Part shown: positions 1 through 62,206 of the stretch, one piece after another
How positions within the stretch are numbered: position 1 is the first letter of the stretch
Layout: each line of letters begins with the position of its first letter
Origin: Rhizobium sp. Q54
Lineage (GTDB): Bacteria > Pseudomonadota > Alphaproteobacteria > ATCC43930 > CGMCC-115725
Length of the DNA: 62,206 nt
NCBI GenBank assembly: GCA_945861155.1
Contig: CAMATN010000010.1
Location: 1-62,206 of the forward strand
Reading direction: 5' to 3'
Program-made: the position numbers and the translations under genes
The notes under the pieces: model-generated
Database searches by the model: none
Seen by the model: only the letters and a program-made list of their open reading frames with translations
What the model was told of the DNA's origin: nothing

Positions 1-152
1 CTTTCTTAATGCCATCAATAACATACCCTCATCCTGAGGAGGCGCGAAGCGCCGTCTCGAAGGACGCACGAGGGATATGCAGCGCATATCTCTTCATTCA
101 CACCCTCTGAGGAGCCCGCGCAGCGGGCGTCTCGACGGACGCGCAGCACCCC
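1..152. repeat. REP-like palindromic repeats, two copies
   Basis: Bases 27-67 and 104-152 carry two copies of a palindromic element. Its outer parts read CCTCATCCTGAGGAG and CTCGAAGGACGC (partly changed in the second copy) around a short variable G+C stem (GCGCGAAGCGC, then CCCGCGCAGCGGG). The first 67 bases match 56177-56243 with three differences, so the duplicated unit is longer than the palindrome. No gene is visible here. Elements of this kind are common and non-coding in alphaproteobacterial chromosomes; any function here is unknown. Confidence 0.7.
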
Positions 153-173
153 ATCCAGCACAATTGCGCGCCC

Positions 174-953
174 TCACACCCCATACCGCTGGCGCCAGGC
201 GAGGCCGGCGACGGTGTCGCCGAGCGGGGCGTATTCGCAGCCGATCCAGCCGGCATAGCCCAGTTCATCGATGCGGCGGAACACATGTTCCCAGCCGATC
301 TCGCCGGTGCCGGGCTCGTGGCGGCCGGGGACGTCGGCCAGCTGCATGTGGTCGATGACCGGCATCAGCGCGGCGAGCCGGGTCGTCACATCGCCTTGCG
401 CGATCTGGCAGTGATAGATGTCGAATTGCAGCCCGAGCCGGTCATGCCCGATCGCCGCGACGATCGCGGCGCCCTGCTCCTGGGTGCGCAGCAAATAGCC
501 CGGGGCGTCGCGCGGGTTTAAGGGCTCGATCACCAGCTTGACCCCCGCCGTAAGAGCACGCTCGCCGGCCCAGGCGAGATTGGCGCCGTAGAGCGCCAGC
601 GCGGTGTCGTAGGCGAGGGCTGCCGGCGGCATCCCGGCCATCACATGCACCAGCTTGCAGTCGAGCGCGACCGCGTAATCGAGCGCCTGCATGACGCCGT
701 CGCGGAAGGCGCCGACCCGGTCCGGCAGGCAGGCGAAGCCGCGCTCGCCGGCGGCCCGGTTGCCGGCCGGGCTGTTGATCAGCACCTGCGCCAGCCCGGC
801 GGCGCTTAGCCGGGAGCGCAGCTCCGCCGCCGAATACTCATAGGGAGACGCGAATTCGACGGCGCTAAAGCCAGCGCGCGCCGCCGCATCGAACCGCTCC
901 AGAAACGGCGCCTCCGGGAACAGGAAACCGATATTGGCGCAGAGCCGCAGCAT
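174..953 (-). CDS. hyi: Hydroxypyruvate isomerase / 2-oxo-tetronate isomerase-like TIM-barrel protein
   Basis: A 259-residue protein of the AP-endonuclease-2-like sugar isomerase fold. This family interconverts small keto/aldehyde acids such as hydroxypyruvate and tartronate semialdehyde in the cytoplasm. The metal and catalytic residues expected for the Hyi/OtnI group are present: E143 in IEPLNPRD, D178 and H181 in FDIYH, Q204 in HMQLAD and E240 in GCEY. Length is normal for the family. The gene starts 4 bases after the carboxymuconolactone decarboxylase-like gene on the same strand, so the two are probably cotranscribed. Hydroxypyruvate isomerase and 2-oxo-tetronate isomerase cannot be told apart from sequence alone. 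No glyoxylate carboligase or tartronate semialdehyde reductase is nearby to settle the pathway. Confidence 0.8.
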   Translation of the reverse strand: MLRLCANIGFLFPEAPFLERFDAAARAGFSAVEFASPYEYSAAELRSRLSAAGLAQVLINSPAGNRAAGERGFACLPDRVGAFRDGVMQALDYAVALDCKLVHVMAGMPPAALAYDTALALYGANLAWAGERALTAGVKLVIEPLNPRDAPGYLLRTQEQGAAIVAAIGHDRLGLQFDIYHCQIAQGDVTTRLAALMPVIDHMQLADVPGRHEPGTGEIGWEHVFRRIDELGYAGWIGCEYAPLGDTVAGLAWRQRYGV

Positions 954-957
954 CGCC

Positions 958-1503
958 TTACACCTTCAGCACTTCCGCGTCGGGCGCGGCTTCGAGTTCG
1001 CAGGCATTCACCGTCATCGCCAGCAGGCTGTAATAGCCGATCGCGGTGGTCAGCTGGACCAGTTCGTCATTGCCGAAACGGCTCTGCACCGCCTTGAACG
1101 TGGCGTCGTCGGCGCGGTGCTTGCGCAATAATTGCCGGGTGAACTCGACGATAAGCGCGTCTTCCGGCGGGATGCCGCGCGAGTGGTTCTCGCGGATCGC
1201 CGCGATCGTCGCCTCGGCGACGCCCTGGCGGCGCGCGCCGCCGGTCTGAGCACCCCAGACATAGATGGCCTCGAATTCGCGCGCGACCGTCATCGCCGCG
1301 AGCACCCGCACCCGCATGTCGAGCGAGCCCTCAAAGCGCACATAGGCGCCGAGATGCGCGACCCGCTCCGACACCGCCGGGCTGTGCAGGAACATCGTGA
1401 ACGGACCCTGCACCGCGCCGCGGCTCGCGACGATGCTGTCGAAGGTCGCGTGGTCTTTCGCGGGCACCTGGTCCTTGGCGGTGATCGGGGGGAGCCTTGC
1501 CAT
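958..1503 (-). CDS. Carboxymuconolactone decarboxylase-family protein
   Basis: A 181-residue all-helical protein of the CMD/AhpD family, which includes gamma-carboxymuconolactone decarboxylases and alkylhydroperoxidase-like proteins. The redox CxxC of true AhpD is absent. The EWxxH motif of decarboxylases is degenerate (EFEAIYVWGAQ around residues 76-86), so the reaction is uncertain. The ATG at 1503 is chosen because GAGGA lies 6 bases upstream. A longer frame reaching 1611 only adds residues translated from a palindromic repeat (WIPAFAGMT), so it is an artefact. The gene is followed after 4 bases by the isomerase-like gene, suggesting a two-gene unit for a small organic acid. Confidence 0.75.
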   Translation of the reverse strand: MARLPPITAKDQVPAKDHATFDSIVASRGAVQGPFTMFLHSPAVSERVAHLGAYVRFEGSLDMRVRVLAAMTVAREFEAIYVWGAQTGGARRQGVAEATIAAIRENHSRGIPPEDALIVEFTRQLLRKHRADDATFKAVQSRFGNDELVQLTTAIGYYSLLAMTVNACELEAAPDAEVLKV

Positions 1504-1566
1504 CGTCATTCCTCGCGCTTGCGGCCGCTCAATCGGCCGGCGAAGGATACGAGCAACCGCGCCTTC

Positions 1567-1671
1567 TGTCATCCCGGCGAAAGCCGGGATCCACCGTACC
1601 GCACGCACCAAGTCATCAGATCGGGAAATTCGGTCGTTCAGAAATGGATCCCGGCTTTCGCCGGGATGACA
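1567..1671. repeat. Inverted repeat, ATCCCGGC type
   Basis: Two perfectly complementary 27-base arms (1567-1593 and 1645-1671, core CCCGGCGAAAGCCGGGATCC) flank 51 bases of spacer. Each arm is itself a hairpin around CCCGGCGAAAGCCGGG. The same family recurs at 7472-7552, 11715-11843 and 54600-54662, always between genes. It lies upstream of the CMD-family gene and downstream of the MetX-like hydrolase. The structure could act as a processing or termination hairpin, but no T-run follows either arm. Confidence 0.8.
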
Positions 1672-1682
1672 AAGTCCGGCGT

Positions 1683-2696
1683 TCAGCGCGCCAGCAATTC
1701 ACGGACCGCGTCGTCGATGAATTTGGCGTCGTCGGGATTGAGGGCCGGGTTGCCGGCGCGGTGGCCCCAGATCGACGGGATCGGCCGCAACTCGGCCTTC
1801 TGCATGCGCGCAACCTCGCGGCGGCTGTCTTCGACCGTGAAGTAGAGATCGGTCTCGCACGGCATCACGAGCGCGTCGGCCGTGATAGCGGCGAGCGCCT
1901 TGCCGAGATCGCCAACGTAAAGCTCATTGGCGCTGATGTCGGCGTGCTGCCAGGTCCACAGCATCGCCAGAAGGTCGTTGGCGTCGCGACGCCGGAAATT
2001 CGCCTCCCAGCTGCCGACCAGAAAATCCTCGAGCGACGAAAACCCGATCCGCCGCCACACCTCCTCGCGGTAGAACGCCTGGCTCAGCCCCCAGCCGGCA
2101 TAGACCCGGCCCATCGCCTGAAAACCGCGCAATGGCGGGGTGGCGAACCAGCCATCCTGCCACGCGGGGTCGGCGGTCAGTGCCGCCTTAACCCCTTCAA
2201 GGAACACGAAATTATGTGGCGAGGTCTTGGCCGAGCCGCAAATCGCCGCGAGGCGCTCGACCCGGTCGGGGAACAGCGCCCCCCAGTGAAACGCCTGCTG
2301 CGCCCCCATCGAAAACCCGTAGACCAGCTTGACCCGCTCGACGCCGAAAACCTCGGCGAGCAGGCGCTGCTGTACCCGGACATTGTCGGTCATCGTGAAA
2401 TGCGGGTAGCGCGCCCGGTCGAACGGCGCCGGGGTGTTGCTCGGCGACGACGACAGCCCGTTGCCGAACTTGTTGACGATCACGATGAAATACTTGGCCG
2501 GGTCGAGCGGCTTGCCGGGTGCGACCTGCCATTCGAGGTCGTAATGCTGCGCACCGTACGAGGTCGGATAGACAATGACGTTCGACTTCGCCGCGTCGAG
2601 CGTGCCGTGCGTTTTGTAGGCGAGGCGCGCGCCACGGTAGGTCAGCCCGGATTGCAGCACGACATCGCCGGCCTCGAAGATCTGGTAATCGGTCAT
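1683..2696 (-). CDS. Alpha/beta hydrolase of the homoserine acetyltransferase (MetX-like) family
   Basis: A 337-residue alpha/beta hydrolase related to homoserine O-acetyltransferase. The nucleophile elbow is GFSMGA with S129, and the rest of the triad fits D283 (CETDLYF) and H312 (WGHRAGNP). True MetX has GGSMGG at the elbow, as in the second family member in this window (35254-36396), so this one is probably an esterase or acyltransferase with another substrate. The ATG is preceded by AGGAGG at 8 bases. The gene lies downstream of and on the same strand as an SDR with a 37-base gap, so a shared transcript is likely. Substrate unknown. Confidence 0.8.
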
Positions 2697-2733
2697 CGCC
2701 CCGCCTCCTTGGGCCGCGCCTCCTCAGAGGGTC

Positions 2734-3504
2734 TCACAGCGCCATCCAGCCGCCGTCGACGTTGTAGGCGCCGCCGGTAACGTAGCTGGCGCGCTCGGAA
2801 CACAGCCACACCACCATCTCGGCGATCTCGCCGGGTTGGCCCATGCGGCGCAGCGGGATCTGCGCCATGATTGCCTCGCCCCGGCGGCGCATCGTGTCCG
2901 CGGTCATCTGCGTCTCGATAAAGCCCGGACAGACCGCGTTGACCCGGATCCGCGCATCGGCATATTCGAGCGCGGCGGTCTTGGTCAGGCCGATGACGCC
3001 GTGCTTGGCCGCGACATAGGCGGATGAGGTCGGCAGGCCGGCGAGGCCGGCGATCGACCCGGTATTGACGATCGCGCCGCCGCCGCCCTGAGCCAGCATG
3101 TGCGCGATCTCCGCCTTCATGCACAGCCAGACGCCTTTCAGGTTGACCGCGATCATGCGGTCGAACGATTCCTCGGACCAATCGGCGGTCTTCTGGCCCG
3201 ACGCGTTGACCTGATAGGGCGCGATCCCGGCATTGTTGAAGGCGCAGTCGAGCCTGCCATAGGCGGTGACGGTATCCTGCACCATCGCCCGCACATCATC
3301 GGCGCGGGTCACATCGCCGGTCAGCGTGATCGCCTGGCCACCGAGCGCGTTGATCTGCGCCACCGTGTCGCGCGCGGCGGCTGCGGCGAAATCGGCGACC
3401 GCGATCTTCGCACCCTCGCGCACCATGGCAAGCGCGGTGGCGCGGCCAATGCCGCCGCCGCCGCCGGTCACCAGCGCGACCTTGCCCTCCAGCATCCCGG
3501 CCAT
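2734..3504 (-). CDS. SDR-family oxidoreductase (3-oxoacyl-ACP reductase-like)
   Basis: A 256-residue classical short-chain dehydrogenase. It has the nucleotide-binding TGGGGGIG at residues 13-20, NNAG at 90-93, and the catalytic S150, Y163 and K167. An acidic D38 near the end of beta-2 (VADF) suggests a preference for NAD over NADP. The start at 3504 is supported by GGAGG 6 bases upstream; the frame continues further but without a ribosome site. It probably forms an operon with the MetX-like hydrolase behind it. The substrate cannot be named; the family oxidises or reduces alcohols, sugars or acyl chains. Confidence 0.88.
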   Translation of the reverse strand: MAGMLEGKVALVTGGGGGIGRATALAMVREGAKIAVADFAAAAARDTVAQINALGGQAITLTGDVTRADDVRAMVQDTVTAYGRLDCAFNNAGIAPYQVNASGQKTADWSEESFDRMIAVNLKGVWLCMKAEIAHMLAQGGGGAIVNTGSIAGLAGLPTSSAYVAAKHGVIGLTKTAALEYADARIRVNAVCPGFIETQMTADTMRRRGEAIMAQIPLRRMGQPGEIAEMVVWLCSERASYVTGGAYNVDGGWMAL

Positions 3505-3603
3505 AGGTTTCCTCCCAATCGACGTATTGGCGGCGAGGATAGCGCGGCGCGGGGTTTGGCGACACAATGACGCCATACAAGCGAAATCTTGAAAGACGAC
3601 CCG

Positions 3604-4377
3604 ATGACCGAGGACTGGACCAAGCTTTCCAACGATCTCGAGCGCCTGTTAAAGCTGCGCTCGTTCGTGTTCGGCATGAAGCTGTACGAGGACCGCGCGG
3701 AGATGGAGGCGATCCCGCGCATCCGCCGCCCGCAATCGATCCATACGCTCGACCAAATCGTCGGACAGGCCTCGCGCCTCGGCTGGACGATCGGCATCAC
3801 GTCCGACAATCTGGTCGGGGCGCAATGCCGCGCCGTCGTCGGGCTCGGTAACGCCAAGGACGAGGCGTGGCGCTCCGGCAGGCACATGGTCGGCGTCTGG
3901 TACAGCAGCGACGAGGACGCCAGCGCCCACCAGGCGGCGATGGAATGCGTGCCCGACGGGCGGTTCGAGGCGCTGGCGCTGTCGCCCTTATCGAGCGGCC
4001 GGCTCGACCCGCCCGACATCGCGCTGTTTTACGCGACGCCGGGCGCGATGATCTATTTCATCAACGGCATGCAATGGGCCGGCTACAAGCGCTTCGACTG
4101 GAGCATCGTCGGCGAGTCGGCCTGCGCCGATTCGTGGGGCCGCGCCCTGAAGACGCGCGAGCCGAGCCTCTCGATCCCGTGCTTTGCCGAGCGCCGCTAT
4201 GGCGGGGTGCTCGACGACGAGATGCTGATGGCCTTGCCGCCCGATTACCTGCCGAAGGCGATCGCCGGCATGGAGGCGCTGGCGAAAAACGGGCTGCGCT
4301 ACCCGTTCCCGCAATACGGCATCCAGCAGGACGTGCGGGCGGGACTATCGGTCAGCTATCCCGCCCGCGCCGGTTGA
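3604..4377 (+). CDS. DUF169-family protein
   Basis: A 257-residue cytoplasmic protein resembling the DUF169 family, whose function is not established. Recognisable features are the N-terminal helix (DWTKLSNDLERLLKL), a central segment ending in FYATPGAMIYF, and the IPCFAER segment followed by YGGV. The ATG at 3604 is preferred to an upstream TTG. The gene is divergent from the SDR and stands alone, with repeats on its 3' side. I can offer no substrate or partner. Confidence 0.7.
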   Translation: MTEDWTKLSNDLERLLKLRSFVFGMKLYEDRAEMEAIPRIRRPQSIHTLDQIVGQASRLGWTIGITSDNLVGAQCRAVVGLGNAKDEAWRSGRHMVGVWYSSDEDASAHQAAMECVPDGRFEALALSPLSSGRLDPPDIALFYATPGAMIYFINGMQWAGYKRFDWSIVGESACADSWGRALKTREPSLSIPCFAERRYGGVLDDEMLMALPPDYLPKAIAGMEALAKNGLRYPFPQYGIQQDVRAGLSVSYPARAG

Positions 4378-4469
4378 AGGTCGCGCTAGGCAATATCAAG
4401 GCGGCCGGGGGCGGCGGCACGAGGGCACAAGCGCCGCTGCCGCATGACCCTTCCCATGCCGGCGACGAA

Positions 4470-4599
4470 AACCCCCACCCCGCCCTCCCCCGCTTGCGGG
4501 GGAGGGGGTAAGGATGAACCCTCCCCCGCAAGCGGGGGAGGGAAGGGTGGGGGCTTCCAGGTTCCGGCGCGAGATTGCGTCGCTCCGCTTGCAATGACA
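4470..4599. repeat. Tandem CCCTCCCCCGC palindromes plus half of an ATTGCGAGC-type element
   Basis: Two copies of a 24-base perfect palindrome (4483-4506 and 4519-4542; arms CCCTCCCCCGC and GCGGGGGAGGG) lie between stretches of CCCACCCC and GGGTGGGGG. They are followed at 4571-4599 by one arm of a second repeat family that is complete at 43420-43506. The first palindrome is the same element found inside three protein genes of this window. The stretch between the DUF169 gene and the next SDR otherwise holds nothing recognisable. Confidence 0.8.
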
Positions 4600-4634
4600 G
4601 TCTCCGCGACAACCAAGCTTGGGAGGAACGGGGC

Positions 4635-5477
4635 ATGAGCGAAGCACAGCGGGTGGCGATCGTGACCGGGGCGGCCGGCGGCATCGGGCGGGCGCTGGTC
4701 GCCGGCTTACTCGGGTCCGGCTTGCGGGTGGCCGCGGTCGATCGTACCGCCGAGGGGCTCGCCGCCGTGGCGGACAGCGCCCGCGAGCGCCAACAGGGCG
4801 CCAATCTGATGACGCTCGAGTCCGATCTCGCGCGCGACGACGCGAGCGACCAAATCGTCTCGGCGGTGCGCGCCAAGTTCGGCACGATCGACATCCTGGT
4901 CAACAATGCCGGGGTCGGACAGGCGACGATCCGCAGCGACAACCGGCAGAACCCGATCAAATTCTGGGAGGTGACCCCGGAACAATGGAATCTGTTCGTG
5001 GCGGTGCATAACAACGCGCCGATGGCCCTGTCGCGCGCTGTCGTCCACGACATGATGCGCCAGGGCTGGGGCCGCATCGTCAACGTGACGACGAGCCTCG
5101 GCACGATGATCCGCGACGGCTCGCCGACCTACGGCCCGTCGAAGGCGGCGCTCGAAGCCTTTTCGGCGATCATGGCGAAAGACCTTGCCGGCACCGGGGT
5201 TACGGTCAACGTGCTGGTGCCGGGTGGCGTCACGAATACCGGCATGGTGCCGCTCGAGGCCGGCTATCAGCGCGACGAGATGATCCAGCCCGAGACCATG
5301 GCGGCGCCGCTGTCATGGCTGGTGTCGGACGCCGCCGGCGCGGTGACCGGGCGGCGCTTTCTGGCGGTGCATTGGGACCCGGCGCTGCCGCCGGCCGAGG
5401 CGGCGGACAAAGCCGGCGCGCCGGTCGCCTGGACCAGCATCGCGACGATGCCGATCGAGCCGTCGCGCCGCGGCTGA
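4635..5477 (+). CDS. SDR-family NAD(P)-dependent oxidoreductase
   Basis: A 280-residue short-chain dehydrogenase with TGAAGGIG at 11-18, NNAG at 90-93 and the triad S154, Y166, K170. D36 after beta-2 (AVDR) suggests NAD preference. The C-terminal 45 residues after the RRFLAVHWDP segment are longer than in the shortest SDRs and rich in Ala and Pro. The start is supported by GGGAGG about 9 bases upstream of the ATG at 4635; translation further upstream would run through a repeat. The gene stands alone between repeats and the WxxGRW-repeat gene, so the substrate cannot be inferred. Confidence 0.87.
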   Translation: MSEAQRVAIVTGAAGGIGRALVAGLLGSGLRVAAVDRTAEGLAAVADSARERQQGANLMTLESDLARDDASDQIVSAVRAKFGTIDILVNNAGVGQATIRSDNRQNPIKFWEVTPEQWNLFVAVHNNAPMALSRAVVHDMMRQGWGRIVNVTTSLGTMIRDGSPTYGPSKAALEAFSAIMAKDLAGTGVTVNVLVPGGVTNTGMVPLEAGYQRDEMIQPETMAAPLSWLVSDAAGAVTGRRFLAVHWDPALPPAEAADKAGAPVAWTSIATMPIEPSRRG

Positions 5478-5581
5478 CCGGGCAGCGGGCCGAGCTGGGG
5501 GGAATGATCGGGCCGACAATCGTGTTGACGCCATCAGGGCGCCTCGAGGCTGATTCGGGGCGGGACTTTGTGGAGGACATG

Positions 5582-5962
5582 ATGAGGCGTGCACTGATCG
5601 CCGCCGGAGCTGCGCTAATCTTGGGCGCTCCGGCCTTCGCGCAGGACGTGACGATCGAAAAGAAGACGACGACGACGACGACCGAGATCATCAAGGAGGT
5701 TCCGGAAACCGGCAGCACGGTGTCGACGGTCATCATCGCGCCGAGGCCGCCGCCGGCGCTGCAGGTCGAAATCCCGCCGCCGCCGCCCGGCCCCGCGATG
5801 GTCTGGACGGCGGGGCGGTGGAGCTGGAACCCCGATACCCAGACCTATGGCTGGGTGCGCGGCAAGTACCTGGAGCCGCCCCGGGTCCACGCCGCGTGGG
5901 TCCCCGGCCACTGGACGCAGCGCTCCGGCGGCTGGGTATGGGTCGACGGCCGCTGGAACTGA
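5582..5962 (+). CDS. Secreted WxxGRW-repeat protein
   Basis: A small exported protein of 127 residues. It has a Sec signal peptide (MRRALIAAGAALILG, cleavage after AFA near residue 20), then a Thr-rich stretch with six consecutive Thr, a Pro-rich linker (RPPPALQVEIPPPPPGP), and repeated Trp motifs WTAGRW, YGWVRGKY, WVPGHW and WVDGRW. These match the YXWGXW/WXXGXW repeat family of proteobacterial envelope proteins, whose function is not known. GGAGG lies 5 bases before the ATG at 5582 and only 2 before the adjacent in-frame ATG at 5579, so 5582 is preferred. The gene is convergent with the hydantoinase gene across a shared hairpin. Confidence 0.8.
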   Translation: MRRALIAAGAALILGAPAFAQDVTIEKKTTTTTTEIIKEVPETGSTVSTVIIAPRPPPALQVEIPPPPPGPAMVWTAGRWSWNPDTQTYGWVRGKYLEPPRVHAAWVPGHWTQRSGGWVWVDGRWN

Positions 5963-5990
5963 CCGCAGGCTGAGCGGTAAGCGGCGCTTT

Positions 5991-6019
5991 AACCCCTCGC
6001 CCGCGACGGGCGAGGGGTT
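5991..6019. terminator. Hairpin between convergent genes, possible bidirectional terminator
   Basis: A perfect 13-base-pair stem (AACCCCTCGCCCG paired with CGGGCGAGGGGTT) with a CGA loop sits in the 60-base gap between the WxxGRW-repeat gene and the convergent hydantoinase gene. On the plus strand it ends in TTT, short for an intrinsic terminator. Position and strength fit transcription termination or 3'-end protection. Confidence 0.55.
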
Positions 6020-6022
6020 TCG

Positions 6023-7450
6023 TCAAACCGCCGGCCGCGCCCTGATCTCGTCGGGCACCTTGCGCGGCAGGAATTTTCCGTCCGTAAGGGCGCCTTTCAG
6101 CGCGCCGTTCTCGACCATGACCTTGCCGCGCAGCATGGTCAGGCTCGGCCAGGCCGCGAGATCGCGGCCCTCCCACGGCGAATAATCCGCCTCGTGCATA
6201 TCGGCGGCGCGCACAATGTGGCGCTGGCGCGTGTCGAGCAGCACGATATCGGCGTCCGAGCCGACCGCCAGCGCACCCTTCCTCGGGTAGAGCCCCATGA
6301 TCTTCGCGGCGTTGGTCGAAACGAGCTCGACAAAGTGGTTGAGCCCATAGCCGCGCTTCTCGACGGTCTCGGTGTAGATCAGCGAAACCCGCGGCTGGAC
6401 GCCGGCATTGCCGCCGGTCGTGTCGTCGATGCGCCTGCCCTGCAACTTGATGCGCAGCGGGCAACAGATCTCGTCGGTCGCGACGGTCTGGATCGCGCCG
6501 TGATTGGTCGCCTCCCACAGCGCCGCCTGGTCCTCGGGGAATTTGAGACTGGGGTAGGTGTGGTAGATCTGGCCGTTCGGCTTTTTGTAGTCCTCCGAAT
6601 TATACATCAGATACTGGTGCAGCGTTTCGCCGTAGATCGGCACCCCGTTGGCGCGCGCCGCCGCGATCGCCCGCACCCCGGTCGCCGCCGAAGTGTGCAT
6701 CATGTAGAGCGCCGCGCCCTCGACGTTTGAGGCAAGCCGGATCACCCGGTTGAACGACAAATCCTCCGACAGCGTGGTGTGAACCTCGGCCATGTTCTCG
6801 AAGCCGGTGCGCTGTTCGCGCATCAGCTTCTCGTACATGTGCATGACGAGGTCGTTGTCCTCGGCGTGGATCGCCGCGATGCCGCCGGCTTTTGCCAGCA
6901 CCTTGAGCACCTCCCAGATGTCGCCGAACTGCACCATGCGGCCCTTCCGCGAGGGCGTGATGTCGGTGGTGAAGATCTTGACGCTGGGATGGCCGGCCTG
7001 CACCGCCTCGGCGACCTGTCCGTAGATCTCGGGCGACAGCTTGCCGAGCAGCATCGTGTGGAAGGCGTAGTCGCCGTAGCACTGCCCGGCCCATTGTTGC
7101 TGCCGGTGCTCGATCGCCTGCTGTACGGTCATGCCGCCCTCGACCGGCGCGAAGTCGATCGTCGTGGTCGTGCCGCCGAACAGCGCCGCCTGACTGACCC
7201 GCGAGGCCGGCTCGGTCAATTTGGCCTCGCCGTCAGGGACCGGCATCGGCCAGTTGCAATGGACATGCGGGTCGATGCCGCCGGGGATGACGATCTGGCC
7301 CGCCGCGTCGACGACTCGGCCCGGCCCGAGCGCCGCGAGACTGCCCGGCGCTCCTATCGCCGCGATCGTCTCGCCCTGAATGCCGATATCGGCCAATTGC
7401 GGCCCCGAGGGTAGGACGGCCAAGCCGCCGGTAACGACGATGTCGAGCAT
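6023..7450 (-). CDS. Dihydropyrimidinase / D-hydantoinase
   Basis: A 475-residue cyclic-amidohydrolase-superfamily enzyme that opens hydantoin or dihydropyrimidine rings to N-carbamoyl amino acids in the cytoplasm. All metal-site residues of the family are visible: H62 and H64 in DPHVH, carboxylated K158 in HPSVKIF, H195 in IHAEDND, H252 in MMHTSAATG and D326 in VATDEIC. The ATG at 7450 has GGAGG 5 bases upstream; the TTG one codon earlier is less likely. The CobW-type metallochaperone gene lies upstream on the same strand with an inverted repeat between them. A carbamoylase-family enzyme that could take the product further is encoded at 19795-21018, in a separate unit. Preference for hydantoins or pyrimidines cannot be read from the sequence. 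Confidence 0.9.
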   Translation of the reverse strand: MLDIVVTGGLAVLPSGPQLADIGIQGETIAAIGAPGSLAALGPGRVVDAAGQIVIPGGIDPHVHCNWPMPVPDGEAKLTEPASRVSQAALFGGTTTTIDFAPVEGGMTVQQAIEHRQQQWAGQCYGDYAFHTMLLGKLSPEIYGQVAEAVQAGHPSVKIFTTDITPSRKGRMVQFGDIWEVLKVLAKAGGIAAIHAEDNDLVMHMYEKLMREQRTGFENMAEVHTTLSEDLSFNRVIRLASNVEGAALYMMHTSAATGVRAIAAARANGVPIYGETLHQYLMYNSEDYKKPNGQIYHTYPSLKFPEDQAALWEATNHGAIQTVATDEICCPLRIKLQGRRIDDTTGGNAGVQPRVSLIYTETVEKRGYGLNHFVELVSTNAAKIMGLYPRKGALAVGSDADIVLLDTRQRHIVRAADMHEADYSPWEGRDLAAWPSLTMLRGKVMVENGALKGALTDGKFLPRKVPDEIRARPAV

Positions 7451-7471
7451 CAAATCCTCCTCAATAACCGT

Positions 7472-7552
7472 TGTCGTCCCGGCGAAGGCCGGGACCCATC
7501 GTCCCGCGCCCGAGCGGTGGAAAAGTGGGTCCCGGCCTTCGCCGGGACGACA
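7472..7552. repeat. Inverted repeat, GTCCCGGC variant
   Basis: Two 27-base complementary arms (7472-7498 and 7526-7552) with core CCCGGCGAAGGCCGGGACCC and a 27-base spacer. This is the same repeat family as at 1567 and 11715, with compensating changes in both arms. It fills the gap between the CobW-type gene and the hydantoinase gene, both on the minus strand. Confidence 0.8.
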
Positions 7553-7558
7553 GTAACG

Positions 7559-8710
7559 CTATGGTTTCAAGGTCTCTACCCGGACGGGGTCGTGCGAGCG
7601 GGTGTGATCATGTGGACGAGACACCAGCGGTTCGAGCAGCATCGGATCGGCGAAAGCGAAGCGGTCGAGAATCTCGTCGGCCGCAATATCGTGCACGACG
7701 AAGACGAGCCGGCTGCGATGATCGGCATCGGGCCAATCATCGAGCCATTGCGGGGTGAACATCGCGTGCTGCGCCGCCTGGACGATGGCAGGGCGGCCCA
7801 ATCCATCGGCGCCGGGACGGTCGGCGAAGCCGACGATGCCCTTGACCCGCAGCAAATCGTTGCCGCGGTCCTGCGCCAGCCCGCCGAGCGCGCGGGCGAA
7901 AGCGAGCCGGCTGACGACGCCTTCGAGGATGATCGTGAAGGCAGCGACGCCGTGCGTGTGTTCGGCTTCGACCATACCCCCACCCTGCCCTCCCCCGCTC
8001 GCGGGGGAGGGTAAGGAAGGAGGTGAGGAAGCGGAAATATCGCGGGGGACTCCCTCCCCCGCAAGCGGGGGAGGGTTGGGGTGGGGGTGATCTGACGGCG
8101 CGAACAACACGGAAGCGGGGTCGTTTGCAGCGGCGCCGACGATCAGCTCTGCGCGCGAGTTCAATCCCGCCAGGCGCGCCGCGAGCGCGCGTTCGAACGG
8201 CGCCAGATCGGTCTTCGAGATCACCAGCGCATCGGCGACCGCGACCTGCCGCGCCGCCTCGGCAAAGCGGTCGAGCGTCGCCGCGCCGGTGACCGAATCG
8301 ACCAGCGTCACGACCCGCGCCAGGCGCAGCCGCTGGTCGAGCATCGGGTCGGTGCCCAGCGTGAACAGAACAGGCGCCGGGTCGGCGAGCCCGCTGGTCT
8401 CGACGACGATGCGGCCAAACCGCCGGATCTCGCCCGAATCGCGCCGCTCGATCAGGCTCCGCAGGGTCTGCGCCAAATCCTCGCGCACCGCGCAGCACAG
8501 GCAGCCGCCGGGCAGTTCGAGGACGCTGCCCTCGACGAAATCGACCAAATAGTGGTCGATCGCGATCTCGCCGATCTCGTTGATCACGACGGCGGTGTCG
8601 GAGAAGGCGGGGTCGCTCAGCGCGCGGCGCAGCAGCGTCGTCTTGCCGCTGCCGAGAAAGCCGGTCAGCACCGTCACCGGCACGCTGTCCCGCGCGGGCG
8701 AGTTATCCAC
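7559..8710 (-). CDS. CobW/COG0523-family GTP-dependent metallochaperone with in-frame repeat insertion
   Basis: A 383-residue G3E-family GTPase. It has Walker A GFLGSGKT at residues 17-24, the metal-binding GGCLCC with C70, C72 and C73, the ETSGLADP switch, SKTD at 165-168 for guanine recognition, and a C-terminal CobW_C-like domain ending in a His-containing tail (RPHDHTRSHD). The family delivers zinc, cobalt or nickel to client enzymes. The hydantoinase behind it on the same strand needs a binuclear metal site and is the obvious candidate client; this is inference from position. Oddity: residues about 207-246 (HPNPPPLAGEG and LPSPASGGG) are translated from two copies of the CCCTCCCCCGC palindrome, inserted in frame between the GTPase and C-terminal domains. 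The protein is otherwise intact. Confidence 0.85.
   Translation of the reverse strand: MDNSPARDSVPVTVLTGFLGSGKTTLLRRALSDPAFSDTAVVINEIGEIAIDHYLVDFVEGSVLELPGGCLCCAVREDLAQTLRSLIERRDSGEIRRFGRIVVETSGLADPAPVLFTLGTDPMLDQRLRLARVVTLVDSVTGAATLDRFAEAARQVAVADALVISKTDLAPFERALAARLAGLNSRAELIVGAAANDPASVLFAPSDHPHPNPPPLAGEGVPRDISASSPPSLPSPASGGGQGGGMVEAEHTHGVAAFTIILEGVVSRLAFARALGGLAQDRGNDLLRVKGIVGFADRPGADGLGRPAIVQAAQHAMFTPQWLDDWPDADHRSRLVFVVHDIAADEILDRFAFADPMLLEPLVSRPHDHTRSHDPVRVETLKP
7975..8092. repeat. CCCTCCCCCGC palindrome pair inside the CobW-type gene
   Basis: Two 24-base palindromes (7988-8011 and 8052-8075) flanked by CACCC and GGTGGGGG stretches lie wholly within the coding region. They are read as PPPLAGEG and PSPASGGG, that is, in two different frames of the palindrome. 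The inserted length keeps the reading frame. Confidence 0.85.
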
Positions 8711-8868
8711 CGCAACATCCGATCATCAAGGCCGAGGCGATCGTTTCACGATGCGGGGCCAACCGGCAAGCGCGACGCAAGCGGTTGCATTCTCGCGTTT
8801 GCGTCAGCATCATGCCTGCCATAAGCCCGGCGCATGGAACGCACGGGCAAAGGGGGAAACCCGGCAGC

Positions 8869-9696
8869 ATGGCGCCTCAGCCCATCACGCCAGCGGCGGA
8901 CGCCTCGAACGAGATCCTGCTCGCGGCTACCGGCGTCTCAAAGCGGTTCGGCGGGGTGCGCGCGGTCGAAGACGTGTCGATCGCGGTCCGGCGCGGCGAA
9001 ATCGCCTCGATCATCGGTCCGAACGGGGCCGGCAAAACCTCGCTTTTGAACATGATCAGCGGGTTCTACCGGCCCGATTCGGGCTCGATCACGATCGAGG
9101 GAGTCGATACGACCCGCTTCCGGCCGGCCCAGATCGCCGCGCTCGGGATCGCCCGCACCTTTCAGAACATCGCGCTGTTTGGCGGCATGACGGTGCTCGA
9201 CAACATCATGCTCGGCCGGCATGTGCGGATGAAGTCGGGCGTCTTGTCCTCGTTCATCTATTGGGGCCTGGCGCAGAAGGAAGAGGTCGCGCACCGCGAG
9301 CGGGTCGAGGAGCTGATCGATTTCCTCGAATTGCAGGATCTGCGCAAGCAGCCGACCAGCGCCCTCGCCTACGGTCTCAGAAAGCGGGTCGAGCTGGCTC
9401 GCGCGCTGGCGCTCGACCCCAAGCTCCTGCTGCTCGACGAGCCGATGGGCGGGATGAACCAGGAAGAAAAAGAAGACATGGCCCGCTACGTCATCGACGT
9501 GAACGAGCAGTGGGGCACGACGATCATCCTGATCGAACACGACATGGCGGTGGTGATGGACATCTCCGACCGGGTCGCGGTGCTCGATCGCGGCCGCAAG
9601 ATCGCCGAGGGCACGCCCGCCGAAGTGCAGCGAAACCCCGCCGTGATCCGCGCCTATCTCGGCGCCGGCGGCGAGGGCAGGGGCCAAGCGGCATGA
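8869..9696 (+). CDS. livG: Branched-chain amino acid-type ABC transporter ATPase (LivG)
   Basis: A 275-residue ATPase of the HAAT class: Walker A GPNGAGKT at 50-57, Walker B LLLLDEP and a degenerate signature region (YGLRKRVELARALA in place of LSGGQ). LivG-type proteins pair with LivF to power uptake through LivH and LivM at the inner membrane. The ATG at 8869 follows AGGGGGA at about 11 bases; upstream in-frame codons lack a clear ribosome site. It is the first gene of a six-gene operon whose second gene is an acyl-CoA synthetase, 21 bases downstream. The substrate may therefore be an aromatic or aliphatic carboxylic acid rather than an amino acid. Confidence 0.9.
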   Translation: MAPQPITPAADASNEILLAATGVSKRFGGVRAVEDVSIAVRRGEIASIIGPNGAGKTSLLNMISGFYRPDSGSITIEGVDTTRFRPAQIAALGIARTFQNIALFGGMTVLDNIMLGRHVRMKSGVLSSFIYWGLAQKEEVAHRERVEELIDFLELQDLRKQPTSALAYGLRKRVELARALALDPKLLLLDEPMGGMNQEEKEDMARYVIDVNEQWGTTIILIEHDMAVVMDISDRVAVLDRGRKIAEGTPAEVQRNPAVIRAYLGAGGEGRGQAA

Positions 9697-9717
9697 GGGC
9701 GGCATGAGCGGGGCAGC

Positions 9718-11679
9718 ATGAGCGGCGACATCACCCTGCCGCAACTGTTGCGCCGCAACTCGGAGAGCTTTCCCGAGCGTCCGGCATTGCGCGAGAAGGA
9801 TCGCGGCATCTGGCAGACCTACAGCTGGCGGCGCTATTGGGAGGAAGTGCGCGATGTCGCGCAGGGCCTCGCCGCGCGCGGCTTCGGGCCGGGCGACAAG
9901 CTGTCGGTCATCGGCGAGAACCGTCCGCGGCTTTATTTCGCGCAGCTCGCGGCGATGAGCCTTGGCGGCATCGCGGTGCCGGTCTACCAGGACGCGATCG
10001 CGACCGAGCTCGCCTTTGTGCTCGACCACGCCGAGACCTCGGTCGTCGTCGCCGAGGACCAGGAACAGGTCGACAAGATCCTGTCGCTCAAGGACGCGCT
10101 GCCGCATCTGAAGCTGATCGTCTACGACGACCCGCGCGGCCTCTTGAATTACGACGAGCCGATCCTGGAATCCTTCGCAGCGTTGCAGGCGGCGGGCCGC
10201 GAATTCGGCGCCGCGAACCCAGACTTCCTGACGGCGTCGATCGCGGCCGGCGACCCGCATGCCCTGGCGCTGTTCTCCTATACCTCGGGCACCACCTCAC
10301 GGCCCAAAGGGGTGATGCTGAGCCATGCCAATCTGTTGAGCGTCGCCGAGGGGATCGCGGCGGCCGAAGGCATCCGCCCGAACGACGAGCATCTCTCCTA
10401 TTTGCCGATGGCGTGGATCGGCAATTCGGTGTTCTCGCTGGCGCTGCACAATTGGGTCGGAATGACCTGCAATTTCCCGGAAAAGCCGGAGACCGTGCAG
10501 CGCGACCTGCGCGAGCTCGGGCCGAGCCTTTGTCTGGCGCCGCCGCGCTATTGGGAAAGCACGCTGACCGCGATCACGGTGCGGGCGGCCGATTCGACCT
10601 GGTTCAAGCGCCGTCTGTTCGGATTTTTCCGCGATATCGCCGAGCGCGTGCAGCTGTGCGCCACCGAAGGCCGGCCGGTCCCGCTCGGCCTGCGGCTCAT
10701 GCGGGCGGTCGGCGAGGTGCTGGTCTACGCGCCGCTGCGCGACCAACTCGGGTTGCGGCGCGCCCGACTCGTCTATACCGGCGGCGCGCCGCTCGGCCCC
10801 GACACGTTTCGCTTTTTCCGCGCGATCGGGGTCAACCTGAAGCAGGTCTACGGCGCCACCGAATTGTCCGGGGTGTGCTCGGCGCAGCCCGACGGCGAGG
10901 TCGACCCCGACACGGTCGGCCGGGTATTCCCCGGGATCGAGGTTCGCATCGACGACGACGGCGAGGTGCTGGTCCGTTCGGGCGGCGTGTTCCAGGGGTA
11001 TTACAAGCAGCCCGAAGAGAGCCGCGACGCCGTCACCGAAGACGGCTGGCTCAAGACCGGCGACGCCGGTTTTCTCGACCGGCGCGGCCATCTCGTCATC
11101 GTCGATCGGGCGCGCGATGTCGGCAAGATGGAGGACGGCACCGCGCTGGCTCCGCAATTCCTCGAGAACAAGCTCAAATTCAGCCCCTATATCGGCGAGG
11201 CGGTGGTGTTCGGCGATGCGAGGCCGTTCGTCGCGGCGATCATCGCGATCGACGCCGCGACGGTCGGCAACTGGGCCGAACGGCACAACATCGCCTATAC
11301 CTCGTTCCAGGATTTGAGCGCCCGCGCTGAGGTGCGCCAGCTCATCCGCGACGAGATCGGCAAATGCAACGCGAGCGTGCCGGCGCCGATCCAGATCCGC
11401 CGTTTCCTGGTGCTCAACAAGGAATTCGACGCCGACGACGACGAGATCACCCGCACCCGCAAGATTCGCCGCCGCTTTGTCGCCGAGAAATACGCCGCAA
11501 TCATCGACGCCTTCTACCGCGAGGCGACGAATGTCGAGCTCAGCGCCGAGATCACCTACGAGGACGGGCGCAAGACGATGCTGCATTCGACGCTCGCGAT
11601 CGGCGATGTCGACGAGGCCACGGCGGTTGCCGATGCGCCGCGACTAGCGCGCGAACGCGTCCCGGCCGCGGCCGGATGA
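9718..11679 (+). CDS. Long-chain fatty acid-CoA ligase-like AMP-binding enzyme
   Basis: A 653-residue adenylate-forming enzyme of the FAA1/COG1022 group, which activates a carboxylic acid with ATP and CoA. The AMP-binding P-loop YTSGTTSRPKG is at 188-198. Further motifs are YGATELSG in the middle and KTGDAGFLDRRGHLVIVDR, with the C-terminal lobe containing DEITRTRKIRRRF. Length fits the long-chain group. It lies inside a Liv-type ABC operon between livG and livH, so activation by CoA may be coupled to uptake, trapping the acid in the cell. That coupling is inference from gene order; the chain length or ring type of the substrate is not readable. Confidence 0.88.
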   Translation: MSGDITLPQLLRRNSESFPERPALREKDRGIWQTYSWRRYWEEVRDVAQGLAARGFGPGDKLSVIGENRPRLYFAQLAAMSLGGIAVPVYQDAIATELAFVLDHAETSVVVAEDQEQVDKILSLKDALPHLKLIVYDDPRGLLNYDEPILESFAALQAAGREFGAANPDFLTASIAAGDPHALALFSYTSGTTSRPKGVMLSHANLLSVAEGIAAAEGIRPNDEHLSYLPMAWIGNSVFSLALHNWVGMTCNFPEKPETVQRDLRELGPSLCLAPPRYWESTLTAITVRAADSTWFKRRLFGFFRDIAERVQLCATEGRPVPLGLRLMRAVGEVLVYAPLRDQLGLRRARLVYTGGAPLGPDTFRFFRAIGVNLKQVYGATELSGVCSAQPDGEVDPDTVGRVFPGIEVRIDDDGEVLVRSGGVFQGYYKQPEESRDAVTEDGWLKTGDAGFLDRRGHLVIVDRARDVGKMEDGTALAPQFLENKLKFSPYIGEAVVFGDARPFVAAIIAIDAATVGNWAERHNIAYTSFQDLSARAEVRQLIRDEIGKCNASVPAPIQIRRFLVLNKEFDADDDEITRTRKIRRRFVAEKYAAIIDAFYREATNVELSAEITYEDGRKTMLHSTLAIGDVDEATAVADAPRLARERVPAAAG

Positions 11680-11714
11680 GCGGCGCCCGTGTTGATCGTC
11701 GATTCATCCGCGAT

Positions 11715-11843
11715 TGTCATCCCGGCGAAGGCCGGGATCCATCCGTCAACCGCCCGGTCGGTTGGAGTGAGCACCCTGCCAGAGCACCGCGGGACAGGCC
11801 GTTGCCCGCGGTACGATGGATCCCGGCCTTCGCCGGGATGACA
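11715..11843. repeat. Inverted repeat, ATCCCGGC type, inside an operon
   Basis: Two 27-base complementary arms (11715-11741 and 11817-11843) with core CCCGGCGAAGGCCGGGATCC flank 75 bases. The element sits between the acyl-CoA ligase gene and livH, the only large gap in the transporter operon. It could divide the transcript into segments of different stability; no promoter is evident between it and livH. Confidence 0.8.
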
Positions 11844-11865
11844 GCAACAAGCTGGAGCGTGACGC

Positions 11866-12765
11866 ATGCCTGAGTTCGAGTGGCAATTCACGCTGGTGCT
11901 GCTGACCAACGGCATCATGATCGGGTTGATGTACGCGCTGATCGCGCTCGGTTTCGTGTTGATCTACAAGGCTACCGACGCGATCAATTTCGCGCAGGGC
12001 GAATTCGTCATGTTCGCCGGCTTTATCGCCGCCGGCTCGGCCGAAATCCTCGGCGCCCCGTTCTGGCTGTCGGCGATGTTCGCCATCATCGGCATGATCG
12101 CGCTCGGCTTCGGGCTCGAGCGGGTCGTGCTGCGGCCGCTGATCGGGCGCCCGGTCATCGCCGTCGTGATGGCGACGATCGGCCTCGCCGCGGTCTTGCG
12201 CGGCGCCGCGACGATGGCGTTCGGCGCCGGCACCAGGGCCGTCGTCATGCCGGTCAGCGACGAGCCCCTTGAATTGGGGCCGGTCATGCTGCCGCCGGTG
12301 CAGCTTGTCGGGGCCGGCGTCAGCCTCGTCTTTCTCGCCGCCTTCACCTGGTTCTTCCTGAAGAGCCGCACCGGCATCGCAATGCGCGCCGTCGCCGACA
12401 GCCAGCAGGTGTCGATGGCGATGGGCATCAACGTGCGGCGCTATTTCGCGCTGGCCTGGGCGATGGCGGGGATCGTCTCGGCGCTGGGCGGGGTGGTGTG
12501 GGGAACGATGCTCGGGGTCGACAACCAGCTCGCTTTGGTCGGCCTCAAGGTCTTCCCGGTGGTCATATTGGGCGGGCTCGATTCGATCATGGGGGCGGTG
12601 ATCGGCGGTTTGATCGTCGGCATCGTCGAGAATTTCGCGGCCGGCTATCTCGACCCCTATGTCGGCGGCGGCACCAAGGATTTCGCGCCCTACGTGCTGA
12701 TGATCATCGTCTTGATGATCCGCCCCGAGGGCATCTTCGGCCGGCGCCGCATCGAGCGCGTCTAA
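11866..12765 (+). CDS. livH: Branched-chain amino acid-type ABC permease (LivH)
   Basis: A 299-residue inner-membrane permease of the LivH family with about eight hydrophobic helices. It starts with a periplasmic-leading segment (FTLVLLTNGIMIGLMYALIA) and contains the family hallmark AINFAQGEFVMF near residues 40-50. The cytoplasmic loop around GIAMRAVADSQQVSMAMGIN contacts the ATPases. GGAG lies 9 bases before the ATG. It pairs with LivM, encoded 25 bases downstream. Confidence 0.92.
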   Translation: MPEFEWQFTLVLLTNGIMIGLMYALIALGFVLIYKATDAINFAQGEFVMFAGFIAAGSAEILGAPFWLSAMFAIIGMIALGFGLERVVLRPLIGRPVIAVVMATIGLAAVLRGAATMAFGAGTRAVVMPVSDEPLELGPVMLPPVQLVGAGVSLVFLAAFTWFFLKSRTGIAMRAVADSQQVSMAMGINVRRYFALAWAMAGIVSALGGVVWGTMLGVDNQLALVGLKVFPVVILGGLDSIMGAVIGGLIVGIVENFAAGYLDPYVGGGTKDFAPYVLMIIVLMIRPEGIFGRRRIERV

Positions 12766-12790
12766 GCCCCGCGCCAATCAGGCACAAGCC

Positions 12791-13858
12791 ATGTTTCACC
12801 GCGAGTCCGGCGTCTTCAAAACCAGCTACGCCGCCGACATGGCGCTCTACCCGCTGCCGATCGCGAAATGGGCGGTGGCGGCGTTTGCCGTGCTGTTCAT
12901 CGTCGTCGCGCCGTTGACGCTCGGCGAATATTACATCTCGATCCTCAATTTGTGCCTGATCGCGGTGGTCGGCGCGCTCGGGCTCAACATCCTGGTTGGC
13001 TATACCGGCCAGATCTCGATCGGGCACGGCGCCTTTATGTCGGTCGGCGCCTATACCGCGGCCAACCTCGTCACCCATCTCGGCGCGCCGTTCTGGATCA
13101 CGATCCCGGCCGGCGGACTGATGGCCGCGCTGATTGGCGCGCTGGTGGGCATCCCATCGCTGCGCATCAAGGGCATCTATCTGGCGATCGCGACGTTGGC
13201 GGCGCAGCTGATCATCGAATGGACGATCAACCATGTCCCGGCGATATCGGGCGGGGCACAGGCCTCGATCCAGGTGCCGCGCCCGACCCTGTTCGGGGTT
13301 CAGCTCAAGAGCCAGGTGCAGCTCTATTTTTTCCTGATGGGGTTTGTCGTGCTGGCGATCGTCGGCACCGCCAATCTGGTGCGCAGCCGCATCGGGCGGG
13401 CCTTTGTCGCCATTCGCGACCAGGACATCGCCGCCGAGATCATCGGCATCAACATCTTTCGCTACAAATTGTGGGCGTTCGCGATTTCCTCGTTCTATGC
13501 CGGCGTCACCGGCGTGCTTTACACGTACTATTTGGGCATCGCCAATTACGAACAATTCCAGCTAAACGTCTCGATCGACTATCTGGCGATGGTTATCATC
13601 GGCGGCTTGGGCTCGATCCTCGGCTCGATTTTCGGCGCCGTCTTCGTCACCTTGCTGCCGATCCTGACCCGCTGGTTTCTCGAGGATTACGGCTGGCTGT
13701 TCTTCTCGCAATCCGACCTGCTGAATGCGATCCCGAACCTGCGCCTGATCATGTTCGGCGGGTTGATCATCTTCTTCCTGGTGGTCGAGCCGGAAGGGCT
13801 GAACCGGCTGTGGCGCAATATTCGAAATTATTTCCGGGTGTGGCCATTCTCCTACTGA
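12791..13858 (+). CDS. livM: Branched-chain amino acid-type ABC permease (LivM)
   Basis: A 355-residue permease of the LivM family with many hydrophobic helices and the typical GYTGQISIGHGAFMSVGAY segment near residue 75-95. The ATPase-coupling loop is GRAFVAIRDQDIAAEIIGIN. The C-terminal part ends in a basic tail (RNIRNYFRVWPFSY). It forms the translocation pore together with LivH; the binding protein follows after 25 bases. Confidence 0.92.
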   Translation: MFHRESGVFKTSYAADMALYPLPIAKWAVAAFAVLFIVVAPLTLGEYYISILNLCLIAVVGALGLNILVGYTGQISIGHGAFMSVGAYTAANLVTHLGAPFWITIPAGGLMAALIGALVGIPSLRIKGIYLAIATLAAQLIIEWTINHVPAISGGAQASIQVPRPTLFGVQLKSQVQLYFFLMGFVVLAIVGTANLVRSRIGRAFVAIRDQDIAAEIIGINIFRYKLWAFAISSFYAGVTGVLYTYYLGIANYEQFQLNVSIDYLAMVIIGGLGSILGSIFGAVFVTLLPILTRWFLEDYGWLFFSQSDLLNAIPNLRLIMFGGLIIFFLVVEPEGLNRLWRNIRNYFRVWPFSY

Positions 13859-13883
13859 CCCGGAGCAGCAAGGGGGAACGACA

Positions 13884-15146
13884 ATGAAAAGCATATCGGC
13901 GAGAAGCGTAGCGGCAATCGTTTTTGGGCTCGCGGTCGGCGCGACGGCGTCGCTCGGCCTCACGGGGCCGGCGGCGGCCCAGCAGAAGGGCGAGATACTG
14001 ATCGGCGAGCAGTGCGACCGCACCGGGGCGACCCAGATCGTCGGTATCCGGCTGTGCGCGGCGGTTCAGGATTACATCAACGTCGTCAACTCCAAGGGCG
14101 GGGTCGAAGGCTGGAAGATCCGGGTCGACGAGATCGACCACGAATACAAGGTGCCAGCCGGCATGGAAGCCTACGAGCGCGCCAAGAAAGACGGCGCGGT
14201 CTCTTACATGATCTACGGCACGCCGCACGCGCAGGCGCTGAACCAGAAGCTGAACGAAGACAAGATGCCCGCCACCTCGCCCGGTTTCGGCATCTCCGCT
14301 TCGGCGGACGGCGTGCGCTACCCCTATCTGTTCCCGGTCGCCGCGACCTATTGGTCGCAAGCTGCGGCCGCGGTCCAGTTCACCAAGGACAAATTGGGCG
14401 GTAATCTGAAGGGCAAGAAAATCGCCTATGTGTTCTACGACAACCCGGCCGGCCGCGAGCCGATCCCGATCCTCGAAGCGTTGCAGAAGATCGAGGGATA
14501 TGAGCTGCGCACTTTCGCGGTGCCGCCTCCCGGGGTCGAGATGGGCGCGCAGGTGCTCGACATCACGCAGCGCTTCCGGCCGGATTTCGTGATCAACCAT
14601 CTGTTTGGCCGCTCGCCTTCGGTGGCGATCAAGGAATACAAGCGTGCCGGGTATTCGCTATCGAAGGTGCTGGGCCTGGTCTGGGCCTCGGCCGAGGCGG
14701 ATATCGAGGCCGCCGGCGGATGGCAGGTGGCCGAGGGGTACTACACGATGCAGTTCGCCGGCGCCGGCGACGATTTCCCGATCCGCCAGGAGATCAAGGC
14801 GATGTACAAGGCCCAAAACAAGGCGCCGCCCAAGGAGATGGACGACACCGTCGTCTACAACCGGGGGCTGTTTATCGCCGCGCTGCATGTCGAGGCGATC
14901 CGCAACGCGCTGAAGGCGAACGGCGGTCAGAAGCCGACCGGGGAGCAGGTCAAGAAGGGCTTCGAGTCGATCAACGACGTGACCCTCGGCGGCCTCGTGC
15001 CGCCGCTGAAGATCACCGCTGCCGATCATGAAGGCGGCGGCTGGGTGCAGATCTTCCAGGCCAAGGGCGGCAAGTTCGTCAAGATGACCGAATGGTTCCG
15101 CGCCTATCCCGAAATCGTGGCCGCCGAGATCAAGAAGGCGCCGTAA
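13884..15146 (+). CDS. Periplasmic ligand-binding protein of a Liv-type ABC transporter
   Basis: A 420-residue type-1 periplasmic binding protein. The Sec signal peptide covers about residues 1-32 (cleavage after AAA before QQKGE). The mature part shows GEQCDRTGATQIVG at the start of lobe 1, an inter-lobe segment around PAGREPIPILEA and a basic C-terminus. A strong ribosome site AAGGGGGAA precedes the ATG. It is the receptor for the LivGHMF system encoded around it. Binding-site residues do not allow the ligand to be named; with an acyl-CoA ligase in the operon, an organic acid is as likely as an amino acid. Confidence 0.9.
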   Translation: MKSISARSVAAIVFGLAVGATASLGLTGPAAAQQKGEILIGEQCDRTGATQIVGIRLCAAVQDYINVVNSKGGVEGWKIRVDEIDHEYKVPAGMEAYERAKKDGAVSYMIYGTPHAQALNQKLNEDKMPATSPGFGISASADGVRYPYLFPVAATYWSQAAAAVQFTKDKLGGNLKGKKIAYVFYDNPAGREPIPILEALQKIEGYELRTFAVPPPGVEMGAQVLDITQRFRPDFVINHLFGRSPSVAIKEYKRAGYSLSKVLGLVWASAEADIEAAGGWQVAEGYYTMQFAGAGDDFPIRQEIKAMYKAQNKAPPKEMDDTVVYNRGLFIAALHVEAIRNALKANGGQKPTGEQVKKGFESINDVTLGGLVPPLKITAADHEGGGWVQIFQAKGGKFVKMTEWFRAYPEIVAAEIKKAP

Positions 15147-15156
15147 AGGTTGGTCG

Positions 15157-15951
15157 ATGCTGGCGCTCAATAATGTCGAAGTCGTCTATGACGGCGTGAT
15201 CCTGGTGTTGAAAGGCGTGTCGCTGAACGCCGAGGAGGGCCAGATCACGACCCTCCTCGGCGCCAACGGCGCCGGCAAGACGACGACCCTGAAGGCGATC
15301 TCGGGATTGCTGCACACCGAGCGCGGCCAGGTCACCAAGGGCAGCGTCGAACTCGACGGCGAGCGCCTCGACCGCCTGCAGCCGTTCGATGTCGTCAAGC
15401 GCGGCGTGGCGCAGGTATTTGAAGGCCGGCGGGTGTTCGAGAATTTGAGCGTCGAGGAAAACCTGATCGCCGGGGCGCACAGCCGCCGGAACTACGCCGA
15501 TGTGCGTGCCGGGATCGACCGGGTCTACGCCAGTTTCCCGGTGCTGAAGGAGCGCCGGCATGTATCGGCCGGCTACCTCTCCGGCGGCGAACAGCAGATG
15601 CTGGTGATCGGCCGGGCCTTGATGTCCGATCCCAAGGTCATCCTGCTCGACGAGCCCTCGCTCGGCCTCGCGCCGATGGTCATCGACGAGATCTTCGGCG
15701 TGATCCGGCGCTTGAAGGACGAGCAGAACATCACGGTGCTGCTGGTTGAGCAGAACGCGGCCTTGGCGCTCGACATCGCCGACCACGGCTATGTGATGGA
15801 AAACGGCCGGATCGTGCTCGAAGGCCCGGCCGAGAGCCTGCGGCAGAATTCCGACATCAAGGAATTCTATCTCGGCCTCAACGAGGCCGGCACCCGCCGC
15901 TCCTACCGCGACACCAAGAATTACCGCCGCCGCAAGCGTTGGCTGTCGTAG
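15157..15951 (+). CDS. livF: Branched-chain amino acid-type ABC transporter ATPase (LivF)
   Basis: A 264-residue ATPase with Walker A GANGAGKT at 35-42, signature LSGGEQQM, Walker B VILLDEPSLGL and switch histidine replaced by Gln (LVEQN), as usual in LivF. The C-terminal extension after EFYLGL is a basic tail (YRRRKRWLS), seen in operons that carry an acyl-CoA ligase. It is the last gene of the operon, 10 bases after the binding-protein gene. No terminator hairpin is evident after it. Confidence 0.92.
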   Translation: MLALNNVEVVYDGVILVLKGVSLNAEEGQITTLLGANGAGKTTTLKAISGLLHTERGQVTKGSVELDGERLDRLQPFDVVKRGVAQVFEGRRVFENLSVEENLIAGAHSRRNYADVRAGIDRVYASFPVLKERRHVSAGYLSGGEQQMLVIGRALMSDPKVILLDEPSLGLAPMVIDEIFGVIRRLKDEQNITVLLVEQNAALALDIADHGYVMENGRIVLEGPAESLRQNSDIKEFYLGLNEAGTRRSYRDTKNYRRRKRWLS

Positions 15952-16034
15952 CGGGACGGACGCACCGATGCAGGAGGGCGGTTCCCGCACGATCGTGGTA
16001 GCCTGTCCACCGAGCCTGGGAATGAGCGGTGGCA

Positions 16035-16664
16035 ATGGCCGAGGAACGGGTTGAGCGTCGCCTGGCCGCCATTCTGGCCGCGGATGTCGTCGGCTACTCG
16101 CGCCTGATGGGGGCGAACGAGGAAGGCACCCTCGCCGAACTGAAGCGCCATCGCCGCGAGTTGGTCGACCCCAAGATCAGCGAGCATCGCGGGCGAATCG
16201 TTAAGACTACCGGCGACGGCATGCTCGTCGAGTTCGTCAGCGTCGTCGACGCGGTGCGCTGCGCCGTCGATATCCAGCGCGAGATGACCGGGCGTAACGC
16301 CGAAGTGCCGCCGGATCGGCGGATCGAATTTCGCATCGGACTGAACGTCGGCGACATCATCATCGACGACAAGGACATCTACGGCGACGGCGTCAACATC
16401 GCGGCCCGCCTCGAAGCCCTGGCCGAGCCGGGCGGCATCTGCGTCAGCCGCGTCGTGCGCGACCAGGTCCGCGACAAACTCGATTTCTCGTTCGAGGACA
16501 TGGGCGAGCAGCAGGTCAAGAACATCGCCCGGCCGGTGCGCACCCATCGCGTCATGCTGGGTGCGACTGTCGTCAAGCCGAGTAGTGCCCCGGCTGCCGC
16601 AGACCCGCCGCGCGCGTGCAGCAGCAGAAACCGTCGATCGCCGTGCTGCCCTTCGCCAACATGA
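16035..16664 (+). CDS. Class III adenylate/guanylate cyclase domain protein, 5' part of a split gene
   Basis: The first 180 residues form a complete class III cyclase domain that makes cAMP or cGMP. It has metal-binding D17 in LAADVVGYSRL and D61 in TTGDGMLVEF, and the IYGDGVNIAARLE segment with the transition-state Asn and Arg. Usually such proteins continue through a Pro/Ala linker into a TolB-like domain and TPRs. Here that continuation is encoded in another frame directly behind. The last 30 residues (SSRNRRSPCCPSPT) are out-of-frame sequence. A shift between 16586 and 16664, equal to loss of one base, would restore the usual fused protein. The ATG at 16035 is used; a GTG two codons earlier is possible. 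Confidence 0.8.
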   Translation: MAEERVERRLAAILAADVVGYSRLMGANEEGTLAELKRHRRELVDPKISEHRGRIVKTTGDGMLVEFVSVVDAVRCAVDIQREMTGRNAEVPPDRRIEFRIGLNVGDIIIDDKDIYGDGVNIAARLEALAEPGGICVSRVVRDQVRDKLDFSFEDMGEQQVKNIARPVRTHRVMLGATVVKPSSAPAAADPPRACSSRNRRSPCCPSPT

Positions 16665-17815
16665 GCGGCGATGCCGAGCAGGAGTATTTTTCCGAAGGGA
16701 TCACCGAGGACATCATCACCAATCTGTCGCGCAATCGCGCGTTCTTCGTGATCTCGCGCAGCACCTCGTTCACCTACAAGGGTTCGGCGGTCGATGTTGG
16801 CAAAGTCGCCCGCGAACTCGGCGTGCGCTATGTGCTGGAGGGCAGCGTCCGCCGGGCCGGCAATCGAGTGCGCATCACGGCGCAGCTGATCGACGCGGAA
16901 ACCGGCCACCATCTGTGGGCGGACCGCTATGACCGCGATTTCGCCGACGTTTTTGCGGTCCAGGACGAGATTGCGCAGACGATCACCGGCGAATTGGCGC
17001 CCGGCATTATCGCGGCGGAGATGCGGCAGGCGCGGCGCAAGCATCCGAGCGAGCTCGATGCCTGGGATCGCACGATGCGCGCCCATTGGCATATCCGCCG
17101 CTTTACCCGCGAAGACATGGCGGAGGCCCGGCGCCTGCTCGAAGAGGCGATCGCGCTCGATTCGGTGAATGCGATGGCGCTGGCCGATCTTTCGGTTGCC
17201 TACCATTTCGAGGCTTGCTTCGGGTGGGATGAGGATGTGGCCCAGACCTATGCCCGCTGCGGCGAAGCGGCGCGCCGGGCGGTGGCGATCGACGATGGCG
17301 ATGCCAACGCCCAAAGCGCGCTGGCAATGTACGATATCTTTCAGGGCCGGCACGAGGAAGGCCGGCGCCGGCTGCGCCGCGCCGTTGATCTCGACCCCAA
17401 CTCGGCTTTTGCCCGCGGCTATCTCGGGGTGTCCTACGGTTTCACCGGCGACTACGAGGCCGCCCTGCCGATCCTTGACGAGGCTGTCCGGCTGAGCCCA
17501 CGCGACCCGCTGCTGGTTATCTGGCACCTGTGCAAGGGCTGGGCGGCGTTGCTCTCGGAGCGCTATCAAGAGGCTATCGAATTTACGACTGAGGCGGTCG
17601 AGGCCAACCCCGAGTTCCCGGACGTCTACGCCGTGCTGGCCGCTGCGCATGGCCATCTCGGCAATGCGGTGGCGGCGGTCGAGGCATTAGCCGAGTTTCT
17701 GCGGCGCACGCCGGCTCTGACCGCTTCCGACGAACGGCTAAACCGCCCGTTCGGCAACCCCGCGCAGCGCGAGCGGTTTCTCGAAGGATTGCGCAAGGCC
17801 GGGATGCCGGCGTGA
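16616..17815 (+). CDS. TolB-like/TPR C-terminal part of a split cyclase gene
   Basis: This frame encodes the segment that normally follows a class III cyclase domain. It contains KPSIAVLPFANMSGD, the EYFSEGITEDIITNLSR block, VRYVLEGSVRR and the HLWADRYDRDFADVFAVQDEI block, then about 200 residues of TPR-like helical repeats (for example AMALADLSVAYHFEA and AVDLDPNSAFARGYLG). The earliest usable start is a GTG at 16616 without a ribosome site. Independent translation is therefore unlikely unless coupled to the upstream cyclase frame, which it overlaps by 49 bases. It is either a real frameshift that separates sensor and catalytic parts or a sequencing error in the GCGCGCG run near 16607-16616. 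Confidence 0.75.
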   Translation: MQQQKPSIAVLPFANMSGDAEQEYFSEGITEDIITNLSRNRAFFVISRSTSFTYKGSAVDVGKVARELGVRYVLEGSVRRAGNRVRITAQLIDAETGHHLWADRYDRDFADVFAVQDEIAQTITGELAPGIIAAEMRQARRKHPSELDAWDRTMRAHWHIRRFTREDMAEARRLLEEAIALDSVNAMALADLSVAYHFEACFGWDEDVAQTYARCGEAARRAVAIDDGDANAQSALAMYDIFQGRHEEGRRRLRRAVDLDPNSAFARGYLGVSYGFTGDYEAALPILDEAVRLSPRDPLLVIWHLCKGWAALLSERYQEAIEFTTEAVEANPEFPDVYAVLAAAHGHLGNAVAAVEALAEFLRRTPALTASDERLNRPFGNPAQRERFLEGLRKAGMPA

Positions 17816-17841
17816 ACGAGCTCGCCTGATTGGAGCATCTG

Positions 17842-18840
17842 ATGGCAAATCTCCCGCGCATCGCCGTCATCGGCACCGGCGGCACGATTTCCTCGCTCGG
17901 CGCGGGGAGCCTCGATGTGCTCGACTATCCCGATTTCGGGCAGAAGCTGACCAGCGAGGGCTTGCTCGACCGCTTCCCCGAAACCCGTCTCGTCGCCGAG
18001 CCGGTGCCGGTCACCTTCCGCCAGGTCGGCAGCACCGCGATCGGCCCGGACGACTGGATCGAATTGCGCGGCGTGATCCACCGCTTCGCCGGCGAAGACC
18101 CGGGAATCGCCGGGTTTGTGATCCCGCACGGCACGGCAACGCTCGAGGAGACCGCGTTCTTTCTGAACCTGACTCTCGCGGTCAGCCAGCCGGTTGTGCT
18201 GGTCGGCGCGCAGCGCCCGGCGAGCGCGCTCGGCACCGATGCCGGCATGAACCTGGTCAACGCGCTGCGCGTCGCCGGGTCGCCCGAGGCTCGCGGCAAG
18301 GGCGTCCTCGTCGTGATGAACGACGAGATCCACCCGGCCCGCGATGTCGTCAAGACCTCGACCTACCGGGTGCAGACCTTCCGCTCGCTCGATTACGGCG
18401 CGCTCGGCCATGTCGACGGCGACGGCCCGCATTTCTACCGCGCGCCGCTCAAACTTCACATGCCCGATACGCCGTTCGCCGCGCGCGAGGTCACGGCGCT
18501 GCCGCGGGTCGACATCGTCTATTCCTATGCCGGCGCCGACGCGGCGCTGGTCGAGGCGGCGGTCAAGGCAGGGGCGCGCGGCCTCGTTTCGGCCGGCTTC
18601 GCTCCGGGCACGCCGAGCCCGTTGCAGCAGGCGGCGTTCCTCGATGCGGCGAAGTCGGGGATTGTGGTCGTGCAATGCAGCCGCGCCACCGGCCGCATCG
18701 CGCCGCGCCGCCGCTTGCGCGAGACCGGCATCGTCGCCGGCGAGGATCTGACGCCGCAAAAAGCCCGCATCCTGTTGGCGCTGATGCTGACGACGACCAC
18801 CGACATCGGCGAAATCCAGCAGGCCTTTCAGCGGTATTGA
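17842..18840 (+). CDS. Asparaginase-like amidohydrolase with altered second active-site motif
   Basis: A 332-residue member of the L-asparaginase/glutaminase family, which hydrolyses side-chain amides. The first catalytic motif is intact (TGGTI, T12-T15), as are K171 in VVKTSTY and the second threonine region. However, the usual HGTDT reads HGTAT (H96-T100), so the Asp that binds the substrate alpha-amino group in E. coli asparaginase II is Ala99. This suggests a substrate without a free amino acid end, or altered specificity. GGAG lies 6 bases before the ATG. No signal peptide is visible, so it should be cytoplasmic. It is convergent with the NMT1-like gene. Confidence 0.85.
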   Translation: MANLPRIAVIGTGGTISSLGAGSLDVLDYPDFGQKLTSEGLLDRFPETRLVAEPVPVTFRQVGSTAIGPDDWIELRGVIHRFAGEDPGIAGFVIPHGTATLEETAFFLNLTLAVSQPVVLVGAQRPASALGTDAGMNLVNALRVAGSPEARGKGVLVVMNDEIHPARDVVKTSTYRVQTFRSLDYGALGHVDGDGPHFYRAPLKLHMPDTPFAAREVTALPRVDIVYSYAGADAALVEAAVKAGARGLVSAGFAPGTPSPLQQAAFLDAAKSGIVVVQCSRATGRIAPRRRLRETGIVAGEDLTPQKARILLALMLTTTTDIGEIQQAFQRY

Positions 18841-18868
18841 TAAGAGCCGGAGCCCGACATCTACTAAA

Positions 18869-19789
18869 TTAGGGCAGCGCCGGTGGGTCCTCGGCCACGG
18901 CCTGTTCGGCGAGGCTGTTGTCGACCGCGGTCTCGAACGGCGTGCCCTTGCAGAAGCCGCCCGACACCAATCCGGCGACCAGGCGCTGATAGCCGGCGCG
19001 CGGCAGGATCGGGTTGCGTCCCCAGATGCCGAGCGCGCGATAGCGCGCGATCGCGGCGCGCAGCAGCGGGTGCGGCAGCGCCGGGAAATAAGGCTGGACG
19101 ACATCGGCGAGCGCATCGGGCAATTCGCGATGGAGCCATTTCTGCGTGCGGTAGAGGGCCCGCACCAGCTTCAGCAATTCGTCGCGCTTTTCCACCAGGG
19201 TGCGGTGGCGGGCGTAGAAGCTCGTATACGAGCACGGTCCGCGATCGGCGGCGGCATACCAAACATGCCCTTCGCCCGAGGCGATCAATTCCTCGGCGTA
19301 GGGCTGGAACAGCTGCGCGACATCGATATCGCCGCGACGCAAATCGGCGACGTTTTCGGCCATGCTCTGATCGGCGATCCGGTAGAGGTTGGCCGGGTCG
19401 ATCCCGGCGCGCCGCAGATCCTCCTGCAGGCACAGCCACGGGGTCGGCACTTCGCTGACCGTGCCGAGCCGCACCGCGCCCAGCACGGCGAGCCGGAAAT
19501 TGGGGCGTGGCGTTCGGCCGACCAGCATGAACGGGTCGCGCGTCACCGCCTCGCCAAAACACGCGAGGTCGCAATGGGCGCGTTGGTCATAGACCTGGTT
19601 GACCCGCATCGGCCCGCCCCAGGTCACATCGACCGTGCCGTGAAACAGCCCGTTGGGCGCCGCCGTCGGGTTGGGCGCGCTGACAAACCGGACCTCGACC
19701 CCTTCCTGGTCGTAGGCGCCCAGCGCCAGCGCGGCGTAATAGGGCGCGTAGAACAATCCGCGCAGCGATTCCTGCAGGACGATCGCCAT
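18869..19789 (-). CDS. NMT1/THI5-like substrate-binding protein without signal peptide
   Basis: A 306-residue protein resembling periplasmic binding proteins of the SsuA/ThiY (NMT1-like) group. Visible features are LRGLFYAPYYAALALGAY at residues 9-26, the GTVDVTWGGPMRV ligand-loop segment, and RGDIDVAQLFQPYAEEL. No signal peptide or lipobox precedes the domain at the ATG chosen (19789); upstream sequence in this frame overlaps the carbamoylase-like gene. It may be cytoplasmic, an enzyme like THI5, or have a mis-set start. It begins 5 bases after the carbamoylase-like gene, so the two are probably cotranscribed. No NMT1-type permease is in the window. Confidence 0.75.
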   Translation of the reverse strand: MAIVLQESLRGLFYAPYYAALALGAYDQEGVEVRFVSAPNPTAAPNGLFHGTVDVTWGGPMRVNQVYDQRAHCDLACFGEAVTRDPFMLVGRTPRPNFRLAVLGAVRLGTVSEVPTPWLCLQEDLRRAGIDPANLYRIADQSMAENVADLRRGDIDVAQLFQPYAEELIASGEGHVWYAAADRGPCSYTSFYARHRTLVEKRDELLKLVRALYRTQKWLHRELPDALADVVQPYFPALPHPLLRAAIARYRALGIWGRNPILPRAGYQRLVAGLVSGGFCKGTPFETAVDNSLAEQAVAEDPPALP

Positions 19790-19794
19790 CGCAC

Positions 19795-21018
19795 TCACCC
19801 CGCCCGCAGGATGGCGGCGGCGGCGTCGGCGAGGATCTGAGCGCCGAGCGCGATGTCCTCGTCGCTGGTGTCCTCCGACCAGTGGTGGCTGACCCCGTTG
19901 ATGCTGGGGATGAACATCATCGCCGAACGCATCCGGCGCGACAGGATCTGCGCGTCGTGGCCGGCGCCGCTCGGCATGCGCAGATGCAGCCCCGCCGCAT
20001 GACTCTCGGCCGCCACCTCGATCGCGCTCTGAAACCCGGCATCCATTGCCGCCGGCGTGCTTTTCGAGATCGGCTCGATCGCGACTCGGCACGGTCCGCG
20101 CGCGTTGGCTTCGGCGACAAGCTCGTTGAGGCGGGCCTCGAACAGCGCGAGGATGCCGGTGTCGGTGTCGCGGAACTGCACCTGCATCTCGGCGCGGCCG
20201 GGCACGATGCTTGGCGCGTTCGGGTCGAGCAGCATGCGTCCGATCGTCCATACCGTGCGGGGAGCGGCGATCTCGGCAAAGCAATCGTCGATGCGGGTCG
20301 CGAGCCGCACCATCGCGGCGCCGGCGTCGCGGCGGCGGTGCATCTCGGTTGTGCCGGCGTGGTTCTGCTCGCCGGTCACGGTGACCCAGTAGTTCCAGTT
20401 GCCGATGATCGCCTCGACGATACCGATCTTGCGGCCGGTGGCCTCCAGCGTGTTGCCCTGCTCGATATGGGCTTCGAGATAGCCGACATAGCGCGCCGGA
20501 TCGAGAAGCTCGCGGGGCCGCCCGGCATAGCCCGCCTCGGTGAGTGCGGTACGCAGCGTCTTGCCGTCGCGGCTCGTGGCCGCGTCGATCTCGCTATCGG
20601 CCAACGTGTCGATAAAGGAGCGGCTGCCGAGCATGTTGCCGTAATGGCCTTCTTCGTCCGCCCAGGCGACCGGCTCGATCCCGAGCCCGGCGAGCGCGGG
20701 GTCGGCGGCGAAGGCGCGCGCCAGTTCGAGCCCATAGACGACGCCGAGCGCGCCGTCGAGCCAGCCGCCATGCGGCTGCGTCTCGCTGTGCGAGCCCACC
20801 AAGAGCCGCCGCGAGGCGCGCGGGTCATGGCCGATCACATTGCCGATGCCGTCGATCACCGGGTCGAGCCCGGCCTCGGAGAATTTGTCGGCGAGCCACT
20901 GGCGCGAGGCGACATCGTCAGCCGAGTAAGTCGGCCGGTGCACCCCGGTCTTGTAGCGGCCGAATTCGGCGAGCCGCCTCAGATCGGCGACGACCCGCCC
21001 CCCATCGGTCCTCGGCAT
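19795..21018 (-). CDS. Zn-dependent hydantoinase/carbamoylase-family amidohydrolase
   Basis: A 407-residue M20-type amidohydrolase related to N-carbamoyl-L-amino acid hydrolase, beta-ureidopropionase and allantoate amidohydrolase. Metal ligands are recognisable as H77 (GSHSETQPHGG), D88 (LDGALGV), E122/E123 (WADEEGHYGN), H184 (EAHIEQG) and H379 (SHHWSED). The central dimerisation domain begins near GEQNHAGTTEMHRRRD. The start at 21018 is fixed by a near-perfect AAAGGAGGTG 4 bases upstream; a longer frame to 21264 has no such site. It is divergent from the dipeptide-type transporter operon and followed by the NMT1-like gene. It may hydrolyse an N-carbamoyl compound imported by one of these systems. 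Confidence 0.88.
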   Translation of the reverse strand: MPRTDGGRVVADLRRLAEFGRYKTGVHRPTYSADDVASRQWLADKFSEAGLDPVIDGIGNVIGHDPRASRRLLVGSHSETQPHGGWLDGALGVVYGLELARAFAADPALAGLGIEPVAWADEEGHYGNMLGSRSFIDTLADSEIDAATSRDGKTLRTALTEAGYAGRPRELLDPARYVGYLEAHIEQGNTLEATGRKIGIVEAIIGNWNYWVTVTGEQNHAGTTEMHRRRDAGAAMVRLATRIDDCFAEIAAPRTVWTIGRMLLDPNAPSIVPGRAEMQVQFRDTDTGILALFEARLNELVAEANARGPCRVAIEPISKSTPAAMDAGFQSAIEVAAESHAAGLHLRMPSGAGHDAQILSRRMRSAMMFIPSINGVSHHWSEDTSDEDIALGAQILADAAAAILRAG

Positions 21019-21189
21019 CCGCACCTCCTTTGTCACCGGCGATTCTGCGGAGACGCATGAGTCCAGCAGATCCGGCCCGCTGCAAGCAGTTCTATCAGGC
21101 CGCACCTCCGCAGCAGAAGGCGATATCGATGGTCCGTTCATGCCGGGATGAGCGCTCTTTGGTTGCATGAACCTTCTCCCAGATAAGCG

Positions 21190-21219
21190 GAGACAGCGGG
21201 GACGCGGCCGGTTTACAGT
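21190..21219 (+). promoter_or_regulatory. Putative sigma-70 promoter of binding-protein gene 1
   Basis: GAGACA and TACAGT separated by 18 bases, ending 43 bases before the ATG of the first binding-protein gene. The same arrangement occurs before the second, third and fifth binding-protein genes. The conserved spacing and a shared CAAGGC-like sequence after the -10 support a real promoter. Confidence 0.6.
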
Positions 21220-21262
21220 CCGCCCAAGGCCTGTGAAAGGGCCGTTTGGGATCGGAGGAGTC

Positions 21263-22857
21263 ATGAGCTCACCCCCGCAATACCGTCAGGATTTCACGGC
21301 GGCCGAGGCTCGGCCGGGCGTGACGCGGCGCGATCTCTTCGCCGGCACCGCGATCGGCCTTGCCGCCGCGAGCGTGCCCTGGCTCGCCCAAGCGGCTCCG
21401 CCGCAAGGACACTGACCTGGGGGGTGCACATTTCGCTGGCGCCGACCTGGTTCGACCCGGCCGAGACCCCGGGCGTCATCACGTCCTTCATGGTCATGTA
21501 CGCGATCCACGACGCGATGGTAAAGCCGATGCCGGGCAACGTAATGACCCCGTGCCTCGCCGAATCGTGGTCCGCGTCCGAGGACGGGCTGACCTACGAA
21601 TTCGTCCTGCGCAAGGGCGTCAAATTCCATAACGGCGACCCGGTGACCGCCGAGGACGTGAAATTCTCGTTCGAGCGCTACAAGGGCACCGCGCACGACG
21701 TACTGAAGGCCCGCGTCGCTTCGGTGGAAACGCCCGATCCACTGCATGTCCGCTTCAAGCTCAAGGAGCCGTGGGCCGATTTCATGGTGTTTTACAGCAA
21801 CGCCAGCGGGGCGGGCTGGATCGTGCCGAAGAAATACGTCGAGAAGGTCGGCGACGACGGCTACAAGAAAGCGCCGATCGGGGCCGGGCCCTACAAATTT
21901 GTCTCGTTCTCGCCCGGAATCGAGCTGACCCTGGAGGCATTCGACGGGTACTGGCGCAAAACGCCGAGCGTCAAGCGCTTCGTGTTCAAGGTGATCCCCG
22001 ACGAGACAACACGGCTTGCGGCGCTGAAGGGCGGCGAAGTCGATATCGTCTATTCGATCCGCGGCGAGCTTGCCGAACAGCTCCGCAGCACGCCGGGGTT
22101 GAGCCTCAAGCCGGCGGTGATCCAGGGCACTTTCTGGATCGCCTTTGTCGATCAGTGGAACGAGAAATCGGTGTGGCACGACGAGCGCGTCCGCCGGGCG
22201 GTCAGCATCGCGATCGATCGCAAGGGCATCAACCAAGCGCTGACCCTGGGCTATTCCCGGCTGACCGGCAATGCGTTCGTGCCGGACAGCTTCGACTATT
22301 TCTGGCAGCCCCCCGCCCCGGTCTACGAACCCGGCAAGGCGCGCCAGCTGCTCGCGGAGGCGGGCCATCCGAAGGGCTTCGACGGCGGCGAGTATTATTG
22401 CGACGCCTCCTATTCGAATGTCGGCGAGGCGGTCGTCAACAATCTCGCCGAAATCGGCATCCGCGTGCATTTGCGCCCGCTCGAGCGGGCCGCGTTTTTC
22501 AAAGGCTATGCCGAGAAGAAGTTCAAGAACCTGGTCCAGGCCGGCAGCGGCGCGTTCGGCAACGCGGCCACCCGCCTCGAGATTCTCGCGGTCAAGGGCG
22601 GCATCTATGCCTATGGCAACTACCCCGACCTCGACGAGATGTTCAAGCAGCAGGCCAGCGAACTCAATCCGAAGCGCCGCGAGGCGATCCTGCACAAGAT
22701 GCAGCAGACCGTGCACGAGCGGACGATGTACACGTCGATCTGGCAGCTCGCCTTTATCAACGGCCACGGACCGCGCGTCGGCGAATCCGGGTTCGGCCTG
22801 ATCCCAGGCTACGCGTATACCGGCCCCTACGAGGACATCACGCTCAAGAGCGGCTGA
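21263..22857 (+). pseudogene. Dipeptide-type ABC binding protein, copy 1, frameshifted
   Basis: The first of five tandem SBP_bac_5 genes. A good ribosome site (GGAGGAGTC) and a Tat-type signal (VTRRDLFAGTAIGLAAAS) are read in one frame up to APPQGH and a TGA at about 21413. The mature protein (LTWGVHISLAPTWFDP to the end at ITLKSG) continues in another frame. Against the other four copies, which read CCGCAAGG then a CAG codon and CTGACCTGGGG, exactly one base is missing at about 21410-21411. The mature domain is otherwise intact over more than 470 codons. So the mutation is recent, a sequencing error, or tolerated through a GTG restart at 21424 that would give an unexported protein. Confidence 0.85.
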
Positions 22858-22981
22858 ACGCCGGATCGATGCGAGCCGTCCCTCGTCGACTGCGCGCGAC
22901 CGGGGGAAATCCGCGATCTGACCAGCGCTGGGCTCCTCTGAGCCTACGCCTTTGTTGTGTGAGCACGCCTCCATAGTCGCC

Positions 22982-23011
22982 GAGACATTCGCGACACCGG
23001 CCGGCTACACT
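22982..23011 (+). promoter_or_regulatory. Putative sigma-70 promoter of binding-protein gene 2
   Basis: GAGACA and TACACT separated by 18 bases, ending 41 bases before the start codon of the second binding-protein gene. It is placed like those of copies 1, 3 and 5. Confidence 0.6.
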
Positions 23012-23052
23012 AAAGGCAAGCTCCCACGAGTGGTCATCGGGAAGGAATTGCC

Positions 23053-24645
23053 ATGAGATCAATCTCGCTCCGCCGCGACGCGTCCGCACTTGTCCCGGCT
23101 CTTCCCGGCATGACCCGGCGCGATATGCTTGCCGTGGCGGCGCTGGGGCTTGCGGCCGGCGCTCCCCGGATCGCCCGCGCCGCCGCGCCGCAAGGTCAGC
23201 TGACCTGGGGCATTCACGTGTCGCTGTCGCCGACCTGGTTCGATCCGGCCGACACAACGGCGGTGATCTCGCCATTCATGGTGCTCTACGCGATGCACGA
23301 TTCGATGGTCAAACCGATGCCGGGCACGCTGCAGGCGCCGTGTCTCGCCGAGGCGTGGTCGATGTCCGAGGACGGCCTGACCTGGGAATTCACCTTGCGC
23401 GCGGGGGTCAAGTTCCACAACGGCGAGCCGGTGACCGCCGAGGATGTCAAGTTCTCGTTCGAGCGCTATCGCGGCGCCAATCATGCGCTGATCAAGGAAT
23501 ACGTCGCGGCGATCGAGGTGGTCGACAGCCGGCACGTCCGTTTCAAGCTCAACAGGCCGTGGCCCGATTTCCTGACCTTCTATTCGAGCGCCAGTGGAGC
23601 CGGCTGGATCGTCCCGAAGAAATATGTCGAGAAAGTCGGCGACGATGGGTTCAAAAAGGTCCCGATCGGCGCCGGCCCCTACAAATTCGTCTCGTTCAGC
23701 CCTGGGGTGGAGCTGGTTCTCGAAGCCTTCGAGGGGTACTGGCGCAAGGCCCCTTCGGTCAAGCGGCTGGTGTTCAAGGTGATTCCCGACGAGGCGACCA
23801 GGCTCGCGGCGTTGAAGAACTCCGAAGTCGACATCGCTTATTCGATTCGCGGCGAACTGGCCGAGGAGGTGCAGAAATCGCCCGGGCTTGTTATCAAATC
23901 GGTTGTCCTGCAGGCGCCGGGCTGGATCTACTTCCCCGAGCAATGGGATCCGAAATCGCCGTGGCACGATGTACGGGTGCGGCAGGCCGCCAATCTCGCG
24001 ATCGATCGCGAGGGGATGAACAAGGCGCTGTTCCTCGGCCATTGCAAAACCAACAACAGCATCATTCCCGATACCTTTGAATATTATTGGCAGCCGCCGC
24101 CGGCGGTCTACGATTTGGCCGCGGCGAAGAAACTGTTGGCGGCGGCGGGGTATTCCAACGGTTTCGACGCCGGGCCGTTTTATATCGACAGCTCGTACGC
24201 GAATATCGGCGAGGTGGCATCCAACGATTTGGCGCAGATCGGTATTCGCACCAAGCTGCAACCGATCGAGCGCGCCGGCTTTGCCTCTTCTTACGCCAAC
24301 AAGAAATACACCAAGGGGGTCCTGCGCGGGGCGAGCGGCGCCTTCGGCAACGCCGCCACCCGGCTTACCTCCTTCGTGGTCAAGGGCGGGGCCAACGTCT
24401 ACGGCAGCTATCCTGACATCGACGCGCTCGACCCGGTGCAGGCCCAGGAACTCGACCCCAAAAAGCGCGCCACAATCCTCGAAAAGATGCAGCGGTTGGT
24501 CCACGAGAAGGCGATCTACGCACCGATCTGGCAGCTCGCCTTTTTGAACGGCGTCGGCCCCCGGGTCGGCGACGGGGCATTCGGCCGGATCGAAGGCTTT
24601 CCCTATACCGCTCCCTTCGAGGATCTGACGCTAAAAGGCGCCTAG
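23053..24645 (+). CDS. Dipeptide-type ABC transporter binding protein, copy 2
   Basis: A 530-residue SBP_bac_5 protein that delivers peptides or other large solutes to the Dpp/Opp-type permease encoded downstream. The Tat-type signal has twin Arg at 22-23 (GMTRRDMLAV) and a cleavage region near ARA at 41-43. The family block NGEPVTAEDVKFSFERY and the C-terminal APIWQLAFLNGVGPRVG are clear. In the ligand-binding half it carries LFLGHCKTNNSIIPDTF, which groups it with copy 5 and apart from copies 1, 3 and 4. It has its own promoter-like element and a GGAAGGAA ribosome site. Confidence 0.92.
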   Translation: MRSISLRRDASALVPALPGMTRRDMLAVAALGLAAGAPRIARAAAPQGQLTWGIHVSLSPTWFDPADTTAVISPFMVLYAMHDSMVKPMPGTLQAPCLAEAWSMSEDGLTWEFTLRAGVKFHNGEPVTAEDVKFSFERYRGANHALIKEYVAAIEVVDSRHVRFKLNRPWPDFLTFYSSASGAGWIVPKKYVEKVGDDGFKKVPIGAGPYKFVSFSPGVELVLEAFEGYWRKAPSVKRLVFKVIPDEATRLAALKNSEVDIAYSIRGELAEEVQKSPGLVIKSVVLQAPGWIYFPEQWDPKSPWHDVRVRQAANLAIDREGMNKALFLGHCKTNNSIIPDTFEYYWQPPPAVYDLAAAKKLLAAAGYSNGFDAGPFYIDSSYANIGEVASNDLAQIGIRTKLQPIERAGFASSYANKKYTKGVLRGASGAFGNAATRLTSFVVKGGANVYGSYPDIDALDPVQAQELDPKKRATILEKMQRLVHEKAIYAPIWQLAFLNGVGPRVGDGAFGRIEGFPYTAPFEDLTLKGA

Positions 24646-24697
24646 AGGCCCGGCCATTGCGCGCCGGCCCGCCGGCGACGGAGGCGGCACAGCGTTG

Positions 24698-24727
24698 AAG
24701 ACAGTCGCGCGGGTCGTGGGCTAGATT
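24698..24727 (+). promoter_or_regulatory. Putative sigma-70 promoter of binding-protein gene 3
   Basis: AAGACA and TAGATT separated by 18 bases, ending 42 bases before the start codon of the third binding-protein gene. GGCGGCAAGGCC follows the -10, resembling the corresponding positions of copies 1 and 5. Confidence 0.55.
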
Positions 24728-24769
24728 GGCGGCAAGGCCCCCGTTGAGGGTCATCAGGAGGATGCCGCC

Positions 24770-26368
24770 ATGACATCGCCATTGCAGCCCGCGACACCCA
24801 CGACCGGCGTCGATACGCCCGGCTTGAGGCGTCGCGATCTCCTGGCTCTCGCCGGGCTTGGTCTCGTTGCCGCGCCGGTCGGGCTTTCGGGACGCGTCCT
24901 GGCCGCGGAGGCGACCGGCGAACTGACCTGGGGCGTCCATGTGTCGCTGGCGCCGACCTGGTTCGACCCGGGCGAGGCGTCCGGCATCATCACCCCGTTC
25001 CTGGTGCTGTACGCGCTGCACGACGCGATGGTGAAGCCGATGCCCGGCAAGATCCTGGCGCCGAGCCTCGCCCAATCGTGGACGATCAGCGCGGACGGCC
25101 GCAATTACGATTTCGTGCTGCGCGCGGGCGCCCAGTTCCACAATGGCGACCCGGTCACCGCCGAGGACGTCAAGTTCACCTTCGAGCGGTACCGCGGCAC
25201 CTCGCACGAATTGATGAAGCAGCGGGTGGCCGGGATCGACATCGTCGACCCGCATCATGTCCGGTTCCGCCTCAACGAAGCATGGCCCGATTTCCTGACG
25301 TTCTATGCCACGACCACCGGAGCGGGCTGGATCGTCCCGAAAAGGCACATCGAGAAGGTCGGCGAGGAAGCGTTCAAGAAGGCGCCGATCGGGGCGGGCC
25401 CCTATAAATTCGTCTCGTTCAAGCCGGGGCTTGAGCTGGTGCTCGAGGCGTTCGCGCCGTATTGGCGCAAATCGCCGTCGGTCAAGCGGCTGACGCTGCG
25501 GGTCATTCCCGACGAGGGGACGCGGCTGGCCGCGTTGAAGCGGGGCGAAATCGACATCGTCTACTCGGTCCGCGGCGAACTGGCCGAGGAATTACAGCGC
25601 ACGCCCGGGCTCACCCTGAAGCCGGCGCTCGTGCAGGGCGTGTTCTGCCTCTATTTCGCGGACCAGTGGGACCCGAAATCGCCATGGCACGACCAAAGAG
25701 TGCGGCGCGCCGCCAGCCTGGCGATCGACCGCAAGGGCAGCAACCAGGCGCTGACCCTCGGCCACTCGCTGATCACCGGCAACCCGATCGTGCCCAACCA
25801 TTACGAATATTTCTGGCAGCCGCCGGCCCCGGTCCATGACCCGCAAGCCGCCAGGAAGCTCCTCGCCGAAGCGGGCCACCCCGGCGGCTTCGACGCCGGC
25901 GACTATTACTGCGACTCCTCTTACTCAAATATCGGCGAGGCGGTCGTCGACAATTTGCTCGCCGTCGGCATCCGCACCAAGCTGCGGCCGATCGAGCGCG
26001 CCGCGTTCATCAAGGGGTTCAGCGACAAGAAGTTCAAGAACCTGATCCAGGCCGGACCCGGCGCCTTCGGCAACGCCGCGACGCGGGTCGAGGCGCACCT
26101 CGTCAAGGACGGCGTCTTTGTCTATGGCAGCTACCCCGATATCGACGAGCTTTATCGGCAGCAGGCGGCCGAACTGGACGGGGCGACGCGCGAGGTCATC
26201 CTGCACAAGATCCAGCAAATCATGGTCGAGCGGGTCATCTACACGCCGATCTGGCAGCTGGCCTTTATCAACGGCGTCGGGCCGCGCGTCGGGGAATCGG
26301 CCTTTGGGCTGATCCCGGGTTTCCCCTACACCGCGCCCTACGAGGACATCACCCTGAAAGGCGCCTGA
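24770..26368 (+). CDS. Dipeptide-type ABC transporter binding protein, copy 3
   Basis: A 532-residue SBP_bac_5 paralogue with a three-Arg Tat-type signal (LRRRDLLALAGLGLVAA, Arg 20-22). The mature protein contains NGDPVTAEDVKFTFERY and the pocket-side segment LTLGHSLITGNPIVPNHY, of the type shared by copies 1 and 4. The ribosome site AGGAGG lies 8 bases upstream. It is followed after only 68 bases by copy 4, without a recognisable promoter between, so copies 3 and 4 may share a transcript. Confidence 0.92.
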   Translation: MTSPLQPATPTTGVDTPGLRRRDLLALAGLGLVAAPVGLSGRVLAAEATGELTWGVHVSLAPTWFDPGEASGIITPFLVLYALHDAMVKPMPGKILAPSLAQSWTISADGRNYDFVLRAGAQFHNGDPVTAEDVKFTFERYRGTSHELMKQRVAGIDIVDPHHVRFRLNEAWPDFLTFYATTTGAGWIVPKRHIEKVGEEAFKKAPIGAGPYKFVSFKPGLELVLEAFAPYWRKSPSVKRLTLRVIPDEGTRLAALKRGEIDIVYSVRGELAEELQRTPGLTLKPALVQGVFCLYFADQWDPKSPWHDQRVRRAASLAIDRKGSNQALTLGHSLITGNPIVPNHYEYFWQPPAPVHDPQAARKLLAEAGHPGGFDAGDYYCDSSYSNIGEAVVDNLLAVGIRTKLRPIERAAFIKGFSDKKFKNLIQAGPGAFGNAATRVEAHLVKDGVFVYGSYPDIDELYRQQAAELDGATREVILHKIQQIMVERVIYTPIWQLAFINGVGPRVGESAFGLIPGFPYTAPYEDITLKGA

Positions 26369-26436
26369 CGCGCCGGCACCGACGCAAGACCCAGCACAAG
26401 GCCCCGCCACAAAGGGACCAATCGAACGGAGGCATC

Positions 26437-28026
26437 ATGAATTCGGAGCAGCAATCAGGCGGCGGCGCCGGCCCGGCGGGCAATCGGCCGGGCTTCACGC
26501 GCCGCGACCTCGTCGCGCTGTCCGCGCTCGGCCTTGTCGCAGGCGCACCGGGCCTCGCCCGCGCCGCAGCGCCGCAGGGCCAGCTGATTTGGGGCGCTCA
26601 TGTCTCGCTGGCGCCGACCTGGTTCGACCCGGCCGAGACCTCGGGGATCATTACGCCTTTCATGGTGCTCTACGCGCTGCACGATGCCCTGGTGAAGCCG
26701 ATGCCGGGACAGGCGCTGGCGCCCAGCCTCGCCCAGTCGTGGTCGGCCGCGGAGGATGGGCTCAGCTACGAGTTCGTGCTGCGCAAGGGGGCGAAATTCC
26801 ATAATGGCGAGCCGGTCACGGCGGAGGACGTCAAGTTTTCGTTCGAGCGCTATCGCGGCGCGTCGCACGAACTGATGAAGTCGCGGATCGCGGCGATCGA
26901 AACCCCCGATCCCGAGCACGTCCGCTTCCGGCTGAAGGAGCCCTGGCCCGACTTCCTGACATTCTACAGCAGCGCCACCGGCGCCGGCTGGATCGTGCCG
27001 AGGAAATACGTCGAGAGGGTCGGCGACGACGGATTCAAGAAAGCGCCGATCGGTGCCGGCCCCTATAAATTCGTGTCGTTCACGCCGGGCGTCGAGCTGA
27101 CCCTGGAGGCTTTCGACGGCTATTGGCGCAAGATTCCTGCCGTCAAACGCCTGGTGTTCAAGAGCATCCCCGACGGCTCGACGCGGCTGGCGGCGCTCAA
27201 GGGCGGCGAAGTCGACGTCATCTATTGGGTCAGCGGCGAGCTTGCCGAGGAACTTCAGCGCAGCACCGGCCTCACCCTCAAGGTTAGCCACACGGCTCCG
27301 TTCTGGGTCTATTTCCCCGAGCAGTGGGATCCGAAATCGCCGTGGCACGATTTGCGGGTGCGGCAGGCCGCCAGCCTCGCGATCGATCGCAAGAACATCA
27401 ACAAGGCAATCACGTTCGGTTATTCGCGGCTGACCGGGAATTCCTTCGTCCCGCCTAGTTTCGACTTCTATTGGCAGCCGCCCGAGCCGGCTCATGACAT
27501 CGGCCGGGCCAAGCAGTTGCTGGCCGAGGCAGGACACCCGAACGGGTTCGACGCCGGCCCCTATTACTGCGACGCCGCCTTTTCGGGCGTGGCCGAGGCG
27601 ATCGTCAACAGTTTGCGCGACGCCGGCATTCGCGCAAACCTCCGACCGATCGAGCGCGCGGCCTTTTTCAAGGGCTATTCCGAGAAGAAGTTCAAAGGCC
27701 TCATTCAAGGGGCGAGCGCCGCCTTTGGCAATGCCGCGACCCGGCTCGAAGCCTTTGCCGTCAAGGGCGGCTCCTACGCTTATGGCAACCACCCCGATAT
27801 CGACGAGCTGTTTCAGAAGCAGGCGATTGAACAGGACCAGCAGCGCCGCGCGGCGCTGCTGCACAAGATCCAGCAGCTTGTTCACGAGCGGGTTATTGCC
27901 GCGCCGATCTGGCAACTGGCCGCGCTGAGCGGGGTCGGGCCGCGGGTCGGCGAATCGACTTTCGGGTTGATCCCGGGCTATCCGTGGACCTCGCCTTATG
28001 AAGACATCACCCTGAGCGGCGGCTGA
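26437..28026 (+). CDS. Dipeptide-type ABC transporter binding protein, copy 4
   Basis: A 529-residue SBP_bac_5 paralogue with Tat-type signal GFTRRDLVALSALGLVAG (Arg 22-23). It carries NGEPVTAEDVKFSFERY and the pocket-side segment ITFGYSRLTGNSFVPPSF, as in copies 1 and 3. In place of the IRGELAE block it has WVSGELAE, a change near the hinge that may reflect a different ligand. It is the only copy without the conserved promoter element in front of it. Ribosome site CGGAGG lies 7 bases before the ATG. Confidence 0.92.
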   Translation: MNSEQQSGGGAGPAGNRPGFTRRDLVALSALGLVAGAPGLARAAAPQGQLIWGAHVSLAPTWFDPAETSGIITPFMVLYALHDALVKPMPGQALAPSLAQSWSAAEDGLSYEFVLRKGAKFHNGEPVTAEDVKFSFERYRGASHELMKSRIAAIETPDPEHVRFRLKEPWPDFLTFYSSATGAGWIVPRKYVERVGDDGFKKAPIGAGPYKFVSFTPGVELTLEAFDGYWRKIPAVKRLVFKSIPDGSTRLAALKGGEVDVIYWVSGELAEELQRSTGLTLKVSHTAPFWVYFPEQWDPKSPWHDLRVRQAASLAIDRKNINKAITFGYSRLTGNSFVPPSFDFYWQPPEPAHDIGRAKQLLAEAGHPNGFDAGPYYCDAAFSGVAEAIVNSLRDAGIRANLRPIERAAFFKGYSEKKFKGLIQGASAAFGNAATRLEAFAVKGGSYAYGNHPDIDELFQKQAIEQDQQRRAALLHKIQQLVHERVIAAPIWQLAALSGVGPRVGESTFGLIPGYPWTSPYEDITLSGG

Positions 28027-28091
28027 TCTGCCGCTGCCGTCGAAGCCGCTGGTCTAAACCTTTGGTGCAGGGAGGTGTCGCCACAATAGCC

Positions 28092-28120
28092 GAGACACGG
28101 GCGCGGGCCTCGTCTACATT
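28092..28120 (+). promoter_or_regulatory. Putative sigma-70 promoter of binding-protein gene 5
   Basis: GAGACA and TACATT separated by 17 bases, ending 44 bases before the start codon of the fifth binding-protein gene. CGCCGCAAGGGCC follows. Because the permease and ATPase genes lie directly behind copy 5, this promoter may also drive the transporter core. Confidence 0.6.
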
Positions 28121-28164
28121 CGCCGCAAGGGCCGTGACAACGGGCCGATCGGGAATGGAGACGG

Positions 28165-29754
28165 ATGAGTTCGTTCGTGTACCACGCAGAGCGACCCCTT
28201 CTGTCGGACGAGCGATCCGGCTTGACCCGGCGTGGGCTCCTGGGCGCGACCGCGCTCGGCCTTGTCGCGGGGGCTCCGGCGATGGCTCGCGCGGCCGGGC
28301 CGCAAGGGCAGCTGACTTGGGGCATCCACGTCTCGCTCGCGCCGTCCTGGTTCGATCCGGCCGAGACGCAGGGGATCATCACCCCCTACATGGTGCTCTA
28401 CGCGCTCCATGATGCGATGGTGAAGTCGATGCCGGGCAACCCGCAGGCGCCGTGCCTTGCTGAATCCTGGTCGACCTCCAGCGACCACCTGACCCACGAA
28501 TTCGTGCTGCGCCCGGGCGTCAAGTTCCATGACGGCGAACCGGTCACCGCCGACGACGTCAAGTTCTCGTTCGAGCGCTATCACGGCGTGTCGCACGAAT
28601 TGATCAAGCAGCAGGTCGCCGCGATCGAGGTGCCCGACCCGCGGCGTGTCCGCTTCAAGCTGAAACAACCGTGGCCCGATTTCCTGACGTTCTATTCGAG
28701 CGCCACCGGGGCCGGTTGGGTCGTTCCGAAGAAGTATATCGAGAGGGTCGGCGAGGAAGGTTACAGGAAGGCCCCGATCGGCGCCGGTCCTTACAAATTC
28801 GTATCCTTCACGCCCGGCGTCGAACTCGTGCTCGAGGCCTTCGAGGGCTATTGGCGCAAGGTTCCCAACGTCAAGCGGCTGGTCATGAAGGTCGTCCCCG
28901 ACGAGGGGACGCGAGCTGCCGCCCTGAAGCGCGGGGAAATCGACATCGCCTATTCGATCCGCGGCGAACTCGCGGAGGATTTGCAACGCACTGCCGGGAT
29001 CAGCCTCAAGCCGGTCGTGCTGCAGGCGCCCAACTGGCTTTACTTTCCCGAGCAATGGGATCCCAAATCGCCGTGGCATGATTTACGGGTGCGGCAGGCC
29101 GCCAATCTGGCGATCGACCGCGAAGGAATGAGCAAGGCCTTGTTCCTCGGTCATTGCAAAGTGACCAACAGCATCATTCCCTATACGTTTGAATATTTTT
29201 GGCAACCGTCGACCGCAGGCTATGATCCGGGGTCTGCGCGCAAGCGGATGGCCGAGGCAGGCTTTGCCAAGGGCTTCGATGCCGGGCTGCTTTACTGCGA
29301 TGCGTCCTACGCGAACATGGCCGAAGTCTCGGTCAACAACCTCGCCGAGATCGGCATCCGGGCCAGATTGCAGCCGATCGAGCGCGCCGGTTTCTTCGCC
29401 GGCTATTCCAGCAAGAAATACACGCGCGGCATCATCCAGGGCGCGAGCGGAGCATTCGGCAACGCCGCGACCAGGCTTGCCGCCTTCGTCGTCAAGGGCG
29501 GTTCCTTCGCCTATGGCAGCTACCCCGATATCGACGAGCTGTACCCGAAGCAGGCCGACGAACTCGACCGCGGCAAACGGGGTGCGATGCTCGAAAAGAT
29601 GCAGCAGCTGGTCCATGATAAAGCGATCTACGCGCCGATCTGGCAGCTCGGCTTCATCAACGCCGTCGGCCCGCGGGTCGGCGAGTCGGGGTTCGACCTG
29701 ATCACCGGCTTTGCGTACACGGCGCCGTTCGAGGACATCACGATCAAAGCATAG
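28165..29754 (+). CDS. Dipeptide-type ABC transporter binding protein, copy 5
   Basis: A 529-residue SBP_bac_5 paralogue with Tat-type signal GLTRRGLLGATALGLVAG (Arg 22-23). Its ligand-binding half (LFLGHCKVTNSIIPYTF, then SSKKYTRGIIQGASGAFG) is closest to copy 2. It lies 41 bases before dppB and is the copy directly attached to the transporter core. Signal, length and all family blocks are intact. Confidence 0.92.
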   Translation: MSSFVYHAERPLLSDERSGLTRRGLLGATALGLVAGAPAMARAAGPQGQLTWGIHVSLAPSWFDPAETQGIITPYMVLYALHDAMVKSMPGNPQAPCLAESWSTSSDHLTHEFVLRPGVKFHDGEPVTADDVKFSFERYHGVSHELIKQQVAAIEVPDPRRVRFKLKQPWPDFLTFYSSATGAGWVVPKKYIERVGEEGYRKAPIGAGPYKFVSFTPGVELVLEAFEGYWRKVPNVKRLVMKVVPDEGTRAAALKRGEIDIAYSIRGELAEDLQRTAGISLKPVVLQAPNWLYFPEQWDPKSPWHDLRVRQAANLAIDREGMSKALFLGHCKVTNSIIPYTFEYFWQPSTAGYDPGSARKRMAEAGFAKGFDAGLLYCDASYANMAEVSVNNLAEIGIRARLQPIERAGFFAGYSSKKYTRGIIQGASGAFGNAATRLAAFVVKGGSFAYGSYPDIDELYPKQADELDRGKRGAMLEKMQQLVHDKAIYAPIWQLGFINAVGPRVGESGFDLITGFAYTAPFEDITIKA

Positions 29755-29795
29755 AGACAGCAATCGCGAAGGTCGATCCAGGACCCGAGGAAACC

Positions 29796-30716
29796 ATGAA
29801 GCAGTACATCATCCGGCGCTCCAGCTATAGTCTGCTGTCGCTTTTTTTATTGTCCCTCACGATATTTTTCTTTGTCCGGGTGACCGGAGACCCGGCAACA
29901 CTGCTGGTTGAGCCGGGGGCGAGCGCTGCGGATATCGCCGCGATCCACCAGCGGTTCGGCCTCGATAAGCCGCTGTGGACCCAGTACGGGCTGTTCGTCT
30001 GGAGCCTGTTTCAGGGTGATCTCGGCCAGTCCTTCTATTACCAGACACCCGTTTTCGAGCTGTATCTCGATCGGCTGCCGAATTCGCTGCTGCTGGCGTT
30101 CGTCGCGATGAGCCTGTCGCTGCTGATCGGCATCCCGGCCGGGATCATGGCGTCGGTCCAGGTCGGTCGCTTCTGGGACGGTTTCGGCAAGCTGTTCACG
30201 TTGTTGGGGCAGTCGCTGCCCTCCTTCCTGGTCGGCCTAGTGCTGATCCTGGTCTTCTCGGTCTATCTCGGCTGGCTGCCGTCATCGGGCGCCGGAACGC
30301 CGCTGCACCTGATCATGCCGGCCTTCGCGCTGGGGTGGTATTTCGCCGCCTCGCACATGCGCCTGACCCGCTCGTCGATGCTCGAGGTGCTGGGCTCGGA
30401 ATACATCAAGCTCGCCCGCCTCAAGGGCCTGCCGCAATCGATGATCATCGCCAAACATGCGTTCAAGAACGCGTTGATCCCGGTGCTGACCTTGGCCGGC
30501 ATCAACGTGGTCGTCATGGTTAATGTCGCCGTCGTCGTGGAGACCGTGTTCGCCTGGCCGGGCATCGGGCGGCTGCTTTACGAGGGGATCACCTTCCGCG
30601 ACTTCCCGATCGTGCAGGGCGTCGTCATCATGGGCGGCGGCATGATCGTGATCGTCAACCTGGTGATCGACATTCTATACGCGATCATCGACCCGCGCAT
30701 CCGTCTGGAGAGCTGA
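29796..30716 (+). CDS. dppB: Dipeptide/oligopeptide-type ABC permease, DppB-like
   Basis: A 306-residue permease with six predicted membrane helices. It begins with the family N-terminus (IIRRSSYSLLSLFLLSLTIF) and a periplasmic loop containing RFGLDKPLWTQYGLF. The ATPase-docking EAA-like loop is EVLGSEYIKLARLKGLPQ. GAGGAAACC precedes the ATG. It heterodimerises with the DppC-like protein encoded 4 bases later. It probably serves all the tandem binding proteins, since no other permease is present. Confidence 0.93.
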   Translation: MKQYIIRRSSYSLLSLFLLSLTIFFFVRVTGDPATLLVEPGASAADIAAIHQRFGLDKPLWTQYGLFVWSLFQGDLGQSFYYQTPVFELYLDRLPNSLLLAFVAMSLSLLIGIPAGIMASVQVGRFWDGFGKLFTLLGQSLPSFLVGLVLILVFSVYLGWLPSSGAGTPLHLIMPAFALGWYFAASHMRLTRSSMLEVLGSEYIKLARLKGLPQSMIIAKHAFKNALIPVLTLAGINVVVMVNVAVVVETVFAWPGIGRLLYEGITFRDFPIVQGVVIMGGGMIVIVNLVIDILYAIIDPRIRLES

Positions 30717-30720
30717 CGCC

Positions 30721-31620
30721 ATGAGCACCCCCGCAGACGTAATCCGCCTTCCCTCGCCCGCGCCACGTTTCACGGCGCTGCGCACGTTCCGCATCGGCGA
30801 CTTCCCGGTGATCCCGGTATTGATCCTCGGCGTTATCACTTTCGCCGCGATCTTCGCCAACCTGCTGGCGCCGCACAACCCCGAGGTCGGCAGCCTCGCG
30901 GCGCGGTTCAAGCCGCCGTTCTGGCTGGCCGGCGGGAGCACCGAATACCTGCTCGGCACCGATCAGCTTGGACGCGATGTGCTGTCCCGGCTGATCTTTG
31001 GCGCGCGAGTCTCGATGGTGGTCGGCTTCACCGCGGTCATGGTCGCCGGCGTTATCGGCACCGTCCTCGGCATCATGGCCGGTTATATCGGCGGCTGGGT
31101 CGATCAGGTGATCATGCGCCTGACCGATACCTGGCTTGCCCTGCCGGCGCTGACCTTCGCGATCTTCCTCGCGGCCATCGTTGGCCCCAGCATGTGGAAC
31201 ATCGTGATCATTCTCGGCGCGGTCTATTGGACGCGATACGCGCGGGTGATCCGCGGCGAGGTGCTGTCGCTCAAGGAGCGGGAGTTCGTCCGGCTGGCGA
31301 TCGTTGCCGGCTGCTCCAAGCCGACGATCATGCTTCGTCATATCCTGCCCAACGTCATCAACTCGGCGATCGTGCTCGCGACGCTGATGCTCGGCGTGGT
31401 GATCGTCACCGAGGCCTCGCTGTCGTTCCTCGGGGTCGGCGTGCCGCCGCCCGAGCCGGCCTGGGGGCTGATGCTGTCCGACGGCAAGCAGGGCCTGATG
31501 GTCGGCTATTGGTGGCTGACCGTGTTCCCGGGTGGCTGCATCGTCCTGATGGTGCTGTCGGCGAACCTGATCGGCGATTGGCTCCGGGTCAAACTCGACC
31601 CGCAACTGCGGCAGTTGTGA
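30721..31620 (+). CDS. dppC: Dipeptide/oligopeptide-type ABC permease, DppC-like
   Basis: A 299-residue permease of the OppC/DppC type: an N-terminal helix (VIPVLILGVITFAAIFANLL), then LLGTDQLGRDVLSRLIFGAR, the standard start of the BPD_transp_1 domain, and the EAA-like loop GEVLSLKEREFVRLAIVAG. It ends with an overlap of one base with the next ATPase gene (TGATG), showing tight translational coupling. Confidence 0.93.
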   Translation: MSTPADVIRLPSPAPRFTALRTFRIGDFPVIPVLILGVITFAAIFANLLAPHNPEVGSLAARFKPPFWLAGGSTEYLLGTDQLGRDVLSRLIFGARVSMVVGFTAVMVAGVIGTVLGIMAGYIGGWVDQVIMRLTDTWLALPALTFAIFLAAIVGPSMWNIVIILGAVYWTRYARVIRGEVLSLKEREFVRLAIVAGCSKPTIMLRHILPNVINSAIVLATLMLGVVIVTEASLSFLGVGVPPPEPAWGLMLSDGKQGLMVGYWWLTVFPGGCIVLMVLSANLIGDWLRVKLDPQLRQL

Positions 31621-32639
31621 TGACCGGCGCCCCCTTACTCGAACTCGACAAACTCTCGACCCACTACGTCTCGGCGCAGGGCTCGCGGGTCGTCCGGGCG
31701 GTCGACGAGGTGACGCTGAGCATCCATGCCGGCGAGACGCTCGGCATTGTCGGCGAGTCCGGCTCGGGCAAGAGCACGCTCGCCCTGACCATCCTGCGCG
31801 TGCTGCCGCCGGCGGCGCGCATCGTCTCCGGGCGCATGATGTTCGAGGGCGAGGACCTCGTTACCAAATCCGACGAGGAAATGCGTCATGTCCGCGGCAA
31901 GCGGATCGCGATGATCCTGCAGGACCCGATGGCCTCGCTGAACCCGCTGTTCACGATCGGCGATCAGGTGTCCGAGCCGATCCGGGTGCATGAGGGAGAG
32001 AGCCGCGCCAAGGCGTGGACCCGCGCCCGCGAGCTCTTGAAGGCGGTGCGTATCCCCTCGCCGGAGACGCGGTTGACGCAGTATCCGCACGAGATGTCGG
32101 GCGGCATGCGCCAGCGGATCGTCGGCGCGATCGGCATCGCCTGCGAGCCGCGCCTGTTGATCGCCGACGAGCCGACGACCAGCCTCGATCTGACGATCCA
32201 GGCGCAGTATCTGAAGCTGCTGGGCGATTTGCAGAAGGCGCACGGGCTCGCGCTGATCTTCATCACCCACAATCTTGGCATCGTCGCCAAGATGTGCGAC
32301 CAGCTCGCGGTCATGTATGCCGGGCGGGTCGTCGAGTCGGGACCGGTTTCGCAGATATTCAACAGGCCCGCTCACCCTTATACGCGCGCGCTGCTCAATT
32401 CGATCCCGGTCATGGGCGACCCCGATAAGCGCCTGACCGCGATCGACGGCCAGCCGCCTGATATGTCCACGATGCCGCCGGGCTGCTCCTTCGCCCCGCG
32501 CTGTACCTCGGTGATGCCGCGCTGCCGCGAGGCCGAGCCGCCGCCGTTTGTCGTCGGAGAAGGTCGGATCTCCCGCTGCTGGCTCGCCGAGCCGGCGACG
32601 GGCGGCGCCGAGTTGCGTGTTGCGGGTGGAGTAGCGTAA
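31620..32639 (+). CDS. dppD: Dipeptide/oligopeptide-type ABC ATPase, DppD-like
   Basis: A 339-residue ATPase with Walker A GESGSGKS at 45-52, signature MSGGMRQR, Walker [13 protein letters not shown] and switch His in ITHNLG. The C-terminal oligo_HPY region carries the cysteine pattern [15 protein letters not shown] typical of Opp/Dpp ATPases. The start is set by the overlapping stop/start TGATG. It forms the ATPase pair with the following gene. Confidence 0.93.
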
Positions 32640-33655
32640 TGGCCGTTATCGAGGCGACCGGTCTCAGCAAGCATTTTAGCTCCCGCCGAATGTTCGGCGG
32701 CCATCACGGCGTGGTGCGAGCCGTCGATGACATCTCCTTTACGATCGAGCGCGGCCAGACCCTCGGAATCGTCGGCGAATCCGGGTGCGGCAAGACGACC
32801 ACCGCCAAGCTCGTGCTCGGCCTCGAACAGCCGACCGGCGGCATCATGCGGTTCGAGGGGCAGGATCTGAACGATCTCGACAAGGCCGGGCGCCGGGTTT
32901 ACCGCAAATCGGTGCAGGCGGTGTTCCAGGACCCGTACGCCTCGCTCAACCCGCGCATGCGCATCAGCTCGATCATCGCCGAGCCGCTGATCACCAACGA
33001 GGATCTTCCGGCCGTCACCGTGCGCAAGCGCGTTTTGGAGATGCTCGACCTGGTCGGCCTACCGGCGCGCGCGGCCGATCTGTTTCCGCACGAATTCTCG
33101 GGAGGCCAGCGCCAGCGCATCGCGATCGCCCGGGCGCTCGCGTTGTCGCCGAAGCTGATCGTGCTCGACGAGCCGGTGTCCGCGCTCGACGTATCGATCC
33201 GGGCGCAGATACTCAACCTGCTGCGCGACCTGCAGACGCGGCTCGGCGTGTCCTACCTGTTTATCGCCCACGATCTGGCCGCCGTCGGGCATATGAGCCA
33301 TACGATCGCGGTCATGTATCTCGGCAAGATCGTCGAAACCGGCGAAGCCCGGGAGCTCGCCCTCAACCCAAAGCATCCCTATACCGAGGCGCTGTTTTCC
33401 GCCGCGCTGCCGAGCCATCCCGACGAGCGTCGCGAGGAGATCATCCTGCCGGGCGAGGTCCCGAGCCCGATCAACCCGCCGTCCGGCTGCCGGTTCCACC
33501 CGCGCTGTCCGCAGGCGATGGCGCGCTGCGCCGTTGATGTCCCAACTCTCAGGGATATCGGCGGCCGTATTGTCTCGTGCCACCTCTACGATGAGGCCGC
33601 CGCCCAGGCGACCCGCGCCGCGATGCCGTTTGAAGCGGTGGCGCGCGCGGGTTGA
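32639..33655 (+). CDS. dppF: Dipeptide/oligopeptide-type ABC ATPase, DppF-like
   Basis: A 338-residue ATPase with Walker A GESGCGKT at 46-53, signature FSGGQRQR, Walker [13 protein letters not shown], switch His in IAHDLA, and the oligo_HPY tail with [15 protein letters not shown]. It overlaps the stop codon of the DppD-like gene by one base (TAATG). It is the last gene of the transporter operon and is convergent with the phosphodiesterase gene. Confidence 0.93.
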
Positions 33656-33713
33656 GCCGCGGTCCGAGGAACCCAACGGCAAAAGCGGCCGGCGGAGGTT
33701 GTCGGCGGAGGGC

Positions 33714-34535
33714 TCAGGAAGGCCGGCTCTCCGCGGTAGCGGCGCGCAACGGGTAGGGGCCTGGCCAGTCGCCGATTACCGCGGTGTGGGTGACCAGCCC
33801 GCCGCCCTCGCGCCACACATGCAGCTGGTATCCGGGCGGCTCGAACATCAGGCTGAGCGGCGCCCCAGGGGTCAGGTTAAGCCGGATCTGATGCGCGGTG
33901 CTCGGCGCCGTCCCGGCCACCGTGCCGGCAAAGCGCCGGTCGATCGCGCGGTGCAGATGGCCGCATAGAACGCGCTCGATCTGAGGATGACGCGCGACCA
34001 CCGCGGCAAATTGATCGGCCCCCCGAAGCCCGGAACGGTCCATGCGCTCGATACCCGTCGCGAACGGCGGGTGATGCATGATCACCAGGGTCGGGCGCTC
34101 GGGCGCCACGCCAAGCATATGGTCGAGCCAGGCGACCCGCTCGGCGCACAACAACCCGCCGCCTTCGCCCGGGACAAGCGTATCGAGCGCGATCAGCCGC
34201 ACCGGGTAATCGTCGATCGCATACTGCAGAAACCCCTCGCCCGGCAGATAGCCGTCGCCCCCGAACGCGGCGCGCAACGGCTCGCGCGCATCGTGATTGC
34301 CGGGGATCACAAAGACCGGCATCGCCAGCGGCGCGAGCAGCCGGCGCAAATGGTCGTATTCGACCGGCTCGCCCTTGTCGACGAGATCGCCGGTCAGCAC
34401 CGTCACATCGGGGAGCGGATCAAGCCGAGCGATCTCGGCGACCGCGCGCGACAGGAAGGCGGCGGTGTCGACCCGGCCATAGAGCAGCGCGCCCGGAATG
34501 ACGACATGCGGGTCGGAGAGCTGGGCGACGATCAT
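33714..34535 (-). CDS. cpdA: Calcineurin-like phosphoesterase, CpdA-type cyclic nucleotide phosphodiesterase
   Basis: A 273-residue class III cyclic-nucleotide phosphodiesterase-like protein. The binuclear metal motifs are all present: D8 and H10 in SDPHV, D50 in TGDLVD, N80 and H81 in GNHD, H154 in MHHPP, and H193 and H195 in GHLH. The family hydrolyses cAMP or other phosphodiesters. The ATG overlaps the metW stop codon (ATGA), so it is the third gene of a metX-metW-cpdA unit. A class III cyclase is encoded elsewhere in the window, but nothing links the two. The substrate is not proven by sequence. Confidence 0.83.
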   Translation of the reverse strand: MIVAQLSDPHVVIPGALLYGRVDTAAFLSRAVAEIARLDPLPDVTVLTGDLVDKGEPVEYDHLRRLLAPLAMPVFVIPGNHDAREPLRAAFGGDGYLPGEGFLQYAIDDYPVRLIALDTLVPGEGGGLLCAERVAWLDHMLGVAPERPTLVIMHHPPFATGIERMDRSGLRGADQFAAVVARHPQIERVLCGHLHRAIDRRFAGTVAGTAPSTAHQIRLNLTPGAPLSLMFEPPGYQLHVWREGGGLVTHTAVIGDWPGPYPLRAATAESRPS

Positions 34536-35257
34536 TGCGCCGTGTCCCGCTTGCCCGCCCGTTGGCCCGCCCGTTTGCCCGACAACACGAACATGCCCTG
34601 TTCGGCCAACAGATTGGCAAGGCTGCCGCGCGGGTCGAGGGTGAACGGCCTTCCATGCCGGTCGAGGGTCAGGCTGCGCTCGATCCCGGCGCCAAGCTCG
34701 TCGCATAGCGCGACGAAGTCGCGGATCGTGCACAGATGTATGTTCGGCGTGTCGTACCACGGGTTGCTGAGCAGTTCCGACAACGGCATCCGCCCCCGAA
34801 ACAACAGGCCGAGGCGAATATGCCAAAAGCCGAAATTGGGAAACGAGACGATCGCCCGCTTGCCGATGCGCAGCAGCGCCTCAAGGACATGACGGGGATG
34901 TCGCGTCGCCTGCAAGGTCTGGCTCAGCACGACGACATCGAAGGCGTCATCGGGAAAGGCGTCGAGGTCGCGGTCGGCGTCGCCCTGGATCACCGACAGG
35001 CCATGGCGCACGCACGCGTTGACCCCGGCTTGGCTGAGTTCGATGCCGCGCGCGTCGACCCCCTTCTCGCGCGCGAGATAAGCAAGCAGCGCGCCGTCGC
35101 CGCAGCCGATGTCGAGCACCCGCGAGGCCGGCTCGATCATGTCCGCGATCAGGCGAAGGTCGCGCCGCAACTCCCGCCGTAATTCCCCGGGAGCGGGGGC
35201 GGCCGGCGCCGCCTGCGGCGTCGCCGCATCGAGCCGGAGGGCGGCGCTGCTTCTCAT
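34532..35257 (-). CDS. metW: MetW-like methyltransferase-fold protein
   Basis: A 241-residue protein of the MetW family, the usual partner of MetX in alphaproteobacterial methionine synthesis. It shows the SAM-binding glycine motif [14 protein letters not shown], then GIELSQAGV and the family segment [18 protein letters not shown]. The ATG at 35257 overlaps the metX stop by four bases, which decides the start. MetW is thought to act with MetX in homoserine acylation; its exact activity is unsettled. The last residues are a basic tail ([12 protein letters not shown]) without family counterpart. Confidence 0.92.
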
Positions 35258-36396
35258 GCCTCGCGGCCCCAGAAGCGCGGCAGGTCGCGTTGCTCGGCGC
35301 AACCGCTCAGAAAGCCCCGCAAGGTCGCGAACAGTTCGGGCTCGTGCAGCAGAAATGCGTCATGCCCCTTGTCGGTCTCGATCTCGACAAAGCTGACATT
35401 GCCGGCGACCGCGTTCAGCGCATGGACCAATGCCCGACTCTCGGCGGTCGGGAACAGCCAGTCGCTGGTGAACGAGAAGATGCAGAAGCGCGGCTGGTTC
35501 CCGGCGAAGGCAGCGGGCAACGACCCGCCATGCTCGGCGGCGAGGTCGAAATAATCCATCGCCCGCGTGATGTAGAGATAGGAATTGGCGTCGAACCGGT
35601 CGACGAACGTGCTTCCCTGGTGCCGCAGATAGCTCTCGACCTGGAAATCGGCCTCGAAACCGTAGGTGATCGCGTTGCGGTCCTGCAGGTTGCGGCCGAA
35701 TTTGCGGTGCAGCGCCGCTTCCGACAGGTAGGTGATATGCGCCGCCATGCGGGCGACGGCGAGCCCGCGCGACGGGCTGCGCCCGAGCGTCAGATAGCGT
35801 CCGCCGCACCAGTCCGGGTCGGCCATGATCGCCTGTCGGCCGACCTCGTGAAACGCGATGTTCTGCGCCGAATGGCGCGCCGCCGACGCGACCGGCACCG
35901 CCGCGAAGACCGCCTCGGGATAGGTCGAGGCCCATTGCAGCACCTGCATGCCGCCCATCGACCCGCCGATCACGCAGAACAGCTGCTCGATGCCGAGATG
36001 GTCGATCAACAGTTTTTGCGCCCGCACCATGTCGCGGATCGTGATCAGCGGAAAATCGAGCGCCCAGGGTTCGCCGGTCGCCGGGTTGACGTCCTTGGGA
36101 CCGGTCGTCCCCATGCAGCCGCCGAGCACGTTGGCGCAGATCAGGAAATAGCGGTCGCTATCGAGGACGCCGCCGGGGCCGGCCAGGCTGGTCCACCAGC
36201 CGGGGCTGCCGGTGATCGGATGCGGGTCGGCGACGTATTGATCGCCGGTCAGCGCATGGCAGATCAGGATGGCGTTGCTGCGCTCCGGGTTCAGCGTGCC
36301 GTAGGTCTGATAGGCAATCGTGAACGGGCCGAGATCGACGCCGCAATCGAGGCGCAGCGACTCGGCGACCGCGAGGCTAAAGCCGGGCCAGTCCAT
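35254..36396 (-). CDS. metX: Homoserine O-acyltransferase MetX
   Basis: An alpha/beta-hydrolase-fold enzyme of 380 residues that acylates homoserine in the first committed step of methionine synthesis. The nucleophile is S146 in GGSMGG, with D312 (SDWLFP) and H345 (GHDAFL) completing the triad. The ATG at 36396 gives a normal-length protein but lacks an obvious ribosome site; a TTG at 36453 would add 19 residues. Upstream on this strand, TTGACC and GATCTT spaced by 17 bases could be a promoter. I looked for a SAM-II riboswitch, common before this gene in the class, and did not see one. Acetyl- or succinyl-CoA use is not decided here. Confidence 0.92.
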
Positions 36397-36616
36397 GCCG
36401 GAGCGCCACAAGCGAGGTGTAGTCAAGATCGACAAGAGGGGCTCGACGGTCAAATTTCGCGAGTGCCGCGCCTGGCCGCGCCGCGGATCGGGCGGCCGGC
36501 GATACCGGGCGGAGAGCGTCTAGCTATGGAGCGGGAACCCGCCATGTCAACGTTTTCTTTGATTTTGCCGATGTGGAACCGTACTACTATCGTCATCCCC
36601 GGCAGCGATCGAACCC

Positions 36617-37537
36617 ATGGCAGATACCCCGTCCGATCTCGAACAGTTGCGCCGACGCATCGACGAGATTGACGACCGGTTGCAGGACCTGCTGATCGAG
36701 CGCCTGGACATTGTCTCGCGCGTCGCCGCGGACAAACAACGCAATGGCAACGTCGCCGCGCACCAGCCGGCGCGCGAGGCCGAAATCATCCGCCGGCTGA
36801 TCGCGCGCAATCACGGCAACCTGCCGCCGGCAACGCTGGTGCGGATGTGGCGCGAGCTGCTGGCCGCGACGGTGCGGCTGCAGGGCGCCTTCACGGTCGC
36901 GGTCTACGCGCCGCCGCAGGCGCAGGGGTTCTGGGACATCGCGCGCGACCATTACGGCAGCCACACCCCAATCCTGGCTTACGGCTCGACCGGGCAGGTG
37001 ATCCGCGCGGTGACCGAGGGCCAGGCCGCGATCGGCATCTTGCCGATGCCCGAGGAAGAGGAGCCCGACCCGTGGTGGAGGCACCTCTTGTCGACCCACG
37101 ACAACGCGCCGCATGTGATAGCCCGGCTGCCGTTCGGCGCGCGCGGCAACACCCGCTCCGACCGGGTCGACGCGCTGGCGATCGGGCGCGGCGCCGAACA
37201 GCCGACCGGCCGGGACCGCACCCTGTTCGCCACCGAAAACGCGCCCCATATCAGCCGCGGCCGCATGGTATCGATGCTCGCCGCGCTCGGCCTCGACTGC
37301 ACTTTCATGGCGTCGTGCGAGCATGCCGACGCCGCCAACACCCTGATCGAGATCGACGGTTTCGTACCGGCTTCCGACCCGCGCCTCGAGCGCTTTCGCG
37401 AACAGCTCGGGCCGGCGCTCTACCGGCTGCTGCGGTTCGGCCTCTATGCCGTGCCGCTCTCCACGGCCGAGCTGGCGAGTCCGCGACATCAGGCGATTGA
37501 CGCACAAGCCGGCGGCGCCGCCGCAGCCAAGGGTTGA
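36617..37537 (+). CDS. Chorismate mutase (AroQ type) with degenerate C-terminal domain
   Basis: A 306-residue protein. Residues 5-95 form an AroQ-type chorismate mutase helix bundle, with R29 and K40 in the long helix and R53-E54 in QPAREAEIIRR at the expected active-site positions. The following 200 residues resemble a prephenate dehydratase-like or periplasmic-binding-like fold (FWDIARDHYGSHTPILAYGS, AIGILPMPEEE) but lack the TRF catalytic motif, so it probably serves binding or regulation. With hisC and tyrC directly downstream, it should supply prephenate for tyrosine and phenylalanine synthesis. Divergent from metX. Confidence 0.82.
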   Translation: MADTPSDLEQLRRRIDEIDDRLQDLLIERLDIVSRVAADKQRNGNVAAHQPAREAEIIRRLIARNHGNLPPATLVRMWRELLAATVRLQGAFTVAVYAPPQAQGFWDIARDHYGSHTPILAYGSTGQVIRAVTEGQAAIGILPMPEEEEPDPWWRHLLSTHDNAPHVIARLPFGARGNTRSDRVDALAIGRGAEQPTGRDRTLFATENAPHISRGRMVSMLAALGLDCTFMASCEHADAANTLIEIDGFVPASDPRLERFREQLGPALYRLLRFGLYAVPLSTAELASPRHQAIDAQAGGAAAAKG

Positions 37538-37544
37538 GCCGCTG

Positions 37545-38687
37545 ATGGTTACGCTGGGGACGACCGCGAACGCCCCGGTTCCCGGACCGGGCATCCTCGA
37601 CATCGCCCCCTATATCGGCGGCGACTCGACGGCTGCCGGCATCGAGCGGCCGATCCGCTTGGCGTCGAACGAAAGTGCGCTGGGTCCGAGCCCAAACGCG
37701 ATCGCCGCCTATCGCGGGCTCGCCGACGAGATCCACCGCTACCCCGACGGCGGTGCGGCGCGGTTGCGCGAGGCGCTCGGCCGCCACCACGGGCTCGATC
37801 CCGATCGCATCGTGTGCGGCGCCGGCTCGGACGAACTGATCGGGCTGTTGCTGCGCGCCTATGCCAGCCCGAACAGCAAGCTGCCGGATAGCGAGGTGCT
37901 GTATAGCCGGCACGGCTTCCTGATGTATCCGATCGGCGCCAAATCGGTCGGCGCGACCCCGGTCGGGGTGCCCGAGCGCCAGCTCACCGCCGATGTCGAC
38001 GGGTTCCTGGCGCGGGTCACCGAGCGCACCCGCATCGTCTTTATCGCCAATCCGAACAACCCGACCGGCACCTATCTGTCGGCCGACGAGATGGCGCGCC
38101 TCCATGCCGGCTTGCCGGGTCATGTCGTGCTGGCGATCGACGCCGCCTATGCGGAATTCGTCAACCGCAACGATTACGAGCCCGGAATCGGGCTGGTCAA
38201 CCGGGCCGACAATGTCGTGATGCTGCGGACCTTCTCCAAGATCTACGCGCTGGCCGGGCTGCGCCTGGGCTGGGCCTATTGCCCGCCGGCCATCGCCGAT
38301 GTCCTGAACCGCATCCGCGGCCCGTTCAATGTGACCGCCCCGGCCCTGGCGGCCGGCCTCGCCGCGATCGAGGATGTCGGCGCCTTGGCCCGCGCCCGCG
38401 CCCATAACGAGCGCTGGCTGCCGTTTCTGTCCGAGCGGCTGTCCGCCCTCGGATTGGAGCTGACCCCGAGCGTCGGCAATTTCGTGCTGCCGCGCTTTCC
38501 GGACGATCCGCGCTACAACGCTGACGCCGCGTTTGAGTTTATGCAATCGCGCGGCATCCTGACCCGCAAGATGGGCGGCTACGGCCTGCCGCAGCATGTA
38601 CGAATCACGATCGGCACCGGCGAGGAAATGGAGATCGTCGCCGCGAATTTGGCCGAGTTCATGGCCGATTTCGAGGCCGGGGCATGA
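37545..38687 (+). CDS. hisC: Histidinol-phosphate/aromatic aminotransferase HisC
   Basis: A 380-residue class I/II PLP aminotransferase. The PLP lysine is K232 in FSKIYALAGLRLGW. Other motifs are LASNESALGPSP at the N-terminal substrate loop, NPNNPTGT, and IDAAYAEF with D199 and Y202 contacting PLP. The gene lies between chorismate mutase and tyrC and overlaps tyrC by four bases. In this class such HisC copies are thought to transaminate aromatic keto acids as well as imidazole acetol phosphate. There is a small insertion (ASPNSKLPDSE) where most members have AGPGDE. Confidence 0.9.
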   Translation: MVTLGTTANAPVPGPGILDIAPYIGGDSTAAGIERPIRLASNESALGPSPNAIAAYRGLADEIHRYPDGGAARLREALGRHHGLDPDRIVCGAGSDELIGLLLRAYASPNSKLPDSEVLYSRHGFLMYPIGAKSVGATPVGVPERQLTADVDGFLARVTERTRIVFIANPNNPTGTYLSADEMARLHAGLPGHVVLAIDAAYAEFVNRNDYEPGIGLVNRADNVVMLRTFSKIYALAGLRLGWAYCPPAIADVLNRIRGPFNVTAPALAAGLAAIEDVGALARARAHNERWLPFLSERLSALGLELTPSVGNFVLPRFPDDPRYNADAAFEFMQSRGILTRKMGGYGLPQHVRITIGTGEEMEIVAANLAEFMADFEAGA

Positions 38688-39568
38688 GTATGGCGCTGTT
38701 CGACCGGGTTGCGCTGATCGGGATCGGGCTGATCGGCTCGTCGCTCGCGCGGGTGTTGCGGCGCGACAGCCCCGACACCGTGATCGTCGCCTGCGCCCGC
38801 CGCGCCGAGACCTTGGAGGCGGTGCGCCGGCTCGGCATCGCCGACGAGACGACCGACGATCCGGCCGCCGCAGTCGCCGGCGCCGATCTGGTGGTGCTGG
38901 CGACGCCGCTCTCGGCCTATGCCGAGATCGGCCGCCGGATCGCCCCGGCGCTGCGCGAGGGCGCGATCGTCACCGATGTCGGCTCGGTCAAGGGCGCCGC
39001 GATCCGCGATCTGCTGCCGCTAATGCCCTTCCATGCCCATTTCGTGCCCGGCCATCCGGTCGCCGGCACCGAGCATTCCGGCCCCGATTCGGGCTTTGCC
39101 GAGCTGTTCCGCGACCGCTGGTGCATCCTGACGCCGCTGCCGCAGACCTCGCCCGAAGCGGTCGCCAAGGTGACGGCCCTGTGGGAAGGGGCCGGCATGC
39201 GGGTCGTGACGATGGCCGCCGACCATCACGACAAGGTGCTGGCGGTGACCTCGCACCTGCCGCATCTGATCGCCTACACGATCGTCGGCACCGCGACCGA
39301 TCTCGGGCACGATCTCCAATCCGAAGTCGTCGCGTTCTCGGCCGGCGGGTTCCGCGACTTCACCCGCATCGCGGCATCGGACCCGGTGATGTGGCGCGAC
39401 ATCTTCCTGTCCAACCGCGAGGCGGTCCTCGAATTGCTGCAGCGCTTCAGCGAGGATCTGACCGCATTGCAGCGGGCGATCCGCCGCGGCGAGGGCGACA
39501 CGCTCGAACAGCGCTTCGCGCAGACCCGCGCGATCCGCCGCTCGATCATCGAAGCCAAGCAGGCCTGA
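38684..39568 (+). CDS. tyrC: Prephenate/arogenate dehydrogenase (TyrA/TyrC family)
   Basis: A 294-residue NAD(P)-dependent dehydrogenase that oxidatively decarboxylates prephenate or arogenate toward tyrosine. It has an N-terminal Rossmann motif GIGLIGSS, the GHPVAGTEHSG segment with the catalytic His, and SHLPHLIAY in the helical C-terminal domain. The ATG overlaps the hisC stop codon (ATGA), showing translational coupling in the chorismate mutase-hisC-tyrC operon. No ACT domain is fused. Preference for prephenate or arogenate is not readable. Confidence 0.92.
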   Translation: MSMALFDRVALIGIGLIGSSLARVLRRDSPDTVIVACARRAETLEAVRRLGIADETTDDPAAAVAGADLVVLATPLSAYAEIGRRIAPALREGAIVTDVGSVKGAAIRDLLPLMPFHAHFVPGHPVAGTEHSGPDSGFAELFRDRWCILTPLPQTSPEAVAKVTALWEGAGMRVVTMAADHHDKVLAVTSHLPHLIAYTIVGTATDLGHDLQSEVVAFSAGGFRDFTRIAASDPVMWRDIFLSNREAVLELLQRFSEDLTALQRAIRRGEGDTLEQRFAQTRAIRRSIIEAKQA

Positions 39569-39694
39569 AAATTCTATGAGTCATTCCCGCATCCGCGCGG
39601 GGGACGCGGCCCATAAACCGGGAATAGTGCTTCGCGGCACGGCCCGGCTGCCGTAAAACAATTCCGCACAAACGGCGGCGAGACTGATTTTCCG

Positions 39695-40072
39695 ATGCGC
39701 TCCCAACGGTGGGCGACCCTGGCGATCTCGGCGAGTCTTGCCGCGGGTTTGTGCGTTGGCGATGGCGACGCCGCGCCCAAACAGGCGATCAAATCCGCCA
39801 ATCCGGCCCACGACAAGCTGATGATTCTGGCGCCGGCCGAGCGCGCCGCCGTGCTTGCCCGCGCGATCGGCCAATGGTGCATTGGCGCCGAGACCTTCGC
39901 GATGGGGCTGGTGACGGCCGGCCAGGGCGTCGGCAACGCCTATTGGAGCCTGCGCTGCGCCGACGGCACAGACTGGGCCCTTCAGGTCGATCCGACGGCG
40001 GCGGTCACCGCGATCGACTGCGCTTCATTCAAGGAAAGCGGCGCCGGAAAGGAATGCTTCAAGAAATTCTAG
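39695..40072 (+). CDS. Small secreted hypothetical protein
   Basis: A 125-residue protein with a Sec signal peptide (MRSQRWATLAISASLAAGLC, likely cleavage after DAA near residue 27). The remaining roughly 98 residues contain three cysteines (WCIGAE, RCADG and ECFKKF, plus DCASF) that could form disulphides. I do not recognise a family. The ORF has a usable start and reading properties of a real gene. The 126 bases before it hold an imperfect dyad (ATTCCCG to CGGGAAT, 39583-39625). Confidence 0.6.
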   Translation: MRSQRWATLAISASLAAGLCVGDGDAAPKQAIKSANPAHDKLMILAPAERAAVLARAIGQWCIGAETFAMGLVTAGQGVGNAYWSLRCADGTDWALQVDPTAAVTAIDCASFKESGAGKECFKKF

Positions 40073-40139
40073 AGCGGAATCGGAGAAGATTGAATCGCGT
40101 CAAGCCGATGCGCAATGGTGGTTGGCGCGGGAGGGTGCG

Positions 40140-40484
40140 ATGCATGCGGTGATTTTCGAGGTCGAGCCCCAGCCCGGGCGCCGCCAGGACTATCTCGACA
40201 TTGCCGCGCGGCTGCGGCCGGAGCTCGAAAAGATCGACGGCTTCATCTCGGTCGAGCGGTTCGAAAGCCTGACCCAGCCGGGGAAGATTCTGTCCCTGTC
40301 GTTCTGGCGCGACGAGGCCGCGGTCGCCCGTTGGCGTCGCCATGAGGAGCACCGGGAGGCGCAGCGCGCCGGCCGCGGCGACATTTTCCGCACCTATCGG
40401 CTGCGCATCGCCGCAATCGTGCGCGACTACGGCATGGACGACCGCGCCCAGGCGCCGCAGCCGCCGCCCGAGCCCGAGTCCTAG
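40140..40484 (+). CDS. Antibiotic biosynthesis monooxygenase (ABM)-domain protein
   Basis: A 114-residue ferredoxin-like alpha/beta protein of the ABM family. It has AVIFEVEPQPGRRQDYLDIA, then GFISVERFESLTQPGKILSLSFW and the terminal helix AQRAGRGDIFRTYRLRI. Members act as small quinol monooxygenases, haem-degrading enzymes or have no known activity. GGGAGG lies 5 bases upstream of the ATG at 40140, which decides the start. Convergent with the DUF2125 gene with only 2 bases between their ends. Confidence 0.75.
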   Translation: MHAVIFEVEPQPGRRQDYLDIAARLRPELEKIDGFISVERFESLTQPGKILSLSFWRDEAAVARWRRHEEHREAQRAGRGDIFRTYRLRIAAIVRDYGMDDRAQAPQPPPEPES

Positions 40485-40486
40485 GT

Positions 40487-41512
40487 TCATTCCCAGGCAA
40501 TCCGCGGCGCCTTCCCGAGCTTGACCGGGCCGAGAGACATCTCGCCGTTCTGGATCGTGAACGAGGTCGCGATCCGTGGCTGGCCGCCCGGCCCCGGCTT
40601 GGCCAGCATGCCGAGGGCCAGCCGCGCCAGGCGGGCGTCGCCGGCGCGCATCCGGCCGGCGCCGACAAAGGCTGCGATCAGCGCGTCATAGCCCTCGATC
40701 GCCCCGGAAAACGCGCCAATCGGCTGAAGCTCGGGGTCGAGCGCGACGGTGCCCGAGCCGGTGATCGCGAGCGTGCCCCAGCGCAGGGCGAGAGCGTCGA
40801 GTTCCAGCGTGCCCCCCGAATCCCGCCATGCCGCCGCAGCCTCGCGAGGCTGCCCGGCCGCGATCGCGCCCATGACCGTGACGCCCAAGGCTACCGAATC
40901 GACCGGGTTGCGGAACGGCGCCGGCGCCATCGGCAGGGCGATCTCTCGCGCGTCGAGCGCAATCGCGACGGCGCGGTCGGCATGAGTCCGCGGCGGCTGC
41001 TCAGGCAACACCAAGCGGAGATCGGCTCGGTGCGCGGCGACCCGCACTCCGGCCTCCAACACCGGCTCGGCGAGGCCGAGCCACACGCTCGCGCCGCGCT
41101 CGCCCGCCAGTGCGACGCTGCCCTCGACCGTGCGCGCGCTCAGCCGGGCGATTGGTGCATCGACCGGCCCGGCGGTCGCGCTCAACCCGTCCGGCGCCGC
41201 CACATGCCATACCCGGAAATTCCACGGCCGCGCGCTGCCCGACAGCATTTTCAGGCGGAGTTCCGCGCCCGGCGGCGTCGCGCCATCGCGCAACCGCGCA
41301 TCGCTCAGCTCGACGCGGAAGGCGAGCGGAAAGCCGGCGACCCGGACGGCGCGCCAGGACAGGTCGAGATTCTGCCCGCGCAGCGCGTCCGCCCACTGGC
41401 CGACGCCGTCCGCGATGCGGCCGGCGACGACGAACCAGAACGCGCTGTAGGCGCCGGCCAGGACGAGCAGCAAAACGGCGGCGGCAAGGCCGAGACGCAT
41501 CGAGCGGCGCAT
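40487..41512 (-). CDS. DUF2125 envelope protein
   Basis: A 341-residue protein with one N-terminal membrane anchor (LGLAAAVLLLVLAGAYSAFW) and a long periplasmic part rich in beta strands, matching the alphaproteobacterial DUF2125 family. Conserved-looking blocks are FPLAFRVELSDARL, RPWNFRVWHV and the C-terminal MSLGPVKLGKAPRI. The function of the family is unknown; the fold resembles AsmA-like lipid-transfer or envelope proteins only in general appearance. Stands alone on its strand. Confidence 0.8.
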   Translation of the reverse strand: MRRSMRLGLAAAVLLLVLAGAYSAFWFVVAGRIADGVGQWADALRGQNLDLSWRAVRVAGFPLAFRVELSDARLRDGATPPGAELRLKMLSGSARPWNFRVWHVAAPDGLSATAGPVDAPIARLSARTVEGSVALAGERGASVWLGLAEPVLEAGVRVAAHRADLRLVLPEQPPRTHADRAVAIALDAREIALPMAPAPFRNPVDSVALGVTVMGAIAAGQPREAAAAWRDSGGTLELDALALRWGTLAITGSGTVALDPELQPIGAFSGAIEGYDALIAAFVGAGRMRAGDARLARLALGMLAKPGPGGQPRIATSFTIQNGEMSLGPVKLGKAPRIAWE

Positions 41513-41580
41513 GCCCGGGTTATAGCGAGCAGCCGCTCGGCCGGCCAGGATGCAATTCCGGAAGCGTAAGGCGTCGCCGG

Positions 41581-42405
41581 TCAGTTGCCCGTCTTCGGAA
41601 TGGCTCCATTGGCTTTGATTACCGTCGCGCCGTCGGCACTCTTCACGAATGCGAGAAATGCCTTCGTTGCCGGAGACGCGTTCCCGTCGGAAACCAGGAA
41701 TACCTCGCGAACCAATCGATATTCCCCACCAATCACGTTGGTTGCCGTGGGAGCCGTTCCATTGAGCGACAGAACCTTAATCTTGCCGCCGCTCTGTTCG
41801 GCGACAGTCGTCGTCGTCATGCCAATTGCACCATTGGTTTCAGCTAGCTCCTTGGCCATATCACCGCCGCGCTGCATGATCTTGACCGCCTCCGGCATCT
41901 TCAAAGTCTCAAGACATGGAATCCCGGCGCGGGCGACTTCCGCGTCAACCTCGCTGTCCGGTCGTGTCCGGGCCGCCACGGCCAGATCGAGGCCACCGAC
42001 CGATTTCCAGTTTGTCACGCCACCTGAATAGATTGCGCAAATCTGCGCTTCCGAGAGGTTGGCGACCGATACGCTCGCATTGACACCGAACACAACCGGC
42101 GTTCGAGCGATTTCGTCCACGATCATTCCTTTTCTTACAAGTTCATCGATTTTCAGGCCGTGACTGGCTACTGCAATGTCAATCCTACCTGCGCCCAACG
42201 CTTCTATCCGAGCCTTGCTGTCGAGCCCTTTCCCGATATCAACAACGAGGTTGGGTATTTTTGATTCGTGGGCTTTGCCGAGCGCTGCGACTAATGGCAT
42301 TGCCCCGGTCGAGCCATCTACTTTCAGCGTGGTCTGCGCCGACACCGTCGACGTCGCGATGATCAGCGCCGTCAGGAGTAAGCCGAATAGGGTTGTATTT
42401 TGCAT
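41581..42405 (-). CDS. PstS-like periplasmic binding protein, orphan
   Basis: A 274-residue protein with a Sec signal peptide (MQNTTLFGLLLTALIIATST, cleavage after VSA near residue 24) and a PBP-like domain of the phosphate-binding type. Visible features are KVDGSTGAMPLVAALGKA at the first ligand loop, GRIDIAVASHGLK, LSEAQICAIYSGGVTNWKSV, and GAIGMTTTTVAEQ. GGAGA lies 8 bases before the ATG. No pstCAB genes are nearby. Base composition is lower in G+C than its neighbours (for example around 42240-42260 and 42360-42410), hinting at transfer. The ligand may be phosphate or another oxyanion. Confidence 0.75.
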   Translation of the reverse strand: MQNTTLFGLLLTALIIATSTVSAQTTLKVDGSTGAMPLVAALGKAHESKIPNLVVDIGKGLDSKARIEALGAGRIDIAVASHGLKIDELVRKGMIVDEIARTPVVFGVNASVSVANLSEAQICAIYSGGVTNWKSVGGLDLAVAARTRPDSEVDAEVARAGIPCLETLKMPEAVKIMQRGGDMAKELAETNGAIGMTTTTVAEQSGGKIKVLSLNGTAPTATNVIGGEYRLVREVFLVSDGNASPATKAFLAFVKSADGATVIKANGAIPKTGN

Positions 42406-42620
42406 GTATCGTCTCCGACGTCGATGCCGCACGCGGGTTGTTGCTCCGTCATGGGCCAATCTGTCCAACATCTTAAGACTAACAATCAATCATGCGGGTT
42501 CGGTGGGGTCAAACACGCAAGGGGCGGCTGACCCCGTTGACCCTGTTGCTTGGCCGGTTGACGGGTGGCGGCATAGCGGCTAAGTCAGAGGCGCAAGATT
42601 GCCGCGGAAAGGAACACGAC

Positions 42621-43388
42621 ATGCCCGAGACCGCCCCGCTCAAGGCATTCTGGCAGCCTGGTTGAACTAGCTGCCTGAGACTCAAGGAGTTTCTCTCGGT
42701 CCGTGGGATCGAGTTCGAATCGATCAATATATTGGAAGACGCGGCCGGCCGGGCCGAATTGCAGCGCCTCGGCGCGCGCTCGATCCCGGTTTTGTCGCGC
42801 GGCGACGAATTCGTATTCGCGCAGAACATCGCGCAGGTCGTCGGCTTTCTAAAGCTCAACGAAAAGACCGGGCCGGTCTTGTCGCCGGAGCAGCTTGTCG
42901 GGCGAATGACGCGCTTTATCGACGCCGCACTCGTCATCATCCCGCTGATGCCCGATTCCAAGCTCGACACCAACGCGCCGAACCGGCCGCGCAGCTATCG
43001 CGCGCTGGCGCATCACATGTTCCGCATCCCCGAAGCCTTTGTCGAAGTGGCCGGCGACAAATTCTTCGCTCAAGGTCTGCCGACCGATGTGGCGAACCCC
43101 GGCGACATGGCGAGCACCGCGGCGCTCGCCGCCTATGGGCGCAGGGTCCGCGCAACCGTTGACGATTGGTGGCGCCACACGTCGGACAAATCGGCGCAGC
43201 AAACGGTCGAGACCTATTACGGCCCGCAAAAGCTGCACGAGGTGCTCGAACGCGCGACTTGGCATATCGGCCAGCATACCAGGCAATGGATGATGCTGCT
43301 CGAGATGTCCGGAATAGCCTTCGAACCGCCGTTGGGCGACCCCGATTTCGCCGATCTGCCGATGCCCAAGCAGGTTTGGGACGGCTGA
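42621..43388 (+). CDS. Glutaredoxin-DinB fusion with in-frame TGA at the CxxC position (candidate selenoprotein)
   Basis: The frame from ATG 42621 (AAAGGA 7 bases upstream) to the stop at 43386-43388 encodes 255 residues if codon 15, TGA at 42663-42665, is read through. Residues 7-80 are glutaredoxin-like: LKAFWQPG, then TGA-T-S-C-LRLKEFL, and a cis-proline loop with P56 (ARSIPVLSRGD). Family members I know have Cys at this position (FWQPGCTSC), so the TGA replaces the attacking Cys of a CxxC motif. Residues about 95-255 resemble a DinB-type four-helix domain with H131/H132, H215 and H219 as possible metal ligands. A hairpin with bulged U residues follows the TGA. Either selenocysteine is inserted (U-T-S-C) or the gene carries a recent nonsense mutation. 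No internal restart would preserve the redox site. ChaC, a glutathione-degrading enzyme, is encoded next. Confidence 0.65.
42674..42699 (+). promoter_or_regulatory. SECIS-like hairpin after the in-frame TGA
   Basis: The 26 bases CCTGAGACTC-AAG-GAGTTTCTCTCGG can fold with CC/GG, GAGA/TCTC and CTC/GAG pairs, a two-base U bulge (42690-42691) on the 3' side and a three-base loop AAG. The loop begins 18 bases after the TGA, within the range of bacterial SECIS elements. Against it, the loop lacks the G in its first two positions expected of the bacterial consensus. The fold was made by eye. Confidence 0.35.
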
Positions 43389-43419
43389 CGCCGATCGTAG
43401 CGCTTTCCGACCCCGCCAT

Positions 43420-43506
43420 TGTCATTGCGAGCGCAGCGACGCAATCTCGGGCCTATTGTGCTCCGCTGATCGAGATTGCTTCGTCGCTCCGCTCCTCGCA
43501 ATGACA
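43420..43506. repeat. ATTGCGAGC-type inverted repeat overlapping the chaC start
   Basis: Left arm 43420-43448 (TGTCATTGCGAGCGCAGCGA and on) and right arm 43472-43506 (ending CTCGCAATGACA) are nearly complementary. The ATG inside the right arm, at 43501, is the likely start codon of chaC. A single arm of the same family lies at 4571-4599. Confidence 0.8.
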
Positions 43507-44166
43507 GATATAGAATCCGCTTCCGGCTACGTCTCGATCTATCCGGTCGATCCGATGCCGGCGGCGATCGCCGCGTTGCGCGCCGGCGACCGACCGGTCT
43601 GGCTGTTCGCCTACGGATCGCTGATGTGGAACCCGGATTTCGCGTTCGCCGAGGCGCGTCCTGCCTTTCTGCGCGGCTACCACCGCAGCTTCTGCCTCTA
43701 TTCGCGCGACTATCGCGGCACGCCGGAGCGCCCAGGGCTGGTGCTGGGGCTCGATCGCGGCGGCTCGTGCCGCGGCATCGCGTATCGCCTGCCCACCGAC
43801 CGGGTCGCCGAGTCGCTCGACCGGATCTGGGCCCGCGAGATGACCGGGCAGGTCTATCGGATGCGCCAAGTCGCGGTCAGCACCCCCGAGGGCGTGGTGA
43901 CGGCTCATGCCTGCGTCGTGCGTCGGGAATCGCCGGACTATGCCGGGCGCCTGTCGCTCGACGAGGTCGCGCGGCTGCTCGCCACGGCCGTCGGCGGGCG
44001 CGGCTCCGGCCGCGACTACCTCGCCAACTCGGTGCGCCATCTCGAAGCGCTCGGCATCAATGACGGCTTGCTGCACCGCATCGAAGCGCGGATCGCCGCG
44101 CTCTCCGAGCATGCCCCCTCCGGCTCGCCGGCCGCGTTACCGATCGCGTCGCCTTCGCCGCGGTGA
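43501..44166 (+). CDS. chaC: Gamma-glutamylcyclotransferase, ChaC family
   Basis: A 221-residue ChaC-type enzyme that degrades glutathione to 5-oxoproline and Cys-Gly. The substrate-loop motif YGSLMWNP is at about residues 39-46, with RGYHRSFCLYSRDYRGTPERPGL (split here as FCLYS, DYRGT, PERPG) and the catalytic Glu in WAREM. The start codon lies within the arm of a repeat; ATG 43555 is an alternative that would remove 18 residues. The neighbour upstream is the glutaredoxin-DinB gene, giving a thiol-related pair on one strand. The C-terminus (SPAALPIASPSPR) is a non-conserved tail. Confidence 0.88.
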   Translation: MTDIESASGYVSIYPVDPMPAAIAALRAGDRPVWLFAYGSLMWNPDFAFAEARPAFLRGYHRSFCLYSRDYRGTPERPGLVLGLDRGGSCRGIAYRLPTDRVAESLDRIWAREMTGQVYRMRQVAVSTPEGVVTAHACVVRRESPDYAGRLSLDEVARLLATAVGGRGSGRDYLANSVRHLEALGINDGLLHRIEARIAALSEHAPSGSPAALPIASPSPR

Positions 44167-44167
44167 A

Positions 44168-46186
44168 CTAAGCGGTTTTGACCGGCCCCGCCGTCTTGAC
44201 CAGGCAGCGCAGCACCTCGGCGACGCTCCAGGCCTGCGCGATGCAGCCGCGCGGGGTGAAGGGCGGTTCGGCGTCGAAGACCTCGCTGATCGAGCCGATG
44301 CCGGCCTCCGCGAGATGGGCTTCGAACCCGGCCAGAAAGCCGCGAGCCGTCTCGATGTCGTTCGGATGGACCTTGATCCAGGCGTCGATAAACGGGCCGA
44401 TCAGCCAAGCCCACACGGTGCCCTGGTGATAGGCGGCGTCGCGGGCGCGCAGATCGCCGAAATAGCGCGGTTTGTAGTCCGGCTCGCCCGGCGCCAGCGA
44501 GCGCAGCCCGACCGGAGTCAGCAGCCGCTCGCGCACCCCGTCGACGACCGCCGCCCAGCGCTCCTCGTCGAGGACCGGATGATCGAGCGCGATCGCGAAG
44601 ATCTGGTTGGGCCGGAATGACGCATCGTCGCCGTTCTCGCCATCCCCGGCCTCGCCATCGACGACATCGTAGAGGTGGCCGCCCTTGTCGTACCAAAATC
44701 GCCGGTTGAACGACTCCCGCGCCCGTTCGGCATGTGCCGCGATCTCGCCGGCCTCGGAATCGTCCGCGGCGCGCAGCCATCCCGCGAGCAGGCACAACGC
44801 GTTGTACCACAGCGCGTTGATCTCGACCGCCTTGCCGCGGCGCGGCGTCACCACCCAATCGCCGACCTTGGCGTCCATCCAGGTCAGCTGATAGCCGTCG
44901 GCCCCTTGCACCAGGAGCCCGTCGCGCGGGTCGACCTTGATGCCGAAGCGGGTGCCTTCGAGATGATGGCGCACGATGTCCTTGAGGATCGGCCGCATGA
45001 TCGACAACGTCTGCTGGTCGTCGCACCGCGCGAGATAGCGCGCCAGCGCATGGAAGAACCACAGGGTCGCATCGGCGGTGTGATAGAGCCCCTTTGTGTC
45101 GCCGTCGGGAAACATGTTGGGGATCAGCCCGTCGCGCACGTGGTGGGCGAAGTCGCGCAGGATCCATTTCGCCTCGGCCTCGCGCCCGGTGGCGAGGGTC
45201 AGGCCGTCGAGCGAGATCATCGTGTCGCGGCCCCAATCGGTGAACCAATGGTAGCCGGCGATAATGGTGCGCACGTCGTCGCCCTCGGCATGGGCGCGCG
45301 CGATGTCGGCGATGCGGCAGATCGGGGTGATGATGAAATTGTCGGCCGCGAGCACGAGTTCGCCGGCAACGCCGCTTCGCGCCTCGGGCGCCGACATCGC
45401 GACAAGCCGCCGTCGCCGCTCCGACTCGAATTCGCGGGCATGCTCCGGGGTCACCGCCATTATCGAGTGCCAGGCGTCGGCCGACGCTACGAGGGTCACG
45501 TGACAATCCGGCCGCAGCTCGGCAGCGAAATATCCCGGGCTCCAGACCCGGCCGTGCGCCTCATAGCCGCGCTGCTCCTCGATCGCGAACAGGCCCTCGC
45601 GTTGCGAGCCGCCATCCGCGGTAAAGGTCGCGCCCTCGCACCCCGCCATGATCATGCGCAGGGTCGGCAGCTCGGGACCGGCGGTCACCTCGTAGCGCCT
45701 GCCCTGCACGGCCAGCGTGTATCCGGTCGCGAGCGGCTCGTTGACCGGCGCTTCGAGTCGGCGAAAATTGATGAACGGGCGCAGCCGCAAACGAACCGCG
45801 CGCTCGGCGCCGATCAGGCGGAAGGAGATGTGCACGGTGTTATGGCGCGCCGGCATCACCACCGATTTCTCGATCGTCAGATCGTCGATCTCATAGCGCC
45901 AGCTCGGCAGTCCCATCGTCAGCGTAAAACCGACGAACCGCCCGGCCTGGTGCACGCTGGCGGTGCTGCCGTCGGCCCGCTCGATTTCGGCTTCGAGGTC
46001 GTTCAGCATCACGACGCGGCCGAGCGGCGCCGGCAAGGCGGCGATCAGAAAGCCGTGCTGGCGCCGCGTGATCGCGCCCGAGATCGTCGCCGAGGCGAAG
46101 CCGCCAAGACCGTTGGTCACCAGCCACTCGCGGGGCGCCTCGGCGACCGGGTTCTCGTCGCGGGTAAGCCGGATCACATCAACCAT
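44168..46186 (-). CDS. Glycogen debranching enzyme (amylo-alpha-1,6-glucosidase, GH133-like)
   Basis: A 672-residue protein with an N-terminal GDE_N_bis-type beta domain (residues about 10-270) and a C-terminal (alpha/alpha)6 glucosidase domain. The catalytic region is marked by YHWFTDWGRDTMISLDGL, and further family blocks are GLYHTADATLWFFHAL, INALWYNALCLLAGWL and YHQGTVWAWLIGPF. It removes alpha-1,6 branch glucose from glycogen. GGAGG lies 7 bases before the ATG. It overlaps the treZ stop by eight bases, so the two are translationally coupled and belong to a glycogen/trehalose turnover unit. Confidence 0.9.
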   Translation of the reverse strand: MVDVIRLTRDENPVAEAPREWLVTNGLGGFASATISGAITRRQHGFLIAALPAPLGRVVMLNDLEAEIERADGSTASVHQAGRFVGFTLTMGLPSWRYEIDDLTIEKSVVMPARHNTVHISFRLIGAERAVRLRLRPFINFRRLEAPVNEPLATGYTLAVQGRRYEVTAGPELPTLRMIMAGCEGATFTADGGSQREGLFAIEEQRGYEAHGRVWSPGYFAAELRPDCHVTLVASADAWHSIMAVTPEHAREFESERRRRLVAMSAPEARSGVAGELVLAADNFIITPICRIADIARAHAEGDDVRTIIAGYHWFTDWGRDTMISLDGLTLATGREAEAKWILRDFAHHVRDGLIPNMFPDGDTKGLYHTADATLWFFHALARYLARCDDQQTLSIMRPILKDIVRHHLEGTRFGIKVDPRDGLLVQGADGYQLTWMDAKVGDWVVTPRRGKAVEINALWYNALCLLAGWLRAADDSEAGEIAAHAERARESFNRRFWYDKGGHLYDVVDGEAGDGENGDDASFRPNQIFAIALDHPVLDEERWAAVVDGVRERLLTPVGLRSLAPGEPDYKPRYFGDLRARDAAYHQGTVWAWLIGPFIDAWIKVHPNDIETARGFLAGFEAHLAEAGIGSISEVFDAEPPFTPRGCIAQAWSVAEVLRCLVKTAGPVKTA

Positions 46187-48164
46187 CGCCGGGCCTCCGC
46201 TCGTGCGTTTTCTTCTGCCAACCCGGTTGCAATTCCGGCGCCGACGCCGCAGTCACCGGGCCGGGACCCAGCACCAGGGCGCTTTCGCCGGGAATGTGCA
46301 GATCGCCATGACAATAGAGCGGCGGGGCGCCGCCGCCGCCATACAAGGGCGCCTCGCTCGACCACAGCACCTGCCATGCCAGTCCCTCGATCGGCGCCGC
46401 CAGCGGCTCGGGCATCGGCGCCAGGGTCAGGTCCTGGCCGAAATTGACGAGCAGCAGCCGGTCGGCGGCGTCGGCGAAATACCGCAGCAGCCAGGCCTGT
46501 TCGCCGACCGGCGTGCCGTCGACCCGCGCCGGGCGACGCCCCAGCACCGGATCGGCGCGGCGCAACGCGAGCAGATCGCGGTGCAGCGCGTAGGCGGCGG
46601 CATGGCGCTCGCGTTCGCCATGATCGAGGACGCAGCGCCGGAATGTTGCATCCGCGCCGGGATCGGCGAGACCGCGAACCGTCTCCGGGTCCGTGAGGCT
46701 CGGAAATTGCGCGAGGAAGTCGAGTCTTCCCTCGTTCACCGCCTTGCCCAGCTCCGGGTTGTGATCGGCGAAATAGAGGAACGGGGTCGAGGCGGCGAAT
46801 TCCTGGCCCTGGAACAGCATCGGCAGGCCCGGCATCAGCAACATAAACGCGGTCATCGCACGATAGCGGCCGGGGCTGGTCAAGGCTTGCATCCGGAGGC
46901 CGGCGGCGCTGTTGGCGACCTGATCGTGGTTCTGCAGAAACACGACAAAGGATTCCGCCGGCAGATCGAGCGCCGGGGCGCCACGGCGCTGGTCCTGCCA
47001 GGGATAATGCTGGCCCTGGTACAGAAAACCGTGCTTGGCCGCGGCGACGAATTCGCGGGGCGTGCCGCGGTAATCGGAATAATAGGCTTCGCGGCGCCCG
47101 GTCAGCGCGACGGTCGCGCTGTGGTGGAAATCGTCGTTCCACAGCGCGTCGAGCCCGTAGCCGCCCTGCTCGGGCGGGCGCATCAGCCGGGCATGCTGCG
47201 GCTCGTTCTCGCCGACAACGAAAATCACCCGCCCCCGCCCGGCCTGCCGCGCCCGCCGCGTGACCGCGGCGACGATGTTGTCGCCCGAGACGTCGAAAAT
47301 CTGCTGCGTCGCGTCGAGGCGCAGCCCATCCAGATGGAATTCGTCGATCCAGTAACCGGCATTTGCCAGGAAGAACTCGCGCACCGGGCCGCTGTCGGGG
47401 CCGTCGAAATTGACCGCCTCGCCCCATTCGTTTTCGTAGCGGTCGGTGCAGTAGCTTGTCGAAAAACATTTCAGGAAATTGCCGTCCGGGCCGAGATGGT
47501 TGTAGACGACGTCGAGGATGACCGCGATGCCGAGCGCGTGCGCGCGGTCGACGAAATCGCGCAAATCGTCGGGCCGGCCGTAAAGCCGGGTCGGCGCGAA
47601 CAGATTGACCCCGTCATAGCCCCAGCCGAAGCGGCCGGGAAAATCGGCAACCGGCATCAATTCGATGCAGGTGATGCCGAGCGCGGCGAGTTCCGGCAAT
47701 TGCGCGGCGGCGGCCTGCCAGCCGCCCTGCGGCGTGAACGTGCCGACATGCATTTCGTAAATGACCAGATCGTCGCGCCGCCGGCCACCCCAAGCCTGAT
47801 CGGTCCAGCCGAACGCGGCCGGGTCGACGATCTCGGAGGGCCCGTGCGGCCCCTCCGGCTGGAAGCGCGATGCGGGGTCGGGCAACAGGCGGTCCGCCGT
47901 ATCGGTGCGGAACCGGTAGCGCATGCCGGGTCGCGCGTCCCCGGCATAGACCGAGCAATAGCCGCCCGATTCGGTAGCCAGCGCGAGCGCCGGCAGGCCC
48001 TCGATCTCGACCGCGATCTCGCGGCAGCGCGGCGCCCACAGCCGGAAATGAACGCCGCCTCGCGGCTGCGGTTCGGCTCCGACCGGCAACCGACGTTTAG
48101 CGCCCCCCGGAGCGCTGAGCGTATCGCTTGCGCTTGCCTCCACTACCGGCACATCGCCGTGCAT
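46179..48164 (-). CDS. treZ: Malto-oligosyltrehalose trehalohydrolase (TreZ)
   Basis: A 661-residue GH13 enzyme that releases trehalose from malto-oligosyltrehalose. It has an N-terminal CBM48-like domain with VHFRLWAPR. The catalytic barrel holds YEMHVGTFT, D284 as nucleophile in DGLRLDATQ, E319 as acid in VVGENEP and D414 in QNHDQ. The ATG at 48164 is preferred; GGGAGG lies about 12 bases upstream, and a GTG at 48245 would add 27 poorly conserved residues. The usual partner TreY (maltooligosyltrehalose synthase) is not in the window; the debranching enzyme follows instead. Confidence 0.9.
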   Translation of the reverse strand: MHGDVPVVEASASDTLSAPGGAKRRLPVGAEPQPRGGVHFRLWAPRCREIAVEIEGLPALALATESGGYCSVYAGDARPGMRYRFRTDTADRLLPDPASRFQPEGPHGPSEIVDPAAFGWTDQAWGGRRRDDLVIYEMHVGTFTPQGGWQAAAAQLPELAALGITCIELMPVADFPGRFGWGYDGVNLFAPTRLYGRPDDLRDFVDRAHALGIAVILDVVYNHLGPDGNFLKCFSTSYCTDRYENEWGEAVNFDGPDSGPVREFFLANAGYWIDEFHLDGLRLDATQQIFDVSGDNIVAAVTRRARQAGRGRVIFVVGENEPQHARLMRPPEQGGYGLDALWNDDFHHSATVALTGRREAYYSDYRGTPREFVAAAKHGFLYQGQHYPWQDQRRGAPALDLPAESFVVFLQNHDQVANSAAGLRMQALTSPGRYRAMTAFMLLMPGLPMLFQGQEFAASTPFLYFADHNPELGKAVNEGRLDFLAQFPSLTDPETVRGLADPGADATFRRCVLDHGERERHAAAYALHRDLLALRRADPVLGRRPARVDGTPVGEQAWLLRYFADAADRLLLVNFGQDLTLAPMPEPLAAPIEGLAWQVLWSSEAPLYGGGGAPPLYCHGDLHIPGESALVLGPGPVTAASAPELQPGWQKKTHERRPGDG

Positions 48165-48352
48165 TCCAAACCCGGGCCTCCCGATGCCCTGTGACCGAAC
48201 GACCTCAGCCGGCCCGTCGCCGGCGTCGCACGATGGGTACAACACCTCGCGCTTGTGTTTGGCTCAGTGCGCGGTGCGGTCTGGCGAGCATTGCGGGTCC
48301 GCGGCGATTCGCCGATAGTCGCAGGCATCTCGGAAGCCGGCGCGGAGGAGAC

Positions 48353-49762
48353 ATGACGAGCGGCACCGACATCGCCTTTGCCTCGGCGCTCGATCTGGCC
48401 GAACTCTATCGGAAGCGGGCGCTGTCGCCGGTCGAGACGGCCGAGGCGCTCCTTGCCCGGATCGACGCGCTGCAGCCCAAGCTCAACGCCTTCTGCGTCG
48501 TGGACCGGGACGGTGCGCTCGCGGCGGCGCGCGCCGCCGAGGAGCGCTGGCGCAAGAGCGAACCGCTGAGCCCGCTCGACGGGGCGCCGGTCACGATCAA
48601 GGACCTCGTCCTGATGCGCGGCTTCGCGACGCGGCGCGGCTCGCTTCTGGTCGACCCGGCGCCCGACACCGAGGACGCGCCGGCGGTGGCGCGGCTGCGC
48701 GAGGCCGGCGCGGTCATCCTCGGCAAGACGACGACCCCGGAATTCGGCTGGAAGGCGATCGGCGATTCGCCGCTGACCGGCATCACCCGCAACCCGTGGG
48801 ACCTCGCGCGCACCCCGGGCGGCAGCAGCGCCGGAGCCGCCGCCGCCTGCGCCGCCGGCCTTGGCCCGCTCCACATCGGCAGCGACGGCGCCGGCTCGAT
48901 CCGCATCCCGGCCGCCTTCACCGGCATCTTTGGCATCAAGGCGAGTTTCGGCCGGGTGCCGGCCTATCCATTTTCGCCGATGGGCCTCCTGTCGAATGTC
49001 GGGCCGATGGCGCGCAATGTGCGCGACGCGGCGGCGCTGCTCAATTTGCTGGCCCGGCCCGACGATCGCGACCCCTATGCGCTGCCGCAGGACGGGCGCG
49101 ATTATCTCGACGGCATCGATGGCGGGGTGGGCGGGCTGCGCATCGCCTACAGCCCCGATCTCGGCTATGCCAGGGTCGATCCCGAGATCGCCGCCTGTTG
49201 TGCCGCCGCGGCGCGGCGCTTCGAGGAGCTTGGCGCGACGGTCGACGAAATCGGCGAGATCTTCCCGTCGCCGCGAGCGGCGCTGTTGACCTTGTGGGAG
49301 GCTGGAGCCGCGCGGCTGCTGGCGTCTTTCCCAGCCGAGAAGCGCTCGCTGTGCGATCCCGGCCTCATTGCGGTCGCGGCCGAGGGCGAGCGCATCAGTG
49401 CGCTCGAATATGTCGGCGCCGACATGGCCCGCACCACGCTCGGCCTGCAGATGGCGGCCTTCCACCGGCGCTACGACCTGCTGCTGACTCCGATGATGCC
49501 GGTGCCGGCGCTGCCGGTTGGGCAGGACCTCAACGACCCGGCGACCGAGAACCACTGGGTCGACTGGTCGCCGTTCAGCTATCCGTTCAACATGACCCGC
49601 CAGCCGGCGGCGAGCATCCCATGCGGATTGACCAGCGCCGGGCTGCCGATCGGGTTGCAGATCGTCGGGCCGCTTTATGCCGAGGACCGCGTGCTGCGGG
49701 CGGCGCGCGCCTTCGAACAGACGCAGCCCGAACGCCGCCCGCAATTAGAGCAAGGGATTTGA
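48353..49762 (+). CDS. Amidase-signature family hydrolase
   Basis: A 469-residue serine amidase. The catalytic Ser-cisSer-Lys triad is visible as K83 in VTIKDLV, S158/S159 in TPGGSSAGAA and S182 in GSDGAGSIRIPA. The family hydrolyses aryl and alkyl amides or glutamyl-tRNA amides; no gatB or gatC is adjacent, so this is a catabolic amidase. GGAGGAG sits directly before the ATG. It is followed after 13 bases by a GNAT gene and then a universal stress protein gene on the same strand. Confidence 0.9.
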   Translation: MTSGTDIAFASALDLAELYRKRALSPVETAEALLARIDALQPKLNAFCVVDRDGALAAARAAEERWRKSEPLSPLDGAPVTIKDLVLMRGFATRRGSLLVDPAPDTEDAPAVARLREAGAVILGKTTTPEFGWKAIGDSPLTGITRNPWDLARTPGGSSAGAAAACAAGLGPLHIGSDGAGSIRIPAAFTGIFGIKASFGRVPAYPFSPMGLLSNVGPMARNVRDAAALLNLLARPDDRDPYALPQDGRDYLDGIDGGVGGLRIAYSPDLGYARVDPEIAACCAAAARRFEELGATVDEIGEIFPSPRAALLTLWEAGAARLLASFPAEKRSLCDPGLIAVAAEGERISALEYVGADMARTTLGLQMAAFHRRYDLLLTPMMPVPALPVGQDLNDPATENHWVDWSPFSYPFNMTRQPAASIPCGLTSAGLPIGLQIVGPLYAEDRVLRAARAFEQTQPERRPQLEQGI

Positions 49763-49775
49763 GCAGGACAGCGCC

Positions 49776-50207
49776 ATGGCAAAGGATCTGGAAATCACCC
49801 TGACCGACGCGCCCGACGCCGCCGCGACGGCGGCTATCGCCGATGGTCTGGCCAACTACAACGCCTCGAAGGGCGGGTTGCGCGATTTCCGCCCGCTCGC
49901 GGTCCTCGTCACCGACCCCGACACCGGCGCGGTCGTCGGCGGGCTGTACGGCCGCACCTCGCTCGGCGTCATGTTCATCGACCGCTTCTTTCTGCCCGAG
50001 GGGCTGCGCGGCAACCGGCTCGGCTCGCGCCTCCTCGCGATGGCGGAAGAGGAAGGCAGGCGCCGCGGCTGCGCGCTGGCCGCGCTGTTTACCCTGCATT
50101 TCCAGGCGCCGGGCTTCTACCTGAAGCAAGGCTGGGACATGGCCGCCCGGCTCGACATCCCGCTGCCCGGCACGACCCGCATGCTGATGACCAAGAAGCT
50201 GACCTGA
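49776..50207 (+). CDS. GNAT-family N-acetyltransferase
   Basis: A 143-residue acetyltransferase. The acetyl-CoA pyrophosphate loop is LRGNRLGSRLL (residues about 77-87), preceded by the beta strand GVMFIDRFFLP and followed by ALFTLHFQAPGFYLKQGW. The family transfers acetyl groups to amines or proteins; no substrate is suggested. It lies close behind the amidase gene, probably in one transcript. Confidence 0.85.
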   Translation: MAKDLEITLTDAPDAAATAAIADGLANYNASKGGLRDFRPLAVLVTDPDTGAVVGGLYGRTSLGVMFIDRFFLPEGLRGNRLGSRLLAMAEEEGRRRGCALAALFTLHFQAPGFYLKQGWDMAARLDIPLPGTTRMLMTKKLT

Positions 50208-50231
50208 CGGTCGCGAAAGAAGGGTAAGGCG

Positions 50232-51074
50232 ATGCTCAAGACGATTTTAGTAGTGGCGAGCGGCGATGAAACCGATGCCGGCACTCTTGCGGCGGCGCTC
50301 ACTGTAGCCCGTCTGTTCGGGGCTCATCTCGACGTGCTGCATGTTCGATACGACCCGGTCAATACCGCGGTCGCGATGGCGAGCGACGGCGGCAGCGGTG
50401 CGTTGACCGCCGGGCTTATCGACCAGCTCGAGCAGGATGCCAACGAGCGCGAGGCCAAGGCCAAGGCGAATTTCACGCAATCCTGCGGCGCCGCCGGCTT
50501 GGCCGGTCCGGGCGCTCCATCGGCGGAATGGCACGCCGAGACCGGCGACGAGCCGCGCTGGATGGCGACCTACGGCCTGACCTCCGATCTGATCGTCGCG
50601 CCGCGCGCGCCCGGCGAGGCGGCGGCGGCACGCTCGACTGTCGAAGCCGTCCTGCTCGAAACCGGGCGGCCGCTGCTGATCCCAGGTGCCTCGGTGATGC
50701 CGGCAAGCATCGACCGCATCGCGATCGCCTGGAAGCCGACGCCGCAGGCGGCGCGCGCGGTGGCGCTGGCGATGCCGTTGCTCGGCCGGGCCAAGGAGAT
50801 AATCGTCGCCACCGTCGAGGAAGAGCCGGATCAGCGCGACACCGCCGACCGGCTGGTGCGCAACCTCGCCCGGCACGGCCTCGCAGCGCGAACCGAACCG
50901 CTGAAGCCGGGTCCGGACGGCGCCGCCGCCACGCTGCTCTTAGCGCTCGCCGGGCGGGTCGACCTGATCGTGATGGGAGGCTACGGACACAGCCGCCTCA
51001 GGGAATGGGTGTTCGGCGGGTTCACCCAGCACATGCTCGCCGACGCCCCGCTGCCGGTGCTGATCGCCCACTGA
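50232..51074 (+). CDS. Tandem-domain universal stress protein (UspA family)
   Basis: A 280-residue cytoplasmic protein made of two Usp domains. The first (MLKTILVVASGDETDAGTLA) has a poor nucleotide-binding motif. The second ends in the ATP-binding GGYGHSRLREWVFGG followed by the typical PLPVLIAH. The family responds to starvation and stress; its mechanism is not defined. An upstream AGAAGGG precedes the ATG. Convergent with ligD with a 12-base gap. Confidence 0.85.
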   Translation: MLKTILVVASGDETDAGTLAAALTVARLFGAHLDVLHVRYDPVNTAVAMASDGGSGALTAGLIDQLEQDANEREAKAKANFTQSCGAAGLAGPGAPSAEWHAETGDEPRWMATYGLTSDLIVAPRAPGEAAAARSTVEAVLLETGRPLLIPGASVMPASIDRIAIAWKPTPQAARAVALAMPLLGRAKEIIVATVEEEPDQRDTADRLVRNLARHGLAARTEPLKPGPDGAAATLLLALAGRVDLIVMGGYGHSRLREWVFGGFTQHMLADAPLPVLIAH

Positions 51075-51086
51075 ACCGGCGTTAGG

Positions 51087-53786
51087 TCAGATTCCGACTT
51101 CGCGGCGGACCCGGGCGCCGATCGACTGGCGCAATTTGGGCATCTCGGCCCAGGGATCGGCGTTTCGCTTGGCCAGCTTGGCGACCCGGTCGGGGATCGT
51201 CGCCACGGTGAAGGCGTCGGGCTTGACCCCGCTCTCGACCTCCTCCCAGGACAGCGGCGTCGCGACCGGCGCGCCTTCGCGAGCCCGCGCCGAATAAGCG
51301 CCGATCGCCGTCGCGCCGCGCCCGTTGCGCAGGTAATCGATATAGATGCGGCCGCTGCGCGCGCGCTTTGCCATGTTCGACGTGAAGCGGTCGGGATAGG
51401 CGGCGACGAAGCGCTCCGCCACCCATTTCGAGAATTCCTTGATCGCCTCCCATTCGAGCCTGGGGACGACCGGCACGACGACATGGAGCCCCTTGCCGCC
51501 GGTCGTCTTCGGAAAGCTCCGCAGGCCGATGCCCAGCAAAGCCTCGCGCATTTCGATCGCCGCCTCGGTCACCCGCTCCCACGGCAATCCGACATCGGGG
51601 TCGAAATCGAAGGTGATGCGGTCGGGGGTTTCGAGCTTGTCGATCGTCGAGCCCCAGGGATGGATTTCCAGCACCCCCATCTGCACCACCGCGACGAGGC
51701 CAGCCAAATTCTCGATCACGAGACAGGTGTCGGTGCCGGATTTGTCGGCGATTTCGACTCGGCCGATCGCGTCCGGCATGCCGGCGCTGACATGCTTTTG
51801 ATAGAAGCATTCCTTGCCCTGCCCCTCCGGGCATCGCACCAGGCTCAGCGGCCGGTTGGCGAGGTGCGGCAGCGCCCAGTCCGGGATCGCCGCGTAATAC
51901 TGCGCCAGCGCCAGCTTGGTGATGCCCTGGTCGGGATAGAGCACCCGGCCGGGGCTGGTCAGCCGCACTCCCTCGAACGTGACGCTGCCGTCGCGGGCGG
52001 GCTCTGAAACGCTCGGCTTTCCGCTGGTCGACGACGCGGGGGCAGGCGCGGCGTTGCTAATTCCCTCCCCCGCAAGCGGGGGAGGGTGAGGGTGGGGGCG
52101 GATGCGGGAGGAATCCGCCGCCGAAGCGGTGTGGGGGTGAGGGTCGGCCTGTGCCAGCGCATCGCCGTGTTTTGCCGGGTCGTACACGACTTCCTCCGCG
52201 TTCTTATCCTCGCGCAGCCCCTGGAAGGACGCGTGGCGCAGCATCGATTCGCCGGTCAATCCGGCGTACCGCACTTCGGCGACAAGGCGCGGCGCGACCC
52301 AGTGCACGCCTTTTTTCGAGACGCCCTTGGGCAGGGCGGCGGGCGGGTCGGGCCGCTCGATCGCATCGAGCCGCGAGCGCAGATCGGCGAGTTGGGCGTC
52401 ATTGAACCCGGTGCCGCATCGCCCGGCATAGCGCAGCATCCCCTGCGTGTCGTAATAGCCGAGCAGCAGCGCGCCGAAGCCGTGCCGGCTGCCGCTCGGC
52501 TCGGTAAAGCCGACGATCACGAACTCGTCCCGCTGGTGGCATTTGATCTTGAGCCAGTCGGTGCTCCGGCCGGGGCGATAGGGGCGGTCGCGGCGCTTGG
52601 CGATCGTGCCTTCGAGCGCATAGCGGGAGGCATGGCGGAAAAAATCGCCACCGCGGCCCGCCTGATGATCGCTGTAGCGGAGGGCGCCGTGCGCCGCGGG
52701 CGGCACGATCGCGGCGAGCGCCGTTTTGCGGTCCTCCAGCGTCGCGCCGGTCAGATCGTCGCCGTCGCAATAGAGCAGGTCGAAGGCGATGAAGACGAGC
52801 CCGGCGGTGTCGCCGCGCGCGATGCTGTCCTGCAAATCGGCAAAGCTGGTCGTGCCGTCGGTCGCGAGCGCGACCAGTTCGCCATCGACCAGCGCGCTTT
52901 CCACCGGCAATTCGGCCAGCGCGCCCGCCAGCGCCGGGAATTTGCCGGTCCAGTCGAGCCCGTTGCGGGTGATCAGCCTGATGTCGCCCCGCTCGATGCG
53001 GGCCAACAGCCGGTAGCCGTCGTATTTGATCTCGTGCAGCCATTCCTCGCCGTCGGGCGGCGCCGCAGCCAGCGTCGCGAGCTGCGGCGTCAGCCTGTCG
53101 GGCATCGCTCGCTTGCGCGCGCCGCCGGGGCGGGTCGCCGCCGCCGGCTTTGCCGGCGGTTTCGGCGTCGCGGCGGGCCGCGACTCCCACACCCGGTCGC
53201 GATCGGCGGCGATCGCCTCCATCGAGCGCCCGGTCGCGACGCTGAGCGGCTTTTCCTCGACCAGCGCATTGTCGCTGCCGGGCACCGCCTCCCCGTCGCG
53301 CTCCTTGATCAACAGCCAGTTCTCCTGGCGCTCGTTCGCCGCCTTGCCGCCCATCCGCACGAGCGCCCAATGCCCGTGCAATTTCTCGCCGTCGAGACGG
53401 AATTTGAGGCTGCCCTTCTTGTAGGCGGCGGCGGGGTCCGGCCCCTCCGGGGTCCAGGCGCCGCGGTCCCACAACAGCACCGTGCCGCCGCCATACTGGC
53501 CCTTGGGAATGACTCCCTCGAACCCGCCATATTCGATCGGATGGTCCTCGACATGGACCGCGAGGCGTTTTTCGCCGGGATCGAGGCTCGGACCCTTCGG
53601 GATCGCCCAGCTCAGCAGCACGCCGCCGAGTTCGAGCCGGAAATCGTAGTGCAGCCGGGTCGCCGCATGCTTCTGCACGACAAACGACAGCGACGCGGCG
53701 TCCGGTTTCGCGCGCGCCGAGCGGGCGCCGGCCGGCTCCGGCGTCGCCCGGAAATCGCGCTTGCGTTGGTATTCCTCGAGCGCCAT
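51087..53786 (-). CDS. ligD: ATP-dependent DNA ligase LigD (3'-phosphoesterase, ligase and polymerase domains)
   Basis: An 899-residue non-homologous end-joining protein. The 3'-phosphoesterase domain (about 30-190) has H46 and D48 in RLHYDFRLELGG. The ligase domain (about 230-540) has catalytic K254 in HEIKYDGYRLLAR, DGELVAL and WLKIKC. The polymerase/primase domain (about 600-890) contains FDFDPD and the SFPKTTGGKGLHV block. AGGA lies 7 bases before the ATG at 53786; a longer frame to 53957 has no support. The linker between ligase and polymerase domains contains residues translated from a repeat palindrome (HPHPPPLAGEG, about 564-576). No ku gene lies in the window, though the two are often neighbours. 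Confidence 0.92.
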   Translation of the reverse strand: MALEEYQRKRDFRATPEPAGARSARAKPDAASLSFVVQKHAATRLHYDFRLELGGVLLSWAIPKGPSLDPGEKRLAVHVEDHPIEYGGFEGVIPKGQYGGGTVLLWDRGAWTPEGPDPAAAYKKGSLKFRLDGEKLHGHWALVRMGGKAANERQENWLLIKERDGEAVPGSDNALVEEKPLSVATGRSMEAIAADRDRVWESRPAATPKPPAKPAAATRPGGARKRAMPDRLTPQLATLAAAPPDGEEWLHEIKYDGYRLLARIERGDIRLITRNGLDWTGKFPALAGALAELPVESALVDGELVALATDGTTSFADLQDSIARGDTAGLVFIAFDLLYCDGDDLTGATLEDRKTALAAIVPPAAHGALRYSDHQAGRGGDFFRHASRYALEGTIAKRRDRPYRPGRSTDWLKIKCHQRDEFVIVGFTEPSGSRHGFGALLLGYYDTQGMLRYAGRCGTGFNDAQLADLRSRLDAIERPDPPAALPKGVSKKGVHWVAPRLVAEVRYAGLTGESMLRHASFQGLREDKNAEEVVYDPAKHGDALAQADPHPHTASAADSSRIRPHPHPPPLAGEGISNAAPAPASSTSGKPSVSEPARDGSVTFEGVRLTSPGRVLYPDQGITKLALAQYYAAIPDWALPHLANRPLSLVRCPEGQGKECFYQKHVSAGMPDAIGRVEIADKSGTDTCLVIENLAGLVAVVQMGVLEIHPWGSTIDKLETPDRITFDFDPDVGLPWERVTEAAIEMREALLGIGLRSFPKTTGGKGLHVVVPVVPRLEWEAIKEFSKWVAERFVAAYPDRFTSNMAKRARSGRIYIDYLRNGRGATAIGAYSARAREGAPVATPLSWEEVESGVKPDAFTVATIPDRVAKLAKRNADPWAEMPKLRQSIGARVRREVGI
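52063..52098. repeat. CCCTCCCCCGC palindrome inside ligD
   Basis: One 24-base palindrome (52063-52086) followed by TGAGGGTGGGGG, located in the stretch coding for the linker between ligase and polymerase domains. On the coding strand it is read as PPPLAGEG. The frame is kept. Confidence 0.85.
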
Positions 53787-53841
53787 GGCAGATCCTGTTA
53801 TCCGCTGGCGAAACGGAACCCGGCCGAGCCGGGTTCCGGCC

Positions 53842-54555
53842 TTACGCCCCGAGTTTGTCGGCCAAATCCTCGAAGCTGGTAGCGACATAGGTGAAATCGT
53901 GTTCGGCCTTGAAGTCGCGCGCCTGTTTCTCCCCGTGCTCGTAGGGGCGGCCGACAAAGGCGGTCTTCATCCCGTGCGAGGCGGCGCGCACGAGGTCGTT
54001 GTTGTGAGCCGCGACCATCATCACCGCGCCCGGATCGCCCGATCCGAGGAACTCGATTGCCGACTGGTACATCTCGGCGTCGGGCTTGTAGTGGCGCACC
54101 AAATCGGAGGCCAGCACCGTGTCCCACGGCAGCCCGCAATGCTTGGCCATGTCGGTCAACAGCCGCACCGTGCCGTTCGACAGTGTCGCGATGATGTATT
54201 TCTTCTTGAGCCGAGTGAGGCCCGGGACCGAATCGGGCCACGGCTTCAGCCGGTGCCAGGTAAGGTTGAACCATTGCTTGTCGGCTTCGTCGAGCCCGGT
54301 GACGCCGAATTTCTCGATCAGCGCGTCGAGCCCCATCCGGTGCAGCGCATCGAGGTTGGTCCATGGCAATTCGCCGGTGCGCACCCGGTTCATCGACGGC
54401 GCATAAGCGCCGCGCCATTCATCGGCGAATTGTTGCCAGTCCACGCCGGTAATGCCCTTGCGCGCGCCGAGCGCCTGCCCGTCGGCGGTGACCGCCGAGC
54501 GCCAGTCGACGACCGTACCGAACACATCATGCACCAAGGCCTTTATCTCGGTCAT
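53842..54555 (-). CDS. Haloacid dehalogenase, type II
   Basis: A 237-residue HAD-superfamily protein of the L-2-haloacid dehalogenase group. Nucleophile D10 is in VHDVFGTVVDW, S126 in LSNGT, K157 in RHYKPDAEMY and D187 in AHNNDL. The enzyme would replace halogen on a 2-haloacid with hydroxyl; HAD homologues can also be phosphatases, but the sequence around D10 and K157 fits the dehalogenase group. Located after a repeat and before ligD on the same strand, with 55 bases to ligD. Confidence 0.85.
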   Translation of the reverse strand: MTEIKALVHDVFGTVVDWRSAVTADGQALGARKGITGVDWQQFADEWRGAYAPSMNRVRTGELPWTNLDALHRMGLDALIEKFGVTGLDEADKQWFNLTWHRLKPWPDSVPGLTRLKKKYIIATLSNGTVRLLTDMAKHCGLPWDTVLASDLVRHYKPDAEMYQSAIEFLGSGDPGAVMMVAAHNNDLVRAASHGMKTAFVGRPYEHGEKQARDFKAEHDFTYVATSFEDLADKLGA

Positions 54556-54599
54556 CTGTTCGCTCCCTTCAAAATTTTACCGCGCGCCTCTATCGGCTT

Positions 54600-54662
54600 T
54601 GTCTTCCCGGCGAAAGCCGGGATCCATTCCCGCCATGGATACCGGCTTTCGCCGGCATGACA
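54600..54662. repeat. Imperfect ATCCCGGC-type inverted repeat
   Basis: A short version of the repeat family at 1567 and 11715: arms around CCCGGCGAAAGCCGGGATCCAT and ATGGATACCGGCTTTCGCCGGC with only about seven bases between them and a few mismatches. It lies upstream of the dehalogenase gene. Confidence 0.7.
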
Positions 54663-54689
54663 ATAGAAGTGCGGCATTGGATGAACTCT

Positions 54690-54812
54690 TTATCGCGGTG
54701 CAATGCTTTCACGGGCATAGCCGAGGCACGCGGAGAGACGCGTACCGCGTATCACCGGCTTGCCCACCAGCAACTTCGGAACGAGCGTGATACGCGGATG
54801 CCCTGTAGCCAT
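54690..54812 (-). pseudogene. Truncated DUF433-like (antitoxin-type) gene remnant
   Basis: The frame begins ATGGCTACAGGG and encodes HPRITLVPKLLVGKPVIRGTRL, matching the N-terminal block of DUF433 proteins (RITxxPxxxxGKPxIRGTR), which are small DNA-binding-like antitoxins often paired with PIN-type toxins. After GTRL the similarity stops and the frame ends at 54690 with unrelated residues. The rest of the domain and any toxin gene are absent. A repeat lies just beyond, so the locus has probably decayed. Confidence 0.5.
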
Positions 54813-54834
54813 GGATGGCCCGTCGTTCAAAAAA

Positions 54835-56001
54835 TCACCCTGTGGCGAGGCTACGCGCCTTGTCCGCCAGCCCAATCACCCGCCGGTAATAGAAGCGAAA
54901 ACGCTGGTCCTGGGTCTGGCCACGCACGTAGCGGATATAGATCTGCTGGATGATGACCGCGAGCTTGAAGGCGGCGAACACTTGGTGCCAGTCGATCGCG
55001 GCGACATCGAAGCCGGTGCGGGCGGCGTAGCGTTCGATCGCTTGCGCGCGGGAGGGAAAGCCGTGGCGCCAGGTCGGCATCGCGGCGATCTCGCGCCAGG
55101 CCGGGTCGTCGCCGGGCTCGACCCAATAGTTGAGGACATAGCCGAGATCGGCGAGCGGATCGCCCTGGGTGCACATGTCCCAATCGAGCACCGCCGCGAT
55201 ATGCCCGGGGTCGGCGCTGTCGAGCAGGCAATTGTCGAGCCGGTAATCGTTGTGCAATAGCGCCGCGCCGATGCGCGAATGCGGGAGGTGTCGGCCGAGC
55301 CACTCCAGCACCGGCGCCATCGCCTCCGCCGCGCGCTCGGCCTCCTCGCCGCCCTGCGCCGCGTGCCAGCGCCGGGTCCAGCCGGTGAGCTGGCGTTCGA
55401 GAAAGCCCTCGGGCCGGCCGAGATCGCCGAGCCCGACCGCGTCCGGCGGGACCACATGCAGATCGGCCAGCGCGTCGACCAGCGCCTCGCCGATCCGCCG
55501 GTTGAGGTCGGGCCGGCCGGCGAATTCGGCCGGGATGTCGTCGCGGATCACAAAGCCGTGGCGGCGCTCCTCGACGATGAACACCGCGCCGATGACGCTG
55601 TCGTCCTCGCACAAAAGGAGGCTGCGCGGGGCCGGCGCATAGTGCCGGTGCAGCCCCGAGAGCACCCGGTGCTCGCGGCGCATGTCGTGCGCGCCCGGCG
55701 GGATCGGCCCGAGCGGCGGCCGGCGCAACACGAATTCCGGTGCAGCTCCATGGGCGCCGAAGCACCCCCTCCCTAACCCTCCCCCGCTTGCGGGGGAGGG
55801 GAGGGTGGGGGTGAAGCGCAACAGATAGGTCAGATTGGCCTTGCCGCCGCCGAACTGCCGCACCGATAGCGGCCCTTCCGCTCCCTCCAGATGCTCCCGC
55901 AGATAGGGTTCGAGCCGCGTCGTATCGAGCTGCTCGTCCGGCCGCTCGTCGATCAGTTCGGCCGCTTCGAGGGACGCTACTGGACCAGATTTCGGCTGCA
56001 T
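54835..56001 (-). CDS. APH-type phosphotransferase (ACAD10/11 kinase-domain-like) with in-frame repeat insertion
   Basis: A roughly 388-residue aminoglycoside-phosphotransferase-fold kinase. It has the N-terminal FGGGKANLTYLLRF glycine loop, the catalytic loop LLHNDYRLDNCLLD and the metal-binding DWDMCTQGDPLADLGY, as in the APH family fused to acyl-CoA dehydrogenase in animal ACAD10/11. A gene for an ACAD10/11-type dehydrogenase lies just upstream on the same strand. Residues TPTLPSPASGGGLGRG shortly after the glycine loop come from a repeat palindrome inserted in frame and lengthen the N-lobe. The exact start is uncertain (ATG at 56001 or 56007, neither with a good ribosome site); codons further upstream lie in a repeat. 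Confidence 0.82.
   Translation of the reverse strand: MQPKSGPVASLEAAELIDERPDEQLDTTRLEPYLREHLEGAEGPLSVRQFGGGKANLTYLLRFTPTLPSPASGGGLGRGCFGAHGAAPEFVLRRPPLGPIPPGAHDMRREHRVLSGLHRHYAPAPRSLLLCEDDSVIGAVFIVEERRHGFVIRDDIPAEFAGRPDLNRRIGEALVDALADLHVVPPDAVGLGDLGRPEGFLERQLTGWTRRWHAAQGGEEAERAAEAMAPVLEWLGRHLPHSRIGAALLHNDYRLDNCLLDSADPGHIAAVLDWDMCTQGDPLADLGYVLNYWVEPGDDPAWREIAAMPTWRHGFPSRAQAIERYAARTGFDVAAIDWHQVFAAFKLAVIIQQIYIRYVRGQTQDQRFRFYYRRVIGLADKARSLATG
55764..55815. repeat. CCCTCCCCCGC palindrome inside the APH-type kinase gene
   Basis: One 24-base palindrome (55777-55800) with CCCCTCCCTAA before and GAGGGTGGGGGTGA after, in the part coding for the N-lobe. On the coding strand it is read as PSPASGGG, the second of the two frames seen in the CobW-type gene. 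Confidence 0.85.
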
Positions 56002-56007
56002 CAGCAT

Positions 56008-56334
56008 ACGGCGTGCTTCGAGACGCGGCGCTGCGCACCGCTCCTCAGCATGAGGTGGTTTGTGTATGGCATAAAAAAAGAACCTCATCCTGAGATTGAA
56101 TGAATTGGCGTTCGGCTGGATCAGCGCCGTCGCGTCCTTCGAGACGCCCGCTGCGCGGGCTCCTCAGGATGAGGTTCTTTCTCAATGCCATCAAAGACAT
56201 ACCCTCATCCTGAGGAGGCGCGAAGCGCCGTCTCGAAGGACGCGGGATCGTGTTGCAGCCGGTCTTTGGCCGTTCGCTGGATTGATTCACAAGCGCTGAG
56301 GAGCGCCCGAAGGGCGCGTCTCGAAGGACGCACT
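56008..56334. repeat. Cluster of four REP-like palindromes
   Basis: Four copies of the CCTCATCCTGAGGAG / CTCGAAGGACGC element lie in alternating orientation: about 56012-56056 (minus), 56135-56175 (minus), 56201-56243 (plus) and 56294-56334 (plus). They fill the whole gap between the APH-type kinase and the acyl-CoA dehydrogenase genes. The unit at 56177-56243 is a near copy of bases 1-67 of the window. No gene is visible here. Confidence 0.8.
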
Positions 56335-56348
56335 CACATTCGTCCAGC

Positions 56349-57551
56349 TCATTTCCTCAGCTCGACCCGCGCCACCGCGCGCTTGTGGACCTCGTCCGGC
56401 CCGTCGACGATGCGCATCACGCGGGCGCGGGCCCAGGCGTAAGCCAGCCCGAAATCCTGCGACACGCCGGCGCCGCCATGCGCCTGGATCGCGCGGTCGA
56501 TGACGTTCAGCACCATGCGCGGCGCGATCACCTTGATCATCGCGATCTCGGCCTGCGCCGCCTTGTTGCCCGCTGTGTCCATCATGTGGGCCGCCTTCAG
56601 GGTCAGCAGACGCGACTGCTCGATCTCCATGCGCGATTCGGCGATCCATTCGCGGATGACGCCCTGGTCGGCGAGCGGCCGGCCGAACGCGACGCGGCTC
56701 TTGACCCGGGCGACCATCGCCTCGAGCGAGCGCTCGGCCAGCCCGATCATCCGCATGCAATGATGGATGCGGCCCGGCCCGAGCCGGCCCTGCGCGATCT
56801 CGAAACCGCGCCCCTCGCCCAAGAGGATGTTCTCGATCGGCACGCGCACATCCTTGAACTCGACCTCGGCATGGCCGTGCGGCGCGTCGTCGTAGCCGAA
56901 GACGGTCAGCGGGCGAACTACAGTCACCCCCGGCGTGTCGCGCGGCACCAGGATCATCGATTGCTGCTGGTGGCGCGGCGCATCGGGATCGGTCTTGCCC
57001 ATCAGGATGAAGATCTTGCAGCGCGGGTCCATCGCGCCCGATGTCCACCATTTGCGCGCGTTGATGACGTAGCTGCTGTTGCCCTCGCGGCGGATCGAGG
57101 CTTCGATATTGGTGGCGTCCGACGAGGCGACGGCCGGCTCGGTCATCGCAAACGACGAACGAATCTCACCGGCGAGCAGCGGCTTCAGCCAGCGCTCCTG
57201 CTGCGCCGGCGTCGCGTAGCGCACCAGCGTTTCCATGTTGCCGGTATCGGGGGCCGAGCAGTTGAACGCCTCGGGCGCGATCGGCGAGCGGCCCATGATC
57301 TCGCACAGCGGCGCGTATTCGAGATTGGTGAGCCCGGCGCCGTGTTCGCTTTCGGGCAGGAACAGGTTCCACAAGCCCGCGTCGCGCGCCTTCGCCTTCA
57401 ATTCCTCCATCACCGGCGGGATCTGCCACCGCGACGGCGCCTCGTTGAGCTGGCGCTCGAACAATTTCTCCGCCGGGTAGACCTCGCGCTCCATAAAGTC
57501 GCGCACCTGCGCCGACAGCCGCATCACCTTGTCCGAAGCCTCGAAATCCAT
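56349..57551 (-). CDS. Acyl-CoA dehydrogenase, ACAD10/11-like
   Basis: A 400-residue flavin-dependent acyl-CoA dehydrogenase. Family blocks are [39 protein letters not shown], the FAD-binding [16 protein letters not shown] (typical of the ACAD10/11 group), [18 protein letters not shown] and the C-terminal [17 protein letters not shown]. It should oxidise or otherwise process an acyl-CoA in the cytoplasm. AGGAAGG lies 5 bases before the ATG at 57551. With the APH-type kinase gene behind it, the pair corresponds to the two domains of mammalian ACAD10/11, linked to 4-hydroxy fatty acid breakdown; that role is inference. Confidence 0.9.
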
Positions 57552-57683
57552 GCTTGCCTTCCTCACGGCCCCCGGCGCTGCAACGCCGCCTTATTATGGC
57601 ACAAGCTGGAGAGGGTTGTGTCGCGCTCCGTCGCGTGATTGTTGAGAAGCTGAGCTAATTTAAGCCCCCGACGGAGGATGGTC

Positions 57684-58046
57684 ATGTCGCGCATGATGTC
57701 GATGGCGGCGGTGGCGGCGGTGGCGGTGTTCGCGAGCGCCGTGGGAGCCCATACGCCAGCCTGCGGGGCCGATCCGGCGGTTAATTTCGCCGGGAGTGGG
57801 GCGACTTTCGCCGGCGATTGCCAGGGCCGCGACGCGAGCCTCGCCGGCAGCAGCAACACCGTGACGATCCGCGGCGCCTGTCGCGCGTTCCAGATCGCCG
57901 GCGACGGCAACCGGGTGCTCGTCGACATGGCGCCGCGTGGTACAATCAAGCTCTACGGCAGCAACAACCAGGTAAGCTGGACTGCGTCGGGCGAGGTCGA
58001 GGTCACCACCGTCGGCCCCGGCAACATCGTCACGCGGGCTCGCTAG
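57684..58046 (+). CDS. Secreted DUF3060 protein
   Basis: A 120-residue exported protein. The signal peptide (MSMAAVAAVAVFASAVGAH) is followed by short repeated beta elements with G-x-N motifs: GSSNTVTIRGAC, GDGNRVLVDM, YGSNNQVSWTA and GPGNIVTRA, the pattern of DUF3060. Function unknown; it probably forms a small beta-helix in the periplasm or outside. Two in-frame ATGs are possible; 57684 is 6 bases after GGAGG, 57678 directly adjoins it. Confidence 0.8.
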   Translation: MSRMMSMAAVAAVAVFASAVGAHTPACGADPAVNFAGSGATFAGDCQGRDASLAGSSNTVTIRGACRAFQIAGDGNRVLVDMAPRGTIKLYGSNNQVSWTASGEVEVTTVGPGNIVTRAR

Positions 58047-58068
58047 CCGATCACATCAAGGAGCGCCC

Positions 58069-58374
58069 ATGTCATACATTTACCTCGTGCAGATGGATAT
58101 CCCGGTCGCGCACGAAGCCGAGTTCAACCGCATCTACGACACCGAACACGTGCCGATGCTGTCAAAGGTGCCGGGGGTTCAGCAGGTGACGCGGTATCGC
58201 CTCGAAAAATCGAACGATTCGCGCATGCAGAAATACATGGCGGTCTACGAGATCGACTCGCCGGAGATCGTCGACAGCAAGGAGTGGGAGGTGGCCGGCG
58301 CCTGGGGCGATTGGGCAACCAAAATCCGCCCGCACACGACGAGCCGCCACCACAGCTTTTTCAAAAAACTCTAG
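58069..58374 (+). CDS. Small ferredoxin-like-fold protein (EthD/DUF4286-type)
   Basis: A 101-residue dimeric alpha/beta-barrel-like protein. The pattern YLVQMDIPVAHEAEFNRIYD, EHVPMLSKVPGVQQVTRYRL and YMAVYEIDSPEIV is that of EthD-related proteins, in which an N-terminal strand, a helix with DTEH and a second strand recur. The activity of most members is unknown. AAGGAG lies 6 bases before the ATG. It follows the DUF3060 gene by 22 bases. Confidence 0.7.
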   Translation: MSYIYLVQMDIPVAHEAEFNRIYDTEHVPMLSKVPGVQQVTRYRLEKSNDSRMQKYMAVYEIDSPEIVDSKEWEVAGAWGDWATKIRPHTTSRHHSFFKKL

Positions 58375-58404
58375 GGGCGGCCCGGAATGACGGCGAGTTG
58401 GCGA

Positions 58405-59487
58405 TCAGGGCGACGCCAGGCGGTAGACCCGCGCCGCGGTGCCGCTGTAGAGCGCGCTCTTTTCGGCGGCCGAAGCGCCTGATGTAATTCGCTTGAAGGC
58501 GTTCCACAGCTCGGTATAGCCGCCTGACTGTCTGTCCGGCGGGAAATTGCTCTCGAACATGCAGCGGTTGACGCCGAACGCTTCGATGCACGGCTCGATA
58601 TATTGGCGCCACGCGGCGGCGAGTTCCTCGGACGACGGCGGCGCCTCGCGCTCGTGGAAGTCGAAGCCGAACGAGGTCATGCCGATGCCGCCGAGCTTGA
58701 CGTTGACGTTCGGGCATGTCGCCAGTTCGGCGATGTCCTTCTTCCAGCCGGCGAGGACCTCCTGCCGGCGCCCGGCATAGGGGCCGACCCCAAGCACCCC
58801 GCCGACGTGGTTGAGAATGAAAACGGTGTCGGGAAAGGCGCGGGCGAGGTCGATCGCGTCGGGCAATTGCGGGTGATACTGCCAGGATTCGAAGCTGAGG
58901 CCGAGCGGGGCAAGCTGGGCCAGACCCTCGCGGAATTTGGGGTCGCGCACCTGGTGCGGCGGGATCACGCGCGAGACGAACTTGCCGACCGCGTCGCTGG
59001 AATCCCACGACACGCCGTAGCGGATGCCGCGAAAGCGGCCGCTTTGTCCGCCGGCGACCGCGAGCTGCGCCTCCAATACCTCGCGCACCCGTGCGCCCAG
59101 GGTCAGATCGGCGTGCCCGATGATCGCCTCGGCGACACGGCAGGGGCCGTAATTGCCCGACGCGCTGATCGCCGCGATGCCATTGACGAACTCAACTTCG
59201 CCGACCGGGGCCATCTCCGGGGGGCCGGCTTTGCGGTACATCGCCTGGCATTCGAGGAAGACCGTGGCGACGATGTTGTGGCCGCCGCCGATATCGGCCA
59301 GCAGCTCGGGCAGGAGGTAGCGCCCGCGCTGCGGCGTGTCCCAGAAATGATGGTGCGGATCGATGATCGGCAGATCCGGGTCGAGCGCCGCTTCGCTTGG
59401 CCGTTTCGCCAGCCATGCCAAAAGGTCGGAGGCGTTGCGGTGTGCGAGCCCGCGGTATTCGCCCGTCGCATCGCCGGTCTGAGCCAT
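58405..59487 (-). CDS. Amidohydrolase-2 family protein (COG3618-like lactonase or hydrolase)
   Basis: A 360-residue TIM-barrel metal-dependent hydrolase. Features are DPHHHFWD near residue 43 with the metal ligands, VFLECQAMYRKAGPPEM, RGIRYGVSWD, ILNHVGGVLGVGPY with the second His site, VNVKLGGIGM and MFESNFPPDR with the Asp/Glu site. Related enzymes hydrolyse sugar lactones or decarboxylate aromatic acids. AAGGGAAG lies upstream of the ATG. It is in line with the following luciferase-like gene (47-base gap), so the two may act on one compound. Confidence 0.83.
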   Translation of the reverse strand: MAQTGDATGEYRGLAHRNASDLLAWLAKRPSEAALDPDLPIIDPHHHFWDTPQRGRYLLPELLADIGGGHNIVATVFLECQAMYRKAGPPEMAPVGEVEFVNGIAAISASGNYGPCRVAEAIIGHADLTLGARVREVLEAQLAVAGGQSGRFRGIRYGVSWDSSDAVGKFVSRVIPPHQVRDPKFREGLAQLAPLGLSFESWQYHPQLPDAIDLARAFPDTVFILNHVGGVLGVGPYAGRRQEVLAGWKKDIAELATCPNVNVKLGGIGMTSFGFDFHEREAPPSSEELAAAWRQYIEPCIEAFGVNRCMFESNFPPDRQSGGYTELWNAFKRITSGASAAEKSALYSGTAARVYRLASP

Positions 59488-59534
59488 TTTCTTCCCTTCG
59501 CTGATTTCCGATGCGCCGTGCCTTCGGCCAAGCG

Positions 59535-60539
59535 TCAATTCGCGGGTGGCGTCATTCCGCCATGCACTTTTGCCACGATCTCGAACGACCGTTTGCGCTT
59601 GGCGTGGTCGAAGATGTTGGCGGTCACCATCAATTCGTCGGCGCCGGTGCGGGTGATGAAATCGTCGAGGCCCTGCCGGACCGTTTCGGGCGCGCCGACG
59701 ATCGCGCAGGCCAGCGAATCATCCAGGATCGCGCGCGCGTAAGGATCGAGCCCAGCGTCGAAATCATCGACCGGCGGCGGCAATCGGCCGCGTCGTCCGG
59801 TCCGATTGTTCAGCGATGATTGCTGCAACGACGAGAACAGAAAGCGCGCTTCGGCGTCGGTCGGCGCCGCGACGACACTGACCCCGAGCATGATGTTGGG
59901 CGCGGCGAGTTGCGCCGACGGTCGGAACCGTTCGCGGTAGATCGCGATCGCCGGCATCATCATCGCCGGCGCGAAATGCGACGCGAAGGCGAACGGCAGG
60001 CCGAGGATGGCCGCGAGCTGGGCGCCATAGGTGCTCGACCCGAGGATCCAGATCGGCACCTTCAACCCGGCGCCGGGAACCGCCTGCACCGCCTGGCCCG
60101 GCTCGGCCGGCTCGAAATAGCTCATCAGCTCGACGACATCGCGGGGAAACTCGTCGCCGCTGCCGAGGAGCGTCCGGCGCATCGCCCGCGCGGTGACCTG
60201 GTCCGAGCCTGGGGCGCGTCCCAAACCCAATTCGACCCGGCCGGGATGCAACGCGGCGAGGGTGCCGAACTGTTCGGCGATCAGCAGCGGCGCGTGGTTC
60301 GGCAGCATGATGCCGCCGGCGCCGATGCGGATGCTGCTGGTGCCGGCGGCGACATGGGCGAGCGCCACCGCGGTCGCCGCGCTGGCGATCCCCGGCAGAT
60401 TGTGGTGCTCGGCCATCCAGTAGCGCTGGTAGCCGAGCGCCTCGACATGGCGCGCGAGGTCGAGCGAATTGCGCAGCGACTGACCGGCATCGCCCCCTTC
60501 GGTGATCGGGGACAGGTCGAGAATGGAGAGGGGAACCAT
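59535..60539 (-). CDS. LLM-class flavin-dependent oxidoreductase
   Basis: A 334-residue bacterial-luciferase-like monooxygenase using FMNH2 or F420. Family blocks are [57 protein letters not shown] and [15 protein letters not shown]. It belongs to the single-chain MsnO8/YhbW-like group. The ATG at 60539 is used; a TTG one codon upstream is possible and neither has a strong ribosome site. It is the first gene of a probable two-gene unit with the amidohydrolase. Confidence 0.88.
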
Positions 60540-61312
60540 CAAATCACCATCGCACCGGACACCGCCCAGGGGAAGCCTCGTGGTGTGTCAGCTTGAAACG
60601 GCGCCCACCGACCCTCAAGAGACATCCCTAGCCGCGCCAGCGGATCGGCGAGTCGCCTGCGAAGGGGACATTCGGACATGCCCGTCAAGCTGCTGATTTG
60701 AATCGTCATTCGCCACACCCCGACTGACGCAGCAACCGGCGGCGGACTCCGGCTGCCAGTTCCCGGTTGATCGCGCGAAATGGGGTTTGAGGTGCAACGG
60801 GACGCAAGCCATCGCAGCGCAGCAGGCGGTCGCAATCAAGCGTGTGCCGGGCAACCCAAAGACAGCCCTGAGGGGTCGCGATCTTTTCATGATTCATGTT
60901 CATTATGCACATGAGGTATGATAATAATGCAGATCGGCGGCGAGACGGGACCAACCCGATACGCCCTGAACAGGAAGGCGCCACTCGGCGGGTGTGCTCG
61001 CATCGAGTGGCTATGGAGACGGAAGTGATGCGAACGCCACGCGCATTCGCGGCGGCCGGTGGATATTGCCCTGTAGCCGGCGTCCGATTTTCGGGCTGCC
61101 GCTCCGCATCGGGAGATCCGTCGCCGGGCTCCCGATCGCCGGAACGGCAGAGCGCGTTATCAGGGCGCCCGCGCGCGCCTGGCCCTTCACGGTTACCCAA
61201 GCCATTCGAATTCCAATTGCGACCAGAGCCCGAAAACGGGCCGCAGCCCCGCCTGCGACGCGGATTTCGCCTACCGGCGGAACCCGCACGAATTAGGGAG
61301 GATAAAACGGCA

Positions 61313-61500
61313 ATGAAACAGCGCAGTTCAGGACTATTCGCGGTCGCGGGGCGGGGCCGCCACGCCATGCCAATCAGCTCGAACTGAAGGCTGAAAAAAT
61401 TGCCCCGAAGCTGCCGCTGACCGCCCAGGATAAACCGGGATTGTCATATATAGGTCCGATCCAAAAACGGGCAGGCCTTCGGGTGCCACCAGTCGAATAG
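61313..61500 (+). pseudogene. Possible decayed small protein gene
   Basis: GGGAGG precedes an ATG at 61313 that starts a 24-codon frame (MKQRSSGLFAVAG). In the next frame, without an own start, an open stretch ends at the TAG of 61498-61500 and reads HANQLELKAEKIAPKLPLTA then QDKPGLSYIGPIQKR. Joined by a one-base shift it would give a short exported-looking protein of about 60 residues. I recognise no family. It may equally be chance. Confidence 0.25.
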
Positions 61501-61615
61501 GCCATTCAGTCCCGGCCGTAGATTATCCGGAGCTCATCGTTTCAAAGCCACAGTTGATACATTTTACTCTTGGCCGATTTGGAAATTGCGTTTGCGGAAC
61601 CAACAATAACAGGAA

Positions 61616-61678
61616 GGCAGTAAGATACAGGATGTGGCGTTGTGAGGCAGTAAAATACACAATTATCGTCGCGATAAT
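61616..61678. promoter_or_regulatory. Direct repeats with 30-base period and an adjacent dyad upstream of the aldolase gene
   Basis: GGCAGTAAGATACA (61616-61629) recurs as GGCAGTAAAATACA at 61646-61659, exactly 30 bases later. A weaker copy in the opposite sense (TACATTTTACT) lies near 61557-61567. Directly after the second repeat is a perfect seven-base dyad, ATTATCG-TCG-CGATAAT (61662-61678). Evenly phased repeats and a dyad in an A+T-rich stretch fit regulator binding sites. The regulated gene would be the aldolase gene starting at 61794. Confidence 0.4.
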
Positions 61679-61731
61679 CTGAAACACAGACATTTACCAC
61701 TAACCGCGGCCCCAGGGGCAGTTAATTCGCA

Positions 61732-61759
61732 TTGCGCTTCACTGCGCAGGCACTATTAT
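61732..61759 (+). promoter_or_regulatory. Possible promoter of the aldolase gene
   Basis: TTGCGC and TATTAT separated by 16 bases, ending 34 bases before the ATG. The -10 matches consensus in five of six positions; the -35 is weak, as expected for a regulated promoter. Confidence 0.35.
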
Positions 61760-61793
61760 GATGGACTAATGTGAAGGCAGCCTGGAGCGAGCC

Positions 61794-62206
61794 ATGAAAG
61801 AAAACAGCATACGGCGGGCGGTGCGCGAAGGACGTCCGGCGCTAGGCACCGGTCTCAAGGAGTTCGCCTCGCGCGGCGTACCCTGGATCATCGAAGCGGC
61901 CGGCTTCGATTACTGCGCGATCGACCACGAGCACGGCGCGTTCGATATCCAAACGATCGCCAATCTGGCGAGCTGGTTTCAGGCCACGAACGTCTCGCCC
62001 ATCGTGCGGCTGCACAAATCATTTGCGCATCTGATCCCCGGCATCCTGGATCAGGGCATCATGGGCATCCAGGTGTCCGAGGTGGAAAACGCCGAGGAGG
62101 CGCGCGCCATCGTCCGCCTGGCAAAGTATCCGCCGATCGGCAACCGGGGCATCTCCGGCCAGGGGCCGCACACCGGATACAAGAGCTACGGACCGCGCCA
62201 CGCCAC
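61794..62206 (+). CDS. HpcH/HpaI-family aldolase, truncated by the window edge
   Basis: The first 137 residues of a class II pyruvate aldolase of the HpcH/HpaI/citrate lyase family, which cleaves 4-hydroxy-2-oxo acids to pyruvate and an aldehyde. The start MKENSIRRAVREGRPALGTG is followed by the family signature EAAGFDYCAIDHEHGAFD (D44-H45-E46 region) and VRLHK with the Arg that binds pyruvate enolate. The metal-site Glu in QVSEVENAEEARAIV and the PIGNRGISGQ block come next. GGAG lies 7 bases before the ATG. The C-terminal half is beyond the window. Confidence 0.85.
   Translation, partial: MKENSIRRAVREGRPALGTGLKEFASRGVPWIIEAAGFDYCAIDHEHGAFDIQTIANLASWFQATNVSPIVRLHKSFAHLIPGILDQGIMGIQVSEVENAEEARAIVRLAKYPPIGNRGISGQGPHTGYKSYGPRHA

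Follow-up and report, generated by a model that had tools for sequence, protein, structure and literature searches.

A probable selenoprotein gene combining glutaredoxin and DinB-type domains in Rhizobium sp. Q54 and other Alphaproteobacteria

Glutaredoxin and several glutaredoxin-like families are among the 119 prokaryotic selenoprotein families inventoried in 2026 (PMC13188914), and marine surveys counted a few selenocysteine-containing 'Grx' sequences (PMC2398784, PMC1088965). For Alphaproteobacteria, formate dehydrogenase was given as the sole selenoprotein in a 2006 survey (PMC1794560). Proteins of the DinB superfamily bind metal through conserved histidines, and bacillithiol and mycothiol transferases are among its members (PMC10950700). 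Here we describe a gene that joins a glutaredoxin and a DinB-type domain. The window is the whole stretch of 62,206 nt analysed, from contig CAMATN010000010.1 of Rhizobium sp. Q54, and the features of the gene are collected in Table 1.

The glutaredoxin-DinB gene is, with a probability of about 0.92, a genuine selenoprotein gene in which UGA is read as selenocysteine 15 (Sec15). This reading is based on the conservation of the TGA in nine families, the selenocysteine (Sec) machinery, and a conserved and covarying hairpin. Codon, hairpin and machinery are backed by sequence comparison, and from these we infer the insertion itself. In the proposed mechanism, SelB with Sec-tRNA (anticodon UCA) would bind the hairpin 37 nt 3' of the in-frame UGA, and selenocysteine would be inserted as the attacking residue of the glutaredoxin U-T-S-C site. 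The ribosome would then finish the 255-residue protein, whose C-terminal, DinB-type domain is probably metal-binding. A sequence-only reading had offered a selenoprotein as one of two alternatives, and this one is supported by the conserved TGA, the presence of selA, selB, selC and selD, and the covarying hairpin of bSECIS type.

Table 1. Features of the glutaredoxin-DinB gene (positions in the window)
Feature	Position	Strand	Remarks
Shine-Dalgarno-like AAAGGA	42608..42613	+	7 nt 5' of the ATG; direct reading
Glutaredoxin-DinB gene (probable selenoprotein)	42621..43388	+	255 codons and TGA stop; in-frame TGA read as Sec15
UGA, probable selenocysteine 15 in U-T-S-C motif	42663..42665	+	Cys codon in Cys-form homologues
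SECIS-type hairpin UCGGUCC-GUG-GGAUCGA	42696..42712	+	7 bp; loop GUG 42703-42705; 37 nt after the UGA
Glutaredoxin (thioredoxin-fold) domain	42639..42860	+	residues about 7-80; cis-Pro P56 at 42786-42788
DinB (S-transferase-like) four-helix domain	42873..43340	+	residues about 85-240
His132, first His of putative metal triad	43014..43016	+	invariant in 40 homologues
His215 (43263-43265) and His219 (43275-43277), HxxxH of putative metal triad	43263..43277	+	invariant in 40 homologues

Domains, neighbourhood and possible function

The frame opens with ATG 42621 and runs through 14 codons to TGA 42663-42665, which is followed by T-S-C and an open frame until a second TGA (43386-43388); readthrough of 42621-43388 gives a protein of 255 residues. 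All of these elements, together with the ribosome site, were described in the sequence-only reading and are found as described. The same reading had placed the TGA at the attacking Cys of a glutaredoxin CxxC, giving U-T-S-C, and both the Pfam match and the homologue alignment agree with it. Glutaredoxin (PF00462) covers residues 10-65 (4e-10, 40.2 bits against a cut-off of 22.9), and U/C15, C18 and P56 are invariant among the aligned homologues. The cis-Pro loop that had been proposed contains P56, which, like the His triad H132/H215/H219, is invariant in 40 homologues. DinB_2 (PF12867) was matched at residues 109-222 (1.3e-4) with 22.9 bits, slightly below the cut-off of 24.8, and 39 of the 40 aligned homologues of the window protein match it at E ≤ 0.01, in line with the earlier proposal of a DinB-like domain with a His triad.

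The AlphaFold2 model built from 40 homologues had a pLDDT of 95 and contained both domains. Residues 4-80 match glutaredoxins, the nearest solved structures being BC3987 and cGrx1; by sequence, no solved structure matches better than cGrx1 (E 9e-14, 31% identity, Z 11.6). We take PDB 7c10 (cGrx1) to be the Clostridium/Alkaliphilus oremlandii selenoprotein glutaredoxin. Residues 86-240 match DinB-family structures with Z about 15 (up to 15.2), and the fold matches of this part include mycothiol S-transferase, BstA, and mycothiol-dependent maleylpyruvate isomerase. A profile of the DinB part gave no match to PDB sequences at E ≤ 0.05; the support for the DinB link thus comes from Pfam, the single weak PDB match of the full-length profile (2p1a), and fold comparison.

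A glutathione synthetase is encoded in the Q54 genome. By analogy with related enzymes, we tentatively favour a glutathione-linked thiol oxidoreductase/transferase in which the DinB and Sec glutaredoxin domains would work together. The DinB domain would hold a low-molecular-weight thiol at a putative three-His metal site, comparable to bacillithiol and mycothiol transferases, and the Sec glutaredoxin domain would perform thiol/disulfide exchange, by which a substrate or conjugate would be reduced or deglutathionylated. Also by analogy, the selenoprotein could be a glutathione-dependent cis-trans isomerase or S-transferase of catabolic pathways and not a disulfide reductase, which we consider unlikely. 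Its structural match to mycothiol-dependent maleylpyruvate isomerase (2nsf/2nsg, Z 12.5-13.4) would suit such a role, as would the catabolic-type genes (acyl-CoA dehydrogenase, SDR, TPP-enzyme, amidase/isochorismatase/racemase) that adjoin some homologues. However, all DinB folds score alike, so the 2nsf/2nsg match does not single out an isomerase; moreover, no neighbour is constant, and the conserved UxxC/CxxC favours redox chemistry. In other lineages, no gene partner recurred in more than four loci, and the neighbours were mostly catabolic genes. On a plasmid of Roseomonas marmotae (L123 3330-7403), a Cys form lies in an apparent catabolic operon with genes for an isochorismatase-family protein, an AtzG-like protein, an amidase and a racemase, which hints at a pathway.

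A ChaC gene (about 43504-44166) adjoins the selenoprotein gene, as the sequence-only reading had noted, but the support that it drew from chaC for a thiol-related role is weak because this synteny was seen only within the genus. The neighbourhood was also considered as a guide to function and set aside, since chaC, hisC and the prephenate dehydrogenase gene adjoin only within the genus. Positions 43420-43505, between the selenoprotein gene and chaC, form an extended, imperfect inverted repeat, CATTGCGAG...CTCGCAATG (MFE −42.5 kcal/mol), which resembles dispersed palindromic repeat elements.

The UGA codon, its hairpin and the selenocysteine machinery

Alignment of homologues at residue 15, the check proposed in the sequence-only reading, returned either TGA or Cys. 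Counting the window, TGA is kept in 27 genes, which come from nine alphaproteobacterial families, and 15 other genomes of the class, with Cys forms only, have a Cys codon in its place; these counts come from family, order and class searches. The alternation is strictly between TGA and TGC/TGT, and each of the 27 TGA-form genes has exactly one in-frame stop, always the TGA at the Sec15 codon. Seven alphaproteobacterial MAG loci came out of a scan of species genomes; five of them cover the site, and all five have TGA. Beyond the 27 genes, the TGA form is also found in an Acetobacteraceae MAG (L028). Across the phylum, 398 sampled genomes yielded matches in Alphaproteobacteria only. Plasmids from Caballeronia, Variovorax, Roseomonas and Rhizobium, betaproteobacterial ones included, carry Cys forms under the annotations 'glutaredoxin domain-containing' or 'DinB family' protein. 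A single origin of Sec is compatible with the tree (p-AU 0.36), with three changes on a quick tree.

Two further observations concern single genomes. G345 (contigs C24 and C25) contains one TGA form and a second glutaredoxin-DinB form without the stop. In MAG locus L026 (1120-1200; also G022, L035), the homologue is truncated inside the SECIS-type hairpin, and the sequence upstream of the break is unrelated; this break is either an assembly join or real decay, and SelA was not detected in genome G022, which is 74% complete.

The codon-level alignment comprised the 27 TGA forms and 12 Cys forms. Among the TGA forms, synonymous sites hardly vary at codons +11 to +17, counted from the UGA, and at four of these codons any two sequences that share the residue also share the codon. 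This stretch ranks first among 264 seven-codon windows, with an excess synonymous identity of 0.36, and keeps the top rank after thinning to 16 genomes; in the Cys forms it ranks 225 and shows no excess. The invariant stretch corresponds to the hairpin UCG(G/A)UCC-GUG-GGAUCGA, whose pairing is found in 96.8% of cells in the TGA forms versus 36.9% in the Cys forms. Pairing in the TGA forms exceeds all slid controls; at two pairs both partners have changed and at others only one, and RNAalifold recovered the same stem unprompted.

The published bSECIS model has an apical loop of 3-9 nt with G in its first two positions, an upper stem of 4-16 bp, a spacer of 16-37 nt, and MFE ≤ −7.5 (PMC13188914). 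The window hairpin agrees with this model, having a 3-nt loop (G first, U second), 7-8 bp, and a 37-nt spacer at the top end of the published range. The eighth pair is an extra outer one in the window sequence (C42695-G42713). The 17-nt core of the hairpin folds with an MFE of −7.5, and inclusion of the flanks gives −10.8. The innermost pair is missing in 6 of the 27 TGA forms, giving a five-base loop CGUGN, and the isolated cores of two such variants reach −4.6 and −5.0 kcal/mol, short of the −7.5 of the model. Another hairpin just 3' of the UGA (about 42677-42693), seen in the MFE fold, was discarded as it is not conserved in other genera.

The Rhizobium sp. Q54 genome (96.9% complete) encodes SelA, SelB and SelD adjacently on a single contig, and a tRNA-Sec with anticodon UCA (tca) on a separate one. 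All four genes whose absence the sequence-only reading had named as evidence against a selenoprotein are thus present. The selB, selA, selD cluster lies at L086 8052-13656 on the minus strand (contig C40), and selC is on C23. The selD of Q54, the last part of an open frame of 758 residues, is a Cys form (RCGGCAAK). No in-frame TGA was found in the formate dehydrogenase alpha-type matches of this genome, the best of which has T-R-L-C-H at the expected Sec site. To judge from these residues, the usual Sec users, SelD and formate dehydrogenase, are non-selenoproteins in Q54; as both are Cys forms, the glutaredoxin-DinB protein may rank among the main users of the Sec machinery there.

SelA accompanies the TGA form in 25 of 27 genomes but the Cys form in only 3 of 15 (Fisher p = 3e-6, to be taken as indicative because related genomes are not independent). 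The two TGA-form genomes without detected SelA are 77-79% complete. Among family and order genomes without a detected full-length glutaredoxin-DinB copy, 11 of 32 have SelA. Co-loss of the Sec machinery with the gene was therefore not seen within the family, and these copy-less genomes probably have further selenoproteins.

The same results bear on other readings of the UGA. It is very improbable that the codon serves as a regulated stop or that a different amino acid is inserted there (e.g., Trp or Cys by a near-cognate tRNA), with the hairpin acting in readthrough or in selenium sensing. Release factor 2 competes for the UGA of established Sec genes too (PMC4513850), and the inserted residue is not readable from sequence alone; however, the strict alternation with Cys, the SelA association and the agreement of the hairpin with the bSECIS model all point to selenocysteine. 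A translation start 3' of the UGA, with only the DinB part made, is very improbable: a mechanical 218-aa ORF does begin at TTG 42732, but both TGA and Cys forms conserve the FWQP before the UGA and the entire glutaredoxin domain, and the ribosome site precedes ATG 42621. The nonsense mutation (TGC to TGA) that the sequence-only reading had set beside the selenoprotein, or a base-calling error, in an intact Cys glutaredoxin-DinB gene would need a single base change from the TGC/TGT of the Cys forms, but it is practically ruled out, because neither a fresh mutation nor a sequencing error is expected to recur in 27 genomes of nine families, across independent assemblies and with no other in-frame stop, next to Cys codons in 15 genomes and together with a conserved RNA hairpin that the Cys forms lack.

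Relation to known systems

Support is strong for selenocysteine and moderate for the function. The sequence-only reading had put the fusion forward as apparently undescribed, and our searches are in keeping with this. The DinB fusion is absent from the 119-family inventory, in which the word DinB is unused (PMC13188914); NCBIfam has no model over its cut-off for a glutaredoxin-DinB fusion, and no combination of DinB and selenocysteine in this sense was found in the open-access papers searched. Some of the marine Sec 'Grx' sequences might belong to the glutaredoxin-DinB family. Because its UGA can be mistaken for a stop, the annotation of the gene is likely to be wrong or cut short in many genomes.

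Reading the gene as a selenoprotein gene adds a widespread and apparently unlisted family to the bacterial selenoproteome of Alphaproteobacteria and links selenium to the DinB thiol-transferase superfamily. The Sec and Cys forms of one enzyme also provide a natural set, a test bed for why Sec persists. A broader and more speculative proposal is that this undescribed selenoenzyme family, common in Alphaproteobacteria, unites a Sec glutaredoxin and a metal-dependent DinB thiol-transferase in one glutathione-using enzyme, which would be a functional analogue of glutathione S-transferase made from different parts and a main reason for retention of the Sec machinery.

Like the Sec glutaredoxins (PF00462 with UxxC, e.g., cGrx1, PDB 7c10/7c12), the window protein has a Sec or Cys that opens the glutaredoxin CxxC; unlike them, described as small proteins (PMC13188914), it is fused to DinB and is alphaproteobacterial. 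UXX-star (NF041212) and the HUGP/GUXX-star fusion (NF045501) also have a glutaredoxin-like domain with Sec, and one of them is a fusion, but they have another fusion partner and no DinB; the window protein scored 28.1 bits against NF041212 (cut-off 66) and 19.0 bits against NF045501 (cut-off 325). With the DinB/S-transferase-like superfamily (BstA, mycothiol S-transferase, YfiT) it shares the four-helix fold and three invariant His at the expected helices, whereas the solved members compared have no glutaredoxin domain and its own DinB_2 score falls slightly short. Cys forms in RefSeq, annotated under glutaredoxin domain or DinB family names (e.g., WP_162571355.1, WP_207446294.1), have the same two-domain architecture at about 40% identity, with a Cys codon in place of the UGA.
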